A stretch of 64,000 nt of DNA from Erysipelotrichaceae bacterium. Lineage in GTDB: Bacteria; Bacillota_I; Bacilli_A; Erysipelotrichales; Erysipelotrichaceae. Numbering within the stretch: the first letter of the stretch is position 1; every line of letters starts with the position of its first letter. The notes beneath the pieces were generated by a model. That model was not told the origin of the DNA. It worked only from the letters and a program-made list of their open reading frames with translations, and made no database searches. Location of the stretch: NCBI GenBank assembly GCA_031272515.1, contig JAISTR010000038.1:1-64000 (forward strand), written 5' to 3'. Positions 1 through 64,000 of the stretch are shown in pieces. Made by a program: the position numbers and the translations under genes.

Positions 1-118
1 ACGACCGCCTCTGTTGGCAGCGCCCCCAAGGGAGCGCGGGTTGGCATTCATGCCATCCCTGCCGATAAGCGGTTGCCGGGGACCCCTGAAGCCCAAGGCT
101 TTAGCCTTGGGTAGTTCA
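1..118 (+). mobile_element. Right end of an IS200/IS605-family element (omegaRNA-like), partial
   Basis: The segment ends in a perfect 8-bp hairpin, CCCAAGGC-TTTA-GCCTTGGG (92-111), followed by TAGTTCAC. This is the usual look of the right end of IS200/IS605 elements that carry tnpB. Upstream lie further small hairpins (for example TGGCA-TTCA-TGCCA near 42-55), as in the scaffold of a TnpB guide RNA. Downstream, from about base 119, the sequence is clearly an ATPase gene fragment, so the element boundary is near 117-119. The transposase or tnpB gene, if present, lies before the window. Family assignment is from memory of such ends; the exact last base is uncertain. Confidence 0.62.
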
Positions 119-119
119 C

Positions 120-509
120 TATATGGATGTTGGTTTGCGCAATGCCAGGTTGAATTTCCGGCAATTTAATCCCGGACACCTCATGGAGAATATCCTGTAT
201 AATGAGCTGGTTTGTCGCGGCTATGCGGTGGATGTCGGGGTTGTTACAGATAGGACCAATGGGCAAAACAAACAGTTGGAAATCGACTTTGTGGTCAATC
301 AAAATGATAAGCGGATGTATATTCAGTCGGCTTACCAAATAGACAGTGCGCAAAGTGAAAACCGGGAAACGGTGTCATTGCGGCTGACCGGTGACTTCTT
401 TCGCAAAGTGATCATTCAGAAAGATCTGCCAATTACTTATCAGGATGAAAACGGTATTCTCCATCTCAACACCACCGACTTCCTGCTATCGTTTGATATG
501 CCATTTTAA
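120..509 (+). pseudogene. 3' part of an AAA ATPase gene with a DUF4143 C-terminus, cut by the IS element
   Basis: The reading frame enters directly from the IS end and ends at TAA 507-509. The encoded stretch has the C-terminal block typical of the AAA_14/DUF4143 family: YMDVGLRNARLNFRQ, then LMENILYNEL, RGYAVDVGVV, QLEIDFVV and a final DFLLSFD. The N-terminal ATPase half with Walker motifs is absent, and no ribosome binding site precedes the ATG at 123. These family members are usually 400 or more residues, so about 130 residues remain. The simplest reading is that an IS200/IS605 element inserted in the gene, leaving its 5' half before the window. Confidence 0.7.
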
Positions 510-536
510 AACCGGGCTTCACTTCCCGGTTTTTTC
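510..536 (+). terminator. Intrinsic terminator after the ATPase remnant
   Basis: Stem AACCGGG (510-516) pairs with CCCGGTT (525-531) around an 8-nt loop, followed by a T-run. The same hairpin recurs at 2406-2431 because it is part of a duplicated block. Confidence 0.7.
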
Positions 537-644
537 TTCGGCTTCCTCGTGGCTTTCGGCTTGAAGTTCAACAGATGGCGGCTGGTCTTGTCCGGCTTCA
601 GGATGGTCATGATTTCCTTTTTCTTCTTCTCTACCGCTATATAA
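519..644 (-). pseudogene. Duplicated 3' fragment of an ankyrin-repeat gene
   Basis: About 137 bases (508-644) match 2404-2542 with only a handful of mismatches. The second copy is the 3' end of the intact ankyrin-repeat gene (2415-2843, minus). Read on the minus strand, this copy gives EKEIMTILKPDKTSRHLL-like residues, with one base missing near the end that shifts the last codons. Similarity stops abruptly at about 645. It is a non-coding fragment left by a partial duplication or recombination; no start codon or promoter belongs to it. Confidence 0.6.
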
Positions 645-874
645 CAGACTTTTTGTTTCGTATAGACATCAACTGCATAACGGACGAGCAGATGTATTGG
701 GATGTGACAGATGATAAAACGCTTGCTTACCTTGTTGATACAGTTCGATACAGTTAGTCCACGTTACGCGTATTATAAGGATTTACGCGCGTATTCCTTG
801 TAAAGGGAATCAGACATATTGATACTTTATACTAATATCCGAAACGGTTCTATTTATGAAGGGAGGTACTTGTT

Positions 875-991
875 ATGAAAGTACTGCAGTCTTATTCTTG
901 TCTTGAAGAGATGCTTAACCATTTTGATGATAATGACTGTATGAACCTGATGAAGACGATTTCCAGCTTGTCATCAGCTATTAGTATATAG
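875..991 (+). CDS. Possible 38-residue microprotein
   Basis: A good ribosome binding site (GGGAGG, 861-866) lies 8 bases before ATG 875. The frame reads 38 codons to TAG 989-991 and begins MKVLQSYSCLEEMLN. The peptide is acidic in its middle (HFDDND), has two cysteines and ends in a Ser-rich tail. I recognise no family. It is flanked by a TACTAATATC direct repeat, the second copy starting one base after its stop. It may be a real small protein, a leader peptide, or chance; the binding site is the main support. Confidence 0.3.
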   Translation: MKVLQSYSCLEEMLNHFDDNDCMNLMKTISSLSSAISI

Positions 992-1057
992 TACTAATAT
1001 CGGGTTGCCGTACTTAGTGAAGGGATTGTGATAACAAGACGTGAGAAAAGAGGATGT

Positions 1058-1177
1058 ATGGAACAAGCGATTATGACATTGCGTGATGATACTTACAGTG
1101 GTTACGAAGCAATAGTTAAGGATGGCGCATGCTGCCAGGGATTGCAGCATAATCTGATTTCACTTCATGCCGGTTGA
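1058..1177 (+). CDS. Possible 39-residue microprotein or gene remnant
   Basis: GAGAAAAGAGG precedes two candidate ATG codons in the same region (1054 out of frame, 1058 in frame). From 1058 the frame reads 39 codons to TGA 1175-1177, starting MEQAIMTLRDDTYSGYEAIV and containing a CC pair. No family is recognised. It could be the surviving start of a longer gene whose remainder was lost, since a cre-like site and dyads follow it. Weak evidence. Confidence 0.22.
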   Translation: MEQAIMTLRDDTYSGYEAIVKDGACCQGLQHNLISLHAG

Positions 1178-1182
1178 TTATG

Positions 1183-1217
1183 TGAAATTATGTGATTTCA
1201 AAATGTAATCGCTTTCA
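1183..1217 (+). promoter_or_regulatory. cre-like CcpA site with adjacent dyad
   Basis: TGTAATCGCTTTCA at 1204-1217 fits the degenerate catabolite-responsive element consensus TGWAANCGNTNWCA at every fixed position. Just before it is the dyad TGAAAT-N6-ATTTCA (1183-1200). A site of this kind normally controls a sugar-related gene, but the next gene (1454) is of unknown function. A match to a loose 14-base consensus can arise by chance. Confidence 0.4.
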
Positions 1218-1260
1218 TTTGGGTAGTATATTGAAGGGATAAATGATCAATCAGAGTGAA

Positions 1261-1411
1261 GGTCTGAGCGCTGCCGATGCAAGCGCATGAAGCATCGGAC
1301 TTGTACAAGTGAAGTACCCGTAACTGCCCGGTTAGCGCAGTCCCTGACCATTGATAGGGTAAAGTGTGACTATCAAAGCTTATGTGTTACTAAAACACTT
1401 TTTTTGTGTTT
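1261..1411 (+). ncRNA. Hairpin-rich leader, candidate structured RNA
   Basis: Pairings visible by eye are GGTC (1261-1264) with GACC (1346-1349), GCGCT (1268-1272) with AGCGC (1334-1338), CCGATGC (1274-1280) with GCATCGG (1292-1298), and GTAC with GTAC (1303-1317), so a closed multi-branch element is possible. It is followed by TTGATAG/CTATCAA (1351-1376) and AAACAC/GTGTTT (1393-1411). It does not match any riboswitch class I know. It could be the 5' leader of the gene at 1454. Confidence 0.33.
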
Positions 1412-1453
1412 GGAGACATTAACCCGAAGAAAGGAAAGATGAGGTAATTACTT

Positions 1454-2224
1454 ATGAAGATCGTCTTTTTTATTTTGTATGTTGGTTTGAATTTTATCTG
1501 GTTTGGTTTTTGGTACCTGCGCCAAAAAACGAGTAAAAAGAACCAGGAGGTAGACCTTGTTTTAGATGGAGCAACCATTCTTTTGCATCAGGTCAAAGAT
1601 GTAAAAAGCACGGGTCAAATTTTTGTACAGCTTTTGGCACCAAGGGTTTTTATCAGCGATCAGGATCATGCCTTAATTGTCACGGATGATGGTGCGGTTG
1701 ATATTTTCCTACCGCAGAAAATTGGTGTATACATCAAGGGTGTCGAATGCTTTGAAGAATATGCGAGCATTTTGGAGCACCTGTTGTCGGGTGATTTCGC
1801 ATATTGGGATCAGGATTGCCTTTCCCTCAAAATCACATTAGAGGATCATCAGCTCAACTATGAAATCTGTGATGATTTCTTTGCGGTCTTAAAGCAAACA
1901 GAAACAAAGCCTGGGATTGATTTCGAAGAAGATCGTTTGGGTGCTAATTCACTGAGAGATGGACAACTGGCAGAAATTACGGACTTTAGCGGTACCCCTT
2001 TTTACAGTCTGTCTTTTCAGGAATGTATTTTCCATTCTTATCAAATTGAGAAGAGGGAAGATGGCTTTTATTATTGCCAGGGTAAAAAGATCCTGGTCAA
2101 ACCGCAGGAAGAAACGGACATGGAACAATCCATTAAAGTCATTTACAACAAAAAGATGGATTGCTGGGTGAAATACGACAAACAGGATTACGACTGGTTT
2201 GAAGAGGAGGGGGAAGAATGGTGA
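1454..2224 (+). CDS. Membrane-anchored protein of unknown function
   Basis: A 256-residue protein with one N-terminal membrane helix (about residues 3-22) followed by a basic turn (RQKTSKKN), which predicts an anchored protein with its bulk in the cytoplasm. The rest is acidic, rich in beta-like segments, and ends in an acidic tail (WFEEEGEEW). I recognise no family. GAGG lies about 12 bases before the ATG, a rather long spacing. Its stop overlaps the ATG of the possible small gene at 2218. A hairpin-rich leader and a cre-like site lie upstream, so sugar or RNA-level control is possible but unproven. Confidence 0.6.
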   Translation: MKIVFFILYVGLNFIWFGFWYLRQKTSKKNQEVDLVLDGATILLHQVKDVKSTGQIFVQLLAPRVFISDQDHALIVTDDGAVDIFLPQKIGVYIKGVECFEEYASILEHLLSGDFAYWDQDCLSLKITLEDHQLNYEICDDFFAVLKQTETKPGIDFEEDRLGANSLRDGQLAEITDFSGTPFYSLSFQECIFHSYQIEKREDGFYYCQGKKILVKPQEETDMEQSIKVIYNKKMDCWVKYDKQDYDWFEEEGEEW

Positions 2225-2544
2225 ATCAGCACGGCTGTTATAGTACGGAAGGGTGTTCCTCAGGTTTATTATTGGGGAAGTTTAAAAACGAAGACTTGAT
2301 GGCTTTGTTTGCTTTGCTATTACATATCAGGCTTTGGTGCTTGCACCCAATAGATAAACCCATGACGCACCCGTTTCTACAAGCAGTCAAATCAGAAGTC
2401 CAAAAAACCGGGTTTCACTTCCCGGTTTTTTCTTTGGCTTCCTTCTTGGCTTTCGGCTTGAAGTTCAACAGATGGCGGCTGGTCTTGTCCGGCTTCAGGA
2501 TGGTCATGATTTCCTTTTCCTTCCTCTCTACCGCTATATCATAG
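2218..2544 (+). CDS. Doubtful small ORF overlapping the previous stop, probably truncated
   Basis: The start ATG overlaps the stop of the preceding gene (ATGGTGA) and a strong GAGGAGGGGG binding site precedes it, which suggests translational coupling. The first 60 or so codons are unique sequence, but after about 2404 the frame runs through the duplicated terminator and antisense to the ankyrin gene. The natural 3' end was therefore probably lost when that block was placed here. No family is recognised, and only the start signals support it. Confidence 0.2.
   Translation: MVNQHGCYSTEGCSSGLLLGKFKNEDLMALFALLLHIRLWCLHPIDKPMTHPFLQAVKSEVQKTGFHFPVFSLASFLAFGLKFNRWRLVLSGFRMVMISFSFLSTAIS
2406..2431 (+). 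terminator. Intrinsic terminator, second copy
   Basis: AACCGGG (2406-2412) pairs with CCCGGTT (2421-2427), followed by Ts. It overlaps the last codons of the ankyrin gene on the other strand, whose stop lies in the hairpin. Confidence 0.65.
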
Positions 2545-2843
2545 GCTGTCTGGTCAAACATGTTTTTCAGATTCAAATCCGCACCATGACTGACCAGCAC
2601 CTTCACGACATTCTTGTGTCCGTAGTATACCGCTTCCATCAAGGGTGTATAGCCATCGACATTCGCTTTGTTGATATCGGCATTCGCCCCAATCAGGATT
2701 TCGGTATTGGCAGCCTGTCCTTCCCGGGCCGCAATATGCAAGAGCGTATCAAAAGGTCCGGTGCCATTGAGGTCACTGAAGTCGTGTCCGGGGTGAAACA
2801 GGTCCCGATAGCTGTCAATCACTTTTTTAAGTTTGTCACTCAT
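2415..2843 (-). CDS. Ankyrin-repeat protein
   Basis: A 142-residue protein carrying about three ankyrin units. Clear repeat cores are DTLLHIAAREGQAANTEILI, GYTPLMEAVYYGHKNVVKVL with SHGADLNLKN, and QTAYDIAVERKEKEIMTIL. Such repeats bind other proteins; no catalytic domain is attached. The basic Lys-rich tail ends in a terminator-forming sequence. I place the start at MSDKLKK because AGGGGAG lies just upstream, rather than at an ATG eight codons earlier. A TATAAT (2868-2873 on the minus strand) could be its -10. A diverged copy of its 3' end lies at 508-644. Confidence 0.75.
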   Translation of the reverse strand: MSDKLKKVIDSYRDLFHPGHDFSDLNGTGPFDTLLHIAAREGQAANTEILIGANADINKANVDGYTPLMEAVYYGHKNVVKVLVSHGADLNLKNMFDQTAYDIAVERKEKEIMTILKPDKTSRHLLNFKPKAKKEAKEKTGK

Positions 2844-2935
2844 ACGCTCCCCTTGCTCTATACCCAATCATTATAGCGAATGCCAAAGGGAAAAGACAGA
2901 GACAAAAGAAGAGAACTGTCTTTTAATAAGCGTGA

Positions 2936-2941
2936 TATGAT
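2936..2941 (+). promoter_or_regulatory. Extended -10 promoter for the aminotransferase gene
   Basis: TG-A-TATGAT, an extended -10 ending 24 bases before ATG 2966. No convincing -35 is seen. Confidence 0.4.
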
Positions 2942-2965
2942 GTTTCTGGAAAGAACGGTGATGAC

Positions 2966-4171
2966 ATGATTACAGATAAAATGACGGCAGCCTTTCAAAA
3001 GAGCAGCGGCGGCTTATTTGCGGAAGTGGAGAAAGCGGATGTCGGGGACAGCTACCGACAACTACAGAAGCAGGGCGTGCGCCTATTGGGCTGGGCTGAT
3101 CCCTTTATGCCGGATGAGGCAATGCCTGCACATGTAAGGAGTGCTTTGTTAAAAGCAATCTCATCCCCCGCTGCCACCCACTATACGGCACCGGTGGGAA
3201 ACGGCGAACTCAAGATCGCACTGGCAGAAAAGCTGTTACGGGTGAATCATTTGAAGGTGGACCCGTTTCGCAATATCCTGATTACCCCGGGCTCCGACAG
3301 CGGACTTTACTATGCGATACTGCCCTTTATCAATCCCGGGGATGAGGTATTGATTCCCTCGCCCTCCTACCCCAACAACTTTACGGATATCGAGATGATG
3401 TCGGGCAAGGTAGTACCAATCGAGCTGAAGGCAGAAAACGGCTATCAGCTGGATATCAGGGAATTTAAAAAGAAGCTGAGTCCCAGAACCAAGATGGTGC
3501 TTTTGACCCATCCCAATAATCCGACCACGACCATTTACAATAAGCAGTCGCTTAGTGATCTGCGCGACTTTGTGGTAGAGAATGACCTGGTTCTGGTGGT
3601 TGACCAGGCCTTTGAGGATTTCTGCTATGCCAGAGAGCTGATTACCCCAGCCAGTCTGCCCGGATTATTTGAGCGGACTGTTTCGGTCTTCTCCTTCTCC
3701 AAGGGCATGGGCTTGTCAGGACTCAGGATTGCCTACCTGGTGGCACCTGATACCATCATGGATAAGCTTTACGCAAATGCCGTGGCTGTAATCGGTGCCA
3801 CCAGCACCAGTGCCCAGCTGGCTGCCATTGCTGCCCTGAAAGATCCGTCCTTCATGGAAGTCTTTGCCAGCGCGTTTGCCTACCGTGCCAAAAAGGCATA
3901 TGAAATATTTTCAACCGTTCCCAAAGTAAAACTGCTACAGCCGGAATCGGGTTTTCTTTGTTGGCTGGATGTCAGCCAGTTGGCAGACTCCTCAGAAATG
4001 GTTTCCTATTTACTAAAGGAAGCGAAGGTCTCGGTCAATGATGGCAAAAACTATGGGCTTGGCGGAGAAGGGCACCTGCGCATTGTGTTGGGTGTCTATC
4101 GCGATGACGAAAAGCTCATCGGGATTCTAGAGGATATCAAGAAGGCCCTGTGTGCTTATCCAAGCAAGTAA
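2966..4171 (+). CDS. PLP-dependent aminotransferase, class I/II
   Basis: A 401-residue fold-type I aminotransferase, expected to move an amino group between an amino acid and a 2-oxo acid in the cytoplasm. Seen in order are the GNGELKIALAEKL helix, the cofactor-contact region PGSDSGLYYAI, the HPNNPTTT motif, the Asp in VVDQAFEDF that contacts the pyridoxal ring, and the Schiff-base lysine in SFSKGMGLSGLRIAYL. The C-terminal domain includes GFLCWLD and HLRIVLG, where the last Arg would hold the substrate carboxylate. Length is normal. It stands alone, so the substrate cannot be told from context. The start is preceded only by a weak AAAGAACGG. Confidence 0.9.
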   Translation: MITDKMTAAFQKSSGGLFAEVEKADVGDSYRQLQKQGVRLLGWADPFMPDEAMPAHVRSALLKAISSPAATHYTAPVGNGELKIALAEKLLRVNHLKVDPFRNILITPGSDSGLYYAILPFINPGDEVLIPSPSYPNNFTDIEMMSGKVVPIELKAENGYQLDIREFKKKLSPRTKMVLLTHPNNPTTTIYNKQSLSDLRDFVVENDLVLVVDQAFEDFCYARELITPASLPGLFERTVSVFSFSKGMGLSGLRIAYLVAPDTIMDKLYANAVAVIGATSTSAQLAAIAALKDPSFMEVFASAFAYRAKKAYEIFSTVPKVKLLQPESGFLCWLDVSQLADSSEMVSYLLKEAKVSVNDGKNYGLGGEGHLRIVLGVYRDDEKLIGILEDIKKALCAYPSK

Positions 4172-4320
4172 GCACCCGGTTTTAACAGTTATTTAAGACT
4201 TGTTTCCAGACTTTACCATAAAACCTGAAAAGAGCGCAATTTCTGTCATTTTTTCTATTTTTTTGACGGCCGCTTTGTTATATACTAAGAAACGGTTATG
4301 TATAAGAAGAGGTAGAGACT

Positions 4321-4998
4321 ATGACGCTAAGATTCAAACCGAGTTTACAGATTCCTGACACTGGCCTGATCATCGGCACCGAGCTTTACCAAAACCGTCA
4401 TTCCACGATGCGCAAGCCCGCCTTCTACAAGGCAATCCGGCGCTTGATTGACGAAGAGAAACTGATTCAAATCGACCGCGACGCCTTTTTGCCGGTCGGC
4501 TGTGAAGCCAATAACAAGGCGGAACTGGAAAAAATTATCCTGTCCTACTATATGGACAAACAAAGCGGTATGTATGCCAAAGATTCACTGTTATTTCAAT
4601 TGGGTTTAATCAACCGCAAGCCGGCCATAGTACAGATTTATTCCAACCGGCTCTTGTCCCAAACCCGCCGGATTGCCCACATCCAGGTCAAATACAAAGA
4701 CATAGTCTTCACCGAGAATGTACAGGCAATTTTGACCTGCCTGGAAATCCTGGACCAGCATCCCCGCTTTGATTCGCTGGATCCCCAGGGCCTCCGGCTG
4801 ATGTTGACCCGCTATGCGAAGAAATACAGTGACCTGACCCTGGGCACGATTCTCAAGCGCATCCGTGTACGCAGTGCCACCCTGTATCTGTTTGGACAGC
4901 TCTTGCAAGAGTTGAATCTGCCCAACTCGTTTGCGGATACGCTGGAGGCTCCCTACCGCCGTCCGGATCTGGATTTGAAAAAGCTCTTAAATGGCTAA
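4321..4998 (+). CDS. AbiEi-like/DUF6088-type protein, possible orphan antitoxin
   Basis: A 225-residue protein whose N-terminus looks like a winged helix (FYKAIRRLIDEEKLIQIDRDAFLPV), the arrangement seen in AbiEi-type antitoxins where a small DNA-binding domain ends in a 'gkl.ri.rg.Y' strand. The middle (KDSLLFQLGLINRKPAIVQIYSN, then RRIAHIQVKYKDIVF and ILTCLEILD) resembles the AbiEi C-terminal domain. No AbiEii nucleotidyltransferase toxin follows: the next gene is a housekeeping transferase whose promoter overlaps this stop codon. It may be a free regulator or a leftover of a pair. The assignment is by motif impression only. AGAGG precedes the ATG. Confidence 0.5.
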   Translation: MTLRFKPSLQIPDTGLIIGTELYQNRHSTMRKPAFYKAIRRLIDEEKLIQIDRDAFLPVGCEANNKAELEKIILSYYMDKQSGMYAKDSLLFQLGLINRKPAIVQIYSNRLLSQTRRIAHIQVKYKDIVFTENVQAILTCLEILDQHPRFDSLDPQGLRLMLTRYAKKYSDLTLGTILKRIRVRSATLYLFGQLLQELNLPNSFADTLEAPYRRPDLDLKKLLNG

Positions 4999-5009
4999 AG
5001 CACTCATGA

Positions 5010-5015
5010 TATAAT
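5010..5015 (+). promoter_or_regulatory. Extended -10 promoter for the TagO/WecA-like gene
   Basis: TGATATAAT (5007-5015) is an extended -10 with a perfect TATAAT, just after the upstream stop codon. Transcription from about 5022 would exclude an in-frame TTG at 5015 and favours ATG 5039 as the start. Confidence 0.55.
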
Positions 5016-5038
5016 TGGGGCGAACCTATGGGGAATCT

Positions 5039-6127
5039 ATGAGCCAATTGGTACTGTTTTTAAAAGCAAATCTGCTGCACTTTGTAAGTGCTGCCCTCAT
5101 CGCGGTGGTACTGGTCCCGGTTCTGAATAAAACCGGGATTGCCCTGGGCATCTATGCCCGCCAGAACAACCGCACCATTCACACCGGGAAGGTGGTCCGC
5201 ATCGGCGGTGCTTCCATCTACCTGGCTTTTTTGATTTCCATGTGCATTTTTCTGAAAGCGGACCGCACCATCAATGGCATTCTGCTTGGCGGTTTAATCA
5301 TATTTATTGTCGGACTGGTGGATGACATCTACGACTTGAAACCGATGGTGAAGCTGGCCGGACAGATTGCGGCGGCGCTGGTGGCGATGTTTGTCGGCGG
5401 GGTTGGATTAGAAACCCTGAACCTGCCTTTTCATATCACCCTGCGCTTTGGCGCCCTCAACTACCTGATTACCTTCTTCTGGATTCTGGGGATTGCCAAT
5501 GCCATCAATCTGATCGATGGTCTGGATGGCCTGGCTGCCGGCATCAGCGCCATCGTTTTGGCAACCATCGGGTTTCTGGCAGTCGCCATGGGATCCACCT
5601 CTGTCGGCACGATGGCGATGCTCTTGTGCGGGGCGACCATCGGTTTTCTGATTTTCAATTTTCACCCGGCCCGGATCTTTATGGGCGACTGCGGGGCTTT
5701 ATACCTGGGATACAACATCGCCTGCTTTTCACTGTTGGGTTTTAAGACCGCAACCTTCATTACCCTGGCGCTGCCGATTATCGTACTGTCGGTGCCGATT
5801 CTCGACACCCTGATTGCGATTGTGCGCCGGCGCTTGAAGGGGGTAAGCTTCTCCCAGGGAGACAAGGAGCACATGCACCATATCCTGATGTACCGGCTGA
5901 AGCTGGGGCATGTCAAGGCGGTGCTGGTACTCTATCTGGTCACAGCCCTGTTTGCGGCTACGGCGCTGGTGAGCTATTACCATGAAAGATGGGGCTTGGC
6001 GCTGTTATTGGTTTTGATCTTTGGCTTTGAGCTGTTTGTGGAAGCGACCGACATGGTCAATGTGCGCTATCACCCCTTAATGGGCCTGTCCCGCCGCTTA
6101 TTCGGGGTTCCCAAGAAACGCCAATGA
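5039..6127 (+). CDS. Undecaprenyl-phosphate GlcNAc-1-phosphate transferase (TagO/WecA/MraY family)
   Basis: A 362-residue polytopic membrane enzyme of glycosyltransferase family 4. It moves a sugar-1-phosphate from a UDP-sugar to undecaprenyl phosphate, the first step of teichoic acid or cell-wall polysaccharide synthesis. Family motifs are present in order: VVRIGGASIYL, the Asp pair in VDDIYDLKP, NLIDGLDGLAAG, FNFHPARIFMGDCGALYLGY, and the cytoplasmic VPILDTLIAIVRRRLKG loop with KEHMHH. There are about ten hydrophobic segments. ATG 5039 has GGGGAA just upstream and lies after the predicted transcription start. The stop overlaps the ATG of tilS by four bases, so the two genes are coupled. Confidence 0.9.
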   Translation: MSQLVLFLKANLLHFVSAALIAVVLVPVLNKTGIALGIYARQNNRTIHTGKVVRIGGASIYLAFLISMCIFLKADRTINGILLGGLIIFIVGLVDDIYDLKPMVKLAGQIAAALVAMFVGGVGLETLNLPFHITLRFGALNYLITFFWILGIANAINLIDGLDGLAAGISAIVLATIGFLAVAMGSTSVGTMAMLLCGATIGFLIFNFHPARIFMGDCGALYLGYNIACFSLLGFKTATFITLALPIIVLSVPILDTLIAIVRRRLKGVSFSQGDKEHMHHILMYRLKLGHVKAVLVLYLVTALFAATALVSYYHERWGLALLLVLIFGFELFVEATDMVNVRYHPLMGLSRRLFGVPKKRQ

Positions 6128-7368
6128 AGAAGCTGGTGGTGGGGGTCAGCGGCGGTCCGGATTCGATGGCGGTGCTGGATATGTTAAGAATTGCGGGCCA
6201 TCAGCTGATTGTGGCCCATGTCAACTATCATAAACGCGACAGCGCTGACCGCGATCAGGCGATTGTCGAATCGTACTGCAAACAGTATCAGATTGACTGT
6301 GCTATTCTGGATTATAAAAAGCAGAAGAAAGGAAACTTTCAGGCGCTGGCGCGCCAGGCGCGCTATCGCTTTTTTAAAGAGCTGATTCTAAAATACCAGG
6401 GGCAGGCGGTGGTGGTTGCCCATCATCAGGACGACCATCTGGAGACCTACCTGTTACAGAAAAAACGGGGCAGTGAGCCGTCCTATTATGGTTTAAGAGA
6501 GGTCTCGAATGTGGAGTCTGTGGAAGTCTGGCGTCCCTATTTGCATCTGTGCAAGGATCAGCTTTTGGATTATTGCAAGACAAACAATATTCCCTATGGC
6601 CTGGACGAATCCAATGATTCCATGCGCTACAGCCGCAACCGGATCCGTCTAGAGGTGCAGGCTTTAAATGAAGACCAAAGAAAACAGCTGTTAAAAGAAA
6701 TCGAAATCTTAAATCAAGACAAGCAAAAGCAGGAAACAAAGCTCGCGCAACTCTACAAAAGCATCTTTGACTCCTTTGATCAAAATGCCTACAAAAACCA
6801 GGAGGAAAAACTGCGCTTACTTTTGGTACGCCGCTGGTTGAGAGGCCAGGGCTATTATTATGAGACTTCTCCACAGTGCCGGCAGCTTGATTTGGCACTT
6901 TGCCATAAGGAATCATTTTCTTTAAGCGGACAGACGTATTTGATTTGTGAGCAAGGCTTAATAAAAGCCCTGCCGGTATCTGTCTATACCTATGTTTTAT
7001 CCGACATCAAGTACTTTGTTACGGATTGCTTTGAATTGGCTGGACAGGGTACTTCCCTGGAGGCGGTGTGTGTTACGGAAGAGGACTTTCCCTTAGTCAT
7101 CCGCAACTGGCAGCCCGGAGACAAGATTGACCTGCGCTTTGGCACCAAAGCGGTCTCCCGGTTTTTTGTGGACCGCAAAATCCGCAAGGACCAGCGGGCC
7201 AACTGGCCGGTGCTTGTCAACTGCCAGAATAAAATCATCCTGGTTCCGGGTCTGGGCTGTGATCTTTCGCATTATGGAGTGAAGCCGTCTTTTTATTTGA
7301 GCGCAAACCCCTTGACAGCGACAGGGGCAAACCTTATAGTTAAGAATGTAAAATATTTAGGAGGTTAA
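6124..7368 (+). CDS. tilS: tRNA(Ile)-lysidine synthase
   Basis: This 414-residue ATP-pyrophosphatase attaches lysine to C34 of the CAU-anticodon tRNA-Ile, letting it read AUA, and is essential in most bacteria. The N-terminus has the PP-loop motif SGGPDSM (about residues 9-15), followed by AHVNYHKR, ARQARYRFF and AHHQDDHLETYLL, all typical of TilS. The C-terminal domain carries IRNWQPGDKIDLR and RFFVDRKIRKDQRANWPVL, the usual tRNA-binding end. The order tilS-hpt-ftsH is conserved in Firmicutes. The start overlaps the preceding stop (ATGA). Confidence 0.95.
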   Translation: MKKLVVGVSGGPDSMAVLDMLRIAGHQLIVAHVNYHKRDSADRDQAIVESYCKQYQIDCAILDYKKQKKGNFQALARQARYRFFKELILKYQGQAVVVAHHQDDHLETYLLQKKRGSEPSYYGLREVSNVESVEVWRPYLHLCKDQLLDYCKTNNIPYGLDESNDSMRYSRNRIRLEVQALNEDQRKQLLKEIEILNQDKQKQETKLAQLYKSIFDSFDQNAYKNQEEKLRLLLVRRWLRGQGYYYETSPQCRQLDLALCHKESFSLSGQTYLICEQGLIKALPVSVYTYVLSDIKYFVTDCFELAGQGTSLEAVCVTEEDFPLVIRNWQPGDKIDLRFGTKAVSRFFVDRKIRKDQRANWPVLVNCQNKIILVPGLGCDLSHYGVKPSFYLSANPLTATGANLIVKNVKYLGG

Positions 7369-7424
7369 ATATTTTATAGGGAGGAGAGGCAAAAAAGGAC
7401 ATAATGAGGACGGATGAGTCGCGC

Positions 7425-7452
7425 TTGAAAGCAATGTAAACTATGTTAGAAT
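7425..7452 (+). promoter_or_regulatory. Promoter for hpt
   Basis: TTGAAA (7425-7430), a 16-base spacer, then TAGAAT (7447-7452) with an extended TG. Transcription would start near 7459, so hpt can be expressed apart from tilS. Confidence 0.6.
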
Positions 7453-7474
7453 TAAACATATGCGGGAGGGTCAA

Positions 7475-8020
7475 ATGCATCCGGACGTTAAAAAAATTCT
7501 TGTAAGTGAAGAGGAAATTCAAAAGAAATGCACACAACTGGGCCAAGAGATTACCGAGGCCTATCGCAACTATCCGCAGCCGCCGCTGCTTGTGGCGCTG
7601 TTAAAGGGATCCGTGCCGTTTCTGGCCTGTCTGATCTCCCGGATTGAATTGGATATCGAGTACGACTTTATGGATGTTTCCAGCTACAACGGCACCGAGT
7701 CGATGGGGGATGTCCGCATCCTCAAGGATTTGGGCCAGTCCATCAAAGGCCGGGATATCTTGTTGGTAGAGGATATTGTCGATACCGGCAGAACCATTGT
7801 CGAGGTCGGCAAGATGCTGAAAAACAAGGGAGCCAATGAAATCAAAGTCGTGACCCTGCTGGACAAGCCTTCCCGGCGGGTCGTGGATGCCAAAGCCGAC
7901 TTTGTCGGATTTGAAATCCCCAATGAATTTGTGATTGGCTTTGGCTTGGATTATAATGAAAAATACCGCAACTTGAATTATGTCGGTGTACTGAAAGAAG
8001 AAGTTTTCCAAGGAGAGTGA
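7475..8020 (+). CDS. hpt: Hypoxanthine-guanine phosphoribosyltransferase
   Basis: A 181-residue purine salvage enzyme that converts hypoxanthine or guanine plus PRPP to IMP or GMP. The PRPP-binding signature ILLVEDIVDTGRT is perfect, and LLKGSVPFLACL (the PPi loop) and DYNEKYRNLNYVGVL near the end match the HPRT family. ATG 7475 has GGGAGGG at a good distance; an in-frame ATG at 7460 lies almost on the predicted transcription start and would give a leaderless message with 5 extra residues. ftsH begins five bases after the stop, as in many Firmicutes. Confidence 0.94.
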   Translation: MHPDVKKILVSEEEIQKKCTQLGQEITEAYRNYPQPPLLVALLKGSVPFLACLISRIELDIEYDFMDVSSYNGTESMGDVRILKDLGQSIKGRDILLVEDIVDTGRTIVEVGKMLKNKGANEIKVVTLLDKPSRRVVDAKADFVGFEIPNEFVIGFGLDYNEKYRNLNYVGVLKEEVFQGE

Positions 8021-8024
8021 TTCT

Positions 8025-9872
8025 GTGAACAATAACAACCGAAAATTTATTAACCTGTTTCCGCTGATCCTGGCGGTACTGATGCTGTTTGCCTTCTATT
8101 TCATCAACAACCAGCCGCAGAAGGAAGAGGTGACCAGCAGCAAGCTCTATGAAATTATTGAAACCAAGAAGGTTGACAGCTTTACCATCAGTCTGACCTC
8201 GGTCGTGATTGACATCTCCGGTACCTACAAGGAGAATGGCAAGGATGTGACCTTTACGGCGCAGCTGCCCAATACCGAGCAGTCGCTCAATACCCTGGTG
8301 GCAGCGCTGGATGAAAACGATGTCCTCTTTACCACTGTGGATACCTACCAGACCACTTCGCTGATGGATATCCTATTGAGCTATGTCCCCTGGATTGCCA
8401 TGGCTGCCCTGATGTATTTCTTCTTCATCCGGCCGATGACCAACCAGGCCAGGGGCATGGAAGTAGCCAATGCCTCCCGGGCCAGACTGGAAGGCAATGT
8501 CAAGACCCGCTTCAGTGATGTAGCCGGGGCGGATGAGGAAAAGGAAGAGATGATGGAACTCATCGACTACCTGCGCAATCCCAAACGCTTCCAGAAGATG
8601 GGTGCCCGGATTCCCCGCGGCATCATCATGGTCGGGCCTCCGGGAACCGGCAAGACCCTGTTGGCCAAGGCCTGTGCCGGGGAAGCGGATGTCCCGTTCT
8701 ATTCGATTGCCGGTTCCGACTTTTTGGAAATCTATGTCGGTGTCGGTGCCAAGCGCGTGCGCGACATGTTCCGCAAAGCCAAGCAAACGGCTCCCTGCAT
8801 TATCTTCATCGATGAAATCGATGCGGTAGGCCGGGTCCGCGGTGCCGGCTTGGGCGGCGGTCACGATGAGCGCGAACAAACCCTGAATCAATTATTGGTG
8901 GAAATGGATGGCATGAATGACAACAGCGGCATCCTGATGATTGCTGCAACCAACCGTCCGGATGTTTTGGACCCTGCGCTTTTGAGGCCGGGGCGCTTTG
9001 ACCGCCAGATTACCGTATCCCTGCCGGATGTCAAGGGCCGGGAGGAAATCCTGAAGGTGCACTCCCGCAAGAAGACCCTGGGTCCGGATGTGGACCTGCT
9101 TCAGATTGCCAGAAGAACGCCGGGATTCTCCGGTGCGGATTTGGAGAATGTCCTCAATGAGGCAGCGATTTTGACGGTAAGGCAAAACAAGACCGCCATC
9201 GATATGGAAATCATCGATGAAGCGATTGACCGGGTCATGATGGGTCCGGCCAAGAAGTCCAAGACCTTCACCCCCGATGAGAAGAAGCGGGTCGCCATTC
9301 ATGAAGCCGGCCACGCAATTGTCGGAATCTATGGCAAGGACAGCTCCACCGTCGTGCGCAAGATTACAATCATCCCCCGCGGCATGGCCGGGGGCTACAA
9401 TATGATTACCCCGAAGGAGGAGAAGTACCTGCGTACCAAGAAGGAACTGCTGTCTTCCATCAGTTCATTCATGGGCGGAAGGGTTGCCGAGGAAATCTAC
9501 CTCAATGACATCTCCACCGGAGCGGTCAGCGACATCCAGGAAGCCACGAAAATCGCCAGATCGATGGTGGTGGAATACGGCATGAGCGATTTGGGCCCGA
9601 TTCAATATGCCCACCCCAATGCCGCGGTATTTTTGGGAAGGGACTATACCTCCCAAACCAACTACTCGGAAGAGGTTGCCTTCAAGATTGATGAAGCGAT
9701 CCGCGCCATCATCGACCAGTGCTATGGGGAAGCCAAACAAACCATCATGAAGCACAAGAAGGAACTGGATAAGATTGTCGGTGAGCTGATGGACAAGGAA
9801 ACCATCACCGCCGAGGAAATCGAAAGCCTGCTGGGGATTGCCCCCACTGCTGCCGTACCGGCAGCTGCCTGA
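8025..9872 (+). CDS. ftsH: ATP-dependent zinc metalloprotease FtsH
   Basis: A 615-residue membrane-bound AAA+ protease that extracts and degrades membrane and short-lived cytoplasmic proteins. Two membrane helices (about residues 8-27 and 117-137) frame a small external domain. The AAA module has Walker A GPPGTGKT (about 204-211), Walker B IIFIDEID, the SRH region [18 protein letters not shown], and the pore segment around [10 protein letters not shown]. The zinc site HEAGH is at about 425-429, with a downstream acidic ligand in the peptidase domain. The start codon is GTG, with AAGGAGAG before it overlapping the end of hpt. Confidence 0.97.
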
Positions 9873-9879
9873 ATTCACA

Positions 9880-9908
9880 AAACAGACTCGCCAAGGGTCT
9901 GTTTTTTT
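9880..9908 (+). terminator. Intrinsic terminator after ftsH
   Basis: AAACAGAC and GTCTGTTT flank a short loop, followed by seven Ts. Confidence 0.75.
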
Positions 9909-9944
9909 GATATCATGGGTGAAACAAGTAAAAGGAGAAAAGCG

Positions 9945-10196
9945 ATGTTTATTGTTTGGGGTTCGAAAACTTATAACGATGATTTGGGACCGACCAAGGT
10001 CAAACGGACTTGTGAACACTGCAACAACGAAGTCGTGATGCGGGTGATGTGCAGCCGCCGGAAGTTCACACTGTTCTGGATTCCGCTGTTTACCACCTCC
10101 ACCACCTACTTTTTGCACTGTCCCATCTGCAACTACGGCGCCACCATTGATAAAGAAACGGCGCTGGGCTTACTGCAAAATAACGCATCTGCGTAA
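9945..10196 (+). CDS. Small zinc-ribbon protein
   Basis: An 83-residue protein with two metal-binding knuckles, CEHCNN (about residue 26) and CPICNYG (about 62), the layout of the zinc_ribbon_15 type. Between them lies a basic and aromatic strand region (CSRRKFTLFWIPLFTTSTTYF). Proteins of this kind are small cytoplasmic or membrane-edge proteins of unknown role. AAGGAG precedes ATG 9945, which I prefer to an ATG ten codons earlier. The next gene starts immediately after its stop codon, so the two are probably translated together. Confidence 0.7.
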   Translation: MFIVWGSKTYNDDLGPTKVKRTCEHCNNEVVMRVMCSRRKFTLFWIPLFTTSTTYFLHCPICNYGATIDKETALGLLQNNASA

Positions 10197-10661
10197 ATGG
10201 CACAGGTTTTAAAAGTCTTGGGGGAAGACTGGCCGGCTTGCGTCTTTGCGGGCCGGCGTTATTGTGAACAAGAGCGAAATCCGCAAACCGGGACCTTCGC
10301 CCATAAGTGGCAGCAGTGGTTTGAAAATGGCTGGTTTGATTTGCTACAGGGCGAAGAGACCTTTGGCTTAATACAGCGTGATGCCTATTGGATTGGCAAG
10401 ATTGTGGGCCAAAAAACCAAAGTCCCGCCTGCCTTTGATACGCTTAGCCTTAGAGAGAGCAGGGTAGCTGTCTGTCTTGTACAGGCGAAAGAGCCTGCGC
10501 TCTATATGGCGATGGATGCGTGTGACAAAGCTTTGAAAGAGCATGGGTACAAAGTCAAAGACGGGCCGGTTTTGTTTCTGGAGCGCTATCATCCGGAGCG
10601 CTTTAATAACATCCAAAAAAACGGCGAGCGGATTTTGGATGTGTGTTTCTTTGTAAAGTAA
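10197..10661 (+). CDS. GyrI-like effector-binding-domain protein (probable)
   Basis: A 154-residue protein with the broad look of GyrI-like or AraC-effector-binding domains: a central HKWQQWFENGWFDLL helix, the strand IGKIV, RVAVCLVQAKEPALYMAM, then CDKALKEHGYKV and a terminal strand block GPVLFLERYHPERF...ILDVCFFVK. Such domains bind small, often aromatic ligands; no DNA-binding domain is attached here. It begins one base after the stop of the zinc-ribbon gene (TAA ATG) and is followed by a membrane protein, so the three genes form a small operon. The family call is by pattern only. Confidence 0.5.
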   Translation: MAQVLKVLGEDWPACVFAGRRYCEQERNPQTGTFAHKWQQWFENGWFDLLQGEETFGLIQRDAYWIGKIVGQKTKVPPAFDTLSLRESRVAVCLVQAKEPALYMAMDACDKALKEHGYKVKDGPVLFLERYHPERFNNIQKNGERILDVCFFVK

Positions 10662-10679
10662 TTGGGAAAGGAAACTTTT

Positions 10680-11099
10680 ATGCGCAACTTTGGGATGTCG
10701 ATGCTGTGGTTTTGGCTGGCTTATTTGCTTGTGACCTTGGTTGGCATCGGCCACACCATCTTTAATATCTATGTCTTGCACTATAAGCCGATGGATGCAA
10801 ACGGTATGGGCGAAGCCTATGAGAAGACAAAGCCCTGGCACCCTTTATACAACATCATCCTGTTTTCGGTTTTTGGCTGGCTGTATATGCAAGGCTTGGC
10901 AAAGCCGACCTTCAATGATGCAGTTGTGACGGGTCTATTATGGGCTTTGATCTGTATCGTCTTTGATTTGTTTGGCTGGGTGCTGATCAAGCATCCCTGG
11001 TCCTTGACCCTCAGCGAGTTCTATATTGACTATCAGCCCTGGATTACATTAATCTACCTGGCGATTTTTGCGGGGCCGGTGATTGGCTATCTGCTTTGA
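10680..11099 (+). CDS. Small integral membrane protein, unknown
   Basis: A 139-residue protein with about four hydrophobic helices, starting MRNFGMSMLWFWLAY. Between helices 1 and 2 is a polar segment (YKPMDANGMGEAYEKTKPWH). I recognise no family. ATG 10680 has AAAGG upstream; a TTG at 10662 is a less likely start. It is the last of three tightly spaced genes that follow the ftsH terminator and ends at a strong bidirectional terminator. Confidence 0.6.
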   Translation: MRNFGMSMLWFWLAYLLVTLVGIGHTIFNIYVLHYKPMDANGMGEAYEKTKPWHPLYNIILFSVFGWLYMQGLAKPTFNDAVVTGLLWALICIVFDLFGWVLIKHPWSLTLSEFYIDYQPWITLIYLAIFAGPVIGYLL

Positions 11100-11133
11100 A
11101 GCAGTATTTCTATAGGGCAGTTTATACCAAACT

Positions 11134-11177
11134 AAAAAAGACCCTGTTGCCTTTTAGGCAAACAAGGTCTTTTTTTT
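11134..11177. terminator. Bidirectional intrinsic terminator
   Basis: AAAAGACC (11136-11143) pairs with GGTCTTTT (11166-11173), with an inner GCC/GGC pairing. A-tract and T-tract flank it, so it can end both the plus-strand membrane gene and the minus-strand PTS gene. Confidence 0.8.
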
Positions 11178-11185
11178 GTTTTGGC

Positions 11186-12598
11186 TTATGCGTCAGCAGC
11201 TGCCGTTTCTTTCGGGTCTTTATAGAGTATAAAGGTGACGATAAATGCTACGGCAATGCCGATGACCGTGGCGATGCAGGCATTGACGAAGTTGGAAATA
11301 TCAGCACCAAGATAGACCGCAAGGCTCACGAAGGTCAAGCCGCCGCCCGGCATGGTACAAATCCCCGTATGCGTTAAGCCGAAATACAGGCCGCCCGCAA
11401 ATTGTCCGGCAATCACACCGAGCATCGCCGATTTGAACTTCAGGCAAAGCCCATACAGCGACGGTTCCGAGATTCCGGTAATAAATGAAGTAAACACACA
11501 GCTGAGGCCGGTAGTCTTGATTTCCTTGTTTTTGGCTTTTAAGCCGATGGCCAAAGAAAGGGCACCGTGCACGAAGTTATGCAACAAGGCGACCGGCATC
11601 AGGATAAACTCCATGCCGGTGGTAGCCAGGGTTAACATGGCGATGGATCCCAGCACCAGGTGGGTACCGGTAATAACCAAGAACGGAATCAAAGCACCGA
11701 TGATGGCCGGAGCCAAAGGACCTGCCACCGTGTAAATCCATTCCAATACCACTTTCAGGGCAATTCCCAGATAGTCGCCGATCGGGGCAGTAATCCACAG
11801 CGTCAGCGGAACCATAATCAATACGGTTCCAAACGGTTCCAAGACCGAGCGGATCATATCCGGGGAATGCTTGGCAATAAACTTCTGCACCTTGCACATC
11901 ACCCAGGCGGTGATGAAGGCAGCCAGAACCGTGGAGCTGTAACCGACAGCCCGTACCGGGATGCCAAACAGGGTAATCGGTTCACCGCTGTTGACCATGG
12001 CAATAAAGGTCGGGTGCAAAAGGATAGCGCCCAAGAAGGCACCCAGGGTGGGATTGCCGCCGTAGTTTCTGGCAGCGCTGTAACCTACGAAAACCGGCAG
12101 GAAATAAAATGCGGCGTCGCAGGCAAACATCAGCACCTGGTAGGTGGGCGAAGCGTCAGTTAAAATCCCCATTTGCCAGAATATCAAGGTAAACCCTTTT
12201 AACATCCCGGCGCCAATCAACAGCGGAATACAGGCTTGCATACACTTGGCAATACCGCCAAAAAAGCCAAAGAGCATGCTGTTGATGGACAGCTTCGGTT
12301 TTACTGCGGAGCCGTCTTCCGCAACTTCCCCGGAAGTTACTTCCGGTCCCAAGATACTTTCCACGGCATTGTAGAGCTTGTAGATGTCATTGCCGGCAAT
12401 GACCTGCAGTTGGGTCCCATTGATTAAGGCCCCGCTGAAATCCAATTTTTTGATAGGCTCAAGATTCACCTTGTCCACATCCTTGAGATCCAGTCTCAAG
12501 CGGGAAACGCAATGGTAGCAGCCGGAGATGTTTTCCTTGCCACCGGCATTTTCAATGATGATTCTTGCCGCTTCCTTGTAATTTTTAATCGTACTCAT
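11186..12598 (-). CDS. PTS EIIBC component, beta-glucoside/glucose-sucrose family
   Basis: A 470-residue sugar permease that phosphorylates its sugar during entry. The N-terminal EIIB domain has the phosphorylated cysteine in YHCVSRLRL (Cys30), and the EIIC domain follows from about residue 105 with ten or so membrane segments, including the GISEPSLYG motif close to BglF-type permeases. No EIIA domain is attached, and a separate EIIA gene lies in the same operon. The regulator is LicT-like, which suggests a beta-glucoside. Because murQ lies nearby and MurP is also an EIIBC without EIIA, MurNAc is an alternative. AGGAG precedes the start. Confidence 0.88.
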   Translation of the reverse strand: MSTIKNYKEAARIIIENAGGKENISGCYHCVSRLRLDLKDVDKVNLEPIKKLDFSGALINGTQLQVIAGNDIYKLYNAVESILGPEVTSGEVAEDGSAVKPKLSINSMLFGFFGGIAKCMQACIPLLIGAGMLKGFTLIFWQMGILTDASPTYQVLMFACDAAFYFLPVFVGYSAARNYGGNPTLGAFLGAILLHPTFIAMVNSGEPITLFGIPVRAVGYSSTVLAAFITAWVMCKVQKFIAKHSPDMIRSVLEPFGTVLIMVPLTLWITAPIGDYLGIALKVVLEWIYTVAGPLAPAIIGALIPFLVITGTHLVLGSIAMLTLATTGMEFILMPVALLHNFVHGALSLAIGLKAKNKEIKTTGLSCVFTSFITGISEPSLYGLCLKFKSAMLGVIAGQFAGGLYFGLTHTGICTMPGGGLTFVSLAVYLGADISNFVNACIATVIGIAVAFIVTFILYKDPKETAAADA

Positions 12599-12790
12599 AG
12601 TTTCTCCTTTTTTGTTTGGTAGTAGTGTCTTCCATGCTCAACCTGATTTGTACTTCGGCCTTCTAATACAGATGACAAGCGTCAGCCTGTACGATTAATG
12701 CCGTCAGCAGTACATCACCTTCCTTCCTCAAACATGTAGTACTTCAGCTGAAGATTGAGTCCTTTCTCAGAAACTCATCTATTTATAGCA

Positions 12791-12838
12791 AGGGGCACAG
12801 AAAGTAATTGCGCAATTTACTTTCATCACGTATCCCCT
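12791..12838. repeat. Long inverted repeat between the PhzA/B-like gene and the PTS permease gene
   Basis: AGGGG/CCCCT arms enclose TACTTTC/GAAAGTA-type arms around the perfect palindrome ATTGCGCAAT. Read on the minus (operon) strand it forms a strong hairpin without a T-tract, so it is more likely a message-processing or stabilising element, or an operator, than a terminator. The rest of the 257-base gap up to the EIIBC start holds no gene that I can see. Confidence 0.5.
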
Positions 12839-12855
12839 GATGCTTTTTTTGGTTT

Positions 12856-13896
12856 TCAGTGATAGTAGGGGAAATTGTCGATGGGGGAGCCGGTACTGTT
12901 GAGACCATTGACTGGTGAGGCAATTTCCTCAAAACGGACCAGTCTTCCCAAATCATCCAAAATCAGACGCACCAGGTAATCCTGTTTATAGTGCCCGATC
13001 TTTACTTTCGCAGTCCTCCAGCATCCCGGGCCATGGGCATTCATTTCCACAAACACCACATGCGGGTCATCGGTCGGATAGAATTTACTGCGGGGATCGC
13101 GGTACATCCAGGGGCTGCAAACCTTGTTCCAGGCAAACAGCTGCGGATTCATATCCGTCCCTTCCAAACCGCCCTCCAGTGGATAGGGGTCACCGACAAA
13201 ATAGGCGAACTTCTCATAGTGTTCATTCAGGCTCTCTTTTTTTCGGTACAAATCCCTTTCGACGCCGGAGGCAAACTGATAAATATTGATCTGCCGGCGC
13301 TTGTCAATCTCTTTTGGATCATCACTGAAGTCGCTTGCTTTATGCCCTGACGGGATTTCACCAAAGCTGGGCTGTTTCAGATAGGCCTGGATATCCGGGT
13401 CCTTTAAGTCAATCACAAAGTCCTTGTTGTATTCATCTATCTTTCCATTTTCATCGCTGGGCAAAAAGAGCACATGGCTGTGGTAGCGCTTGCCGGCCGC
13501 CAAAAGCCAGGCCCAGGTGTGAAAGCGCCAGTTCAGATAGGCGACCTTGCCACTACGAAACTCTAAGCGCATAAAGAAGTCGGTTGTTAAACTGCCGTCC
13601 TGCTCTCCCCAGAAAACTTCTCCGGACTGTTTCCCGTGTATCCAAAACACATCCGCATCCGGGGTGGGATAGAATTCGATGATTTCAGAGGTCCACTTTC
13701 TGACGCTGCGGTTGAGCCACTCAAAGCAGCGCTCCGCCTCCCAGGTGGAATAGTGGGTGGGCATGCCCGGCGGCGCGCTGGGGATGTCCATCGTAAAATC
13801 ATCCGTAAAATACCTGGTAAAAATCTCACCGTTCCAAAAGGCACTCTCTCCAATCAATTTTGCAATCGTTGCATTTTGTTCTTTTTGGGTTGGCAT
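12856..13896 (-). CDS. Double SnoaL/PhzA-B-like (NTF2-fold) protein
   Basis: A 346-residue protein that seems to hold two NTF2-like domains in tandem. The first has YFTDDFTMDIPSAPPGMP, which closely recalls PhzA/PhzB, then FYPTPDADVFWIHGKQSG (from about residue 75) and a strand block ending in RFHTWAWLLAAGK. The second repeats the pattern with FYPTDDPHVVFVEMNAHGPG (about residue 275). PhzA/B act in phenazine synthesis, but many SnoaL-like proteins are isomerases, dehydratases or binders. No phenazine genes are here. It starts three bases after the 98-residue gene, with GGAGG in that gene's end. Confidence 0.65.
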   Translation of the reverse strand: MPTQKEQNATIAKLIGESAFWNGEIFTRYFTDDFTMDIPSAPPGMPTHYSTWEAERCFEWLNRSVRKWTSEIIEFYPTPDADVFWIHGKQSGEVFWGEQDGSLTTDFFMRLEFRSGKVAYLNWRFHTWAWLLAAGKRYHSHVLFLPSDENGKIDEYNKDFVIDLKDPDIQAYLKQPSFGEIPSGHKASDFSDDPKEIDKRRQINIYQFASGVERDLYRKKESLNEHYEKFAYFVGDPYPLEGGLEGTDMNPQLFAWNKVCSPWMYRDPRSKFYPTDDPHVVFVEMNAHGPGCWRTAKVKIGHYKQDYLVRLILDDLGRLVRFEEIASPVNGLNSTGSPIDNFPYYH

Positions 13897-13899
13897 TTC

Positions 13900-14196
13900 T
13901 CAGACCTCCACATACCGCACGTTCTGCGGTATCCAGCCGATATTCATTTCCGCCCTGTGGCTGGCTTTGCGGCCAGCTTCGGTATCGTCAAATTCATAGG
14001 AGATATAAACCACCGGCTGTTTCTCCTCCAGCATTTGAGGGAACACAAAGTCCCAGAACAGGCGGCTCTCCGATACAAAACGTCCATATTCAATCTCTTG
14101 TACTTCGACTTCCGTGATGTCCAGCTTTTGCAAGGCTGAGAGAATTTCCGCCTGCTTGTTTTTGGGACATTTGATGGTGCTTCTTAAACGATACAT
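13900..14196 (-). CDS. Small protein of unknown function in the PTS operon
   Basis: A 98-residue protein beginning MYRLRSTIKCPKNKQAEIL, with an alternating strand-helix-strand pattern (LDITEVEVQEIEYGRF, then PVVYISYEFDD, then NIGWIPQNVRYVEV) that suggests a small ferredoxin-like or ABM-like fold. I recognise no family. It sits between EIIA and the double SnoaL-like gene, and its stop lies only three bases before the next start, so the two are probably co-translated and may work together. GGAG precedes the ATG. Confidence 0.6.
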   Translation of the reverse strand: MYRLRSTIKCPKNKQAEILSALQKLDITEVEVQEIEYGRFVSESRLFWDFVFPQMLEEKQPVVYISYEFDDTEAGRKASHRAEMNIGWIPQNVRYVEV

Positions 14197-14237
14197 AGCC
14201 AGCTCCTTTCTTTTTGCTGTTAAGCCTAAAACAAAAC

Positions 14238-14705
14238 TCAGGTATAGGTGAATACCGGTGTGATTCCGGCTTTGGTTTGTCCAAAGCTGTTTGGAATGGC
14301 TTTGTTGCCATTGGTAAGGATGAGGGCCGTGTGGGTTTGTAATCCCTGGCTTTGGATAAAATCAAGGTCCACCGTGGCTAAGAGATCACCCACAGTGACT
14401 TTGTCCCCGGTCTTCACCTTTACCTTAAAGCCGTTTCCTTTCAGCTTGACGGTGTCAATCCCGATGTGAATCAAAAGCTCACAGCCATCGTCACTGACAA
14501 TGCCGATGGCATGCAGGGTGTCTGCTACCAGCTTCACCGTGCCGTTGATCGGACATTTGACCTGCGGTGAGGTCGGGATGATGCATACGCCATCCCCCAT
14601 CATTTTTTCGGCAAACACTTTATCAGGCATGTCTTCCAGCGGTATCAAGGCACCGTCCTGGGTGGCATAGACTGTTTGTTGCTCAACTGTTCCCTGTGTC
14701 TTCAC
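14238..14705 (-). CDS. PTS EIIA component, glucose type (Crr-like)
   Basis: A 155-residue soluble phosphocarrier. The phospho-accepting histidine is in LLIHIGIDTVKL (His80) and the second active-site histidine in DTLHAIGI (His65); both strands and their spacing match EIIA-Glc. It takes phosphate from HPr and passes it to an EIIB domain, most simply the Cys30 of the EIIBC encoded downstream in this operon. GGGAGG precedes the start. The gene follows licT by 27 bases. Confidence 0.92.
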   Translation of the reverse strand: MKTQGTVEQQTVYATQDGALIPLEDMPDKVFAEKMMGDGVCIIPTSPQVKCPINGTVKLVADTLHAIGIVSDDGCELLIHIGIDTVKLKGNGFKVKVKTGDKVTVGDLLATVDLDFIQSQGLQTHTALILTNGNKAIPNSFGQTKAGITPVFTYT

Positions 14706-14732
14706 TTGATTGTTCCTCCCTTATTTATTGGT

Positions 14733-15566
14733 TCAATGCGTCAGCAAATTGTGAAGGTGAATTACCAGATAGGATTTTTCTTCGTCCCGCAAAGTATATT
14801 CGTAACTTTCCTGCAAGTAGCGGGCAATCTCTTCTACACATTCGTGTTCATCTTCGAGTTCTTTGAGTATTTTCCGCAGGATGGAATTTTCGGGCTGGAC
14901 GGATATGTTCGGGTCATCTTTCAGCATCCTAATCGCGAAGTAGTGCAAATGTACCAGAAAGCGGTCATAGTGGAAACTGTCGATGTGGATGCGCTCTTGA
15001 TAGCGGTCTTTGACGATATCCGAGATCTCCCTTACCAAAAGCAGGACTTCCTGGGCATCGGTTCCCTTTGTGACCCCGGCATTGACGAAGTGAAAGGCGA
15101 TAAAGGCCGCTTCATCCGTTGGCAGGTCCACATCCAACCGGTTCTTGATAATCTCCAAGGCTTTTAGGCCGACGGCATACTCTTGTGGATAGAAGTGGTG
15201 CATTTCCCAATTCAGGGAACAGACCAAATCCACGCCTTGATTGTGGCGATTGATCGCAAAGGAGATATGGTCAATCAGGGTTAAATAGATGCGGTCGCTG
15301 AGCTGCTTATTGAGTTCCTTCTTGGCGAGGTTGATGATTTCATCGCTGACGCGGATGAATTCCAAAGGAATATGTTCAATCATTTGGCTAATCTTTTCCG
15401 CCAAACCTTTCTCCTTCGGGGCAAAAATCCGCTCGACGGATTGCGGGTCGATTTCATCCCCCGGTTTTTTGTTAAAGACGATGCCCTTGCCCATGATGAC
15501 ACATTCATGGCTGTAGGCATCTGTTGCTACCGCTATGTTGGATCCCAGTATTTTTTTAATTTTCAT
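14733..15566 (-). CDS. BglG/LicT-family transcription antiterminator
   Basis: A 277-residue RNA-binding regulator. The N-terminal CAT domain (MKIKKILGSNIAVATD, about residues 1-55) binds a RAT hairpin in the nascent message; two PRD domains follow, with the usual histidines in DHISFAINRHNQG, HFVNAG, IHIDSFHYDR and VIHLHNLL. PTS phosphorylation of these histidines sets its activity. GAGGTG lies before the ATG I chose; an ATG eight codons upstream has no such site. A RAT-like element and terminator lie in its own leader, so the operon is likely self-controlled. Confidence 0.93.
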   Translation of the reverse strand: MKIKKILGSNIAVATDAYSHECVIMGKGIVFNKKPGDEIDPQSVERIFAPKEKGLAEKISQMIEHIPLEFIRVSDEIINLAKKELNKQLSDRIYLTLIDHISFAINRHNQGVDLVCSLNWEMHHFYPQEYAVGLKALEIIKNRLDVDLPTDEAAFIAFHFVNAGVTKGTDAQEVLLLVREISDIVKDRYQERIHIDSFHYDRFLVHLHYFAIRMLKDDPNISVQPENSILRKILKELEDEHECVEEIARYLQESYEYTLRDEEKSYLVIHLHNLLTH

Positions 15567-15629
15567 TCTGCGCACCTCTCTTGTTGGCACATCTACACAA
15601 GTTGCTATGCTCGAATAAAAAACTTGGGC

Positions 15630-15696
15630 AAAAAAATAACCTAAACCATATCACCGAACAGCTGTCGGGTTGGTTCAGGTCATGCGTAAGCACCCC
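15630..15696 (-). promoter_or_regulatory. RAT-like antiterminator overlapping an intrinsic terminator, licT leader
   Basis: On the minus strand, CCTGAACC pairs with GGTTTAGG (plus 15672-15679 and 15640-15647), with an inner CCGA/TCGG, followed by a T-rich tract: an intrinsic terminator. A sequence resembling the LicT target (GG..TG.TTAC..., plus 15667-15696) overlaps its 5' half. This is the classic LicT arrangement, in which antiterminator and terminator are mutually exclusive. Confidence 0.75.
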
Positions 15697-15717
15697 GAAA
15701 TATCTTCAATTGCCCAA

Positions 15718-15746
15718 ATCGTAACAAAACCTCTTTGGTTTGTCAA
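15718..15746 (-). promoter_or_regulatory. Promoter for the licT-PTS operon
   Basis: On the minus strand TTGACA, a 17-base spacer and TACGAT. The 5' leader then runs through the RAT and terminator before licT. Confidence 0.7.
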
Positions 15747-15830
15747 TAGCAACTTCCCTAAACTTCAGAGAAGCCTGTTATTTGGAGTCTCGCAAGGTGA
15801 CGCTAACGCTTTCTTTACCTTAATTCATGT

Positions 15831-15836
15831 TATACT
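15831..15836 (+). promoter_or_regulatory. Extended -10 for the M14 peptidase gene
   Basis: TG-T-TATACT, 34 bases before ATG 15870. No clear -35. Confidence 0.5.
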
Positions 15837-15869
15837 TTTTTTAATGAAAAAACCTGAAGGAGGGCAAGA

Positions 15870-17564
15870 ATGAAGGTTACAAACAAGTATGACCACTACG
15901 CAAAATATGCGGAAGTCACCGACCTGTTACAAAAGTATGCCAGCGATTTTCCCGGCTACACCCGGCTGAGTTCCCTGGCGACTTCCAAGGAAGGCCGGGA
16001 AATCTGGCTGTTGGAAATCACCGATTTGAGTACCGGTGACTTCAGTGAGAAGCCCGGCTACTTCCTCAACGGCCATGTCCATGCCGGGGAAGTCAGCGGC
16101 ACCATGACCACGCTTTATTTTCTGGATGCACTGTTTACCAACCTCAAAAGCGACAGGGGCGTCTCGGACCTGCTGAAAAACACGACGTTTTATGTCATCC
16201 CCCGACCCGTCGTGGACGGGGCGGAGTATTACCTGACTACGCCGGATACCCTGCGCTCGGTCAATGAGTACTATCCCTACCAAGAGGACCAGGATGGCAT
16301 TATCCCCAAGGATTTGGACGGGGACGGGGTCATTCGGACGATGCTGGTCAAGTCTCCCTATGGCGTCTGGAAGAAGGAAAAAGATGATCCAAGAATCCTG
16401 ACCAGACGGCTTCCGGATGATATCAAGGGCGTATTCTACAACGCCTATATGGAAGGCCTGATCAAGGGCTACAAGGGTGAGGAACCCCAGCCCGCCCCGG
16501 CCAAGTACGGACTGGATTTAAACCGCAACTTCCCCTACAAGTGGGAAACCGCCAACATCCAGCAGGGGTCTGGCTTCTATGCCCTGGACCGGCAGGAATC
16601 AAGGACCCTGGCCGAGTTTGTCATCTCGCACCGCAACATCTGTGCCACCATCAACATGCATACCTCGGGACGCCAGTATCTCTACCCGCCGGGAACCTTC
16701 TCCAAAAAAGAGGCCAACCAGGATGACATGAAGCGCTATGATGTCATTTCCAAAATCGCCGGGGAGGAAACCGGCTATACGCCGATGAACATCAAGGACG
16801 ACTACCTGGCGGATTCACCAGGGAGAGTGACCGGTTCCTTCGATGACTTCCTGCATTTCGCCAACGGCATCTTCAGCTTCACCATCGAAATCTGGAATGC
16901 CGGACAGCAGGCCGGGTTGGAACTCGGCCATCCCGACCCCTATGACAAGAAGACACCGGCGGAGATTTTGGAGATGCACAAAAAGTTCTTCGCCTGGATT
17001 GACAGTGAGGGCTACGATAAGTATGTCAAAGCCTGGACACCTTATAACCACCCGCAGTTGGGAGAAGTGGAGATTGGCGGCATTGAGCCCAAGTACTTCA
17101 TTCAAAACCCGCCCTTTGAGCTGTTGGAGCAGGAGGTGGAACGCCACACCCGCTTCATCTTGCGCCATGCCAAGATGCTGCCGCATTTGGTCTTTAAAGA
17201 CGCCAAAAGCGAAGAGGTCAGCCCGGGGGTCTTCCGTATCTTTGCCAGCCTCTATAACAGCGGCTATCTGCCCAGCAGTGCCACCAACGAGTTTGTAACG
17301 CTGGGCTTGGCAGAGGATATCGAAGTGAGCATCAGCGCCAAGGCAAAGGATATCCTGCAGGGAGACAAGGTCCAGAAAATCGGACAGCTGGAAGGCTTCT
17401 CCGGCGTACGCTCAGAGATCTGGGGCTTCAGGCCCTTCACCGCCAAACATAATCCGGTGGAGAAACAGATCGAGTGGATTGTATCCGGGAAGGCCGGGGA
17501 CAAGCTCACACTCAGCGCTTCTTCGCAAAGAGCCGGAAAGGCGAAGATCAAAGTAACTTTATAG
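15870..17564 (+). CDS. M14-family zinc carboxypeptidase
   Basis: A 564-residue protein with a metallocarboxypeptidase domain in its first 380 or so residues. Zinc ligands are the His and Glu of NGHVHAGE (about 67-74) and a later His in NMHTSG; substrate-binding RNF is in LDLNRNFPYKW, and the catalytic Glu in FTIEIWNAG. The C-terminal third is beta-rich and ends in GDKLTLSASSQRAGKAKIKVTL, as in other long M14 proteins. No signal peptide is seen, so it is probably cytoplasmic and releases C-terminal residues from imported peptides. GGAGG precedes the ATG. Confidence 0.88.
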   Translation: MKVTNKYDHYAKYAEVTDLLQKYASDFPGYTRLSSLATSKEGREIWLLEITDLSTGDFSEKPGYFLNGHVHAGEVSGTMTTLYFLDALFTNLKSDRGVSDLLKNTTFYVIPRPVVDGAEYYLTTPDTLRSVNEYYPYQEDQDGIIPKDLDGDGVIRTMLVKSPYGVWKKEKDDPRILTRRLPDDIKGVFYNAYMEGLIKGYKGEEPQPAPAKYGLDLNRNFPYKWETANIQQGSGFYALDRQESRTLAEFVISHRNICATINMHTSGRQYLYPPGTFSKKEANQDDMKRYDVISKIAGEETGYTPMNIKDDYLADSPGRVTGSFDDFLHFANGIFSFTIEIWNAGQQAGLELGHPDPYDKKTPAEILEMHKKFFAWIDSEGYDKYVKAWTPYNHPQLGEVEIGGIEPKYFIQNPPFELLEQEVERHTRFILRHAKMLPHLVFKDAKSEEVSPGVFRIFASLYNSGYLPSSATNEFVTLGLAEDIEVSISAKAKDILQGDKVQKIGQLEGFSGVRSEIWGFRPFTAKHNPVEKQIEWIVSGKAGDKLTLSASSQRAGKAKIKVTL

Positions 17565-17570
17565 AGACAA

Positions 17571-17600
17571 AAAACCCGTCGGGAATTCCCGGCGGGTTTT
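17571..17600. terminator. Bidirectional intrinsic terminator
   Basis: AAAACCCG and CGGGTTTT enclose GGGAATTCCC. It serves both the M14 peptidase gene and murQ, which converge here; it overlaps neither coding region. Confidence 0.8.
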
Positions 17601-17601
17601 G

Positions 17602-18498
17602 TTATCCTAATAGTGCTTTGCGGACAAAGCCATCCGCATTCTTCAGGCGTTTAAGGGCCTCCTCATAGCTACAGCCCAGCTTGGCAACCAGGATGGCTGG
17701 CTTGACCTTGTTATGGCAAGCTTCCAGAGCCTTGGCGGCAGTGTCATAGTCGACCTCGACGGCGCTCATGATGATGTGCTTGGCCCGCTCAATCAGTTTC
17801 AGGTTGGTGGGATTCACATCCACCATCAGGTTCTTGTAGACCTTGCCCAAGCCCACCATCGAGGCGGTGGTGAGCATGTTGAGAATCATCTTCTGGGTGG
17901 TCCCCGCCTTCAGCCGGGTGGAGCCGGTCAAGACTTCCGGCCCGGGTGAGACATCGATGGCGATGTCGGCGTACTTGCCAATCGCCGAGTCCTCATTGCA
18001 GGAAACGGTGATGCTCTTGGCCCCGATGCTATGGGCGTACTTGAGCCCGCCGATGACATAGGGGGTACGGCCGCTGGCAGCGATACCGACGCAAACATCC
18101 TTGCTGCTCAGGTTTTCGCTTTTCAGGTCTGCCTCGCCCAGCTCTTCGCTGTCCTCAGCACCCTCGGCAGCCCTTAGTATGGCAGTGCTGCCGCCGGCCA
18201 TGACAGCTGTGACTTCGGTGGTGGTGGAGAAGGTTGGCGGACACTCGGAGGCATCCAGGACGCCCAAGCGCCCGCTGGTGCCGGCACCGAAGTAAATCAT
18301 GCGGCCGCCGTTTTTCAGGGTCTCGCGAATCAGTTCCACGGCCTTGGCGATAACCGGCAGTTTTTTCTCAATTGCCAGGGCGACCTTCTGGTCCTCCCGG
18401 TTCATGATGGTTACGACTTCCAGTGCGGATTTGGTGTCGAGATCCATGGATGCTTCATTGCGGGTCTCGGTCGCCAGGTGATCGATTTTTACGGTCAT
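17602..18498 (-). CDS. murQ: N-acetylmuramic acid 6-phosphate etherase
   Basis: A 298-residue lyase of the SIS-domain family. It splits the lactyl ether of MurNAc-6-phosphate to give GlcNAc-6-phosphate and D-lactate in cell-wall recycling. Seen are the N-terminal TETRNEASMDLD, the sugar-phosphate motif YFGAGTSGRLGVLDASECPPTF, GGSTAILRAAEGAED, and IAASGRTPYVIGGL, all hallmark MurQ sequences. Its ATG overlaps the stop of the upstream Ser-rich repeat protein gene (ATGA), so expression depends on that gene's message. No murR or dedicated MurNAc genes adjoin it, but a PTS permease operon lies 2 kb away. Confidence 0.95.
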   Translation of the reverse strand: MTVKIDHLATETRNEASMDLDTKSALEVVTIMNREDQKVALAIEKKLPVIAKAVELIRETLKNGGRMIYFGAGTSGRLGVLDASECPPTFSTTTEVTAVMAGGSTAILRAAEGAEDSEELGEADLKSENLSSKDVCVGIAASGRTPYVIGGLKYAHSIGAKSITVSCNEDSAIGKYADIAIDVSPGPEVLTGSTRLKAGTTQKMILNMLTTASMVGLGKVYKNLMVDVNPTNLKLIERAKHIIMSAVEVDYDTAAKALEACHNKVKPAILVAKLGCSYEEALKRLKNADGFVRKALLG

Positions 18499-19139
18499 TT
18501 TTTCACATTCTTGCTGACGAGGGTCAGCAGGTTCTTGTTGTTGGACAGGGTTTTATGCAAGGCTTCAAAAAGCGGATCGGTAGCCTTGAGGTCCACTGCC
18601 TGTTCCGAGTGGTTGATGCCAAACAGGTTCAAAAGCGGGTTGACGCTGTTGGACGAGGTCTTAGCATTACCGCCTAGCAGGGTGTTGGCTAAGCTGCCCA
18701 GGTCTAATCCGCTGGAGCTGGAATAGGAGCTGGAGCCGCCGCCCAGTAAACTGGTCAGGGTGCCCAGGTCCAGACCGGTGCTCTTTTGGGCACTGTTGGT
18801 ACTGGCGGAGCCGGTGAAGGCACCGATCAAATCATCAAGCCCAAAGCCATCCGACGACTTGGAAGCGCCGGTGCTGTGCGCAAAAAGGTTGAGCAGGTCA
18901 TCCAAACCCAGTCCATTGGAGCTGCTTGTGGCACCGGAGTTTGAGCCCAGTAGGCCGCCCAGCATGCTCATCAGCGGATCGGATTTGGCGGCCGATTTGT
19001 TTTCCTTGGATGAGAAATAGGACATCACCAAATTTAAAATAGTACCCAGCGAACCATTTTTGGCAGCACTGGTAATCAAACTGGTAACAGCATCACCGGT
19101 CGAACTTGAGGCAGCGGTTACCTTTTTTGTTGTAGCCAT
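18495..19139 (-). CDS. Ser/Gly/Leu-rich repeat protein coupled to murQ
   Basis: A 214-residue low-complexity protein. A repeated unit of the form G-(L/F)-(G/D)-L-(D/G)-(D/S/T)-L occurs four times: GLGLDDLLNLF, GFGLDDLIGAF, GLDLGTLTSLL and GLDLGSLANTLL, with Ser/Ala/Asn linkers between; a shorter NPLLNLFG follows. No signal peptide or membrane helix is seen. The N-terminus resembles other small 'SLITSAAKNGSLGTIL' type proteins, but I recognise no family. The repeats could form amphipathic helices for assembly or membrane contact. It is the first gene of a two-gene operon with murQ. GGGAGG precedes the start. Confidence 0.65.
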   Translation of the reverse strand: MATTKKVTAASSSTGDAVTSLITSAAKNGSLGTILNLVMSYFSSKENKSAAKSDPLMSMLGGLLGSNSGATSSSNGLGLDDLLNLFAHSTGASKSSDGFGLDDLIGAFTGSASTNSAQKSTGLDLGTLTSLLGGGSSSYSSSSGLDLGSLANTLLGGNAKTSSNSVNPLLNLFGINHSEQAVDLKATDPLFEALHKTLSNNKNLLTLVSKNVKK

Positions 19140-19155
19140 ACGGATAATTCCTCCC

Positions 19156-19170
19156 TGGCAATTATTGCCA
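19156..19170. promoter_or_regulatory. 15-base palindrome in the leader of the repeat-protein/murQ operon
   Basis: TGGCAATTATTGCCA, 7-bp perfect arms around one base, between the predicted transcription start (about 19176) and the ribosome binding site. Possible operator of a repressor. Confidence 0.45.
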
Positions 19171-19182
19171 TTATCTTTGTTA

Positions 19183-19212
19183 ATCTTACACTATTCATGT
19201 GTAGCTAGTCAA
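19183..19212 (-). promoter_or_regulatory. Promoter for the repeat-protein/murQ operon
   Basis: On the minus strand TTGACT, 18-base spacer, TAAGAT. Confidence 0.5.
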
Positions 19213-19310
19213 AAAATAACCGGAAAAATAAGGCTTTTTTTGAATTGGTCCGATGGATTTGGATTTTCTTGAAACAACCTATTTCGGGTGTGTTTTTCCC
19301 GATTGTTTGT

Positions 19311-19316
19311 TATAAT
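19311..19316 (+). promoter_or_regulatory. Extended -10 promoter for rsmG
   Basis: TG-T-TATAAT. Transcription would start at about 19323-19324, directly at the rsmG ATG. Confidence 0.6.
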
Positions 19317-19323
19317 GGTAGCG

Positions 19324-20022
19324 ATGAATGGGTTGGACCGTCAGGCCTTTGAAAACCGCACCAAAGCGCTCGGCATAGACTTGTTGCCGCAACAAATTGA
19401 GCAGTTTGCGCTCTATTGTGATTTTCTGCAAGAGCGTGCCAAGCAATTCAATCTGACGGCGATTACACAAGGCAGCGAGATAGCGGAGAAACATTTCATC
19501 GATTGCCTGCTGGTTTTGTCTGCGCTGACACCTGGGGCGATAGCCGATGTCGGCTCCGGAGCCGGGTTTCCCGGCCTGTGCCTTAAGATTGCCAAGCCAG
19601 AGACAGCAGTGGTCTTACTGGAACCCAATCAAAAGAAAGCCCGCTTTTTGAAAGAAGTATCCGGCTTGCTCAAGCTGGAGGTAAAGGTTGTCACCAAACG
19701 GGCTGAGCAGGCAGAAGAACTGCGGGAGTACTTCCCCAATGTCATCGCCCGGGCGGTAGCACCGCTGGCGATTCTGCTGGAATTGTGCGTCCCGCTGGCA
19801 GCTGTCGGCGGACGTTTTGTGGCGATGAAGGGACCCAAAGGGGAAGAGGAAGCCAAGTCGGCACAAAGTGCTGCCAAGCTATTGGCAGTACAGCTGGCAG
19901 AGGTCCAAAGAAAAACCCTCTTGGACCAAAGCGAGCGCCTCAATCTGATTTATACCAAGGATCAGCCAACCCCGAAGATGTATCCGCGCTCTTACGGCCT
20001 GATCAAACGCCATCCGCTCTAA
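19324..20022 (+). CDS. rsmG: 16S rRNA (guanine527-N7)-methyltransferase
   Basis: A 232-residue SAM-dependent methyltransferase that modifies G527 of 16S rRNA. The SAM-binding motif is IADVGSGAGFPGLCLKI, followed by VVLLEPNQKKARFLKEV and IARAVAPLAILLELC, all typical of RsmG/GidB. The conserved order rsmG-noc-parA-parB follows. No ribosome binding site precedes ATG 19324; a perfect extended -10 ends eight bases earlier, so the message may be leaderless. A GTG at 19288 would lie before the promoter and is unlikely. Confidence 0.93.
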   Translation: MNGLDRQAFENRTKALGIDLLPQQIEQFALYCDFLQERAKQFNLTAITQGSEIAEKHFIDCLLVLSALTPGAIADVGSGAGFPGLCLKIAKPETAVVLLEPNQKKARFLKEVSGLLKLEVKVVTKRAEQAEELREYFPNVIARAVAPLAILLELCVPLAAVGGRFVAMKGPKGEEEAKSAQSAAKLLAVQLAEVQRKTLLDQSERLNLIYTKDQPTPKMYPRSYGLIKRHPL

Positions 20023-20033
20023 AGGAGAATGCA

Positions 20034-20804
20034 ATGAGAGAAAGCATCGAGATTTCCATTGACTTAATCAAACCCAACCAGAATCAGCCCCGGGAGGACT
20101 TTAACCATGAAGGACTGATGGAGTTGGCGCAGTCCATCCGCGAGAACGGTGTCATTCAGCCCATCGTGGTCCGGGAAGTCGGGGAAGGCTATGAGATCAT
20201 TGCCGGGGAACGCCGCTTTCGGGCCAACATCCTGGCGGGCAACACCACGATTCCGGCGATTGTCAAGGAAGCGACGGAACTGCAGTCGGCAGAGATGGCT
20301 TTGGTGGAGAATATTCAAAGACAGGGTTTATCCGCAATTGAAGAAGCGAAAGCGCTGAAGACCCTGATGGACCATTCGCAGATGACCCAGGAGGACCTGG
20401 CCAATAAGATCGGCAAGTCCCAATCAGCGATTGCCAATAAGATGCGCTTGTTGAACCTGCCGGATGAAATCCAGGAAGCGGTTGCTTCCCGCTTTATCAC
20501 CGAGCGCCATGCCCGGGCCCTTTTGGGACTCACCCCGGAGCAGCAATTGGATGTCTTTGACAAGATCCGGACCAAGAAGTGGAATGTGGCCCGGACGGAG
20601 AAGTATATTGAGGAAATCGCCAACAGCGAACCGGAAGAGGAAAAACCCAAGATCAAGCGCCGGGCTTTCTCGAAAGACCAGCGTTTGGGAATCAACACGA
20701 TCATGCAAGCGGTCAAGCAGATGCAGGAAATGGGAATTGAAGTCATCGTCGAACAGAAGGACAGCGATGAAGGCATCGAGATTCTTGTCCGCTTCCCGAA
20801 ATAG
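20034..20804 (+). CDS. noc: ParB-family nucleoid occlusion protein Noc
   Basis: A 256-residue ParB-like DNA-binding CTPase. The N-terminal domain holds NQNQPREDF and the CTP-binding GERRFRAN; LVENIQRQGLSAIEEA follows, then a helix-turn-helix (MTQEDLANKIGKSQSAIANKMRLL). As it lies just upstream of parA and a second parB, it is best read as Noc, which keeps the division ring off the nucleoid, although in some species this position holds a plain ParB paralogue. AAAGGAG precedes ATG 20034. The gap to rsmG is 11 bases. Confidence 0.85.
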   Translation: MRESIEISIDLIKPNQNQPREDFNHEGLMELAQSIRENGVIQPIVVREVGEGYEIIAGERRFRANILAGNTTIPAIVKEATELQSAEMALVENIQRQGLSAIEEAKALKTLMDHSQMTQEDLANKIGKSQSAIANKMRLLNLPDEIQEAVASRFITERHARALLGLTPEQQLDVFDKIRTKKWNVARTEKYIEEIANSEPEEEKPKIKRRAFSKDQRLGINTIMQAVKQMQEMGIEVIVEQKDSDEGIEILVRFPK

Positions 20805-20820
20805 AAAGGGGGTGTTTGAA

Positions 20821-21603
20821 GTGGGAAAAGTGATTGCCGTAGCAAATCAGAAAGGCGGCGTCGGGAAAACGACGACCTCCATCAACCTGGCCAGCAGCCT
20901 CGCCTATTTCGGCAAACAGGTTCTGCTGGTAGACTTCGACGCCCAGGGAAATGCGACCCAGGGGATTGGCGCCAAAAACAAAGCCAGTGCCAAGACCATC
21001 TATGATGTCATCATCGGCGATACGCCGATGCGGGAGGCCCTGTATAAATCCAAGATGCCGCCGCTGGACTATGTGCCCAGCACCATCGATCTGGCGGGAG
21101 CCGATCTGGAGATGGCGGAATTCAAGATGGGCCGGGAACGCTTGTTGAAGGACAAGCTGGATGAAGTCAAGGATGACTACGATTTTGTCTTAATCGACTG
21201 TCCGCCTTCACTGGGCTTACTGAATACCAATGCCCTGACGGCGGCGGACTCGGTGGTGATACCGGTCCAGTGCGAATTCTATGCCCTGGAAGGCCTGACC
21301 CAGCTCTTGTCCACCATCCGTCTGGTCCAGCGCCTGTTCAATGACAAGCTGCGCATCGAAGGCGTACTGCTGACGATGTATGATGCCAGGACCAACCTGA
21401 GTGTGGAAGTGCAGCAGGAAGTACGCAAGTATTTCAAGGAACGGGTGTACCGGACCATCATTCCGCGCAGCGTGAAGCTGTCGGAAGCCCCCTCACGGGG
21501 ACAGTCAATTTTTGAATATGATCCGCGCAGCGAAGGCGCAAAGGCCTACGCTTCGCTGGCAAAAGAAGTAATCGCGCAGAACAACGAGGTGCAAAATGGC
21601 TAA
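20821..21603 (+). CDS. parA: Chromosome partitioning ATPase ParA (Soj)
   Basis: A 260-residue ATPase that, with ParB, separates replication origins and in some Firmicutes modulates DnaA. It starts almost at its deviant Walker A motif ANQKGGVGKTTT (about residues 8-19); LLVDFDAQGNATQG and LIDCPPSLGLLNTNAL are the other switch motifs, and EGLTQLL and AKAYASLAKEV complete the family pattern. GTG 20821 follows AAAGGGGG at a good distance; another GTG three codons earlier is too close. The end overlaps parB by eight bases. Confidence 0.94.
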   Translation: MGKVIAVANQKGGVGKTTTSINLASSLAYFGKQVLLVDFDAQGNATQGIGAKNKASAKTIYDVIIGDTPMREALYKSKMPPLDYVPSTIDLAGADLEMAEFKMGRERLLKDKLDEVKDDYDFVLIDCPPSLGLLNTNALTAADSVVIPVQCEFYALEGLTQLLSTIRLVQRLFNDKLRIEGVLLTMYDARTNLSVEVQQEVRKYFKERVYRTIIPRSVKLSEAPSRGQSIFEYDPRSEGAKAYASLAKEVIAQNNEVQNG

Positions 21604-22468
21604 CGAGAGAAAATTGGGAAAAGGTTTAGGAGCATTGTTTGGGGAAGACCTTAACTCGGTCATCGAGGAAATAGAGAGCGGAAAAAGTGAATTAGCCAAT
21701 GACAAGACGGTCTTGCCGATTGACGAGATCCGCTCCAATCCGTATCAGCCCCGTAAGGAATTCAATCCGGAGAAACTGCAGGAGTTGGCAGACTCCATCG
21801 CCCAGCATGGGGTGTTCACCCCGGTTTTGGTGCGCAAGAGCTCGGTTTCCGGCTATGAGCTGATTGCCGGGGAAAGAAGGTTGAGAGCGGCGAAGATGGC
21901 CGGCTTAACGGAAATCCCGGCGATTGAAGTGGACTTTGATGACCGGGCCATGATGGAAATCGGCCTGGTGGAAAACGTGCAGCGGGAAGATTTGAATGTC
22001 ATTGAGGAAGCGAATGCTTACCAGCAAATCATCGAGAACCTGCACTATACCCAGGAGCGCCTGGCGCAGCGCGTCGGCAAGTCCCGGGAACATATCACCA
22101 ACATCCTGCGGCTGCGCAAGCTGCCGGCCAAGGTTCAAAACTATGTCATCGCCGGCAAGCTGACGATGGGACATGTGCGGCCCTTGATTATGCTGGATGC
22201 GGATTTGGCGGAGTACTATGCGGATCGCATCGTCGCCGAGGGCTTATCGGTGCGGGAAGTGGAAAAGCTGATCAAGCAGGAAGGCAGCGAGGAAAAGGAA
22301 ACCAAGAAGAAAGAGGAAGACCGTGACCTTTTGAATGTGGCGCACCTGATTCAAAGACGGCTGCAGACGAAAGTCAAAATCGATGAGAAAAACATCACCA
22401 TTGCCTATCAGGGCGTGGATGATCTCAACCGGATTCTGGAGCTTCTGGGTTTTATTGAAGAAGGCTAA
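21596..22468 (+). CDS. parB: Chromosome partitioning protein ParB (Spo0J)
   Basis: A 290-residue centromere-binding CTPase. The N-terminus is the typical MANERKLGKGLGALFGED, the peptide that stimulates ParA. Then come NPYQPRKEF, the CTP motif GERRLRAAK, VENVQREDLNVIEEA, and the helix-turn-helix TQERLAQRVGKSREHITNILRL that reads parS. The C-terminal dimerisation segment follows a charged linker (EEKETKKKEEDRD). I found no perfect parS sequence in the window, though sites often lie elsewhere near the origin. Confidence 0.95.
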   Translation: MANERKLGKGLGALFGEDLNSVIEEIESGKSELANDKTVLPIDEIRSNPYQPRKEFNPEKLQELADSIAQHGVFTPVLVRKSSVSGYELIAGERRLRAAKMAGLTEIPAIEVDFDDRAMMEIGLVENVQREDLNVIEEANAYQQIIENLHYTQERLAQRVGKSREHITNILRLRKLPAKVQNYVIAGKLTMGHVRPLIMLDADLAEYYADRIVAEGLSVREVEKLIKQEGSEEKETKKKEEDRDLLNVAHLIQRRLQTKVKIDEKNITIAYQGVDDLNRILELLGFIEEG

Positions 22469-22494
22469 TCAGAGTATCATAAACACTGAAGAAG

Positions 22495-22522
22495 AACGGG
22501 GTTGCCAGCAGCCTCGTTTTTT
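22495..22522 (+). terminator. Intrinsic terminator after parB
   Basis: AACGGGG (22495-22501) pairs with CCTCGTT (22512-22518) with one G-T pair, followed by Ts. Confidence 0.7.
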
Positions 22523-22541
22523 AATGGTTGAAGTTTGGGTG

Positions 22542-23039
22542 TTATTGAACCTTTTTGTTGATGCTTCTTTTTTTCTGTAATAGGTCTAATTCACAATTCA
22601 AGCAAAGCGATTTATGGCAGCATCGCAAAGCCCCGCATTTCTCGCAAGTCCATTTCTGGTCCTGGCTTGTCACAAAGGCATCCAGACCTTCCTTTTGAAT
22701 CATCTTCAGGTTTTCCAATAAGCTCATGTGATTCTTTTGGCGATAGCGGTAATCCAGGGACTTCAAAGCCGGGCAGGGATAATCAGGGCACTCAAAACAA
22801 AAAGACACACTCTGTGTCTTGATTGGACAGTCTGGCTTAAAATGCTTGCATTGGTGTCCTTCACTTCGGCAGCCCAAACAGCTCTTGTTATGAAAACCTT
22901 TGTGGTTCAAATCATATTGTCCAACCTGAAAACCGTAACAAAGCGCACAATCCATGCCGCAAGGCGCAATCATCTGTTCTCGAAAAGCTCGATAGTTTGA
23001 AAACCGTCGATTATCTCCGTATAAGTTTGTACGCTTCAT
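22542..23039 (-). CDS. DUF3795 cysteine-rich protein
   Basis: A 165-residue protein with the DUF3795 signature IAPCGMDCALCYGF and further cysteine clusters (CLGCRSEGHQCKHF, CFECPDYPCPAL). The family probably binds metal or an iron-sulfur centre; its function is unknown. A second cluster near the end (CEKCGALRCCHKSLCLNC) adds a zinc-ribbon-like tail. AAAAGG lies before the ATG at 23039. That ATG overlaps the stop of the broken fic gene, which suggests the two were once co-translated. Confidence 0.7.
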   Translation of the reverse strand: MKRTNLYGDNRRFSNYRAFREQMIAPCGMDCALCYGFQVGQYDLNHKGFHNKSCLGCRSEGHQCKHFKPDCPIKTQSVSFCFECPDYPCPALKSLDYRYRQKNHMSLLENLKMIQKEGLDAFVTSQDQKWTCEKCGALRCCHKSLCLNCELDLLQKKRSINKKVQ

Positions 23040-23906
23040 TTTACAGCCTTTTGGCCTTTAATGGTCAGCCTGTATTTTTGAAATCTGCTGTTCGGCTTAT
23101 CAGGCACGGTCATCTCTATCAGACCATCTTCTATCAATGGCTCTATATTGCGCTTGAATGAGCGAGAATCGCCACTCATCCCGAGAGCGGCAAATATCTC
23201 TTTCATTCTTTTTTCGCGATTCTTCTATCGCCGCATAGTATTGTTCACGGCTTGCAAATACCACTGTCTCCATCGGGATCCAACTGAAAATCTTGTTGTG
23301 CCCTGAAAGCAGAAGCGTTTGCCACAGCCGCCCCATGCGCCCGTTTCCATCCTGAAAGGGATGGATTGTTTCAATCTCATAATGCAGCACAGCGCTTTTG
23401 ATAATCGGATGCAAGTCGGATTCTTTTGCCCGCGCAAACAGCTCATCCATCAGTTTCGGTACAAATTGCGGACGCGCACCAAGATGAATGGCCACTCCGT
23501 CGTCGAACACGCCCACATCGCCACTGCGCCATTTGCCGGATTCGCTCACAAGTCCGCCTGTCATCAACTGGTGCGCTTTTAATAAGTCTTTGATTTTGTA
23601 GGGGTCAAACGTCAATATCTTGTCATAGGCTTCGTAAGCGTTTTTCACCTCTTTGATTTCCGCTTGTTTTCCGGCAACCAATCTTCCGTCTATCACCGCC
23701 GTCACCTAATCCAGAGAAAGCGTATTCCCTTCGATGGCAAGCGATGAATAGATTGACCGTACCCGGTTTTGCTTATGCAACTTTATATCGCGTTTAAACT
23801 CCGTGCCAAATTCAAGCCTCGTCACAGCCTCAACAATCTTCACCAAATAATCGGCGGCTTTCAGCGTGATTGTGTATGGTGGTTGTTGATACATAACGCT
23901 ATTCAT
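23036..23906 (-). pseudogene. Fic-family gene broken by a nonsense codon and a frame-shifting deletion
   Basis: The N-terminal part (to SSLAIEGNTLSLD) meets an in-frame TAG at 23706-23708; the frame then continues at once with VTAVIDGRLVAGKQ, where family members have a Gln, so CAG became TAG. The catalytic motif HPFQDGNGRMGR is intact. After AAIEESRKKN the frame is lost at about 23201-23206: the proper C-terminal winged helix (EIFAALGMSGDSRSFKRN to the final KGQKAVK) continues in another frame to TGA 23036-23038. Normal Fic proteins have several dozen more residues between these parts, so a deletion is likely. The enzyme would have AMPylated a target protein. Confidence 0.8.
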
Positions 23907-24094
23907 CCTCCTATTTTTTCGGCTTCCTCAATTTTGGCACCGACACCACCGCTTTAAGCTTGGCGATGACCCATCTGGGCAAGTCCCTGTCCTTTATGCC
24001 TGTGATGGTCGTTATGCTTGGCAGCTAATTTCAGTCTTCTATGGCAAAGAGAGTGGGATTACAACTCACATACAACACCGGGTCTGTTTCGCAC

Positions 24095-24481
24095 TCACGT
24101 TTTTTTCCCGGTTTTTTGTTTTGCCGCAAAGGCCAGCCAGCGGCCATCGTTGTCTTCGACAATAAACTCCGTGGTTCCATATTCGGTCACTACCACCGGC
24201 TTGATCAGCTTCGCACCTTTGTCCACAAACTCCTTTTGCAAGGCCAGTGGATCCGGGGTGTTGAAGTAGGCATCAAAGCCATAGCCATACAGCTCGCGGT
24301 TGGGTTTCACCCGGGTCGCACCATAGGTGAGAATAATCCGGGCCTTATCCCGCTTCAGTATCACCAAGGGGGCAATTACATTGAAGCGCGGATCACTCTT
24401 GAAGCCATACACTTTCTGATAGTAGTCCATGGTGGTCTTTAAATCATAAACTGGAAAGACAAGATAGGCAGATTGAATCAT
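24095..24481 (-). CDS. VOC-family (glyoxalase/bleomycin resistance fold) protein
   Basis: A 128-residue protein of the vicinal-oxygen-chelate superfamily. It begins with AYLVFPVYDLKTTMDYYQKVYGF, the standard first beta-alpha module, followed by the second module GFDAYFNTPDPLALQKEFVDKGAKL and TTEFIVEDNDGRWLAFA. Glu near the end (FIVEDNDG) is a likely metal ligand. Members act as glyoxalases, dioxygenases or antibiotic binders; the sequence alone does not say which. It lies downstream of nadE but behind that gene's terminator. No strong ribosome binding site is visible beyond AGAGAGTCAGGAG. Confidence 0.8.
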   Translation of the reverse strand: MIQSAYLVFPVYDLKTTMDYYQKVYGFKSDPRFNVIAPLVILKRDKARIILTYGATRVKPNRELYGYGFDAYFNTPDPLALQKEFVDKGAKLIKPVVVTEYGTTEFIVEDNDGRWLAFAAKQKTGKKT

Positions 24482-24536
24482 ATTACTCCTGACTCTCTCT
24501 ACAATTCCATCTTATTGTAGCACAGCGCAAAAATGA

Positions 24537-24562
24537 ACCGGTTGCCTTTTTGGCGACCGGTT
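24537..24562 (-). terminator. Intrinsic terminator after nadE
   Basis: AACCGGT-TGCC and GGCG-ACCGGTT form a strong hairpin just beyond the nadE stop, with a T-rich run on the minus strand. Confidence 0.65.
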
Positions 24563-26490
24563 TATTGTTCTTCGATTTGTTTGAGATAAGTCTTATAGGA
24601 GGCATCACTGGGCATGCGCCAGTCGGTGCGTGGAGACAAGGAGACCGAGCCGACCTTGATGCCATCCGGCATGCAGGAGCGCTTGAACTGCTGGGTGAAG
24701 AAGCGCTTGATGAAGATGATCAGGGTATCCCTGATTTCCTTTTCCTCAATCATCCCCCTAAAGGCAATCTTTGCCAGGTCCAGTATTTTCGCAAAGCCGT
24801 ATTGGTGATGGACGAAGTAGTAGAGGAAGAAGTCATGCAGGTCATACTTGCCGATGGAGACCTCGGTCTTCTGGACGATCTCACCATCCTTGGTTGGCAA
24901 GAGTTCCGGGGAAATCGGCGTTGCCAATACGCTCAATAACACTTCCCTGGTTTCTTTGGAGGTGCCCGGCAGCTTTGCATAAGCATCCACCAGGTACTTG
25001 ATCAGGGTCTTGGGAATACCGATGTTGACGGCATACATCGACATATGGTCGCCATTGTAAGTGGACCAGCCCAGGGCTGATTCCGAGAGGTTGCCGGTAC
25101 CGATGACCAGGCCGTTTTCCTTATTGGCCAAATCCATCAGGATTTTGGTGCGCTCCCTGGCCTGGATGTTTTCAAAGGTCACATCATAGGTTTGCGGATC
25201 CTGGCCAATGTCCTTCATATGTTGGATGCAGGAGGCTTTGATGTCGATGACGCGGGCGTCAGTTTGAAAGTAGGACATCAAAGCTTTGGCATTATGCAGC
25301 GTATGCTCACTGGTGCCAAAGCCGGGCATGGTCACGGCTACGATGTTGTTTCTGGGACGCTTCATTTTGTCAAAGGCCAAAGCGGTAACGGCCAAAGCCA
25401 GGGTGGAGTCCAGGCCGCCGGAAACGCCAATCATCGCTTTTTGAATCCCGGTTTTCTCTAAGCGCTGCTTCAAGCCTTCGGATTGGATTTCCAGGATTTC
25501 CTTGCATCTGGCTTCCCTTGCCAAAGCGTCATGGGGCACAAAGGGATAGGGATCCACAACCAACAAATCACTTAAGTCCTGTTTTTTTATAAAAAGCGGG
25601 ATTATCAGATAATCCCGTTTTTGGTCCTGGTGAAAGCGCGTGATGCTATCGCGGTAGGAGGTCTGGCTGCGCCTTTGATTGAGGCAGTTCTCCAAATCAA
25701 AGACCACCGACATACTGCCCTCTTCCCCAAGCTTCTCCGCTTTCAACAGGCTGCCATAGCAGCCGGCAATCGCATGGCCGGAAAACAGGGTATCGGTGGT
25801 GCTTTCGCTGTAGCCGCTGGAGACATATAGGTAGCCGCAGACGCTGGTGGAAGAGTGCACCCGTACCAGGTCTTCCCGGTACTGGGCCTTGGCAATCAGT
25901 TCATTGGAGGCGGAGAGATTGAAGATCAGTGAAGCCCCGGCCAGGCAGTGATAGGTGCTGGGGGGAATCGGGACCCACAGGTCCTCACAGACCTCAACCC
26001 CGAAGGTGACGCCGTTATCAAAGGCAAACAGAACATCCGTACGAATCGGGATGGCTTCGCCTTTTACCTCAATGGTGTCTTTCCCTATGGTAAAGCTGCT
26101 GTCAAACCAGCGCTTCTCGTAGTATTCATGGGTGGAGGGCAGATAGGTCTTGGGGATGAAGGCCAAAACCTTATGGTTATTGAGCACGGCCGCCACATTA
26201 TAGAGTTTGTCTTCATGGATTAAGGGCAGACCGACCAAAACAACCAGTGATGGCTCAATAGCTTCGGCGATTTCCAAAGTCGCACTTAGGGCCTGGTTGA
26301 CAAAGTCCTGGGATTGAAACAGGTCAAAGCAGGTGTAACCGGTCAAACAGAGTTCCGGAAACAACAAAACCTCGCTTCTGGAATCCGCGCTTTGAATGGC
26401 CTTAAGAATCTGGCGCTTGTTTTCGTTGATATCGCCGACACTCGTCTTTAGGACCACGGCGGTGGTATTGAGAAGGAAACGATTGTCCAT
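24562..26490 (-). CDS. nadE: Glutamine-dependent NAD+ synthase
   Basis: A 642-residue enzyme that amidates nicotinic acid adenine dinucleotide to NAD+, the last step of NAD synthesis. The N-terminal nitrilase-type glutaminase domain has its Glu in LLFPELCLTGY, Lys in FIPKTYLP and Cys in GVEVCEDLW. The C-terminal synthetase domain has the ATP-PP motif GVSGGLDSTLAL (about residues 355-365), followed by GTGNLSESALGWSTYNGDH. I take ATG 26490, which has AGGAGGC right before it, rather than a start 36 codons upstream that would lie before the promoter. Confidence 0.95.
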   Translation of the reverse strand: MDNRFLLNTTAVVLKTSVGDINENKRQILKAIQSADSRSEVLLFPELCLTGYTCFDLFQSQDFVNQALSATLEIAEAIEPSLVVLVGLPLIHEDKLYNVAAVLNNHKVLAFIPKTYLPSTHEYYEKRWFDSSFTIGKDTIEVKGEAIPIRTDVLFAFDNGVTFGVEVCEDLWVPIPPSTYHCLAGASLIFNLSASNELIAKAQYREDLVRVHSSTSVCGYLYVSSGYSESTTDTLFSGHAIAGCYGSLLKAEKLGEEGSMSVVFDLENCLNQRRSQTSYRDSITRFHQDQKRDYLIIPLFIKKQDLSDLLVVDPYPFVPHDALAREARCKEILEIQSEGLKQRLEKTGIQKAMIGVSGGLDSTLALAVTALAFDKMKRPRNNIVAVTMPGFGTSEHTLHNAKALMSYFQTDARVIDIKASCIQHMKDIGQDPQTYDVTFENIQARERTKILMDLANKENGLVIGTGNLSESALGWSTYNGDHMSMYAVNIGIPKTLIKYLVDAYAKLPGTSKETREVLLSVLATPISPELLPTKDGEIVQKTEVSIGKYDLHDFFLYYFVHHQYGFAKILDLAKIAFRGMIEEKEIRDTLIIFIKRFFTQQFKRSCMPDGIKVGSVSLSPRTDWRMPSDASYKTYLKQIEEQ

Positions 26491-26509
26491 AGTGCCTCCT
26501 GTCACCTTT

Positions 26510-26538
26510 ATTGTAGCTTGAAACAGACAATTAAACAA
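26510..26538 (-). promoter_or_regulatory. Promoter for nadE
   Basis: On the minus strand TTGTTT, 17-base spacer, TACAAT, about 20 bases before the start codon. Confidence 0.6.
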
Positions 26539-26686
26539 TCGCTTCGCATACCTGAAGCTACCCGTATAACAGTCTCTTGACCCACCAAAAACCAACAAAA
26601 ATCAACAGCCAAAGACACAGTCATTCGGCAATGACGAATTCTTTGGTTTTCACCTTGCGACATCATTAAAAACGGTGGAATTTTGT

Positions 26687-26692
26687 TATAAT
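26687..26692 (+). promoter_or_regulatory. Extended -10 promoter for phnD
   Basis: TG-T-TATAAT, 33 bases before the ATG at 26725. No good -35. Confidence 0.55.
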
Positions 26693-26724
26693 CTAGTGGG
26701 GATAATTCCCCAACTGGAGGAAGC

Positions 26725-27795
26725 ATGAAAAAACTATTGATTTTCTTCTTGGTTGTGGTATTGCTTGCGGGCTGCACCGGTAATTCGGGAACGAATGGAT
26801 CCACCACAGACTCAGGCAACATCCACATGGACAAACTGACCCTGGAGTTTGTGCCGTCCAAGGACGCCGATGTCATCCTGGCAGGCACCAAGAACCTGCC
26901 GGACCTGCTGAAAGCAGAACTGGCGAAAAATGGTTATGATGTAGACGAAATTATTATTACCGTAGGAACCAACTACGATGCGACCGGGGAAGCAATGGCT
27001 GCCGGTACCATCGATGTGGGCTGGCTGCCGGGCGGCACCTACGCTCTGTTCTCGGAGGAAGTGGATGTCATTCTGACCGCGACCCGCGCCGGTCTCTCCA
27101 ATGACAGCACCGATCCGAATACCTGGAACGGCGAAGAGAACAAGACCCTCAAGGATGGTCCGCAAGTGACCTTCTACCGGGCTTTGATTTATGCCGCTCC
27201 GACCGAATACGGCAAGATGCTGTCGGACAAGGTCGCTAATGGCGAAGAGCTGACCTGGGAAGATTTGGATGGCGCCCGCTGGGGCGTAGCCAAGACCTCC
27301 TCTTCGGCTGGCTATATCTATCCGACCATGTGGCTGATGGCCAATTATGACGGCAAGAAGATTTCCGACCTGTCCAAAGTCACCGTCTTTGAAGGCGGCT
27401 ATGGCGATGCCTTCGCTGCCGCAGCGGCGGAGCAGGTTGATATTATCCTTTGCTATGCGGATGGCCGCAACGACTATGAGGATGCCTGGATTTTACCGGT
27501 GGACCAAAAGGATGCCACCGAGAAACAAGGCATGGGCCGCGAAGTCTCAATCTGGGAAGAACTGAGAGTCATCGGCGTCACCGAAGGGATCTACAATGAT
27601 ACCGTTGCCGTGACCAAGGCCAACCCGGATATCTACAATCCGGAATTTATCGCCGCTTTGCAAACATCGCTGATTAGTGTCATCAATACCCCGGAAGGGC
27701 AGGAGATCTTTGCGGTCTACAGCCATACGGGCTATGCAATTGCGACCGATGCGGACTATGACGGCGCCAGAAAAGCCCTGGATGCCGTGAAGTAA
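26725..27795 (+). CDS. phnD: Phosphonate-type ABC transporter substrate-binding lipoprotein
   Basis: A 356-residue lipoprotein: signal peptide MKKLLIFFLVVVLLAGC with the lipobox LAGC, then a Ser/Thr/Gly linker and a PhnD-like domain. Typical elements are LEFVPSKDADVIL, the helix GTIDVGWLPGGTYALF, the Ser-rich phosphonate-contact region AKTSSSAGYIYPTMWL, and FEGGYGDAFAAAAAEQVDIILCY. It should present a phosphonate, phosphite or phosphate ester to the PhnE channels encoded downstream. GGAGG precedes the start. A terminator-like hairpin after the gene may keep this binding protein expressed above the rest. Confidence 0.9.
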   Translation: MKKLLIFFLVVVLLAGCTGNSGTNGSTTDSGNIHMDKLTLEFVPSKDADVILAGTKNLPDLLKAELAKNGYDVDEIIITVGTNYDATGEAMAAGTIDVGWLPGGTYALFSEEVDVILTATRAGLSNDSTDPNTWNGEENKTLKDGPQVTFYRALIYAAPTEYGKMLSDKVANGEELTWEDLDGARWGVAKTSSSAGYIYPTMWLMANYDGKKISDLSKVTVFEGGYGDAFAAAAAEQVDIILCYADGRNDYEDAWILPVDQKDATEKQGMGREVSIWEELRVIGVTEGIYNDTVAVTKANPDIYNPEFIAALQTSLISVINTPEGQEIFAVYSHTGYAIATDADYDGARKALDAVK

Positions 27796-27821
27796 AACCT
27801 GAGAAATTCAAACGCAGACAC

Positions 27822-27853
27822 CAAAGCCGGAATGAGGGCATTCCGGCTTTTGT
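27822..27853 (+). terminator. Hairpin terminator/attenuator between phnD and phnC
   Basis: AAAGCCGGAATG and CATTCCGGCTTTT form a long stem followed by Ts. Partial read-through would make phnD more abundant than the rest. Confidence 0.7.
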
Positions 27854-27906
27854 CTGCCATAAGCAAAACAAAATTTTTTTATCGGTTTGACCGTGCGCTT
27901 TCAAGT

Positions 27907-27912
27907 TATAAT
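27907..27912 (+). promoter_or_regulatory. Possible second promoter before phnC
   Basis: TATAAT with TTGACC at 27887-27892; the 14-base spacer is short, so the site is uncertain. Confidence 0.35.
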
Positions 27913-27939
27913 AATGCTAGAGCTGGCAAGGAGAAAAAC

Positions 27940-28713
27940 ATGATCTCGTTTCGAAATGTAACCAAAGTCTACCCCAATGGTGTCGTCGGTCTGCGGCATG
28001 TGACGCTGGATATACAGCAGGGGGAGTTTGTCGCGATTATCGGTTTATCCGGGGCAGGCAAGTCCACCCTGATCCGCACCATCAACCGCATGATTGAAAT
28101 CACCGAAGGGGAACTGGTCGTTGATGATGTCGATGTATCGAAGCTCAAAGGCAAGGCCTTACGCTTGTTTCGCCGGCGCATCGGCATGATTTTTCAGTCC
28201 TTCAACCTGATCACCCGCTCCACTGCCATCAAGAACGTATTGACCTCCCTGGTGCCCGATATGCCCTGGTACAAGACCCTGTTTGGCATCTATTCCAAAG
28301 CCCAGAAAATTGCCTCTTTGGAGGCTTTGGACAAGGTTGGGATTCTGGAGAAGGCCTACACCCGCTGTGACCAGCTTTCCGGCGGTCAGCAGCAGCGGGT
28401 TGCCCTGGCCAGGACCCTCAACCAGAAACCCACCATCATCCTGGCGGATGAACCGGTGGCTGCTTTGGACCCGATTACCGCAAAGATGGTGATGGGGGAC
28501 TTTGCGAAAATCAATGAGGAGACCAATATCACAATCTTAATCAATATCCACCATGTCGACCTTGCCCTCGATTATGCCAAGCGCTTAATCGGCATCCGCG
28601 ATGGCGAGATTGTCTATGACGGTCCGGTGAAAAATGTCACCCAGGAAATCCTGGATGAAATCTATAAGGGGAAGGATATTCCCAAAAGCGAGCAGGCGGA
28701 TGTACAAGGATAA
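27940..28713 (+). CDS. phnC: Phosphonate-type ABC transporter ATP-binding protein
   Basis: A 257-residue ABC ATPase with Walker A GLSGAGKST, Q-loop MIFQSFNLI, signature LSGGQQQRVALAR, Walker B IILADEPVAALD and the switch His in NIHHVDLALDYAKR. The segment RTINRMIEITEGELVVDDVDV and the NIHHVD end are characteristic of PhnC. It energises uptake by the two PhnE subunits. AAGGAG precedes ATG 27940. Its last 14 bases overlap the start of the first phnE. Confidence 0.92.
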   Translation: MISFRNVTKVYPNGVVGLRHVTLDIQQGEFVAIIGLSGAGKSTLIRTINRMIEITEGELVVDDVDVSKLKGKALRLFRRRIGMIFQSFNLITRSTAIKNVLTSLVPDMPWYKTLFGIYSKAQKIASLEALDKVGILEKAYTRCDQLSGGQQQRVALARTLNQKPTIILADEPVAALDPITAKMVMGDFAKINEETNITILINIHHVDLALDYAKRLIGIRDGEIVYDGPVKNVTQEILDEIYKGKDIPKSEQADVQG

Positions 28714-29554
28714 TCCCGGTCCGGCCAAGGGCTTTGACAAAGTATTCAAACCGGAAAAGGTCACTTTGGCCAATGGCCACAGCGTCCTGCGCCCGCGCTC
28801 CCGTTTGCCTTTGATATTGGGCGCGGTCGTCTTTGTGCTGGGCTGTTCCGTCTATCTGACCGGCTTTGATGTGGCGATTATCATCAAGCGGGCCGGGCAG
28901 CTGACGGTTATCTTGGGCAAGATTTTCCAGCCTGACTTCAGCTATTTCCCCAAGGTGCTCTCACCGCTGTTTGATACCATCAAGATGTCTTTGCTGGGGT
29001 CGATCATCGGCTCCATCACCGGCTTGCCGGTTGCGATTCTGTCCTCTTCCAACATCAATAGGAACCGGCCTACGCTGTTGTTTTTCCGCTTAATTTTGAG
29101 TTTGGTCAGAACCATACCAACGTTGGTGCTGGCCTCCATCTGTGCTTTGATGTTTAACTACGGACCTTTCGCCGGCATGGTAGCCATCACCATCTTTACC
29201 TTCGGGGTGGTCACCAAGATGCTCTATGAGAGTATTGAGACCATCGACATGGGCCCCTTTGAAGCGATGGAATCGGTAGGGGCCACCAAGTTTGAAGCCT
29301 TCTGGACTGCCTGCATGCCGCAGATCCTGCCCACCTATCTTTCGCACTGCCTGTATTGCTTTGAGATGAATGTACGGGCTGCTTCGATATTGGGTTATGT
29401 CGGGGCCGGGGGTGTCGGCTTGGCCATCAATGAGCAGGTCGGCTGGCGCGACTACAACAAGCTGGGGATGATTTTACTGGTGCTGTTTATCACCGTCGTT
29501 TTGATTGACAGTGTTTCCGGCTACTGCCGCAAGAAACTGGGAGGCAGCCAATGA
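28700..29554 (+). CDS. phnE: Phosphonate-type ABC transporter permease, first copy
   Basis: A 284-residue membrane protein with six or so helices and a long cytoplasmic N-terminus (MYKDNPGPAKGFDKVFKPEK). The permease core has TIKMSLLGSIIGSITGLPVA, RTIPTLVLASI and the EAA-type loop EAMESVGATKFEAFW that docks with PhnC, ending in GYVGAGGVGLAI. Two PhnE genes in tandem are common in Firmicutes; their products probably pair as a heterodimer. The start lies within the end of phnC and the end overlaps the next phnE by four bases. Confidence 0.88.
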   Translation: MYKDNPGPAKGFDKVFKPEKVTLANGHSVLRPRSRLPLILGAVVFVLGCSVYLTGFDVAIIIKRAGQLTVILGKIFQPDFSYFPKVLSPLFDTIKMSLLGSIIGSITGLPVAILSSSNINRNRPTLLFFRLILSLVRTIPTLVLASICALMFNYGPFAGMVAITIFTFGVVTKMLYESIETIDMGPFEAMESVGATKFEAFWTACMPQILPTYLSHCLYCFEMNVRAASILGYVGAGGVGLAINEQVGWRDYNKLGMILLVLFITVVLIDSVSGYCRKKLGGSQ

Positions 29555-30357
29555 GTGTCTTCGAGGTATTTGAAAAGCGTCCCCGCAAAGCCTGGATCTA
29601 CTGGAGCATCGCGCTGTTTCTGGTGGCGCTGACCATATGGTCAGCGCGGGACTTGTCCTTTCATGGCTTGGCGGATAAGGGCAGCGACATCGCCTACGGG
29701 GTTTTGCATGGCTTATTCCATCCGAAGATGGACCTGCTTACTGATTTAAGCAGTGAAGGCGTACCCTATCTGATCTTTCAAACCATTGCCATCGCCATCC
29801 TGGGAACCTTCCTTGGGGGCGTGCTGGCGATTCCCTTTGCCTTTTTGGCCAGTGAGAATGTGGTGGGCAAGACCGTCTCCCGCATCACCCGGGCTTTCAT
29901 TTTGATGATCCGTACGATTCCTTCTTTGATCTGGGCTTTGATCTGGATCCGGGTCACCGGACCGGGCCCTTTCTGCGGGGTGGTCACCCAGATGATCTGC
30001 TCCATCGGCATGATTTCAAAAATGTACATCACCGCCATCGAGGACCTCGATGTGCGGATTCTGGAGAGCCTGGATGCCTGCGGCTGCAACACCTTCGAGA
30101 AGATTAAGTGCGGCATTCTGCCGCAGCTCTATGCGAACTTCATCTCCACCATCATCTACCGCTTTGACATCAACATGAAGGATGCCTCGGTGCTGGGCAC
30201 CGTCGGTGCCGGCGGCATCGGCGCCCCGCTGATTCAGTGCATCCGCTCCCGTCGCTGGACGATGGTGGGTGCTTATCTTTTGGGCTTGATTGTGATTGTG
30301 CTTTTGATTGAGTTTATTTCCACCCGCATCCGCCGCCACCTGGCTGCCGGAGAATAG
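29551..30357 (+). CDS. phnE: Phosphonate-type ABC transporter permease, second copy
   Basis: A 268-residue membrane protein, partner of the preceding permease. It shares the core TIAIAILGTFLGGVLAIPFAF, RTIPSLIWALI, the EAA-type loop ESLDACGCNTFEKIK and GTVGAGGIGAPLI. An N-terminal helix is followed by an external segment of about 50 residues. The start overlaps the preceding stop (ATGA) and its own stop touches the start of the phosphoesterase gene, so translation of the whole set is coupled. Confidence 0.88.
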   Translation: MSVFEVFEKRPRKAWIYWSIALFLVALTIWSARDLSFHGLADKGSDIAYGVLHGLFHPKMDLLTDLSSEGVPYLIFQTIAIAILGTFLGGVLAIPFAFLASENVVGKTVSRITRAFILMIRTIPSLIWALIWIRVTGPGPFCGVVTQMICSIGMISKMYITAIEDLDVRILESLDACGCNTFEKIKCGILPQLYANFISTIIYRFDINMKDASVLGTVGAGGIGAPLIQCIRSRRWTMVGAYLLGLIVIVLLIEFISTRIRRHLAAGE

Positions 30358-31878
30358 ATGAAGATCCGTTTACTGGCCACCAGCGATGTGCATGGCATGA
30401 TTGTGCCCTATCACTACAGTGATAGGCTAGATGCAAAGCATGGTCTTTGTCGCTTGCATACCTTAATCAATCAATACCGTGATGAAAATACTTTGTTATT
30501 GGACAATGGCGATGTCCTCCAGGGCAGTCCCCTGGATTATTTTCATCATGTCAAACGGGAATCAAAAATCCATCCGATGGCCAAAGCCTTCAAGGCTTTG
30601 AATTACGACTACCTCAATTTGGGAAACCACGACTTCAACTTCGGACAGGAAGTCTTGCGCCGGTATTTGCGGGATGCAGGCATTCCCTGCATCACCGGCA
30701 ATATCAAAAGTGAAGAGCCCTATGGGGTCGACTATGTCGTGCACCGCTTTGATGATAAACACGCGATTGCCATCATCGGGGCTGTCACCCAACACATCCC
30801 AATCTGGGAGCAGCCCCATAATATCACCGGGCTGACCTTTATCAATGCTTTGGACTATGTACAAAAAACCGTGGAAGTGATTCAAGCCAAGGAAAAAGTA
30901 CAGGGAATTGTGCTGTTGTATCACGGCGGTTTTGAGCGCGATTTAGAGTCAGGGGAACCGACCGAGGTACTCAATGGTGAGAACCTCGGCTATGCCATCT
31001 GCAGCCAGGTTAAAGGCCTGGATGTTGTCATCAGCGGTCATCAGCACCGCAGCCTGGCTGGTTTCTGTTTTCAAAAGGCAGTGACCCAGACAAGAAGCAA
31101 TGGGGAAGAGCTGGCGGTTGTCGACTGGGATTTGGACAAACACGAGATCAACCCCCGGGTTATTTTGGCACCCCAAGCGTTTCAGCCGCTTTTATTGGAC
31201 ATCATTCAAGAAGAGGAAGAAGCTTGCCAGAAGTGGCTGGACCAGCCCTTAGGAGCGCTGGAAGCCGGCGACCTTTTGATTGGGGACCCATGGCAGGCAA
31301 GGGTGCACAAGCATCCTTTGATCTCGTTTTTAAACCAGGTGCAACTGGACTGCAGCAAGGCCCAGCTCAGTGCCATTGCCTTATTTAATGGCGCCAGGGG
31401 GTTCGCGCATGAAATCACGATGCGGGATCTGGTCTCCACCTACATCTATCCCAATACCCTGGTGGTGCATAAAATTAATGGGGCAAAGCTGAGGCAGTTT
31501 TTGGAGAAGTGCGCCGAGTACTTTGCGCTGAGGGATGGTCAGCTGTGCGTCAATCCCCGTTATCTTGCCCCCAAGCCCCAGCACTATAACTACGATATGG
31601 TGGATGGCGTGGATTACACCATCGATGTGCGAAAACCGCAGGGCGAGCGGATTGTTTCACTGCTCTATGAAGGCCAGCCGGTCTTGGATGAGCAGGAATT
31701 TACAATCGCCTTATCCAACTACCGCAGCGGCGGGGGCGGGGATTTTGACTTTGTCAGGGACTGGGAGATCGTGTCAAGCAGCCCCCGGGAAATGGTGGAA
31801 ATCCTGGCGGACTACATCCGCCAACATCCGATTCTGGTGATTCACCATAGGGAAAACATCACGGTCCTGCCCAAATAA
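30358..31878 (+). CDS. Metallophosphoesterase with 5'-nucleotidase C-terminal domain
   Basis: A 506-residue two-domain hydrolase. The N-terminal calcineurin-type domain binds two metals through ATSDVHG, LDNGDVLQGSP, LGNHDFNFG and VISGHQHR; the C-terminal domain (from about 300) binds the nucleotide or other leaving group, with ALFNGARG and SNYRSGGGGDFDF. Relatives are 5'-nucleotidases and 2',3'-cyclic nucleotide phosphodiesterases that are usually exported, but no signal peptide is present here, so it should act inside the cell. It begins one base after the second phnE stop, so the imported compound may be a phosphate ester that this enzyme cleaves. Confidence 0.85.
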   Translation: MKIRLLATSDVHGMIVPYHYSDRLDAKHGLCRLHTLINQYRDENTLLLDNGDVLQGSPLDYFHHVKRESKIHPMAKAFKALNYDYLNLGNHDFNFGQEVLRRYLRDAGIPCITGNIKSEEPYGVDYVVHRFDDKHAIAIIGAVTQHIPIWEQPHNITGLTFINALDYVQKTVEVIQAKEKVQGIVLLYHGGFERDLESGEPTEVLNGENLGYAICSQVKGLDVVISGHQHRSLAGFCFQKAVTQTRSNGEELAVVDWDLDKHEINPRVILAPQAFQPLLLDIIQEEEEACQKWLDQPLGALEAGDLLIGDPWQARVHKHPLISFLNQVQLDCSKAQLSAIALFNGARGFAHEITMRDLVSTYIYPNTLVVHKINGAKLRQFLEKCAEYFALRDGQLCVNPRYLAPKPQHYNYDMVDGVDYTIDVRKPQGERIVSLLYEGQPVLDEQEFTIALSNYRSGGGGDFDFVRDWEIVSSSPREMVEILADYIRQHPILVIHHRENITVLPK

Positions 31879-32181
31879 TCCGGCGCAAAAACGACAAATC
31901 TCAGATTTTCAGGAAAAAATAAAAAAAAGCAAAAACGAAATTGTTGGAAAAACCTTCCAACAAAAATCATATAAATTTTAGTAAAACGCCTGTAATCAGC
32001 GCTTATTAGCCTTATAAAGGTCCTAAAGTGCCGGTAATAAGCAGGCAAAACCTAAATGATTGCTTATTTGAAAATTGAAAATTGTGTGAAATTTACTGTT
32101 GACTTTGTGGCGGGAATAGTTTTAAAATGACATTGCGTACATCAAATGTATGCGCATTCATTGAAAGGGAGATTAAAAAAA
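31879..32181. other. Intergenic region before the mgl operon
   Basis: No gene seen. It holds a 9-bp inverted repeat TTGTTGGAA/TTCCAACAA (31941-31963), a second stem GCTTATTAGCC/GGTAATAAGC (32001-32042, one bulge), and then the mgl promoter and operator-like repeat. The first repeat is followed by T-runs only on the minus strand. Confidence 0.5.
32099..32153 (+). promoter_or_regulatory. Promoter and operator-like repeat for mglBAC
   Basis: TTGACT (32099-32104), 18-base spacer, TAAAAT (32123-32128). The inverted repeat GCGTACAT-CAA-ATGTATGC (32135-32153, one mismatch) covers the predicted start point, a usual place for a LacI/GalR-type repressor. Confidence 0.55.
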
Positions 32182-33189
32182 ATGAGGAAAAGAATCTTAG
32201 CTGTCCTTTTGGTAGCTGCACTGTTCTTCGGCCTTGCTGCATGTGTCGGCGGCTCAAGTGCTGGCAGTACCTCAGGGGAAGGGGATGGACCGGCTACTGT
32301 TAAAGTTGGCGTATCCATCTACAAGTTCGATGACAACTTCATGACGCTCTACCGCACTGAGCTGGAACGTTACATGGAGGAAGACCTGAGCAATGACTCG
32401 ATCGTTTACGACGTAACCGTAGTCGATGCGAAGGGTGATGAAACCGAACAAGCATCTCAAGTCGACCAATTTATCGCCGACGGGTATGACGTCTTGATTG
32501 TCAACCTGGTCAATGACGAAGCTGCGGCTCCGATTATTGACAAGGCGAAGACTGCGGGAATCCCGGTTGTCTTCATCAACCGCCAACCCAACGTTGCGGG
32601 CGACATGGAAATCTGGCCGGGCTACACCACCTATGTTGGTGCTGATGCCAGACAATCCGGGACCTACGAAGGCGAAATCATTGTTGAAACCGACAACCAA
32701 GGCGACTTCAATGGTGACGGTGTCGTATCCTACATCATGATCATGGGCGACGAAGGCAATACTGACGCTGAATACCGTACTGAGTATTCCATCAAGGCTC
32801 TGACCGATGCCGGTCTGACAGTGGAACTGCTGGACGAACAACGCGGCCACTGGCAACAAACCGAAGGCTATGAAATCACTGCTGCGAACCTGACCAAGTT
32901 TGGTGACAAACTGGAAGTTGTATTCTGCAACAACGATGCAATGGCTTTGGGCGCTATGGAAGCGATTGAAGCAGCCGGCCGTGTGGTTGGCGAAGATATC
33001 TACCTGGTCGGTGTTGATGCCCTGGCAGAAGCTGTCACGGCCATCGAAGAAGGCAGAATGACTGGTACCGTTTTGAATGACCACAATGGTCAATCCCACA
33101 AGGCTGCGGATGTTGCGGCTGAACTGGCAGCGGGCGGCACCGTCGATACTTTCTACTGGGTTGATTATCAAAAAGTTTCCGGCGACTAA
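32182..33189 (+). CDS. mglB: Galactose/methylgalactoside-type binding lipoprotein
   Basis: A 335-residue periplasmic-binding-type lipoprotein: signal peptide with lipobox GLAAC, then a sugar-binding domain. KVGVSIYKFDDNFMTLYR, VVDAKGDETEQASQVDQFI and GYDVLIVNLVND are near those of MglB, and DNQGDFNGDGVVSY is the calcium-binding loop typical of that protein. Later parts include VVFCNNDAMALGAMEAI and YLVGVDAL. It should capture D-galactose or beta-methylgalactoside (possibly glucose). I choose ATG 32182, with AAGGGAG before it. A hairpin follows the gene. Confidence 0.9.
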   Translation: MRKRILAVLLVAALFFGLAACVGGSSAGSTSGEGDGPATVKVGVSIYKFDDNFMTLYRTELERYMEEDLSNDSIVYDVTVVDAKGDETEQASQVDQFIADGYDVLIVNLVNDEAAAPIIDKAKTAGIPVVFINRQPNVAGDMEIWPGYTTYVGADARQSGTYEGEIIVETDNQGDFNGDGVVSYIMIMGDEGNTDAEYRTEYSIKALTDAGLTVELLDEQRGHWQQTEGYEITAANLTKFGDKLEVVFCNNDAMALGAMEAIEAAGRVVGEDIYLVGVDALAEAVTAIEEGRMTGTVLNDHNGQSHKAADVAAELAAGGTVDTFYWVDYQKVSGD

Positions 33190-33212
33190 TCCCGGAACCT
33201 GATTCAACAAGT

Positions 33213-33246
33213 AAAATCGGGCGCGCCGCAAGCGCGCTCGATTTTT
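33213..33246 (+). terminator. Hairpin attenuator between mglB and mglA
   Basis: AAAATCG and CGATTTTT with an inner GCGCG/CGCGC stem. Probably lets only part of the transcripts continue to mglA. Confidence 0.65.
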
Positions 33247-33271
33247 GTAAATTCAGAGAGGAGGAGTGCAG

Positions 33272-34786
33272 TTGAGCGTACGTTTGGATGAGAATGTGCT
33301 GGAGATGCGCAATATCAGCAAGAGTTTTCCGGGTGTGCAGGCACTGGATGATGTATCCATCAGTGTCAAGCCGGGTACCGTTCATGCCCTGATGGGTGAA
33401 AACGGGGCAGGCAAGAGCACCCTGATGAAATGTTTGTTTGGAATCTATCATCAGGAACTGGGAGAAATCGTACTTGACGGCCAGCAGGTCTCTTTAAATT
33501 CCCCACAGGAAGCCCTACGCAAAGGGATCTCCATGATCCACCAGGAACTGCAGCCAATCAAGGAGCGAGACATCGCGGAGAACATCTATCTGGGACGCTA
33601 TCCGATGTCGAAGATTCCCTTCTTGATTGACCACAAGAAGCTCTATCAGGATACCAGCGAATTGTTGGAGAGCCTGGATATGCATTTTGACCCGCATACC
33701 AAGCTTGCGGATTTGTCCGTGTCACAGATGCAGTCGGTGGAAATCGCCAAAGCGGTTTCCATGAATGCGAAAGTCGTAATTATGGATGAACCGACTTCTT
33801 CCTTGACGGAAAACGAAGTCGAAAGTCTGTTTAAGATTATCAACAACCTCAAAGCCAAAGGGGTAGCCATCATTTATATTTCGCATAAGATGGAGGAGAT
33901 CCTCAAGATCTCCGACGAAGTCACCATCATGCGCGATGGCAAATATGTAGGGACCTGGAAGGCCAGTGAACTGACCACCGACCTGATTATTTCCAAGATG
34001 GTCGGCCGTGAACTCACCAACCGTTTCCCGGCCCGCCACAACACCCCCGGCGAAGTGATTTTTGAAGTCAGGGACTTCACCTCGATTCATGAAAAGTCCT
34101 TCCGGGAAGTGTCGTTCTCCGTAAAAAAAGGCGAGATCTTCGGCATCGGCGGTCTGGTTGGAGCACAGCGTACGGAACTGATGGAAGCCATCTTCGGCCT
34201 GCGCCATATCACCAAGGGCGAAGTGATTTACAAGGGACAGACCCTGAATATCAAATCCCCCAAGGACGCCATCAAGAAGGGCATCGCCCTTTTGACAGAA
34301 GACCGCAGGGGTTCCGGAATCTTCAGCGTTTTGTCGGTGGCGGACAATGTTTCCATCGCATCGCTGCACCAGTATGTCGACCATCTGGTTATGTTAAACA
34401 GCAAAAAGATCAACAATCTGGTGGATGAGAATGTGCAAAAGCTCAACATCAAGACCCCTGACAACAAGACCCTGATTCAGTCTTTGTCCGGCGGCAACCA
34501 GCAGAAGGTCATCATTTCCCGCTGGCTGGCGAACAATCCGGATGTGTTCATTCTGGATGAACCGACCCGGGGCATTGATGTCGGTGCCAAGTATGAGATT
34601 TACACCATCATCACGAAACTGGCGGAGGAAGGCAAATCCATCATTATGATTTCCTCGGAAATGCCGGAACTGTTGGGCATGTCCGACAGGATTATGGTCA
34701 TGTGCGAAGGACGCGTCAGCGGCATCGTTGACGGCAAGTCCACGACGCAGGAAGAAATCATGGCGTTAGCCACGAAATATATGTGA
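33272..34786 (+). CDS. mglA: Galactoside/sugar ABC transporter ATP-binding protein
   Basis: A 504-residue double ABC ATPase, the usual form for simple-sugar importers. The first cassette is complete: GENGAGKST, signature-like LSVSQMQSVEIAKA, and VVIMDEPTSSLTENEV. The second has a degenerate Walker A (GLVGAQRTEL) but a good signature SLSGGNQQKVIISRW and FILDEPTRGIDVGA. I propose TTG 33272 as the start, because AGGAGG is only one base from the alternative GTG at 33266 but seven from the TTG. An 11-base gap separates it from mglC. Confidence 0.92.
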   Translation: MSVRLDENVLEMRNISKSFPGVQALDDVSISVKPGTVHALMGENGAGKSTLMKCLFGIYHQELGEIVLDGQQVSLNSPQEALRKGISMIHQELQPIKERDIAENIYLGRYPMSKIPFLIDHKKLYQDTSELLESLDMHFDPHTKLADLSVSQMQSVEIAKAVSMNAKVVIMDEPTSSLTENEVESLFKIINNLKAKGVAIIYISHKMEEILKISDEVTIMRDGKYVGTWKASELTTDLIISKMVGRELTNRFPARHNTPGEVIFEVRDFTSIHEKSFREVSFSVKKGEIFGIGGLVGAQRTELMEAIFGLRHITKGEVIYKGQTLNIKSPKDAIKKGIALLTEDRRGSGIFSVLSVADNVSIASLHQYVDHLVMLNSKKINNLVDENVQKLNIKTPDNKTLIQSLSGGNQQKVIISRWLANNPDVFILDEPTRGIDVGAKYEIYTIITKLAEEGKSIIMISSEMPELLGMSDRIMVMCEGRVSGIVDGKSTTQEEIMALATKYM

Positions 34787-34797
34787 GGAGAGAAGAT

Positions 34798-35883
34798 ATG
34801 GGATTCATTAACAAACTGCAAGAGAAGTTCCAGAATTTGATCAGCACCTTCACGAATCGTGACAAATTTGTCAAGGCTTTGTTCAACAACGCCATTCTGA
34901 TTGTGCTCTTGGCGATTGTCGTCTTTGTCGGCATCCGCAATCCGAACTACCTGAGCCCGCAAAACCTGATCACCCTATCGGTCAATGCGGCCCCCCGCTT
35001 CATCATTGCTTTGGGGGTCAGCGGCTGTCTGATTACCAGGGGCACCGACCTGTCGGCGGGGCGCATGGTGGGCATGGCCGGCTGTATTTCCGCCTCGCTT
35101 TGCCAGCGGCTGGACTTTGCGGGAAGGCTGCATGCCTGGCTGCCTGATATGGGCAACCACGAAGTGTACTGGGTCATCGGCGTCATTCTCTTTACGATTA
35201 TCTGCTGCTGCCTGGTTGGTTTGATTTCCGGCTCCATCGTTGCCTTTTTGAAGGTTCCGCCCTTCATCGCCACCCTGGGCATGCAACAAATCATCTACAG
35301 CTTCAACATGATTTATACCAAGTCCCAACCCATCGGGGCGCTGCGGTCTTCCTTTTTGACCCTGGCAAAGGGGATTACGATTCCCTGGATTGACTTGGGC
35401 AAGGGTCGTTTCATGTCGATTCCCTACATGTTTATCCTGATGATTCTCATCGGCATCATCTTCTGGTTTCTCTACAACAAAACCCGTCATGGCAAATATA
35501 TGTATGCCATCGGCGGCAATGAAGTAGCGGCTGAAGTGTCCGGCATCAATACCAAGATCATGCTTTTGAAGATCTATTGCCTGGCGGGAGGCATGTACGC
35601 CATCGGCGGCATGCTGCAGGCGGCGAAAGCCGGAGCTGCCTCATTGAGTTTGGGACAGGGCTATGAGCTGGAAGCAATCGCAGCCTGTACCATCGGCGGG
35701 GTTTCCACCACCGGCGGCGTTGGCAAGGTTTCCGGGATTTTGACCGGGGTGCTGGTGTTTGAGCTGTTGAAGTCGGCACTGCTGTTTCTGGGAGTGGACT
35801 CCAACTACAACTTCATGGTGCAGGGCCTGGTCATCTTGGTGGCGGTTGCCTTCGACATCCGGAAGTATATAGCGAAGAAATAG
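34798..35883 (+). CDS. mglC: Galactoside/sugar ABC transporter permease
   Basis: A 361-residue membrane protein with eight to ten helices. GVSGCLITRGTDLSAGRMVGMAG, PPFIATLGMQQIIYSF, YAIGGNEVAAEVSGIN and AACTIGGVSTTGGVGKVSGIL are typical of MglC/RbsC-type permeases. It forms the channel served by MglA and MglB. GAGGAGAG precedes ATG 34798. A terminator follows, so mglBAC ends here; no sugar kinase or mutarotase gene is attached. Confidence 0.92.
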   Translation: MGFINKLQEKFQNLISTFTNRDKFVKALFNNAILIVLLAIVVFVGIRNPNYLSPQNLITLSVNAAPRFIIALGVSGCLITRGTDLSAGRMVGMAGCISASLCQRLDFAGRLHAWLPDMGNHEVYWVIGVILFTIICCCLVGLISGSIVAFLKVPPFIATLGMQQIIYSFNMIYTKSQPIGALRSSFLTLAKGITIPWIDLGKGRFMSIPYMFILMILIGIIFWFLYNKTRHGKYMYAIGGNEVAAEVSGINTKIMLLKIYCLAGGMYAIGGMLQAAKAGAASLSLGQGYELEAIAACTIGGVSTTGGVGKVSGILTGVLVFELLKSALLFLGVDSNYNFMVQGLVILVAVAFDIRKYIAKK

Positions 35884-35907
35884 AGCGAGAGATCGCTCTT
35901 TTTTTGG
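35883..35907 (+). terminator. Intrinsic terminator after mglC
   Basis: AGAGCGA and TCGCTCT with GAGA loop, then a T-run. Confidence 0.75.
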
Positions 35908-35948
35908 TTGGTTAGTGGCAATGAGTTTCTGTTTATTGAAACAGGAAA

Positions 35949-36006
35949 AAGATTATAATCAGCTTAATCTATGTAATTTATGGTGGATTAAGCTGATTAT
36001 AATTTT
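35949..36006. repeat. 18-bp perfect inverted repeat before the AAA ATPase gene
   Basis: Arms ATTATAATCAGCTTAATC (35952-35969) and its exact complement (35986-36003) are separated by 16 bases; one G-T pair and two more A-T pairs extend the stem. Both arms contain TATAAT. The second arm ends 20 bases before the ATPase ATG, so it may hold the gene's -10. Confidence 0.8.
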
Positions 36007-36022
36007 GTGGTAGAGGTGTTGA

Positions 36023-37458
36023 ATGAACATTATCGGCCGAACACAGGAGATTAAATCACTTAATCATTGCCTGCAATCCAGAAAACCGGAGTTTCTGGTG
36101 GTATATGGCAGACGCCGGGTTGGAAAAACCTATTTAATTCGGGAGTTTTTTCATAATGATTTCTGTTTTACTGCACCGGGCAGAGAAATGATGGCAGTTA
36201 CAGCGAAAATGAAACGATGGAGCAGGAACTGACTGCTTTCCATGCAGCTTTAATGAAATATGGGAAAGAACCCTATGAAAAGAAAAACAATTGGTTCGAT
36301 ACTTTTTTACAATTGGAACATTTAATTGAACAATCTGGTATTGAAGGAAAGAAAGTAATCTTTATCGATGAAATGCCCAGGTTGGATACACCAAAATCAA
36401 AGTTTTTGCCGGCGCTGGAATATCTCTGGAACAGCTATGCCTCTGCCAACCCGGATATTCTGCTGGTTGTCTGCGGATCCGCCACCTCCTGGATAGTAAA
36501 AAATGTTTTGAAAAACACCCAAGGGCTGTTCAACCGGGTTACCCGGCAAATGTACTTGGAACCGTTCACGTTACGGGAAACGGAACTTTTCTTTCAGGAC
36601 CGGGGTATCATATTCAACCGATACAATATAATTGAGAGTTACATGATCTTTGGCGGCATTCCATATTACCTTGATCTCTTTGACAGTACTTATGGTTTGC
36701 CTAAAAACATCGACATGATTTTTTTCGGACCCAATGCACTGCTGAAAAATGAATACCAGAATCTTTTTAACACATTGTTTAAGAATGCTGAAAATCACCA
36801 TCGTATCGTTACAGCTTTGGCGAAGAAATCTGCGGGGATGACGCGGGAGGAACTGCTGGCAGCGACGAAAATAAAAAACGGTGGCACTTTCACTGATGCC
36901 CTGGAAGATTTACAACTCTCCGGGTTAATCCGAAAATATAACAAGTATTTAAAAAAAAGCAAAGGGGTTGTGTATCAGCTTATGGATGCCTTTGTTTTGT
37001 TTTATTACCGGTTTTTGAAGGACGGCGTTATTAATGATGAAAACTATTGGTCCAACAGTTATGACCGGGGAGCACACAATGCCTGGGCAGGGTATGCTTT
37101 TGAGCAGGTCTGCCTGAAACATCAGCAGCAGATTCGCCAGGCACTGGGGATTGCCGGGGTAGCTGCCGATATTTTTTTTTGGCGCAGCAATTCCAAAGAA
37201 AATCACGCGCAAATCGATTTGGTAATCGACCGCCGCGATCAGATTATCAATTTATGTGAGATAAAATATGCAACACGGGAATATGAAATCACCAAAGCCT
37301 ACAGCGAAACACTGGAGAAAAAAGTGCTGAGTTTTCTTTCAGAGACCAAAACCAAAAAAGCCATCCGTACAACCTTGATTACCACCTATGGTGTTGCCCC
37401 CACCCCATATCAGCATGCCGTTCAATCTTTCCTTACCATGAACGATCTGTTTGGATAA
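36023..37458 (+). pseudogene. AAA ATPase with DUF234 C-terminus, frameshifted
   Basis: The first frame (36023-36232) has NIIGRTQEIKSLN and the Walker A motif YGRRRVGKTYLIREF; the second (to 37458) has Walker B KVIFIDEMPRLDTP, LVVCGSATSWIVKN, YLEPFTLRETELFF, the GGIPYYL motif, a winged helix (KIKNGGTFTDALEDLQLSGLI) and a DUF234-like end with a restriction-like EIKYA motif. Adding one T to the run at 36166-36169 joins them and restores the family pattern (FYCTGQRND), so a single-base loss is the cause. The complete protein would be about 478 residues. Such ATPases are common mobile-type accessory genes of unclear role. A sequencing error cannot be excluded. Confidence 0.75.
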
Positions 37459-37491
37459 CAGCTGAAAACAACCGACTCCAACCAAACCGCA

Positions 37492-37538
37492 GGAATGTTT
37501 TGCTTGAAACCAATCAAGTCAAAACACTCCTTTTTTTG
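37492..37538 (+). terminator. Intrinsic terminator after the ATPase gene
   Basis: GGA-TGTTTTG and CAAAACA-TCC pair with single-base bulges, followed by seven Ts. Confidence 0.65.
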
Positions 37539-37622
37539 TATATCCATCGACAAAACCACTTTAGTGGCATAATATGGACATAAATAAATGGGTTATTTTA
37601 ACGTCTAAAACCATAAAAGTCA

Positions 37623-37737
37623 TTCGAACACTTCTTTGAAAGAAAAAAATTCTTAAAAAAATGTAAAGTTTGCTTGACATCCGGTAACAAGGGGTGTATT
37701 GTGTAGATGTAAAGTAAACTTTACACAAGTGTTCGAA
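37623..37737 (+). promoter_or_regulatory. Promoter with nested inverted repeats, DUF885 gene
   Basis: Promoter TTGACA (37674-37679), 17-base spacer, TATTGT (37697-37702). TGTAAAGT-AA-ACTTTACA (37708-37725) is a perfect operator-like dyad at the start point, and another TGTAAAGT half lies at 37662-37669 just before the -35. Around the whole block, TTCGAACACTT (37623-37633) and AAGTGTTCGAA (37727-37737) are exact complements. Two separate regulators may bind here. Confidence 0.65.
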
Positions 37738-37771
37738 CCATTTACTTACTGAGAAGAGGGGGGATGAAACA

Positions 37772-39547
37772 ATGTTAAAGAAAATTCTCAGTGTGATTCT
37801 GATTCTCTGTCTATTGGCTAATCTGAGTGCTTGCGCGAAGCCGGAAGAGACGCCAACGGTGGCAGAAAATCCCAATGAAGAATTTGCGGCGTTTGTGACC
37901 AGGGTGCTGGTTTACGAGCTGCCGAGTGACAACTTCTACTACAATCTGTATTTTATTGAACCGCAAAACTACGGGATTGAAACAGAACCCTATGTTCTGG
38001 ACTACATTTCCAAAGAGGAATGGGATGCCTCTGTAGCAGAGGCGAAAGAGCTTTTGGCAGAGCTGGATGGCTTTGAAACCAACACCCTGGATGCAACACA
38101 GCAGGTCGAGGCCATCCGCATCCGCCATGATCTGGAATACATCATTGCGATGGAGGATTACTATTACCTGGATGTCTCCTACCTGGGAGCTTCCATGGGT
38201 ATGGCGATTATGCTGCCGACGGACCTGGAGAATTATGAGTTCTTCAGTAAACAGGATATCGACTGGTATCTGAGCATTCTAGAGCAGGCTCCAGCCATGT
38301 TTCAGACCTATGCGGACCATGAAGAAGAACGGATCAAAAACGGGGTCGGCTTCAACAGTGACAACCTCAACCGTTCGATTGAACAGGCAGAAAAAACCGC
38401 TGCCATCACCGATTACTTCCTGGTCAAGGATTTCCAGGAAAAAATCGACGCCCTCGATTATCTGAGTGCAGAAGAAAAACAAGCTTATAAGGATCAGCAG
38501 GAAGAGATCATCTACAACACCTTCTTGCCAGGATATCAAGCCCTGGCGGACCGCTTGAAGATGATCGATGCCAGTGCTATGGATGGTCTGACCCTGGCGG
38601 ATAAACCGCAGGGGATTGCCTACTATGATCTGTTAATCAAGCACAAAGCAGGGATTGATATGACTACCGAAGAACTCAAGGCCTTCTATGAAGCCCAGAT
38701 GAGTAATGCCATCCTCCAGATTCAACAGGTTGCCATGAGTGATCCGGACATCCTGGTCAAGGCCAATGAAGGCACGCTGTTTATTGAACCTATGCTGGAG
38801 GTGACTTCAGTAGAGGAAGCGGAGGAATTCTTCAAAACCGCAATCACGGAGGACTTCCCGGCCATCGAGGAAGTTGCCTACCAGATCTCCAAGGTCGATG
38901 AGTCCAATTCTGACATGGGGGCGGCAGCCTACTATATGCCAGGCCGCTATGATGCCCCAAAAAGCAGCCCGGAGCAGATCTTCATCAATGGCGACTTCGC
39001 CGGTGAATCCATCAATGTCTACGCACATGAAGGCTATCCGGGACACCTGTACCAGTTTGTCTACGTGAAGCAAAACGGGATCTCACCCTATCTCTATCTG
39101 AGCCAGGATAACGCCTATGTGGAAGGCTGGGGAACCTATGTCATGAACTACGTCGTCAAGTACTCCAACTACACGGAAAACGAAAAGATCGTTTACTTCT
39201 ACAACATGGCTTACTCGCAAGCCCTGGTGGGCTTAATGGATATCATGGTGAATGTGGAAGGCTACAGCAGGGACGAGCTCTACGACTTCTTAGTCGCCAA
39301 TGTGAACCCGGAGCTGACAAGGGAGTACTCGGATGAAACCTACAATGAACTGGAGGAAGTCCCGGTCCAGATGCACTACTATGCTGCCGGCTTCCTGATG
39401 GTCCTGGATATGCGTGAAGAGATTCGCGAAGGCCTGGGGGACAAGTACAGCGACCTGTTGTTTCATACCTTCTTTCTGGACCACTGCGGCTATAGCCTGA
39501 GTGATCTGAAAGAACTGGTTCCCGCCTTTATCGAAGCAAACAAATAA
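37772..39547 (+). CDS. DUF885-family lipoprotein, probable metallopeptidase
   Basis: A 591-residue exported lipoprotein (signal peptide with lipobox LSAC). The DUF885 domain fills the rest; its likely zinc site is HEGYPGH (about residues 418-424), an HExxxxH-like variant, with the downstream EGWGTY motif that supplies a Glu ligand. Family members are uncharacterised or act on peptides. Acidic, Asn/Tyr-rich sequence is consistent with an extracellular protein. GAGGGGGG precedes the start. A 10-base gap leads to an ABC transporter pair, so a link between extracellular peptide turnover and transport is possible. Confidence 0.82.
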   Translation: MLKKILSVILILCLLANLSACAKPEETPTVAENPNEEFAAFVTRVLVYELPSDNFYYNLYFIEPQNYGIETEPYVLDYISKEEWDASVAEAKELLAELDGFETNTLDATQQVEAIRIRHDLEYIIAMEDYYYLDVSYLGASMGMAIMLPTDLENYEFFSKQDIDWYLSILEQAPAMFQTYADHEEERIKNGVGFNSDNLNRSIEQAEKTAAITDYFLVKDFQEKIDALDYLSAEEKQAYKDQQEEIIYNTFLPGYQALADRLKMIDASAMDGLTLADKPQGIAYYDLLIKHKAGIDMTTEELKAFYEAQMSNAILQIQQVAMSDPDILVKANEGTLFIEPMLEVTSVEEAEEFFKTAITEDFPAIEEVAYQISKVDESNSDMGAAAYYMPGRYDAPKSSPEQIFINGDFAGESINVYAHEGYPGHLYQFVYVKQNGISPYLYLSQDNAYVEGWGTYVMNYVVKYSNYTENEKIVYFYNMAYSQALVGLMDIMVNVEGYSRDELYDFLVANVNPELTREYSDETYNELEEVPVQMHYYAAGFLMVLDMREEIREGLGDKYSDLLFHTFFLDHCGYSLSDLKELVPAFIEANK

Positions 39548-39558
39548 GGAGCAATTCT

Positions 39559-40407
39559 ATGACACAATTAATTACATTACACAACATCCGCAAGGAGTTT
39601 GGGGAGAAGGTGGCTCTGGCGGAACTTTCAATAAACCTTCATGAGGGGGAAATCCTGGGCTTTCTGGGACCCTCCGGAGCCGGAAAGACCACCACCATCA
39701 AAATCATCACCGGTCAATTGCACCAGACCTCGGGCGAAGCCGAGGTCCTGGGCAAGGACAGCCGTAAAATCGATGAATCGATTTACCGGCAAATCGGGAT
39801 TGTCACCGACAACAGCGGCGTCTATGATGAGTTCTCGGTCTATGACAACCTCGCCTTATTCGCCAGCATCCTGCAGGTGGATAAGAGTACCATCGACGGG
39901 TTATTGGCACGGGTCGGCCTGTCGGCGGAAAAGAAGCAGGCAGCCGGAAAGCTGTCCAAGGGACAGAAACAAAGGCTGGTACTGGTCAGGGCGATCTTGC
40001 ATAACCCCAGGATCCTGTTTCTGGATGAACCGACTTCAGGGCTGGACCCCAGCACCGCCAAGGATATCCATGACCTGCTCTTGGAACTTAAAAGCGAAGG
40101 CACGAGCATCTTTCTGACCACCCACAACATGGAGGAAGCCACCAGGCTTTGCGACCGTGTTGCCCTGCTTAATGAGGGCAGGGTCGTGGAGGAGGGGGCA
40201 CCCCTGGATATCTGCCTGCGCTATAACACCGAGAAAAAGTATGAGCTGTTATTGAGTGACAAGAGCACCCTGGTTCTTAGCCACAACAAGCATGACCTAC
40301 AAGCCTTATCTGATTTATTGAACAGTGATCAGGTAGAGACCCTGCATTCACTGGAACCGTCACTGGAAAGTGTGTTTCTGAAAGTGACAGGAAGGGGATT
40401 ACAATGA
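39559..40407 (+). CDS. ABC transporter ATP-binding protein (ABC-2 type exporter)
   Basis: A 282-residue ATPase with Walker A GPSGAGKTT, Q-loop region RQIGIVTDNSGVYDEF, signature LSKGQKQRLVLVRA, Walker B ILFLDEPTSGLD and TTHNMEEA. The short C-terminal extension ending SLEPSLESVFLKVTGRGL is typical of exporters of the antibiotic- or lantibiotic-resistance type. It pairs with the permease whose start overlaps its stop by four bases (ATGA). GGAG precedes the ATG. The exported substrate is unknown. Confidence 0.88.
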   Translation: MTQLITLHNIRKEFGEKVALAELSINLHEGEILGFLGPSGAGKTTTIKIITGQLHQTSGEAEVLGKDSRKIDESIYRQIGIVTDNSGVYDEFSVYDNLALFASILQVDKSTIDGLLARVGLSAEKKQAAGKLSKGQKQRLVLVRAILHNPRILFLDEPTSGLDPSTAKDIHDLLLELKSEGTSIFLTTHNMEEATRLCDRVALLNEGRVVEEGAPLDICLRYNTEKKYELLLSDKSTLVLSHNKHDLQALSDLLNSDQVETLHSLEPSLESVFLKVTGRGLQ

Positions 40408-41156
40408 ACATTTCAATTTCCAGAGTGATTACCATCGCTCAGTTTAAATTCAAGGAACTGACCAAAAACAAGACCTTTCTGATTGCCCTGGCCGTGATTC
40501 CGGGCATGACCCTGGTCATGCGCTGGCTCTATACCAGCATGGGTGAAGAGTTCGGGGAGGAGATGCCGCCGGAGATCTTCGGGATGGTGCTGGCAATGGG
40601 GGTGCTCTATGTACTGACGATGCTCTCGATTTCGATGCCGGCTACCCTTTTGTCCAAGGATAAGGAGAAGCATACCCTGAGGGCCTTAATGACCTCTTCG
40701 GTCTCAGGCGGCGAGTACTTTCTGGGCAGCATCCTTCCGCTCTTACTGATTGGCATTATTTTGAATGGTGTGGTGCTTGTGATATCCGGTTTGGATATGA
40801 ACATGGTCAACATTCCGGTCTTCTTCCTGCTGACCACCCTGGGTATTGTCACCGGCAATGTCCTGGGCATGACCATCGGCATCTTTGCGAAGGACCAAAT
40901 GGCTGCCGGCAACATGGCGACGCCGTTTCTGTTAATATTAATGTTAATACCGATGTTCTCGATGCTGCTGGAAAGCCTGGCGCAGATCTCCCAGTATATC
41001 TATACCGGGATTGTGGTCGACATGATCTTCAACTATTCTGCCGGAGTTGCCTTCATTTTAACCCCCTTTAAACTGGGGGTGATGCTAGTCGAGATTGCGG
41101 CAGCGATCGCCCTGTTTCTGTTTGTCTATAAGAGGAACGGCTTTGAACAGGATTAG
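40404..41156 (+). CDS. ABC-2 type transporter permease
   Basis: A 250-residue membrane protein with six helices. The cytoplasmic N-terminus (ITIAQFKFKELTKNKTFL) and the motif LLSKDKEKHTLRALMTSSVSGGEYFLGSIL are characteristic of ABC-2 permeases, as is GNVLGMTIGIFAKDQMAAGNM. It forms the channel for the ATPase encoded just before it. It is probably part of one transcript from the DUF885 gene through the flavoprotein gene, since gaps are short and no terminator is seen. Confidence 0.85.
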   Translation: MNISISRVITIAQFKFKELTKNKTFLIALAVIPGMTLVMRWLYTSMGEEFGEEMPPEIFGMVLAMGVLYVLTMLSISMPATLLSKDKEKHTLRALMTSSVSGGEYFLGSILPLLLIGIILNGVVLVISGLDMNMVNIPVFFLLTTLGIVTGNVLGMTIGIFAKDQMAAGNMATPFLLILMLIPMFSMLLESLAQISQYIYTGIVVDMIFNYSAGVAFILTPFKLGVMLVEIAAAIALFLFVYKRNGFEQD

Positions 41157-41170
41157 ATTGGGGAGGGGAT

Positions 41171-41845
41171 ATGAAGGTTTGTGCGGTTCATACAAAAGTC
41201 TCCGGGAGTACCCGGAAAATCAGTGATTTGTTAATTGAAGAATTGAAGAAAAACAATGCAGAGATTTCGATTCAGGAATACACCGTTGCCGGGTTCAAGC
41301 CCTGTGCAGGGTGTTTTTCCTGTTTTGCCAACGGGGAAAAAACCTGTCCGCATGCATCGGAAGTCGGTCCGATTGCGGTAGCAATCGAAGAAGCGGATGT
41401 GGTGATTCTGGACTCGCCCTGCTATACCATGGGCATGGCGGGAGCCATGCAGAGCTTTCTGGAACACCTGGGTTACCGCTTTTTTGCGCACCGCCCGCAT
41501 CCGGCAATGGCCCATAAAATCGGGGTGGCGATCAGTACCTGCGGCGGCCTGGGGGCAGGCAAGGTCACCAAGGACTTGAAACGGCACTTCTTCTATTGGG
41601 GGGCAGCCAAGTACTACCGTTTGCCCTTTACGGTCTTTGCGAGCAGCTGGCCTGAGGTTAAGGAGAAGACCAAGGCGAAAATTGTAAAGAAAATCCAGAA
41701 GACCGCTTTGTCAATCAGTGAAAAATCAGGGAAGGTGAACCGTCCCGTCCATTTGCGTATGATGATGAGAGTCTGCGGGGCTATGGTAAAAAAAGGCAAT
41801 GGCTTTCCCTTGGATGCGGCCTGGTGGACCAGTCAGAATCCCTGA
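41171..41845 (+). CDS. Flavodoxin-fold NAD(P)H-dependent oxidoreductase
   Basis: A 224-residue flavoprotein of the NADPH-dependent FMN-reductase/iron-sulfur-flavoprotein type. FMN phosphate binding is expected at HTKVSGSTRKISDLL; GFKPCAGCFSCF contains a CxxCxxC-like cluster as in iron-sulfur flavoproteins, with CPHASEV following; DSPCYTMGMAGAMQSFLEHLG and STCGGLGAGKV complete the flavin site. The C-terminus is basic. GGGGAGGGG precedes the ATG. Its role next to the exporter is unclear; it may protect against redox-active compounds. Confidence 0.8.
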   Translation: MKVCAVHTKVSGSTRKISDLLIEELKKNNAEISIQEYTVAGFKPCAGCFSCFANGEKTCPHASEVGPIAVAIEEADVVILDSPCYTMGMAGAMQSFLEHLGYRFFAHRPHPAMAHKIGVAISTCGGLGAGKVTKDLKRHFFYWGAAKYYRLPFTVFASSWPEVKEKTKAKIVKKIQKTALSISEKSGKVNRPVHLRMMMRVCGAMVKKGNGFPLDAAWWTSQNP

Positions 41846-41850
41846 AAAAA

Positions 41851-41892
41851 TTCATTAAAGGTAAATTAAAAGAAGCTTGGGTATCGTATACT
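41851..41892 (+). promoter_or_regulatory. Direct-repeat operator and promoter for the two-component genes
   Basis: ATTAAAG (41854-41860) and ATTAAAA (41865-41871) are 11 bases apart, the spacing of OmpR/PhoB-type sites. TATACT lies at 41887-41892; a weaker TATCGT at 41882-41887 would match the geometry of the two related promoters at 43902 and 44175. Confidence 0.65.
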
Positions 41893-41911
41893 TGTAATAA
41901 GAAAAACAGTT

Positions 41912-42598
41912 ATGAAGATACTCTATGTGGAAGATGAAAAATATATGGCCAAAGCCTTGGCCCAGGTGCTCAAGAAACACAACTACAGCGTGGATCTGGC
42001 TTTTGATGGTGAAAGCGGACTGGATTTGGCTTTGAGCGGTTTATATGACATTGTGGTGCTGGACATCATGCTGCCAAAGCGCGACGGGATTTCCATCCTG
42101 GAAGAGATGCGTGGCCAGAAACTTGAAACACCGGTGATTTTGTTGAGTGCGAAAAGCGAATTGGAGGACAAGGTCAAGGGCCTGGACAGCGGTGCGGATG
42201 ACTATTTGCCCAAGCCCTTTGCCAGTGAGGAACTCTTGGCCCGTTTACGGGCCTTGGGCAGGCGCAAGTCGCTGGTGGTCAGTCAGGATGTCCTGGAGTT
42301 CGGGGACATCGAACTCAACTACAATACCCTGGATTTGCGCGGACCGCTGTCGTCCTTTCATCTGACCCTCAAGGAGAGTCAGCTATTGGAGCTCTTGATT
42401 TTGAATCAGGGCAGGGCGATTGCGACCGATACGATTATTGAGAAGCTCTGGGGCTGGGACAGCGATACCGAAGACCGGCATGTTCAGGTGCAGGTCGCCT
42501 TTGTGCGCAAGAAGCTCTCCCTGTGCTCAAAACTCGTTAAGATTGTGACCGTCAGGGGTGTGGGCTACCGCTTAGTAAAGGAAGAGAGCGATGTTTAA
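41912..42598 (+). CDS. OmpR/PhoB-family response regulator
   Basis: A 228-residue regulator. The receiver domain has the acidic pair VEDEKY, the phosphorylated Asp51 in VVLDIMLPKRDG, Ser/Thr in LLSAKS and Lys in YLPKPFASEELLARL. The winged-helix DNA-binding domain (from about 130) ends in the usual ED-RHVQVQVAFVRKKL and TVRGVGYRLV. This class binds tandem direct repeats 11 bases apart, exactly what is seen before this gene, the candidate RNA and the VTC operon. The ATG has only a weak ribosome binding site, and its end overlaps the kinase gene by eight bases. Confidence 0.93.
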   Translation: MKILYVEDEKYMAKALAQVLKKHNYSVDLAFDGESGLDLALSGLYDIVVLDIMLPKRDGISILEEMRGQKLETPVILLSAKSELEDKVKGLDSGADDYLPKPFASEELLARLRALGRRKSLVVSQDVLEFGDIELNYNTLDLRGPLSSFHLTLKESQLLELLILNQGRAIATDTIIEKLWGWDSDTEDRHVQVQVAFVRKKLSLCSKLVKIVTVRGVGYRLVKEESDV

Positions 42599-43886
42599 GA
42601 AACTGCGCAACAGCATGATGCTGTTTAATCTGTTGACGGTGTCAATGGTGCTTTTAGCGGGCTTTACTGCCATCTACCTGGTCACCTATTCCAACATCGA
42701 ACGGGAAAACAGCCAGCGTTTGAATTCGGTTTCCTCGATGTTTTTTACCCCCAACCGCCCGGACATCATCATCGTGTCACCCAATAATGAAAACGGGAAT
42801 ATCGAGTTTTCCCAGGAGACCGAGTATCTGTCTTTGGACTATGGCATCTCCTTTGTGCTGTTTGTCAAGGACGGACAGCTGATGAGTGTCAACAGCCAAT
42901 TGGATTTGAGTGAAGAAGTGTACCGGGAAGCCTATGCGCAGGTCGGGGATTCGCAAAGTGGGAAGATCGTATTGGAGGGACGGACTTGGCAGTATGAAAT
43001 CAGCCGCAATCAAAGCGGGATGCCGGGTATTATGCAGCAGGAAAACTATACCCGCATCGTCTTTCTGGATATCACCAATTCCACCAAGGTTTTGACAACC
43101 CTGGCCCTCACATTGATTCTGGTAGGCTTGGTTGTGCTGGCGGCGGTGTTCTTTATCTCCTACCGCTTTGCGGTACGCGCAGTGGCGCCGATTGAGGAGA
43201 ACTTCAACCGCCAGAAGCAGTTTGTCGCGGACGCTTCCCATGAGCTGCGTACTCCCCTGGCCATTATCGGCGCCAACATCGATGCCATCACCGCCAGTGC
43301 CAAAGCCAAGGTAGAGAGCCAATCCGAATGGTTTGGCTATATCAGGGCAGAGCTCTTGCGGACCGGCAAGCTGGTGGATGACCTTTTGTATCTGGCTAAA
43401 TCGGAAATCGTCAATCCCCAAAACCGGCAGCCCTTTAATATAAGCACAGCTTGTGAAACAGCTTGTGCATCCATGGAGGCGGTGTTCTATGAAAACCAGA
43501 AGATACTGGTGACAGAAATCAGTTCCGATATCATCGTTGTGGGTGAAAGCGACAAGCTGCAAAGCGTGATCTATATTCTTTTGGACAATGCCGGCAAGTA
43601 TACCCCAAAGAAGGGTACGATCACGGTATCCTTGCAAAGCGAAGGGGACAAGGCAGTACTGCGTGTGAGCAATACCGGCGAGGGGATTGCGAGCGATGAC
43701 CTCAAGAAAATTTTTGAGCGCTTCTACCGCAGTGACAAATCCCGCTCCAGTGAGAGCGGCGGCTTTGGCCTGGGCTTATCGATTGCCAAAACGATTGTGG
43801 AGAGTCAGGGCGGCAGTATTGGTGCAAATAGCGAGAATGGCTTGACTGTCTTTACAGTGAAGCTGAAACAAAAAAAGAATAATTGA
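42591..43886 (+). CDS. Sensor histidine kinase
   Basis: A 431-residue membrane kinase. Helix 1 (about residues 11-30) and helix 2 (about 168-190) enclose an extracellular sensing domain of some 130 residues. The phospho-accepting His (about 216) is in FVADASHELRTPLAII; N-box DNAGKYTPKKG, G1 VSNTGEGI, F-box KKIFERFYRSDKSR and G2 GGFGLGLSIAK are all present. It pairs with the response regulator encoded before it. The signal is unknown; the regulated genes suggest a cell-surface cue. Confidence 0.93.
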   Translation: MFKKLRNSMMLFNLLTVSMVLLAGFTAIYLVTYSNIERENSQRLNSVSSMFFTPNRPDIIIVSPNNENGNIEFSQETEYLSLDYGISFVLFVKDGQLMSVNSQLDLSEEVYREAYAQVGDSQSGKIVLEGRTWQYEISRNQSGMPGIMQQENYTRIVFLDITNSTKVLTTLALTLILVGLVVLAAVFFISYRFAVRAVAPIEENFNRQKQFVADASHELRTPLAIIGANIDAITASAKAKVESQSEWFGYIRAELLRTGKLVDDLLYLAKSEIVNPQNRQPFNISTACETACASMEAVFYENQKILVTEISSDIIVVGESDKLQSVIYILLDNAGKYTPKKGTITVSLQSEGDKAVLRVSNTGEGIASDDLKKIFERFYRSDKSRSSESGGFGLGLSIAKTIVESQGGSIGANSENGLTVFTVKLKQKKNN

Positions 43887-43901
43887 AAAAAATTTTGATT
43901 C

Positions 43902-43935
43902 ATTAAAGGACTATTAAAGCTATGGCTTCTATACT
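43902..43935 (+). promoter_or_regulatory. Direct-repeat operator and promoter of the candidate small RNA
   Basis: ATTAAAG (43902-43908) and ATTAAAG (43913-43919), 11 bases apart, then after 10 bases TATACT (43930-43935). Identical geometry to the VTC operon promoter. Confidence 0.7.
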
Positions 43936-43941
43936 GAGCTT

Positions 43942-44126
43942 GTAAGGTAATAAAGGAGGTCGATAGCGAAAACAAAACCACCCCGCCATACTTGTCTCAC
44001 CACATTGGTCAGAGTGTAGAGAGGGAAGCGTAGAGTCCAAGCAGTTTCTGGCCAACCTACGGAAGAATTCCGAAATCTCCTTTCCTAATATCTTTAAATA
44101 AAAACCGCTCTAGCCAGGCGGTTTTT
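43942..44126 (+). ncRNA. Candidate structured small RNA under the two-component system
   Basis: A dedicated promoter and an intrinsic terminator define a transcript of about 185 bases without a convincing ORF. AAAGGAG (43952-43958), which looks like a ribosome binding site, can pair with CTCCTTT (44077-44083) near the 3' end; inside, TTGGTCAG (44005-44012) pairs with CTGGCCAA (44048-44055), and GGAA/TTCC forms a small hairpin at 44061-44071. No ATG follows the AAAGGAGG; an ATA at the normal distance would open 18 codons. It may be a regulatory RNA, or the relic of a small gene that lost its start codon. Confidence 0.5.
44101..44126 (+). terminator. Intrinsic terminator of the candidate small RNA
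   Basis: AAAACCGC (44101-44108) and GCGGTTTT (44118-44125) around a 9-base loop, with a further T. Confidence 0.75.
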
Positions 44127-44174
44127 ACCTGTATCATGGACAAGCTTATTTCCTTTTTCAAACTTTTTTCTTTC

Positions 44175-44208
44175 ATTAAAGGTTTTTTAAAGTAGGCCTC
44201 GCTATACT
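44175..44208 (+). promoter_or_regulatory. Direct-repeat operator and promoter of the VTC-DUF4956-CotH operon
   Basis: ATTAAAG (44175-44181) and TTTAAAG (44186-44192), 11 bases apart, 10 bases before TATACT (44203-44208). Confidence 0.7.
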
Positions 44209-44232
44209 GCAGACTGTAAAGGAGGAAAACCG

Positions 44233-44907
44233 ATGCAGGCAAGACATGAATTCAAGCACAGCCTGAACTATGGGGACTATGTGATCCTGCGCGACCGCTT
44301 GCGCAAAGTGATGCGCCATGATGAACATGCGGATGAAAGCGGGGAGTACCGGGTCAGAAGCCTATACTTCGATACCCTGGGTGATAAGGCACTCCGGGAA
44401 AAAATCGATGGTGTGGATGACCGCGAGAAGTTCCGGATCCGCCGCTACCCTGGCGGAAGTGACACCATTGTCCTGGAGAAGAAAGCCAAGAAACGGGGAC
44501 TGTGCTACAAATACAGCACTCCGCTTACAAAAGCGGAAACAAAGAAAATTCTAAGTGGTGATTTAAAGTGGATGATGCACGATTCAAGACAACTGGTGCG
44601 GGAGCTCTATCTCAAGATGAAGGCAGAGCAGCTCAAACCCAAGACGGTGGTCGACTACCTGCGCGAGCCCTTTGTGGCCAGTGCCGGCAATGTCAGAATC
44701 ACCTTTGACCGCAAAATTCAGACCGGTCTTTACAGCACTGACTTCCTCAATGACCAATTGCCCACCCTGGATGCGGGGGAGGAGCTGGTCTTGTTGGAAG
44801 TGAAATACGATCAGTTTATCCCGTCCTATGTATTGGAGGTACTGCAGTTAGGAAACCGGCAGAGCACCTCCTGCAGCAAATACGCACTTTGCCGGATCTA
44901 CGGCTAG
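44233..44907 (+). CDS. VTC-domain (polyphosphate polymerase-like) protein
   Basis: A 224-residue protein with the VTC domain of triphosphate-tunnel enzymes. Basic and acidic tunnel residues are seen in ARHEFKHSLNYGDY, YRVRSLYFDTLGDKALREKIDG, REKFRIRRYP, VLEKKAKKRG and, near the end, RITFDRKIQTGLYSTDF and ELVLLEVKYDQFIPSYV. In fungi this domain makes polyphosphate; the bacterial homologues beside CotH and DUF4956 are not well characterised. AAAGGAGG precedes the ATG. Gene order VTC-DUF4956-CotH is conserved in Firmicutes, and the direct-repeat promoter links it to the adjacent two-component system. Confidence 0.85.
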   Translation: MQARHEFKHSLNYGDYVILRDRLRKVMRHDEHADESGEYRVRSLYFDTLGDKALREKIDGVDDREKFRIRRYPGGSDTIVLEKKAKKRGLCYKYSTPLTKAETKKILSGDLKWMMHDSRQLVRELYLKMKAEQLKPKTVVDYLREPFVASAGNVRITFDRKIQTGLYSTDFLNDQLPTLDAGEELVLLEVKYDQFIPSYVLEVLQLGNRQSTSCSKYALCRIYG

Positions 44908-44926
44908 AAATTAAGGAGAAACAATT

Positions 44927-45598
44927 ATGACCTTCGATGACATTTTCAAATCCAGCTTTCTGGAAAACATCACCAGTGTAAACATTCTGGACATGGTGAT
45001 TGCCTTATCCCTGGCATTCTGTCTGGGCGTCTTTATTTTCATGGTATACAAGAAAACCTTTCAGGGTGTTATGTATTCCTCCAGCTTCGGGGTGACCCTG
45101 ATTGCCTTAACCATGATTTCCACCCTGGTAATCTTAGCTGTCACCTCCAATGTGGTGCTCTCGCTGGGCATGGTGGGTGCCTTATCCATCGTCCGTTTCA
45201 GGACCGCAATCAAAGAACCTCTGGACATCGCCTTTCTGTTTTGGGCGATTGCCGTCGGGATTGTTTTGGCTGCCGGGATGATTCCTTTGGCCGTATTTGG
45301 CAGTGTACTGATCGGCATCATCCTGATTGTCTTTGTCAACCAAAAGACCTCTGAGAATCCTTACATTGTGGTCATTCATTGCACTGACAGCGACAGCGAA
45401 AACCAGGCGGTCACAGCCCTGAAGAGCTTTGTGAAAAAGAGTGTGGTGAAATCCAAGACGGTCACAGCCGATTCGATTGAGCTGCATTATGAAGTCCGCT
45501 TGAAATCGGATGACACCTCATTTGTCAACACTTTGCATAACATCGCCGGCATCCGTGATGTCGTCCTGGTAAGTTATAACGGCGATTATCTGGGTTAA
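44927..45598 (+). CDS. DUF4956 membrane protein
   Basis: A 223-residue membrane protein with four or five helices in its first 140 residues and a soluble C-terminus. The signature MVGALSIVRFRTAIKEPLD between helices is diagnostic of DUF4956. The C-terminal part (NPYIVVIHCTDSDSENQAVTALKSFV to the end) resembles a small ferredoxin-like domain. Its role is unknown; constant partnership with VTC and CotH proteins suggests a shared membrane-linked phosphorylation or polyphosphate function. GGAG precedes the ATG. The next gene starts two bases after its stop codon. Confidence 0.85.
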   Translation: MTFDDIFKSSFLENITSVNILDMVIALSLAFCLGVFIFMVYKKTFQGVMYSSSFGVTLIALTMISTLVILAVTSNVVLSLGMVGALSIVRFRTAIKEPLDIAFLFWAIAVGIVLAAGMIPLAVFGSVLIGIILIVFVNQKTSENPYIVVIHCTDSDSENQAVTALKSFVKKSVVKSKTVTADSIELHYEVRLKSDDTSFVNTLHNIAGIRDVVLVSYNGDYLG

Positions 45599-45600
45599 CC

Positions 45601-47703
45601 ATGATTAAGCATAAATACACCAACCTGGTGGGAATTGTGGTGGTGGTGATGATGCTGGTGATTACCGCAGCCTTTATCTACAGTCCCAACTGGGGTGTGG
45701 TGAGCGAAGCGAAAGAAGCGGAATATGTGCGAACCCTGTTTGATACCAGCCAGGTCCATACCATCGACATCCAGGTCGATAAAGAAGACTGGCAGGCGAT
45801 GCTGGACAATGCTTCAGCGGAGGAGTATATCATGGCGACGGTCGTCATTGATGGCGACACGGTAAGCGGTGTGGGGATCAGACCCAAGGGCAATTCCTCG
45901 CTTTCCCAAATCGCCAGCTCCGACTCCGACCGCTACAGCTTCAAGGTCGAGTTTGACCACTATTCCAGCAAGATCACCTACAAAGGCCTGGATAAGCTGG
46001 CCCTCAACAACATCTCCCAGGACAACACCTACATGAAGGACTACATCACCTATCAGATGATGAATGCCATGGGTGCTGATGCGCCGCTGTCCTCCTTTAT
46101 CTGGGTGACGGTAAATGGCGAGGATTGGGGCTTGTATCTGGCGGTGGAAGCGATTGAGGAATCCTTTGCGCAAAGGGTCTATGGCAACAATTATGGCGAA
46201 ATCTATAAGCCCGATACCCAGGACATGAATGATGTTGCCAAATTCCAGGTCAATAATGATGGGGAAGAGAACCAGATGGTCTTTGTGGCTGGTGAGAATC
46301 CGGAAAACGGAGAAGGTTTTGAAGGGATTGGTTTGAACGGGGAGTTTGAACGCTTTGTGGATGAAGACGGCAATATCGATATGGAAGCACTGCAGGAAGC
46401 GGCCGAAAACGGGGAGTTTGAAGGCTTTGAAATCGATACCCAAGGCGGCGATCGCTTCGGTGGCATGAATGGGATGAGCAGCGGGGTTACCCTGTTGCAA
46501 TACATCGATGATGACCCGGACAGCTACAGCGCCATCTTTGAAAATGCGGTGTTCAAAGTCAGCACGGCGGATGAAAACCGGCTCATCCGTGCCATTCAAC
46601 AATTAAACGAAAACGAGAACATCGAAGCGGTGGTGGATGTGGATGAGGTCATCCGCTACTTCGTGGTCCATAACTTTGTGCTCAATTCCGACAGCTATAC
46701 CGGCAGTATCACCCATAACTACTATCTGGCGGAGAATGACGGCCAGCTCTCGATGATTGCCTGGGATTACAACCTGGCGTTTGGGGGCATGGGCGGCGGC
46801 ATGGGAGGATTTAATAACCAGCAGTCCAGTTCTTCCCCGGACTCAGCCACCACCTATATCAACTATCCGATTGATGACCCCCTGTTATCCGGGGAGATGA
46901 GTGATCACCCGATGCTGGCATGGATTTTTGAAAACGAGGAATACTTACAGTATTACCATGAGGTTTATGCGGAATACGTGGAATACTTCAACAGCGGGGA
47001 ATTTGCGAAGATGTATGATGAGGCAATTGCCCTGATTTCCCCCTATGTAGAAAAAGACCCGACGGCCTTTGCGACTTATGAAGAGTTTTTGTCTGGCAGC
47101 AGTGCCCTGAAGGAATTCTGCTTAAGAAGAGCAGAGAGCATTGAAAAGCAGTTAAGCGGAGAAATCGGCAGTACCAGTGCAGCCCAAAGTGAAAGCGGAT
47201 ATGCGAACTTTGTGGATGGCTCGGATATTGATATCTCCAGCATGGGTTCCAATTCCATGGGGTTTGGCGGCCGCAATCAACAAAACAACAACTGGAACAA
47301 CAATCAGGGGCCTGTCCCTGAAACTACACAAGAGGAGCAGACCGACCCTGAGACCAGTGAAGCCGAAGGGAGTGATCCAGGTACAATCCCAGGACCCGGG
47401 AATTTCCCCGGGCAAACAACCGATTCGGAAACAGGTGAAGTGCCGGAGATACCAGAAGGGGAGAATGGCCAGGGAAACTTCCCAGAGCAAGGCCAGGGCG
47501 GCTTCCCGGGTCAAGGGCAGGGTCAGGGTAATTTCCCTAATCAAGGACAAGGCAATGGACCGGGCATCAATGTGAGCAATCCGGTTGGTAACGGCTCGAG
47601 TACCAGCTCTTCCACTGTCTCACTCAATGCTTTGGTGTTACTGGGGGCCTGTGTGATTGTGCTGGCAGGCGGGATTCTCTTTGCCCGCAAGCGCCGCTTC
47701 TAG
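45601..47703 (+). CDS. CotH-kinase-family surface protein
   Basis: A 700-residue exported protein with one N-terminal helix (about 10-28), a CotH domain (about 55-520), a long Gly/Gln/Pro/Asn linker and a C-terminal membrane helix followed by ARKRRF, so it is anchored at both ends or signal-cleaved and anchored at the C-terminus. CotH domains are atypical protein kinases; seen are VGIRPKGNSS, YKGLDKLALNN, WGLYLAVEAIEESFA, IYKPD and the likely metal-binding DYNLAFGG (about 388-395). The linker repeats short units such as QGQGNFPNQGQG. The domain also carries an acidic Gly/Glu-rich insert (about 215-300). Last gene of the VTC operon. Confidence 0.87.
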   Translation: MIKHKYTNLVGIVVVVMMLVITAAFIYSPNWGVVSEAKEAEYVRTLFDTSQVHTIDIQVDKEDWQAMLDNASAEEYIMATVVIDGDTVSGVGIRPKGNSSLSQIASSDSDRYSFKVEFDHYSSKITYKGLDKLALNNISQDNTYMKDYITYQMMNAMGADAPLSSFIWVTVNGEDWGLYLAVEAIEESFAQRVYGNNYGEIYKPDTQDMNDVAKFQVNNDGEENQMVFVAGENPENGEGFEGIGLNGEFERFVDEDGNIDMEALQEAAENGEFEGFEIDTQGGDRFGGMNGMSSGVTLLQYIDDDPDSYSAIFENAVFKVSTADENRLIRAIQQLNENENIEAVVDVDEVIRYFVVHNFVLNSDSYTGSITHNYYLAENDGQLSMIAWDYNLAFGGMGGGMGGFNNQQSSSSPDSATTYINYPIDDPLLSGEMSDHPMLAWIFENEEYLQYYHEVYAEYVEYFNSGEFAKMYDEAIALISPYVEKDPTAFATYEEFLSGSSALKEFCLRRAESIEKQLSGEIGSTSAAQSESGYANFVDGSDIDISSMGSNSMGFGGRNQQNNNWNNNQGPVPETTQEEQTDPETSEAEGSDPGTIPGPGNFPGQTTDSETGEVPEIPEGENGQGNFPEQGQGGFPGQGQGQGNFPNQGQGNGPGINVSNPVGNGSSTSSSTVSLNALVLLGACVIVLAGGILFARKRRF

Positions 47704-47810
47704 CGCTGACATAGATGATCATAAAGGGGGTGAGAATGCACAGAACAATGATGTAAAAAGACAGCTGATGCCACCCCGGGCACTCAGCAATCGCATAGAC
47801 AGGGTTAAGT

Positions 47811-47837
47811 AAAACCCCGGAGGAATCCGGGGTTTTT
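47811..47837 (+). terminator. Intrinsic terminator of the VTC-DUF4956-CotH operon
   Basis: AAAACCCCGG and CCGGGGTTTTT around an AGGAAT loop. It is about 110 bases after the CotH stop; the gap holds only a 6-codon ORF (ATGCACAGA...) with a good AAAGGGGG site. Confidence 0.8.
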
Positions 47838-47886
47838 GAATTTTTCTGGCAAATAAAAAGGCAGCGAAGTGTCTGCCCCTTAAAGA

Positions 47887-48141
47887 TCAATCGACTTGTC
47901 CTACGGCTCTTAGAAATTCATCCAGGTTATAGTCGGGTAGTTCGTTTTCGCTGCGTATTACCTCCAGGCGAAACTGGTCCAGCATCAGCTGATAGGTCTC
48001 CATGCTGGAAAACACATATCCCTCCTTACCCTCACAGCTCAGAAACACCGGAACTGATACATTGTCAGCCAAAGCCAACATGTCTTCGTAGTAGTTCTTG
48101 AAGTCTTCCAGCGGTCGGGTAATTCCTGTATCCATCGGCAT
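47887..48141 (-). CDS. Phd/YefM-like antitoxin-type protein
   Basis: An 84-residue protein. Its N-terminal part (ITRPLEDFKNYYEDMLALADNVSVPVFLSCEGKEGYVFSSMETYQ) has the strand-helix pattern of the Phd/YefM antitoxin fold, in which the 'VF.s..g...vv.s...y' block forms the DNA-binding dimer; the acidic C-terminus would hold a toxin. No toxin gene adjoins it: downstream is a terminator, upstream a divergent kinase gene. It may be an orphan or a regulator. I place the start at MPMDTG, after GAGAGG. Confidence 0.6.
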   Translation of the reverse strand: MPMDTGITRPLEDFKNYYEDMLALADNVSVPVFLSCEGKEGYVFSSMETYQLMLDQFRLEVIRSENELPDYNLDEFLRAVGQVD

Positions 48142-48246
48142 CCTTTCACCTCTCTTACCAATCCCCATTATAGGGGATAATGCGGCTTTTGGGTCATGGC
48201 AATAATTACCAGGACAAAATCTTCACGGGTTCTTAACAACAGCACT

Positions 48247-48252
48247 TATAAT
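48247..48252 (+). promoter_or_regulatory. -10 element for the PfkB kinase gene
   Basis: TATAAT, 27 bases before the ATG at 48279; no clear -35. Confidence 0.45.
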
Positions 48253-48278
48253 AAAGGCAGGAAAGAAGGAAAAATACG

Positions 48279-49211
48279 ATGAAGAAACCGGTTGTTTTTG
48301 TTGGCGATGTTGCTTTGGACGAATATTATCAGGCACCCTATTGGCCTAAAATCAAAGATAAGGTGGATGTTGTGACTTTACCGGCGCAGTATGGCGGCAT
48401 GATTGCCAATGCCTGCTGTGTCTACAATCATCTGGCATCCGGAAACACCCGTTTTATGGGCTTGTTAAATCGGGGGGCAGTCAGTCAGATGTTAATCCAA
48501 AATCTCAACGACCAGGGGATTGATACCAGCCTGATGCTGTATGATGATGCTTTGCCGGACTCCAAGTGCCTGATTTTTCTGGCAGAAGGGGAACATACGA
48601 TTTTTATCCCGGAAATGCCACCAGTTAAGATGGAGATATCCGACAGTACTTTGAAAGAACTCTCTGAGGCTTCCTATATATACACCACCATCAATACCAT
48701 GCTAAGCGCGACCTGCGGTGATCTTAAGGGCTTGGCTTTGGCGAAATACCTGCGCTCGCAAGGGGTCAAGCTGGTTTATGACCTGGATGTGGACTATCTT
48801 AAGGCAGACAATGATGAAGCTTATAAGCAGTCGGATATTATCTTTGTCAACCAAACCGGCCGGGACAGCCTGGCGCATGGGCGCAGTGAACAGCAGCTGG
48901 CCAAGGACTTTTTGTCTTACGGGGCAAAGCTGTTTGCGGTCACGCTGGCAGAGCAGGGTGTGCATATTTATAGCCAGAACCAAATGATTCATGTACCAGC
49001 CCTTTCTGTAGAGGTCAAGGATGTCACCGGTGCCGGCGACACCTTCTGTGCTTCGTTTCTGTATGCCTTACAAAAAGGTTATGATCCAAAAGAAGCCGGG
49101 GAGTTTGCGACGGCTGCCGCTGCCCTATGTATCCAAAGCCTTGGAGCCAGGGTACAAAACCTCAATGAAAAAGCAGTGCTAAAGCTGTTGGCTCAGACTG
49201 CTTTGCAATGA
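48279..49211 (+). CDS. PfkB-family carbohydrate/nucleoside kinase
   Basis: A 310-residue ribokinase-fold kinase. It begins with VVFVGDVALDEYYQAPYWP and has a substrate region GGMIANACCVYNHLASGN; the catalytic signature DVTGAGDTFCASFLYAL is intact, so it should be active. Substrates of the family include sugars, sugar phosphates and nucleosides; the sequence alone does not decide. It converges with the ECF-transporter operon and overlaps the M24 gene tail-to-tail by 19 bases. As that operon has its own PfkB-like member with an altered active site, this kinase may serve the same pathway. AAGAAGG precedes the start. Confidence 0.85.
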   Translation: MKKPVVFVGDVALDEYYQAPYWPKIKDKVDVVTLPAQYGGMIANACCVYNHLASGNTRFMGLLNRGAVSQMLIQNLNDQGIDTSLMLYDDALPDSKCLIFLAEGEHTIFIPEMPPVKMEISDSTLKELSEASYIYTTINTMLSATCGDLKGLALAKYLRSQGVKLVYDLDVDYLKADNDEAYKQSDIIFVNQTGRDSLAHGRSEQQLAKDFLSYGAKLFAVTLAEQGVHIYSQNQMIHVPALSVEVKDVTGAGDTFCASFLYALQKGYDPKEAGEFATAAAALCIQSLGARVQNLNEKAVLKLLAQTALQ

Positions 49212-49888
49212 TTGTTTTCGAAGTAATAGATGTTTTCCTTCTTAAAGCCATAAGTGCCGCCTTCCGCCTGAATGTGGGGTTCAAAAGTGAAGGGTTTGCC
49301 ATAATCGCATAGGCGCATCGGATTGCCTTTTTCCAGGTAGATCCGCTGGCTCTGGTCGCGCTCAATGGAGTGGCCCAGATTGCCTTTGAAGTCCAGATTG
49401 ACATAGCCCATATCAGTGATTTGTTTGTTCATCAGGGTGTAGACCTCTTCATAGGTCATATACGGTTTTACCAGCTGTACGAAAGTATCATGCAGACGGT
49501 TTTCCGCTTCCACCCCCTGGCGCAAAGCCAGGTTTTTGATTTCAATCAGGCTCTTGGTGACCTTGCCTTTTTGTAACACCAGGGTCCGCGCATAATCCCC
49601 CCACTCGCCCCGATAGGTCGGAGCCAGGTCGATGGTGACGATATCCTCCGCCTGAATCAACACTGTATCATCGGGAACATAGTCGCGGCCGATGGAGAGT
49701 CCGGAGCGCCTGCCGGAGAGCACCAGACAGGGGATGTCGTGATACCACCAGGCATCCGAGCCCAGCTCAATCATACGCCTAGTCGCAAATTCGAAGATGT
49801 CCTTTTCGGTCATGTCCACGGTAATAAAAGCAGCCAAATCTGCCATGGTTTTTTTGGCGATTTCCTGGGCTTTGCGATTGGGGATCAT
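49193..49888 (-). CDS. M24-family (aminopeptidase P/creatinase fold) protein
   Basis: A 231-residue protein containing only the catalytic pita-bread domain, shorter than the usual 350 or more residues because the N-terminal domain is missing. Likely metal ligands are Asp in VTIDLAPTYRGEWGDYARTLVL (two), His in GNLGHSIE, Glu in FTFEPHI and a final Glu in KKENIYYFE. It could be a small Xaa-Pro peptidase or a creatinase-like amidinohydrolase. It is the last gene of the ECF operon and its ATG overlaps the BtpA stop by four bases, so it probably acts on the same imported substrate. Confidence 0.82.
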   Translation of the reverse strand: MIPNRKAQEIAKKTMADLAAFITVDMTEKDIFEFATRRMIELGSDAWWYHDIPCLVLSGRRSGLSIGRDYVPDDTVLIQAEDIVTIDLAPTYRGEWGDYARTLVLQKGKVTKSLIEIKNLALRQGVEAENRLHDTFVQLVKPYMTYEEVYTLMNKQITDMGYVNLDFKGNLGHSIERDQSQRIYLEKGNPMRLCDYGKPFTFEPHIQAEGGTYGFKKENIYYFENNHCKAV

Positions 49889-50634
49889 GATTCTGCCTCC
49901 CGGATTTCCTGGACAATCTTCATGAAGTCCAAAACCCGCTTGGGGTCGACATCACCGCTGTCCTTGCCGGTATCCTTGAAGGCAGAGCCAACGATGGCAC
50001 CATCCGCAACCGCCAGCTTATCCCTGACGGTATCAATTGTCACCCCGGCTCCCACCAGCATCGCAAAGTCACCCAGCAGCTGTTTGAATTCCAGCAGCTT
50101 GCTTTGGTCGGTATCGATGCCGGTACCCGGACCGGTAACGACAATGGCATCGCATCTTGCTTTCGCAATTTCCAGGTCTTCCTTGATACTGCGTCCGCTT
50201 AAGACTGGCTGATATTTAAAACGCACACCGCCAAAGATTAGCACTTCGCCAGCTTCGCGGTACGCTTGAATCATCTTTCCATAGGGGACATCCAGATAGC
50301 TTGGCAGCTGTCCGGCAGCCGAGTCCACCTGTAAAAATTTGGCACCGTACAGAGCCGCCAGTTCATAGCTGCGATGGAAGTTATCCAGGACATTGACACC
50401 ATAGATATTGGCGGGATACTCCTTATGCAAATAAGCCAGGACTTCCTCCAGGACCCCTTTGATACCGGGGGCGGCGAAGTAGTCCTCGATGATGACGGCA
50501 TCGACACCGGCTTGGTAGTACTGGCCGATTTCCAGTTTAGCCCGCTCCAGTTTGGCATTTCGATTCTCCCCTTTGAGATGAATCATGGCCAGAATCGGCT
50601 TCTTTTTGACAAACAGTTTTTCAAATGAATTCAT
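49885..50634 (-). CDS. BtpA/SgcQ-family protein
   Basis: A 249-residue TIM-barrel-like protein. Recognisable parts are KKPILAMIHLKGEN, GVDAVIIEDYFAAPG, YGVNVLDNFHRSYELAALYGAKFLQVD, VRFKYQPVLSGRSIKEDLEIAK, CDAIVVTGPGTGIDTD and MLVGAGVTIDTVRDKLAVADGAIVGSAFK, the last being a phosphate-binding loop in barrel enzymes. BtpA was tied to photosystem I stability in cyanobacteria, but most homologues, such as SgcQ, sit in sugar or nucleoside clusters and are probably enzymes on phosphorylated ribose-like compounds. Here it follows a kinase and an ECF importer. Confidence 0.85.
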   Translation of the reverse strand: MNSFEKLFVKKKPILAMIHLKGENRNAKLERAKLEIGQYYQAGVDAVIIEDYFAAPGIKGVLEEVLAYLHKEYPANIYGVNVLDNFHRSYELAALYGAKFLQVDSAAGQLPSYLDVPYGKMIQAYREAGEVLIFGGVRFKYQPVLSGRSIKEDLEIAKARCDAIVVTGPGTGIDTDQSKLLEFKQLLGDFAMLVGAGVTIDTVRDKLAVADGAIVGSAFKDTGKDSGDVDPKRVLDFMKIVQEIREAES

Positions 50635-50664
50635 AACACACCTCTTCTCTCTACATTATTATCC

Positions 50665-51585
50665 CTATCGCTTCATTTGTTGATAGAAATGCATTGCCAC
50701 AGACGCGATTTCCTCTTTGTTGATTACCGCAATCGGTCCGGTTTGTTTGGCGGTATAGGCAGCCGTTACATTGGCGGCACAGACGGTTTTTAAGGGGTCC
50801 CAGCCCTGGGTGAAGCCAACCAGGGAAGCGGCGGTGGAACAGTTGCCGCAGCCGGTCGGGTCCACGCTCTTGTCTATTTCATAGGCTGGCGCAAATACAG
50901 CCTGATTATCATGAATCAGGTAAGCACCTTTTTCCCCTACCCGAAAGAAGCAGGGAATGGCGAAATCCTTCAGGGCGTCGATGACCTCTGTTTCACTGTT
51001 TAAACCAAAGAGCTCTTTGCCCTCTGGCAGATTGATGGACCAGAGGTCGGTTTTCTTGGCGACGGGCAAAACCTGTTTTCTTTGGATTGGATCGGTGATG
51101 TTGTAGGTGGGAACTTCCCATAACAGCTTGGCATTTGGTGCCATTTCCCGGATTTTGTCCAGCTCGCTGTTCCAGTAGACTTCCTCAACACCGGATTCGC
51201 TGTAGATGCCCAGGGTTTGGCTGTCACAAAACACTTCCAAATCCTTTGCCCTTAACATCATCTTTTCTTCATTTTCTAAAACATAGCTGTTTCCATAAAT
51301 TGAATATTCCCGCCACTGTCCATCCGGCAGGTATTCCACCGCATTGTAGCGGGTATGGCTCAGGTCTTTGCGGATGCCTTTGGTCGTGAGCTGGTTAGCT
51401 GAAAACCAGTCGCCATAGTAATCCTCAAAATCAGGACCGCAGGCACTGACGTAACCGAGATCCTGACAGAAGGGCAAAATGCCGGGGATGCAGTAGATGC
51501 CCCCGCCCAACAAACGTTTGACGACTTTGCCATCTGCGAAGTACAGGTCATTGACCATGGTGGTGGCGGCGATGATATACTTCAC
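50665..51585 (-). CDS. PfkB-like kinase with altered catalytic motif
   Basis: A 306-residue ribokinase-fold protein. The overall pattern is PfkB-like (MVNDLYFADGKVVKRLLGGGIYCIPGI at the N-terminus, FFRVGEKGAYLI in the middle), but the catalytic signature reads SVDPTGCGNCSTAASLVGF (about residues 239-257) instead of D-T-x-G-A-G-D. The Asp that acts as general base is Asn here. Either it is a subgroup using another residue, or it binds its ligand without phosphorylating it. Its ATG overlaps the EcfA stop by four bases, and BtpA follows after 30 bases. Confidence 0.75.
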   Translation of the reverse strand: MKYIIAATTMVNDLYFADGKVVKRLLGGGIYCIPGILPFCQDLGYVSACGPDFEDYYGDWFSANQLTTKGIRKDLSHTRYNAVEYLPDGQWREYSIYGNSYVLENEEKMMLRAKDLEVFCDSQTLGIYSESGVEEVYWNSELDKIREMAPNAKLLWEVPTYNITDPIQRKQVLPVAKKTDLWSINLPEGKELFGLNSETEVIDALKDFAIPCFFRVGEKGAYLIHDNQAVFAPAYEIDKSVDPTGCGNCSTAASLVGFTQGWDPLKTVCAANVTAAYTAKQTGPIAVINKEEIASVAMHFYQQMKR

Positions 51586-52376
51586 TTTATTGCCTCCACC
51601 AACTCATCCAGATACAAAAGGTCTCCCTTCAGTTTTAAGGCTGATGCCAATTCCCCCAGCTGCGGTTTGCGGATTCCGGCTTCGGCAATGATATCATCAC
51701 GGGCAAACACTTCACGCCCGCTCGCATCGGCAATGACATTGGCATGTGCCATCACCACCACCCGTTCAAAGTTGTTGGCGACAAATTCCATGTCGTGGGT
51801 GATGGTAATCACCCCGATGCCCCGTTCTTGCAGGGTGTCCATCAGATGCTCGAGGGTTTGGATGCCCTGGCGGTCCTGGCCGGCTGTCGGTTCATCCAGA
51901 ATCAGGTATTTCGGCTTGGTAACCAAAACTGAGGCAATGGTGACAAACTTGCGGATGGGATAGGGGATATCATAAGGGTTGCGCTTGAGATAGCGCTTGA
52001 TACCTGTAAATTCCACTGCTTCGTCGATTCTGGCCTTGGTTTCCTTCGCGTCCAGCTTCAGGTACTTGGGCATGTACTCCAATTCACTGATCACATCCTT
52101 ATTGAAAATCTGGTCATCAGGATTCTGGAAGACATAGCCGACCAGATGGGAAATCTGGGCGGTGGTTTTGGTTTTGGTATCAATATCATCCACCAACAAA
52201 GTGCCACTTAGAGGCTGATAGAGGTTGTTCATCAGTTTGACCACTGTGGTCTTGCCAGCCCCGTTTTTGCCGATGATGGCCAAACGCTCGCCGTCTTGAA
52301 TCTCTAAGCTGACATTTGAGATTGCCTGTGTACCATCCGGATAGGCAAAGCTGACATTTTGTAATTGAATACTCAT
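51582..52376 (-). CDS. ECF transporter ATP-binding protein (EcfA type, second)
   Basis: A 264-residue ABC ATPase with Walker A GKNGAGKTT, VGYVFQNPDDQIF (the Q-loop region typical of EcfA), the signature-equivalent region IPYPIRKFVTIASVL, Walker B YLILDEPTAGQD and TITHDMEF. The usual LSGGQ signature is unusually replaced by YPIRK here, which may make this the weaker ATPase of the pair. It works with the other EcfA, EcfT and the S component. It overlaps the neighbours on both sides by four bases. Confidence 0.87.
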   Translation of the reverse strand: MSIQLQNVSFAYPDGTQAISNVSLEIQDGERLAIIGKNGAGKTTVVKLMNNLYQPLSGTLLVDDIDTKTKTTAQISHLVGYVFQNPDDQIFNKDVISELEYMPKYLKLDAKETKARIDEAVEFTGIKRYLKRNPYDIPYPIRKFVTIASVLVTKPKYLILDEPTAGQDRQGIQTLEHLMDTLQERGIGVITITHDMEFVANNFERVVVMAHANVIADASGREVFARDDIIAEAGIRKPQLGELASALKLKGDLLYLDELVEAIK

Positions 52377-53224
52377 GATTGTTTTCCTCGCTTTTCCACC
52401 AGGCTTACCGCCTCTTCAACGGTTATTGGAATTTCCGTCAAGGGCTTTTTGGCCTTTTGCATCGCATAGCCAAAGTGCACCACCTCCGGCGGTGTAGCCC
52501 CGAATTCTTCCAAACGCGGGTCACTGAGCACCGCTTTTGCTAAGCCGTTTAAGGCGATCTTCCCGTCCGACATCACAATCACCTGGTCACAATACCGGGC
52601 AATCAAACTGACTTTATGTTCCACCAGGATGATAGTCTTCCCGGAGGTTTTGAGCTTGTCGATAATCGCGAAGACATCTTCGGTTCCCTGTGGGTCAAGC
52701 TGGGAGGTCGGCTCATCAATCACCAGCATCTCCGCATCCATGGCGATGATGGCGGCGAAGGCCACGCGCTGGCGCTGGCCGCCGGAGAGCTGATTGGGAT
52801 TTTTCTCCAAAAGGTCGCTGATGCTCAGAAGCTCACTGACCGATATGACTGATTCAATGATTTTGTTTTTCTCAATCCCCAGGTTTTCCAGACCCATGGC
52901 GATTTCCTCAAAGACCGTCTCCTTGATGCCGGAAATCTGGGTGAAGGGGTTTTGGAAGACATAACCGATTTTGGCGGAGAGCTCACCGGTATTCCAGTTT
53001 CTCACATCGGTACCGTCAATCAGCACTTCCCCACTCAGTTCCCCTTTATAGAAGTGGGGGATTAGGCCGCGGATGGTATTGCAGAGGGTGGTCTTGCCAC
53101 CGCCGTTTTGCCCGATAACCCCATAGAATTTGCCTTTCTTTAGCTCCAGGTTGATATCCTGCAGGGCAAACTGCTTGCTGTAGGGATATTGATAGGATAC
53201 GTTTTTCAATGATATGTAGCTCAT
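52373..53224 (-). CDS. ECF transporter ATP-binding protein (EcfA type, first)
   Basis: A 283-residue ABC ATPase with Walker A GQNGGGKTT, VFQNPFTQISG, signature LSGGQRQRVAFAAI, Walker B MLVIDEPTSQLD and LVEHKVSLI. The C-terminal tail (PLTEIPITVEEAVSLVEKRGKQS) is characteristic of EcfA-type proteins. I choose ATG 53224, preceded by AGGAG at a good distance; an open frame continues about 100 codons upstream but runs antisense-free through ecfT in another frame and is not coding. Confidence 0.9.
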   Translation of the reverse strand: MSYISLKNVSYQYPYSKQFALQDINLELKKGKFYGVIGQNGGGKTTLCNTIRGLIPHFYKGELSGEVLIDGTDVRNWNTGELSAKIGYVFQNPFTQISGIKETVFEEIAMGLENLGIEKNKIIESVISVSELLSISDLLEKNPNQLSGGQRQRVAFAAIIAMDAEMLVIDEPTSQLDPQGTEDVFAIIDKLKTSGKTIILVEHKVSLIARYCDQVIVMSDGKIALNGLAKAVLSDPRLEEFGATPPEVVHFGYAMQKAKKPLTEIPITVEEAVSLVEKRGKQS

Positions 53225-53234
53225 GATGATTCTC

Positions 53235-54047
53235 CTAATGTACAAACAAGCGTACCAGCTTGTAGAGTACCAACGCCGCAAAGGCTGCATCGATGGCAAC
53301 AACTGCCAGCTTCTCATAAGCCGGCACCTTGCGCAATTGCCTGAGGAAGGTATGCTTGCGCTCGACGGCGAAAGCCCGTGCATCCATCGCCACAAACTTC
53401 TCCTCAGAGGAAGACAGGGCACCCAATAGTAAAGGCGTAATGATGGGAAAGAAGGCTTTGAGCCGGACCAGGGGATTGCCCTGGGTTTCAATGCCCCGGG
53501 CCTTCTGACTTTCCATGATGGTGACGACACTGGCCCTTAAGTCAATGATGGTCTGAAAGGATGCCAGCATCACATAGGAGGTCGCATGGGAGACGCCCTT
53601 CTGTTCCAGGGAATACATCAGATCGCGCATGGTGGTAAAGGCGTAGAAGAGAATGATGGCGCCGGAGAAGCTCAGAATAACGGTACCCAGGCGCAGGCCT
53701 TCATAGAAGGCTTCCCAGGTCCACTTCCAGCCCAAGAGATTGAACATGATGGTGGGGTTTTCCACCTTGTAAGAGAGCTCCCGTATTAAAATAATGAACA
53801 CGCCAATGATAAAGATCAGGCGCAGAAAGATGGAATTGAAGTACTTGAACTTGCCGTTGAGGGCTGCAAACAAATACTCCAGAATACATACCCCCAAACT
53901 GAAGCGCCAGTCCTGGATAAAGAAACCGCAAAGGCCGATGACCAAAAGGATATTAAGCTTGGAAAGGGGATTGAAATCCCCGAACCAGTTTCCGCTTTTC
54001 TGGTCGTGGTTGTATAAATCTGAATAGTGCTGTATCAGGGTATCCAT
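53235..54047 (-). CDS. ECF transporter transmembrane protein EcfT
   Basis: A 270-residue membrane protein with about five helices and long cytoplasmic coupling helices. The coupling motif SQKARGIETQG contains the Ala-Arg-Gly that docks to the ATPases; the second, VAMDARAFAVERKHTFLRQL, is ARA rather than ARG. It links the ATPases to the S component. GGAGATAGAT lies before the ATG. As the operon has its own A, A' and T subunits next to one S gene, this is a dedicated (group I) ECF transporter rather than a shared one. Confidence 0.88.
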   Translation of the reverse strand: MDTLIQHYSDLYNHDQKSGNWFGDFNPLSKLNILLVIGLCGFFIQDWRFSLGVCILEYLFAALNGKFKYFNSIFLRLIFIIGVFIILIRELSYKVENPTIMFNLLGWKWTWEAFYEGLRLGTVILSFSGAIILFYAFTTMRDLMYSLEQKGVSHATSYVMLASFQTIIDLRASVVTIMESQKARGIETQGNPLVRLKAFFPIITPLLLGALSSSEEKFVAMDARAFAVERKHTFLRQLRKVPAYEKLAVVAIDAAFAALVLYKLVRLFVH

Positions 54048-54121
54048 AATCTATCTCCTTTATGAAAACAACACGATTGCTCGTGTTGTTTGTATTTGAA
54101 CTTTCAAGACAAGCCCGGTGG

Positions 54122-54715
54122 TTATTCCTCCACGTCCTTGATGTAGATGTGGCCCAAAGGCAGCTTGGCCAACAGATTGGTCGGCATCGCCTTGAGTACC
54201 AGGTAGACCGCAATCAGTGTCAGCACCTTGTCGAACACATCAATCCCAAATTCCGCAATAAACTGCGAAAGGAAGGGGAAGTGAATGATGTTGTCCAGCG
54301 GAATCGCAATCAGTGAGGAGGTTCCGCTGCCGAAGTCGAAGCCGTACAGGCACCAGGTCATCACGGCACCGATACCGCCGCCGACAAAGGCGAACCAGGG
54401 AACGGTGATCATCGACTTGATGAAGGTCAAGAAGAACTTACGGCTGGACAGCCAGGCTGCCGAAAGACCGAAGATTACGTTGAGAACGCCGTACCACAGG
54501 GTAATCGGGCTGGTGATCGAGTTGAGCACATTGGAGACCAGACCGACGATGGCACCCGGAATCCCGCCGCACAGGGCACCGACAACGATGGTACCGATGG
54601 CATCCAGGTACAGGGGCAGACGTAGCAGAATCGCAATCTGTCCGCCGATGAAGTTGATGGCAACACCGATAGGAATCAAAAACAAAACGAGCTTATTATC
54701 GAATCCCTTCTTCAT
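54122..54715 (-). CDS. ECF transporter substrate-binding (S) component
   Basis: A 197-residue membrane protein with five or six helices and no signal peptide, the typical size of S components. GVAINFIGGQIAILLRLPLYLDAIGTIVVGALCGGIPGAIVGLVSNVL has the Ala/Gly-rich helix 1 features that contact EcfT, and PITLWYGVLN and DNIIHFPFLSQF line the binding site. The substrate cannot be read from sequence; with a kinase and BtpA in the operon a nucleoside, sugar alcohol or vitamin-like ribosyl compound is plausible. It is the first gene after the promoter; only AAAGG with a long spacing precedes the ATG. Confidence 0.8.
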   Translation of the reverse strand: MKKGFDNKLVLFLIPIGVAINFIGGQIAILLRLPLYLDAIGTIVVGALCGGIPGAIVGLVSNVLNSITSPITLWYGVLNVIFGLSAAWLSSRKFFLTFIKSMITVPWFAFVGGGIGAVMTWCLYGFDFGSGTSSLIAIPLDNIIHFPFLSQFIAEFGIDVFDKVLTLIAVYLVLKAMPTNLLAKLPLGHIYIKDVEE

Positions 54716-54770
54716 AAATATACACTTACCTTTCTGAAAACCCTTGATAAAAGGTTTTACTTATGAGTTT

Positions 54771-54799
54771 ATCCTACCACAGAATGAAAGCCTTTTCAA
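54771..54799 (-). promoter_or_regulatory. Promoter of the ECF-kinase-BtpA-M24 operon
   Basis: On the minus strand TTGAAA, 17-base spacer, TAGGAT. The 50-base leader holds a hairpin AAAACC/GGTTTT (about 54738-54758). Confidence 0.65.
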
Positions 54800-54811
54800 T
54801 AAAGCATTTCC

Positions 54812-54826
54812 TGCCAATTATTGGCA
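54812..54826. promoter_or_regulatory. 15-base palindrome between divergent promoters
   Basis: TGCCAATTATTGGCA, 7-bp perfect arms around one base, just upstream of the ECF operon -35. Candidate binding site of a regulator of this operon, the divergent dehydrogenase gene, or both. Confidence 0.5.
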
Positions 54827-54871
54827 ATACCCACCAATAAATGTCTGATTTCGGGTTTTCCGGCACATCCA

Positions 54872-54901
54872 TTGCATCCCATCCGCTTCATCTTTTAAAA
54901 T
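54872..54901 (+). promoter_or_regulatory. Promoter of the dehydrogenase gene
   Basis: TTGCAT, 18-base spacer, TAAAAT, 26 bases before the ATG at 54928. Confidence 0.45.
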
Positions 54902-54927
54902 AGAGACAAAGGAAAGAAGGAGAACCA

Positions 54928-55773
54928 ATGAAAATCGGATTTATCGGTACCGGCGTCATGGGCAAGTCCATGGTACGCCACCTGCTCAAGGAAAACGAAG
55001 TGACGATTTATACCAGGACCAAAGCCAAAGCCCTGCCTTTAATCGAGGAAGGGGCTAAGTGGGTGGACAGCATCCCCGAGGTTTGTAAAGGGAACGCTGT
55101 GGTTTTTACGATGGTGGGATTTCCCAGTGATGTGCGGGAAGTCTATGACCTGTTATTTGAGGCGGGGGAAGCTGGCAGCATCTTTGTGGACTGTACCACC
55201 TCCTCGCCAGCCCTGGCGAAAGAGCTCTATGAAGAGGGCAAAGCCAAAGGCATCAGCGTCATTGACGCCCCGGTCTCCGGCGGCGATGTCGGTGCCCAAA
55301 AGGGTACCCTGACCATCATGTGCGGAGGCGACAAAGACGCTTTTGAAAAGGTACTGCCGCTCTTGTCGCAAATCGGCACCAATGTACAGCTGCAGGGCGG
55401 ACCGGGAGCCGGCCAGCATACCAAGATGTGCAATCAAATCGCCATCGCCACCAACATGATTGGGGTCGCCGAAGCGGTGGTCTATGGTCAAAAGGCGGGC
55501 TTGGATATGGAACATGTTTTAGAGAGCATTGCCACCGGCGCTGCCGGAAGCTTCTCTTTGAGCAACTACACACCCCGCATCTTAAAAGGGGACTACCAAC
55601 CCGGTTTCTATATCAAGCACTTCATCAAGGATATGAAGATTGCCTTGGAGGAAGCAGAGAAGATGGGTCTCAAGCTGCCAGGCCTGGCTTTGGCCAAAGA
55701 ACTCTACGAAGAGCTGGCGGCCAGGGGACTGGCAGAAAAGGGAACGCAAGCAATTATAGCCTGGTATGATTAA
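54928..55773 (+). CDS. 3-hydroxyisobutyrate dehydrogenase-family NAD(P) oxidoreductase
   Basis: A 281-residue beta-hydroxyacid dehydrogenase. The nucleotide-binding loop is MKIGFIGTGVMGKSMVRHLL, the substrate loop FVDCTTSSPALAKELYEEGKAKGISVIDAPVSGGDVGAQKGTL, and the catalytic Lys lies in GAGQHTKMCNQIAI. The family oxidises or reduces 3-hydroxy acids such as 3-hydroxyisobutyrate, tartronate semialdehyde or related compounds. No neighbours fix the substrate; it is divergent from the ECF operon. GAAGGAG precedes the ATG. Confidence 0.9.
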   Translation: MKIGFIGTGVMGKSMVRHLLKENEVTIYTRTKAKALPLIEEGAKWVDSIPEVCKGNAVVFTMVGFPSDVREVYDLLFEAGEAGSIFVDCTTSSPALAKELYEEGKAKGISVIDAPVSGGDVGAQKGTLTIMCGGDKDAFEKVLPLLSQIGTNVQLQGGPGAGQHTKMCNQIAIATNMIGVAEAVVYGQKAGLDMEHVLESIATGAAGSFSLSNYTPRILKGDYQPGFYIKHFIKDMKIALEEAEKMGLKLPGLALAKELYEELAARGLAEKGTQAIIAWYD

Positions 55774-55818
55774 ATTGCTGAAATAATTGGAAATAAATGG
55801 TATTTCGCACTGTAAGAA

Positions 55819-55852
55819 ATGAAAATTTTCATTGAAAAAGATGAAAATTTTC
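55819..55852 (+). promoter_or_regulatory. Tandem palindromes upstream of the S9 peptidase operon
   Basis: GAAAATTTTC occurs twice (55821-55830 and 55843-55852), 22 bases apart, i.e. two helical turns on one DNA face; the first extends to the 14-base palindrome ATGAAAATTTTCAT (55819-55832). They lie 34 bases before the -10. Confidence 0.6.
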
Positions 55853-55885
55853 TTTTTAGGGGAAGACAAATCAAAAATCCTGCTT

Positions 55886-55891
55886 TATAAT
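55886..55891 (+). promoter_or_regulatory. -10 element of the peptidase gene
   Basis: TATAAT, 25 bases before ATG 55916, with no good -35, as expected of an activated promoter. Confidence 0.5.
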
Positions 55892-55915
55892 AAGAACATT
55901 AAGCGAGGAGAGACC

Positions 55916-57706
55916 ATGGCTGATTTGATTCAATACCTCAGCGCTAAGTCTGCCAGGAATCCTTCCTGGTCTTCCAAAGACACGGTTGCCTACGTCAGCA
56001 ATCAGTCTGGGGTGCCACAGATTTGGGAAACAAACATCCATACCGGAAAGACGGTACGGCTTTCGTCTGGGGACGAGCGTACGGTCTCCATGATTGCGGA
56101 TGCCAAAGCCAAGGCAGTCCTCTTCACGATGGATTTGGGCGGGGATGAACAGGAACAGATCTTCCTCTATAAAAAGGGAAGCCCGGCTGTCAACCTGACC
56201 AAAGACAACCATGCCCGCAACTATATCGGCGGCATTTCCAAAAACCGCTTGATTTATTCTTCCAATGCCCGTGACCCGATGTCCTTTGACATTATGGCCA
56301 TGGACATGAAGACCGGCAAAACTGAAATCATCATTGAAAACCACGACCACTACAACATGCCCGCCGGCGTTTCGCCGGACGGCCGCTACTTTGCTTATCA
56401 TAAACTCAAAGGACTCTCCGATGACTGCCTCTATGTGGCGGACATCGATGCCAAGACTACGGAACTGGTACCGGCAAACGCCATCACGGCTGCCTATGGC
56501 AACCCCTGCTTCAAAAGTGACGGCAGCGGTCTGTATTACACCAGCGACTTCGATGGCGAATTCGCCAGCGTCTACTTCTATGATCTTACGACCAAGGCAA
56601 ACCGCCTGATTTACAAAGACAAGCACTGGGATGTCGACAAGCTCGCCCTCTCCAGCGATGATAAATACCTGGCAATGGTCATCAACGAGGATGGCTATTC
56701 CAAAATCAAAATACTCAATACTGCAGACGGCAGCTTTGTCAATGCCCCCAATCCGCCCCAGGGTTTTGTTTTCACCTATGGCGGTTTTGGCTTTTCACCC
56801 AAGGGGCATATCCTGGCCTTTGCGCTCTCGTCCGGCAAGCGGGTAATGGACGTCTGGATTTTGGATCTGGACAGCGACAAAATCGAGAAGATCACCCATT
56901 CCTCGCTGGAAGGCATTGACCCGGATGATTTGATTGAACCAATCCTGGACCACTACACCTCCTTTGACGGGCTGAAGATTCCTTACTGGCTCTTTGTCCC
57001 CAAAGGCAAGAAGGCCAAGGATCTGGCTTTGATGATTGAAATCCATGGCGGCCCGGAAGGGCAGGAATATCCGGTGTTTGAGCCGGTCATGCAGTATCTG
57101 TTATCCAGGGGGATCGCGATTGCGGCACCCAATGTCAGGGGTTCTACCGGATATGGCAAGACCTACTCGCATTTGGATGACAAAGAGAAACGCCTGGACA
57201 GTGTCAAGGACATCGAGTGGCTAATCAAGCATCTGGTGAGTAAGGGCATTGCGAAACAAAACAGCATTGCGGTATCCGGCACCAGCTATGGCGGGTTTAT
57301 GACCTTATCCTGTGCGGCACGGCTGCCCCATCTGTTCTGTGCAGCCGTGGACAATGTAGGAATGTTCAACCTCGCGACCTTCTTGGAGAATACCTCCGGC
57401 TACCGCCGGGCGCACCGGGAATCGGAATACGGCGTGCTGGCGACGCAAAGGGAGATGCTGGAAAGCGTATCCCCGGCAGCCAAGGTGGACGATATTACAG
57501 GACCGCTGATGATTATCCACGGGGCCAATGACCCCCGGGTACCAGTCAGCGAAGCGGAAGCGGTGGTGGCCTACCTGAGAGGCAAGGGCGTTGAAGTCAA
57601 GTATCTGCGCTATGAGGATGAAGGGCATGGCCTGTCCAAACTCAAGAACCGTCTTGATTGTTATCCGCAGGTGTGTGAGTTTCTACTAAAGTATATGGAT
57701 CTATAG
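55916..57706 (+). CDS. S9-family serine peptidase (prolyl oligopeptidase fold)
   Basis: A 596-residue cytoplasmic peptidase. The first 350 or so residues form a beta-propeller (repeats such as GVPQIWETNIHTGKTV and PAGVSPDGRYFAY), followed by the alpha/beta-hydrolase domain with the nucleophile Ser in AVSGTSYGGFMTLSCA, Asp in IHGANDPRVPVSEA and His in EDEGHGLSK. HGGPEGQ supplies the oxyanion region. Such enzymes trim short peptides. I take ATG 55916, with CGAGGAGAG before it. It is the first gene before a dipeptide-type ABC transporter and likely digests what that imports. Confidence 0.9.
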   Translation: MADLIQYLSAKSARNPSWSSKDTVAYVSNQSGVPQIWETNIHTGKTVRLSSGDERTVSMIADAKAKAVLFTMDLGGDEQEQIFLYKKGSPAVNLTKDNHARNYIGGISKNRLIYSSNARDPMSFDIMAMDMKTGKTEIIIENHDHYNMPAGVSPDGRYFAYHKLKGLSDDCLYVADIDAKTTELVPANAITAAYGNPCFKSDGSGLYYTSDFDGEFASVYFYDLTTKANRLIYKDKHWDVDKLALSSDDKYLAMVINEDGYSKIKILNTADGSFVNAPNPPQGFVFTYGGFGFSPKGHILAFALSSGKRVMDVWILDLDSDKIEKITHSSLEGIDPDDLIEPILDHYTSFDGLKIPYWLFVPKGKKAKDLALMIEIHGGPEGQEYPVFEPVMQYLLSRGIAIAAPNVRGSTGYGKTYSHLDDKEKRLDSVKDIEWLIKHLVSKGIAKQNSIAVSGTSYGGFMTLSCAARLPHLFCAAVDNVGMFNLATFLENTSGYRRAHRESEYGVLATQREMLESVSPAAKVDDITGPLMIIHGANDPRVPVSEAEAVVAYLRGKGVEVKYLRYEDEGHGLSKLKNRLDCYPQVCEFLLKYMDL

Positions 57707-57728
57707 GATTTCTCTTTGGAGAAGATTT

Positions 57729-57764
57729 CGCTGTCTTTTTCTTCAAAGGGGGGCAGCGTTTTTT
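57729..57764 (+). terminator. Hairpin terminator/attenuator between the S9 peptidase and dppB genes
   Basis: CGCTGTC (57729-57735) and GGCAGCG (57752-57758) pair with one G-T, followed by six Ts. Read-through or a second promoter would be needed to express the transporter genes. Confidence 0.6.
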
Positions 57765-57790
57765 ATTTATAGATGGAAATTGGAGGTTTT

Positions 57791-58768
57791 ATGGCAAGGT
57801 ATATTGGAAAAAGGGCGATTACGGGGGTAGTCATGGTCATCCTGTCAGTGTGCATCAACTTCACGTTGATCCGGCTGGCGCCGGGTGATCCGATCCGCAT
57901 CATGGCGGGAACGGACAACCCCAACCAGGCGATGATTGACACGCTGACCAAGAAATACGGGTTGGACAAATCCATTCCCGAACAGTTCGTCATGTTTTTG
58001 GCGGGAATCGCCAAGGGGGACCTGGGGTTCTCCTATGTTTCCCATGAAAATGTGGTGGATGCGATTTTACTGAAACTGGGGCCGACGCTGATGCTGTCAT
58101 TGACCGCTTTGATCATTGCGGTCTTGCTGGGGACCACCCTGGGGATTCTGGCCGCCAGGAAGGTCAATTCCTGGTGGGACAAGTTTTTATGCGGGATCTC
58201 CTATGTGTTTGACTCCACACCCTCGTTCTGGCTGGGCTTGATCATGATCCTGGTCTTTGCCTCGGCTCTGCACATCTTTCCGACCTCCGGCATGGTGAAC
58301 CTTCGGGTTCAGTCCAAGGGCCTGGGCCGGATTTTGGATATTGCCTATCACCTGGTGCTGCCGGTGACAACCCTGGTCTGTATCCAAACACCCTATTATT
58401 TTAGGATTGCCCGCTCCTCGGTCTTGCAGGTGATGGCGGAAGACTTCATCACCACCTTCAAGGCAACCGGCATGCCGCGCAAGAAAGTCTTCAACAAGTA
58501 TGTGTTTAAGAATGCCATGCTGCCGACCATTACCGTTGTCGGTATGTCCATCGCCTTCTTGTTCTCCGGTGCGGTGCTGATTGAAACCGTGTTTGCCTGG
58601 CCGGGCATGGGACGCTTGCTGATTGATTCCATCTCCCGTCGGGACTATCCGATTCTGACTGGCATTTACTTCATCATTTCGGTAGCAGTGGCTACGATGA
58701 TGATTCTGATTGATATCGTCTACGGCATCGTGGATCCGCGGATTAAGCACGATCAGCCGAGCACTTGA
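57791..58768 (+). CDS. Oligopeptide/dipeptide ABC transporter permease (DppB/OppB type)
   Basis: A 325-residue permease with six helices, starting MARYIGKRAITGVVMVILSVCINFTLIRLAPGDP, the typical DppB N-terminus. Later parts include LGTTLGILAARK, the EAA-type loop TTFKATGMPRKKVFNKYVFKNAMLP and VFAWPGMGRLLIDSI. It makes up half of the membrane channel. TTGGAGG precedes ATG 57791; an ATG six codons earlier is less well placed. Confidence 0.92.
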   Translation: MARYIGKRAITGVVMVILSVCINFTLIRLAPGDPIRIMAGTDNPNQAMIDTLTKKYGLDKSIPEQFVMFLAGIAKGDLGFSYVSHENVVDAILLKLGPTLMLSLTALIIAVLLGTTLGILAARKVNSWWDKFLCGISYVFDSTPSFWLGLIMILVFASALHIFPTSGMVNLRVQSKGLGRILDIAYHLVLPVTTLVCIQTPYYFRIARSSVLQVMAEDFITTFKATGMPRKKVFNKYVFKNAMLPTITVVGMSIAFLFSGAVLIETVFAWPGMGRLLIDSISRRDYPILTGIYFIISVAVATMMILIDIVYGIVDPRIKHDQPST

Positions 58769-58786
58769 TAAAGGAGGAAGCCGAAC

Positions 58787-59692
58787 ATGAAAAAATTCTT
58801 TAAAGCGATTGCGGACTTCTTCCGCCCGCAAAGTCCTTCCCGCAAGGCCTTCTTTGAGAGGGTAGTTACAGCCATCAAACGCAATGCGCAATTGCGCATC
58901 GGTTTGATCCTGCTGGCGGTTTTGCTGTTTGTCGCCTTTGGCGCCGGGCTCTTGACCAGCCGCAGTCCCTATTATATGTATGACGATTTGAAACAGGCGC
59001 CCAATTCCACCTATCTTTTGGGAACGGACGGCCTGGGCCGTGATGTTTACACGATGATTGTCTACGGGACCCGGGTTTCACTGATGATCGGCATCGTCGC
59101 CGCCTCCATCTCCGGAATCATCGGGACCATGGTGGGCGCCATTGCCGGCTATTTCGGCGGCAAGGTCGACCGCTTTGTGGTGGAATTCATCAACATCTTT
59201 GTCATGACCCCATCCTTCTTTTTGATTCTGATTATCATCGCCCTGTTTGGTTCCTCCATCACCAACGTCATGCTGGTGCTGGGGCTGACCTCCTGGACCG
59301 GCAATGCCCGGCTGATGCGGGCGCAGGCAATCTCCATCAAAGAGCGGGTCTTCATCAAGAGTGCCAAGGTTATCGGGGAGGGCAACTGGAAGATCATGTT
59401 CAAGCATGTGATTCCCAACGGTATCTTCCCGGTCATCGCCAACACGACGATGAACGTATCGGGAGCCATCCTTTCGGAAGCCTCCCTGTCCTTTCTGGGA
59501 CTGGGCGACCCGAATGTGGTTTCCTGGGGCCAAATGATTTCACACGGAAAGACCTACATGAGTCCGGCACCCTGGATTTCCATCAGCGCCGGTATTGCCA
59601 TCGTCTTTACCGTTTTGACTTTCTTCTTGCTGGGGGAAGGGCTCAAGAATGTGCTGAGTCCGAAACTGCAGAATGTGCAGGGAGGTGAATAG
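58787..59692 (+). CDS. Oligopeptide/dipeptide ABC transporter permease (DppC/OppC type)
   Basis: A 301-residue permease with six helices. The motifs LLTSRSPYYMYDDLKQAPNSTYLLGTDGLGRDVYTMIVYGTRVSL and YLGLTS... region (VLGLTSWTGNARLMRAQ), the EAA-type loop and SEASLSFLGLGDPNVVSWGQM are characteristic of DppC. It pairs with the DppB-type subunit. AAAGGAGG precedes the ATG. A two-base gap leads to the first ATPase gene. Confidence 0.92.
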   Translation: MKKFFKAIADFFRPQSPSRKAFFERVVTAIKRNAQLRIGLILLAVLLFVAFGAGLLTSRSPYYMYDDLKQAPNSTYLLGTDGLGRDVYTMIVYGTRVSLMIGIVAASISGIIGTMVGAIAGYFGGKVDRFVVEFINIFVMTPSFFLILIIIALFGSSITNVMLVLGLTSWTGNARLMRAQAISIKERVFIKSAKVIGEGNWKIMFKHVIPNGIFPVIANTTMNVSGAILSEASLSFLGLGDPNVVSWGQMISHGKTYMSPAPWISISAGIAIVFTVLTFFLLGEGLKNVLSPKLQNVQGGE

Positions 59693-59694
59693 CG

Positions 59695-60474
59695 ATGGGA
59701 ATCCTTGATATCCGCAACGTGAATATCCGTTACACCACCCAGGATGGGGATGTGTTTGCGGTGAAAAACGCGAACTTCACAATTGAAGAGCAGGACGCTG
59801 TCGGCATCGTCGGCGAGTCCGGGTCCGGCAAGACCACCCTGGCTATGGCCATCCTGCAGCTTTTGCCGGGCAACGCCATCATCGATGGGGAAATCATCTA
59901 TGACGGCAAAAACCTTTTGGCCTTAAGCGAAAACGAACTGAACAAAATCCGCTGGGATGACATCTCGGTGGTATTCCAGAAGTCGATGAGTGCGCTCTCG
60001 CCAGTGCATAAGATCGGCGCCCAGATGGAAGACGTCTACCGCACCCATGATTCGAGTATTTCCAGAGCCAAGCTCAAGGAACATGTCAATGGCCTTTTGG
60101 AGACAGTCGGTCTTCCCGAGCGGGTCTACAACATGTATGCCCATGAACTCTCGGGCGGCATGATGCAGCGGGTCTCCATCGCCTTAAGTCTTTTGAACAA
60201 CCCCAAAATCGTCATCTTCGACGAAGCGACCACGGCTTTGGATGTGGTCGTGCAGGAGAAGATCCTCAATGAAATCCTGGATTTGCAGGAGAAATTCCGT
60301 TTGACCCGCATCATGATCACCCACGACATCTCGGTGGTGGCCTCGACCTGCAACAAGGTCATCGTCATGTATGACGGGGAGATCCTGGAAGCCGGGGATG
60401 TGGATGACGTATTGCTGAAACCGAAGGCTGAGTATACGAAGAAGCTGTTGAATTCGTATCTCAACATCGTGTAG
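59695..60474 (+). CDS. Oligopeptide/dipeptide ABC transporter ATP-binding protein (DppD type)
   Basis: A 259-residue ATPase, shorter than the usual 320 or more because the C-terminal iron-sulfur or dimerisation extension is reduced. Walker A GESGSGKTT, VFQKSMSALSPVHKIGAQ, the signature ELSGGMMQRVSIALSL, Walker B IVIFDEATTALDV and MITHDISVV are present. GGAGGTG precedes the ATG. It works as a heterodimer with the next ATPase. Confidence 0.92.
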   Translation: MGILDIRNVNIRYTTQDGDVFAVKNANFTIEEQDAVGIVGESGSGKTTLAMAILQLLPGNAIIDGEIIYDGKNLLALSENELNKIRWDDISVVFQKSMSALSPVHKIGAQMEDVYRTHDSSISRAKLKEHVNGLLETVGLPERVYNMYAHELSGGMMQRVSIALSLLNNPKIVIFDEATTALDVVVQEKILNEILDLQEKFRLTRIMITHDISVVASTCNKVIVMYDGEILEAGDVDDVLLKPKAEYTKKLLNSYLNIV

Positions 60475-60483
60475 GAGGGACTT

Positions 60484-61332
60484 ATGAGCACAAATCTGAT
60501 TGAAGTAAGAAATTTGAAAAAATACTACACGATCAAGAAACCGACCAAAGTCGATGGCAAGATAGTGCGCAAGCATGTTGTCAAAGCGGTTGATGATATT
60601 TCCTTTTCCATGCAGGAAGGGGAAACCGTCGGTGTGATCGGTGAATCCGGCTGCGGGAAAACCACGCTGGGCCGGGTACTGGTCGCCTTGGAGCGGGAAA
60701 CCGCCGGGGAAGTGCGCTACAATGGCAAGTCCTCTGCGGAACTGTTGAAACAGGACCGTCTGGGCTTTCACAGAATGTGCCAGATGGTGTTCCAGAACCC
60801 CTTTGAAACCTTCGATGCCAGGGAGCGCATTGCCAAAATTCTGATGGACCCCTTGAAACTGCATAAGATCGGGGCCAATGAGGAAGAGCGGATGGCGATG
60901 TGCATCAAAGCCCTGGAAGAGGGCGGATTGACACCGGCGGAGCACTACCTGCACCGCTATCCACACGAACTCTCGGGCGGACAGCTGCAGCGGGTATCGA
61001 TCATCCGGGCGATGTTATTGAAACCGAAGTTTCTGGTCGCGGATGAACCGGTATCGATGCTGGATGTATCCATACGCGGTGAGATTATCAAGATGCTGCA
61101 GGAGATGACGGAGAAGGAGAAGACGACGCTGATCTTCATCAGCCATGACATCGCCACCACCCGCTATATCTCCGACCGCATCATCGTGATGTACTATGGA
61201 AAGATCGTTGAGGAAGGCAAGACCAAGGAAGTCCTGACCCATCCCCAGCATGACTATACCAAGCTGTTGATTTCGGCGGTCGCTTCGGTTGACCCCCGCA
61301 AAGCGAAACGGAGGCTGAAAAAGAGTGTTTGA
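60484..61332 (+). CDS. Oligopeptide/dipeptide ABC transporter ATP-binding protein (DppF type)
   Basis: A 282-residue ATPase with Walker A GESGCGKTT, MVFQNPFETFDARERIAKIL, signature ELSGGQLQRVSIIRAM, Walker B FLVADEPVSMLDVSI and FISHDIATTRY. The tail YTKLLISAVASVDPRKAKRR is typical, with only a short end. It pairs with the DppD-type ATPase. GGAGG precedes the ATG; the last eight bases overlap the following peptidase gene, so that enzyme is co-translated with the importer. Confidence 0.93.
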   Translation: MSTNLIEVRNLKKYYTIKKPTKVDGKIVRKHVVKAVDDISFSMQEGETVGVIGESGCGKTTLGRVLVALERETAGEVRYNGKSSAELLKQDRLGFHRMCQMVFQNPFETFDARERIAKILMDPLKLHKIGANEEERMAMCIKALEEGGLTPAEHYLHRYPHELSGGQLQRVSIIRAMLLKPKFLVADEPVSMLDVSIRGEIIKMLQEMTEKEKTTLIFISHDIATTRYISDRIIVMYYGKIVEEGKTKEVLTHPQHDYTKLLISAVASVDPRKAKRRLKKSV

Positions 61333-62683
61333 TTACACGAAAATCATTGACGCCGTTCCTGACTACAAGGTGTTTCTCACGGTTGATGAGATGGATGCCA
61401 GCTCGCGCAAGCTCGCAGCGGATTATCCGGATCTGTGCAGTGTGTCGGTAGCCGGGCATTCCCGGGCCGGACATGAGATCCTGCTGTTGAAAATCGGGTC
61501 GGGGGCCAAGAATGCCTTCCTGTTTGGCTGTCCCCATCCCAATGAACCGATCGGGGCAATGACGGTGGAGTATTTCTCGAAAGCCCTGTGTGAGAATCCG
61601 GATTTCCTGAAGGAAACCGGTTATACCTGGTACATCATCAAGAGCATTGATGTCGATGGTACCAAACTGAATGAAAACTGGTTCAAGGGACCCTTTACCC
61701 TGACCAACTATGCGAAAAACTACTTCCGTCCGGCGGGGTATCAGCAGGCGGAGTGGACCTTCCCGATTGATTACAAGAAGTATTCCTTCCACGCATCAAT
61801 CCCGGAAACAGAAGTGCTGATGAAGTGCATTGAAGAGATCAAACCGGCCTTCATGTACTCACTGCACAACGCCGGCTTCGGCGGTACCTACTGGTATCTG
61901 TCCAAAGCCTTCCCGGACGCCTGGCCGCTACTGTACAAAGCCAGCGAGAAACAAAGTGTGCCTCTGCACTTGGGAGAGCCGGAAATCAACTACATCACTC
62001 CCTTCAGCAAGGCGATTTATCCGATGATTACCCTGCGTCAGCAGTATGACTACCAGGAGCAGTTCGGGGATATTAAAACCATGCGGGGAGGGGATTCCTC
62101 CTGCGGCTATGCAGAGACCCTGGGCCTGGACACGGTTACCCTGGTAACCGAGATGCCCTACTTCACGGAACCGCGCATCCAAAGCGATAAGGTGATGCCT
62201 TATACACGCCGGGAAGTAGCTCTGAAAGCCCTGGATGAAAGAAAGAAGGAGAGAGATCAGGTGTCGGAACTCTACGCTAGTATCAAAGAGTTCGTCACCT
62301 CGGATAACCCCTTCGCCAAGTTCATCTGGATGATGGTTGAACATGGTGATACCCACTACGAGACGCAAAAGAAGTTCATTGAAAGTTCCAATGATTACAG
62401 TCAGCCCTGCAAGGAATCGGAGGCCTTCGACAACATCGAGGCTCCCAAGTCGTCACGCCTATTTACCTGGGGCATGCTGGTGCGCTGCTGTACGTATGAA
62501 CTGGATAAAAATCCTGACGAAACGGCAGCTCTGGCCTTGAAAAAAGTCCAAAGCGCTGCCAGCGAAAACTTTGATTCCCGCGCCAAAATCGCGGAAGCGG
62601 ACTTGAACTACGATGTGATCTCGATTCAAAGACTGGTACGGGTGCAGCTGGAAAGCGGCCTCATCATCGCCGGTCGAATCTGA
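61325..62683 (+). CDS. M14-family zinc peptidase in the peptide-uptake operon
   Basis: A 452-residue protein with a metallocarboxypeptidase domain. Zinc ligands are His and Glu in FGCPHPNEPIG; a further His is in YSLHNAGFGG, and the catalytic Glu is probably in LVTEMPYF. The remainder is helical. It differs from the other M14 protein at 15870, which carries HVHAGE, so it is a separate subfamily. No signal peptide is present, so it acts on imported peptides. The start overlaps the DppF-type gene by eight bases, with no separate promoter seen. Confidence 0.85.
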   Translation: MFDYTKIIDAVPDYKVFLTVDEMDASSRKLAADYPDLCSVSVAGHSRAGHEILLLKIGSGAKNAFLFGCPHPNEPIGAMTVEYFSKALCENPDFLKETGYTWYIIKSIDVDGTKLNENWFKGPFTLTNYAKNYFRPAGYQQAEWTFPIDYKKYSFHASIPETEVLMKCIEEIKPAFMYSLHNAGFGGTYWYLSKAFPDAWPLLYKASEKQSVPLHLGEPEINYITPFSKAIYPMITLRQQYDYQEQFGDIKTMRGGDSSCGYAETLGLDTVTLVTEMPYFTEPRIQSDKVMPYTRREVALKALDERKKERDQVSELYASIKEFVTSDNPFAKFIWMMVEHGDTHYETQKKFIESSNDYSQPCKESEAFDNIEAPKSSRLFTWGMLVRCCTYELDKNPDETAALALKKVQSAASENFDSRAKIAEADLNYDVISIQRLVRVQLESGLIIAGRI

Positions 62684-62752
62684 GGCATATTTGGGGGAAT
62701 TGTTTCAAGATCTACAGATCGTTCTCCCTTTTGCCAGACAAAAGGAGCGAAC

Positions 62753-64000
62753 ATGAAAAAACTATTTACAACCTTGCTTTTATTGGTTATGATGATAACC
62801 ACACTGGGTGGTTGCACACCCAGCGGGTCTTCCGCGGCGGCGGTGGAACAGGATTTCACCTTCGTCGTCCGTGCTTCGCTGTCCCCGTCTTCCTTCCATC
62901 CGGATCTCAAGACGGATGACGGTGCCTGGCCGATGAACCAGAACATCTTCTCGCGTCTGGTCAAGCTGGGACCCCGGGACAATGTCGTCCCGGACCTTGC
63001 CACTTCCTGGGAATTCTCGGATGATGGCATGACCCTTACCTTCCACCTCCATGAAGGGGTGAAATGGCACGATGGCGTGGACTTTACCAGCGCCGATGTG
63101 AAGTGGACCTACGACACGCTGATTGCGGAATCCTGGCAGATGTCCAGCAATCTCGCCACCGTGGACTCGATTGAGTGCCCCGATGACAACACCGTGGTGT
63201 TCCACATGAAAAACCCGGACGTTTCGATCGTTGCGAAACTCTCCTGGTACGCCGTATTTATTCTGCCGAAGCATTTGTATGAAGGAACCGATCAGGCGAG
63301 CAATCCCTACAACGAAACGCCGATTGGAACCGGACCGTTCAAATTTGTCAGCTGGGAAAAGGATGTGGCTGTGACCCTGGAACGCAATGATGACTACTTT
63401 GGGGACAAGCCCTACATCAAGACCCTGATCTTCTCGATGATTCCCGATGAGGAGACTGCCTATCAGGCCTTCATCAACGGGGAAATCGATTACATGGCGA
63501 CCATGCCGGTATCCAAACTGGATGCCCTGGACGGGGTCGAAGGCTACAGCTTTGAATCGGTTCTCAGTATCAACCGCACCTATGTGACCTTCAACATGGA
63601 CGACGAACTGGCCGGCAACCTGGCCGTCCGTCAGGCCATCGCCTATGCGATTGACCAGGAGGCGATTGCCCTGCGCTGTGCCGGGGCAGGCAAGAAGGCG
63701 GAGACGCTGATCTCCCCGGTTCTGGTGGACTATGTGGACTATACCTACACACTGCCGGAAACCGACATTGCCAAAGCCCAGCAGATTCTCGAAGACGCGG
63801 GCTTTACGAAGGATGCGGACGGGTACTACATTACCCTGCAGCTGGATTTCTTTGTTTCCTCCAACTGGGTGGAAGTAGCGGCAACGCTGCAAGCCAACCT
63901 GGACAAGGCTGGAATCAAGATTATCCTCAACCAGATGGAATACTCGGCCTGGGGCCAAAAGGTCCGTGAAGACCGCAACTTCCAAATGGCGATGCTGGCG
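62753..64000 (+). CDS. Peptide ABC transporter substrate-binding lipoprotein (partial, runs off the window)
   Basis: The frame is open from ATG 62753 to the window end (416 codons so far; the family is about 500-550). A lipoprotein signal peptide (MKKLFTTLLLLVMMITTLGGC) is followed by family-5 solute-binding features: IFSRLVKLGPRDNVVPDLATSWEFSDDG, FHLHEGVKWHDGVDFTSADV, NETPIGTGPFKFVSWEK, and RQAIAYAIDQEAIA. It should capture oligopeptides for the four transporter subunits encoded upstream. AAAGGAG precedes the start. Confidence 0.9.
   Translation, partial: MKKLFTTLLLLVMMITTLGGCTPSGSSAAAVEQDFTFVVRASLSPSSFHPDLKTDDGAWPMNQNIFSRLVKLGPRDNVVPDLATSWEFSDDGMTLTFHLHEGVKWHDGVDFTSADVKWTYDTLIAESWQMSSNLATVDSIECPDDNTVVFHMKNPDVSIVAKLSWYAVFILPKHLYEGTDQASNPYNETPIGTGPFKFVSWEKDVAVTLERNDDYFGDKPYIKTLIFSMIPDEETAYQAFINGEIDYMATMPVSKLDALDGVEGYSFESVLSINRTYVTFNMDDELAGNLAVRQAIAYAIDQEAIALRCAGAGKKAETLISPVLVDYVDYTYTLPETDIAKAQQILEDAGFTKDADGYYITLQLDFFVSSNWVEVAATLQANLDKAGIKIILNQMEYSAWGQKVREDRNFQMAMLA

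Follow-up and report, generated by a model that had tools for sequence, protein, structure and literature searches.

The response regulator and sensor histidine kinase encoded side by side at 41912-43886 of the window (the whole stretch of DNA analysed, 64,000 nucleotides) very probably control three units through one common direct-repeat box. The predicted targets would be their own operon, the VTC-DUF4956-CotH operon and, from the stretch separating the two, a probable small RNA. Shared control by the kinase pair is proposed because the box, with unchanged spacing, occurred upstream of the same genes in distantly related bacteria and at no other place in this genome.

Genes and repeat boxes of the locus

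The proteins of the locus and the hairpin that followed them were:

41912-42598, + strand: OmpR/PhoB-family response regulator, REC and winged helix (Pfam PF00072 and PF00486; alignment)
42591-43886, + strand: membrane sensor histidine kinase, HisKA and HATPase_c (Pfam; alignment), overlapping the regulator gene
44233-44907, + strand: VTC-domain (polyphosphate-polymerase-like) protein (PF09359, E 2e-40; conserved basic and acidic residues invariant in alignment)
44927-45598, + strand: DUF4956 membrane protein (PF16316, E 5.6e-12)
45601-47703, + strand: CotH-type kinase protein (PF08757, E 2.9e-56)
47811-47836, + strand: terminator-like hairpin after the VTC-DUF4956-CotH operon (hairpin listing)

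The Pfam domains of the regulator and the adjoining kinase were above the cut-offs, and the phospho-acceptor D51 and K101 of the regulator and the phospho-acceptor H217 of the kinase were intact. The recognition helix of the regulator was HVQVQVAFVRKKL, and the regulator scored far below the cut-off of the NCBIfam PhoB model (161.9 vs 296.2). The structure model of the kinase had a small extracytoplasmic alpha/beta domain, PAS/Cache-like, and a fold search with this sensor domain against the PDB returned weak PAS/Cache-like matches only (best E 2.8e-3). The VTC, DUF4956 and CotH domains were above the curated Pfam cut-offs and stood in the conserved order; phmmer found no sequence relatives of the VTC protein in the PDB. 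VTC-DUF4956 gene pairs, some with CotH, were common in this bacterial family.

The three boxes, with scores in bits from the weight matrix described below, were:

41855-41871, + strand: box 1, TTAAAG-GTAAA-TTAAAA, upstream of the response-regulator gene (pattern and genome uniqueness; 23.3 bits)
43903-43919, + strand: box 2, TTAAAG-GACTA-TTAAAG, 10 bp to TATACT at 43930-43935 (pattern; 31.2 bits)
44176-44192, + strand: box 3, TTAAAG-GTTTT-TTAAAG, 10 bp to TATACT at 44203-44208, promoter of the VTC operon (23.9 bits)

Read directly in the window, the box stretches were CATTAAAGGTAAATTAAAA at 41853, CATTAAAGGACTATTAAAG at 43901 and CATTAAAGGTTTTTTAAAG at 44174. The first repeat copy was CATTAAAG at all three sites and the second was degenerate (AATTAAAA, TATTAAAG and TTTTAAAG at boxes 1, 2 and 3); the real common unit is therefore TTAAAR-N5-TTAAAR, with a period of 11. 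The earlier note had placed direct repeats with an 11-base period upstream of all three units, and this reading bore it out, with TTAAAG-N5-TTAAAR upstream of the response-regulator gene (41855), a non-coding stretch (43903) and VTC-DUF4956-CotH (44176). The sites that it had placed at 41854, 43902 and 44175 were the right ones, but each was one base off.

All three boxes were exactly 10 bp from a TANNNT hexamer. The common 10-base gap to the -10 claimed for the last two boxes was found as described, with TATACT at 10 bp in both; TATACT had also been claimed after the first box, but the 10-bp-spaced hexamer of the regulator promoter was TATCGT. Box 1 had two candidate -10 hexamers with a one-base overlap, TATCGT at 41882-41887 (10-bp gap) and TATACT at 41887-41892 (15-bp gap), and TATCGT is the likelier because almost all related promoters had kept the 10-bp gap. 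As in sites of the OmpR/PhoB family, the half-sites of the boxes were in tandem, spaced by one helical turn (11 bp), and overlapped the -35.

The candidate small RNA

Two predicted features lay between box 2 and box 3:

43942-44126, + strand: non-coding transcript of ~185 nt, with the start set 7 nt past the -10 of box 2
44099-44127, + strand: terminator-like hairpin with a U run (z = -3.4; 0/200 shuffles as stable)

On balance, 43942-44126 would appear to be a discrete transcript; that it is a regulatory RNA is proposed tentatively. The unit had the elements of the published definition of a csRNA-like gene (Marx 2010): a regulator box, 10 bp, a -10, a terminator within 250 nt and an intergenic position. 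The Rfam search gave nothing at the gathering threshold, and the match to csRNA (RF02379) at 44046-44128 had 24.3 bits (E 0.47), below the gathering score of 57 bits. Prediction of RNA targets by duplex energy within the operon gave values without discrimination. As a coding gene, 43942-44126 was rejected on its three-frame translation, which contained no ORF with a start and a ribosome site.

It is quite possible, at somewhat under an even chance, that boxes 1 and 3 are functional, box 2 is a second tandem VTC promoter, and 43942-44126 is no small RNA but a 5' leader or the 3' portion of the kinase transcript, carrying a terminator or attenuator. The hairpin sits where the kinase transcript would naturally end and would terminate that transcript too, and the fold of the whole segment was not unusually stable (z -0.58). 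A DNA search of 60 genomes returned no relatives of the small-RNA stretch, the matches being short, A+T-rich and confined to the end with the box, and the intergenic gap upstream of VTC in the orthologous clusters was unlike it; loci L046 and L048 also had two box-like sites upstream of VTC with no evident separate RNA. Against a tandem promoter, box 2 outscored the other two boxes (31 bits), the terminator-like hairpin parts it from the VTC promoter, which has a box to itself (box 3), and the box 2 unit agrees with the csRNA definition down to its TATAAT-like hexamer.

Predicted mode of regulation

The genes at 41912-43886 would form a dedicated, self-regulating two-component system, in which the stimulated membrane kinase would phosphorylate the regulator. 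Two regulator subdomains would then occupy TTAAAG-N5-TTAAAR in head-to-tail order, one turn apart and on the same face of the DNA. As the repeat pair ends 10 bp upstream of the -10, the bound regulator would cover the -35 region of promoters without a -35 consensus and would most likely activate transcription. We infer both binding by the regulator and activation rather than repression.

Repression by blocking RNA polymerase at the -35, with which the overlap of the box and the -35 region would agree, is improbable, as the promoter listing of the window had no TTGACA-like -35 at 16-18 bp in any of the three promoters, a lack commonly seen where promoters depend on an activator. In the csRNA promoters of CiaR, this geometry is an activating one (PMC3091779).

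Occurrence of the box in the genome

The pattern TTWAAR-N5-TTWAAR-N10-TANNNT had 3 matches in the 2.13-Mb genome, all at this locus (reversed-pattern control 0), and its 3 matches in the window compared with 0 in 100 shuffles. A genome search for the repeat pair, which the earlier note had proposed as a check, thus came out in favour of it; the strict pattern had no match elsewhere in the genome, so that at this stringency the repeats were not equally common upstream of unrelated genes. With the -10 hexamer not required, CATTAAAGGNNNNTTAAAR had 3 exact genome matches, again all at this locus; with two mismatches it had 12, at background level (control 13). The narrower pattern TTAAAGN5TTAAAGN10TATAMT matched boxes 2 and 3 exactly and had no match between 0 and 3 mismatches; box 1 alone was at 3 mismatches, level with chance genome matches, and was the weakest box. 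Promoter patterns with variable gaps, or with gaps other than 10 bp, gave background matches only.

Fifteen promoters from other organisms, and no window sequence, went into the weight matrix, which was scanned over the 64-kb window, the genome-wide statements being IUPAC pattern searches. It ranked the window boxes first (box 2, 31.2 bits; box 3, 23.9; box 1, 23.3; next site, 9.4), with the small-RNA box the best scoring of the three; the top score across 15 random sequences of 64 kb was 17.8 bits. At the stringency of the strict pattern, the predicted regulon is this one locus in the 2.13-Mb genome.

Conservation of the kinase pair and the box

The closest regulators were 63-74% identical and came mostly from clostridial MAGs, with Anaerocolumna and one Coriobacteriales MAG. 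The order RR-HK-VTC-DUF4956-CotH was found in most sufficiently long loci of these regulators (Clostridia, Coriobacteriales), MAG loci being possibly incomplete; in the wider clade, members from Ktedonobacteria and Peptococcaceae had the kinase pair but no nearby VTC. The box with the 10-bp gap was present upstream of both RR and VTC in L046-L051, and was weaker and more degenerate in L053 and L056. Upstream of related RR genes it was present in 9/51 (shuffles 0), a non-random sample since the loci were partly gathered via regulator and kinase; the comparison from the VTC side is fairer.

The kinase-pair/VTC module was probably acquired horizontally, because the window's own family had 0 regulators above 50% identity in 273 genomes, and clostridial and coriobacterial regulators formed a supported clade with that of the window in the tree. 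The family of Anaerocolumna had an orthologue in 1/299 sampled genomes, so the module is sparse.

Several loci of this set had features of their own. Upstream of VTC, L048 (7950-8140) had tandem box-like sites, TTCAAG-N5-CTTAAG and TTATAG-N5-TTTAAG, as did L046; they resemble window boxes 2 and 3 but are without an evident RNA gene. In L051 (2330-2860), a long pyrimidine-rich repeat array of CCCTTTTCxCTTTAAC-like units separated the VTC promoter from the kinase gene. The orthologous-cluster kinases at L046:2999-4084 and L053:6690-7787 lacked the greater part of the extracytoplasmic sensor domain; they may thus receive their signal in another way or may be unregulated.

VTC loci with and without a linked regulator

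When VTC loci were sampled from the VTC side, VTC was followed by DUF4956 in 39/40, usually without an adjacent kinase pair. With linkage defined as a related regulator within 5 kb, the strict box was upstream of VTC in 7/18 linked loci and in 0/40 unlinked loci (Fisher 1e-4). This difference and the orthologous clusters support the proposal, made from the sequence of the window, that an OmpR/PhoB-type regulator links a sensor kinase to the VTC/CotH system. A generalised half-site (with the variants TTTCAG and TTCAAT) increased the counts to 13/18 linked vs 4/40 unlinked loci; these counts have less independence than those of the strict box, since the half-site was picked after inspecting the sequences. 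As judged from these promoters, the phasing is specific to the 11-bp period and the 10-bp gap; with other periods or gaps, the linked count for the generalised half-site fell to 0-2/18. The generalised form was found at 0/133 gene starts of HK, DUF4956 and CotH. The box was retained across gene arrangements, with genes in the same direction in L165 and divergent in L158-L160, L166 and L180, and retention despite changed arrangement argues for selection on regulation, beyond shared descent of the intergenic region alone.

It is very unlikely that the boxes serve another OmpR-family regulator encoded elsewhere (for phosphate or cell wall, for example), with the kinase pair merely one more target. 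Many OmpR-family proteins bind repeats with an 11-bp period, and the recognition helix alone leaves specificity unfixed; however, the strict box was upstream of VTC only with an adjacent kinase pair of this kind, it followed that pair through different gene arrangements, and it was absent from the remaining genome, where a global regulator would leave more sites. Accidental A+T-rich look-alikes, for which the mild enrichment of single CATTAAAG in the window would speak (6 found vs 2.4 expected), are a negligible alternative to control by the adjacent pair, being contradicted by the strict-pattern counts and their controls, the matrix scores (31, 24 and 23 bits vs 9.4) and the cross-species tests of linkage, period and gap.

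On the regulator side of L166 (11455-11605) and L180 (5975-6140), TTTCAG-N5-TTTCAG was, by eye, ~21 bp from the -10, one turn further, which would suggest a second activator geometry. Contig C1 of genome G112 contained the same broken VTC gene three times (2346838, 2417844 and 2488850), spaced by exactly 71,006 bases; either the contig has a large tandem repeat here or the spacing is an artefact of assembly.

Comparison with known systems

The site of CiaR is TTTAAG-N5-TTTAAG, 10 bp from the -10, with small RNAs as output, and the streptococcal csRNA genes were predicted by a promoter-terminator rule and then detected by northern blot (PMC3091779). The window system shared with CiaRH the 6-5-6 direct repeat, TTWAAG half-sites, the 10 bp to the -10 and, as predicted, a promoter-terminator small-RNA unit. 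It differed in its half-site (TTAAAG vs TTTAAG), in its predicted target, VTC-DUF4956-CotH, in having three sites in one locus vs ~15 across the genome for CiaR, and in an RNA too dissimilar for the Rfam csRNA. Its recognition helix, HVQVQVAFVRKKL, was identical at 8/13 positions to that of CiaR (VVEVY[VI]SK[VI]RKKL), related but short of assignment to CiaR, and 3/13 positions were identical with OmpR. Boxes 2 and 3 conformed to the CiaR box under the published one-mismatch rule (NTTAAG-N5-TTTAAG, a G at position 6, 10 bp to a TATAAT-like hexamer) and box 1 (TTAAAA) did not. In its predicted mechanism the window system resembles CiaR but is probably not CiaRH, because the helix agreed at just 8/13 positions and the Rfam csRNA cut-off was missed.

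BAS0540 of Bacillus anthracis, a CiaRH homologue, bound TTTAAG-N5-TTTAAG in EMSA tests, its own promoter included, and an efflux membrane-fusion gene was among the EMSA-tested targets (PMC4938410). BAS0540-BAS0541 is thus similar in its OmpR-family regulator, its box, its own promoter as a site and an efflux target, as predicted beside L058; it differs in a regulon of 23 genes predicted genome-wide, and the text of the paper is silent on VTC or polyphosphate (PMC4938410). The same downstream proteins (CotH, polyphosphate polymerase and DUF4956) are encoded by accessory genes, cotH-PPP-DUF4956, alongside Gram-positive pel operons, and the consulted passages describe no control of them (PMC7112168). 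As far as described there, those genes adjoin polysaccharide (pel) genes, whereas no pel was found among the annotated window neighbours.

OmpR-type systems with such a box and small-RNA output are already known from CiaRH, and the box type also from BAS0540. What would be new is VTC-DUF4956-CotH as a predicted target, together with a csRNA-like candidate RNA seen only in this genome. The earlier note had called the control of the VTC-CotH system undescribed, and no description of VTC-DUF4956-CotH control, or of a signal for VTC-DUF4956 pairs, was found in the open-access literature, most subscription journals lying outside it. Nor did the open-access literature yield anything on the link of the kinase pair to VTC-DUF4956-CotH, on the conservation of that link in a coriobacterium as well as across Bacillota, or on VTC operons that have no kinase pair being without the strict box. 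The wider reading, a horizontally mobile, phylum-crossing two-component system for VTC-DUF4956-CotH with a small RNA as built-in second output, is doubtful. If true, it would place the csRNA principle outside streptococci and couple it to a pathway of a CotH kinase and a bacterial VTC (polyphosphate-polymerase-like) protein. The boxes of the window already extend CiaR-type sites well beyond streptococci, and the candidate RNA may do the same for small RNAs of the CiaR type. A dedicated kinase pair and a defined predicted binding site would make VTC-DUF4956 physiology testable, with the promoters to measure specified and Anaerocolumna aminovalerica DSM 1283 as a named strain that has an orthologue.

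Other boxed genes beside related regulators

Beside more distant regulator relatives, the box was also present upstream of an HlyD-type efflux subunit (L058), an arylsulfotransferase (L173), a neighbouring HtrA-type protease (L179, L184) and an N-acetylmuramoyl-L-alanine amidase (L186), with a near-identical protein behind a box in L187. HtrA belongs to the streptococcal CiaRH regulon. The company that related regulators keep with HtrA, amidase and efflux genes, together with HtrA in the CiaRH regulon and an efflux gene among the BAS0540 targets, suggests that this regulator branch may sense cell-envelope stress.

The boxed HtrA-like proteases at L179:1964-1996 and L184:9912-9944 were divergent from the related regulator, a pairing like that of CiaR and HtrA outside streptococci. 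The Amidase_3 genes at L186:6064-6303 and L187:10754-10994 were transcribed divergently from the kinase pair, and both sides of the common intergenic region carried a box.
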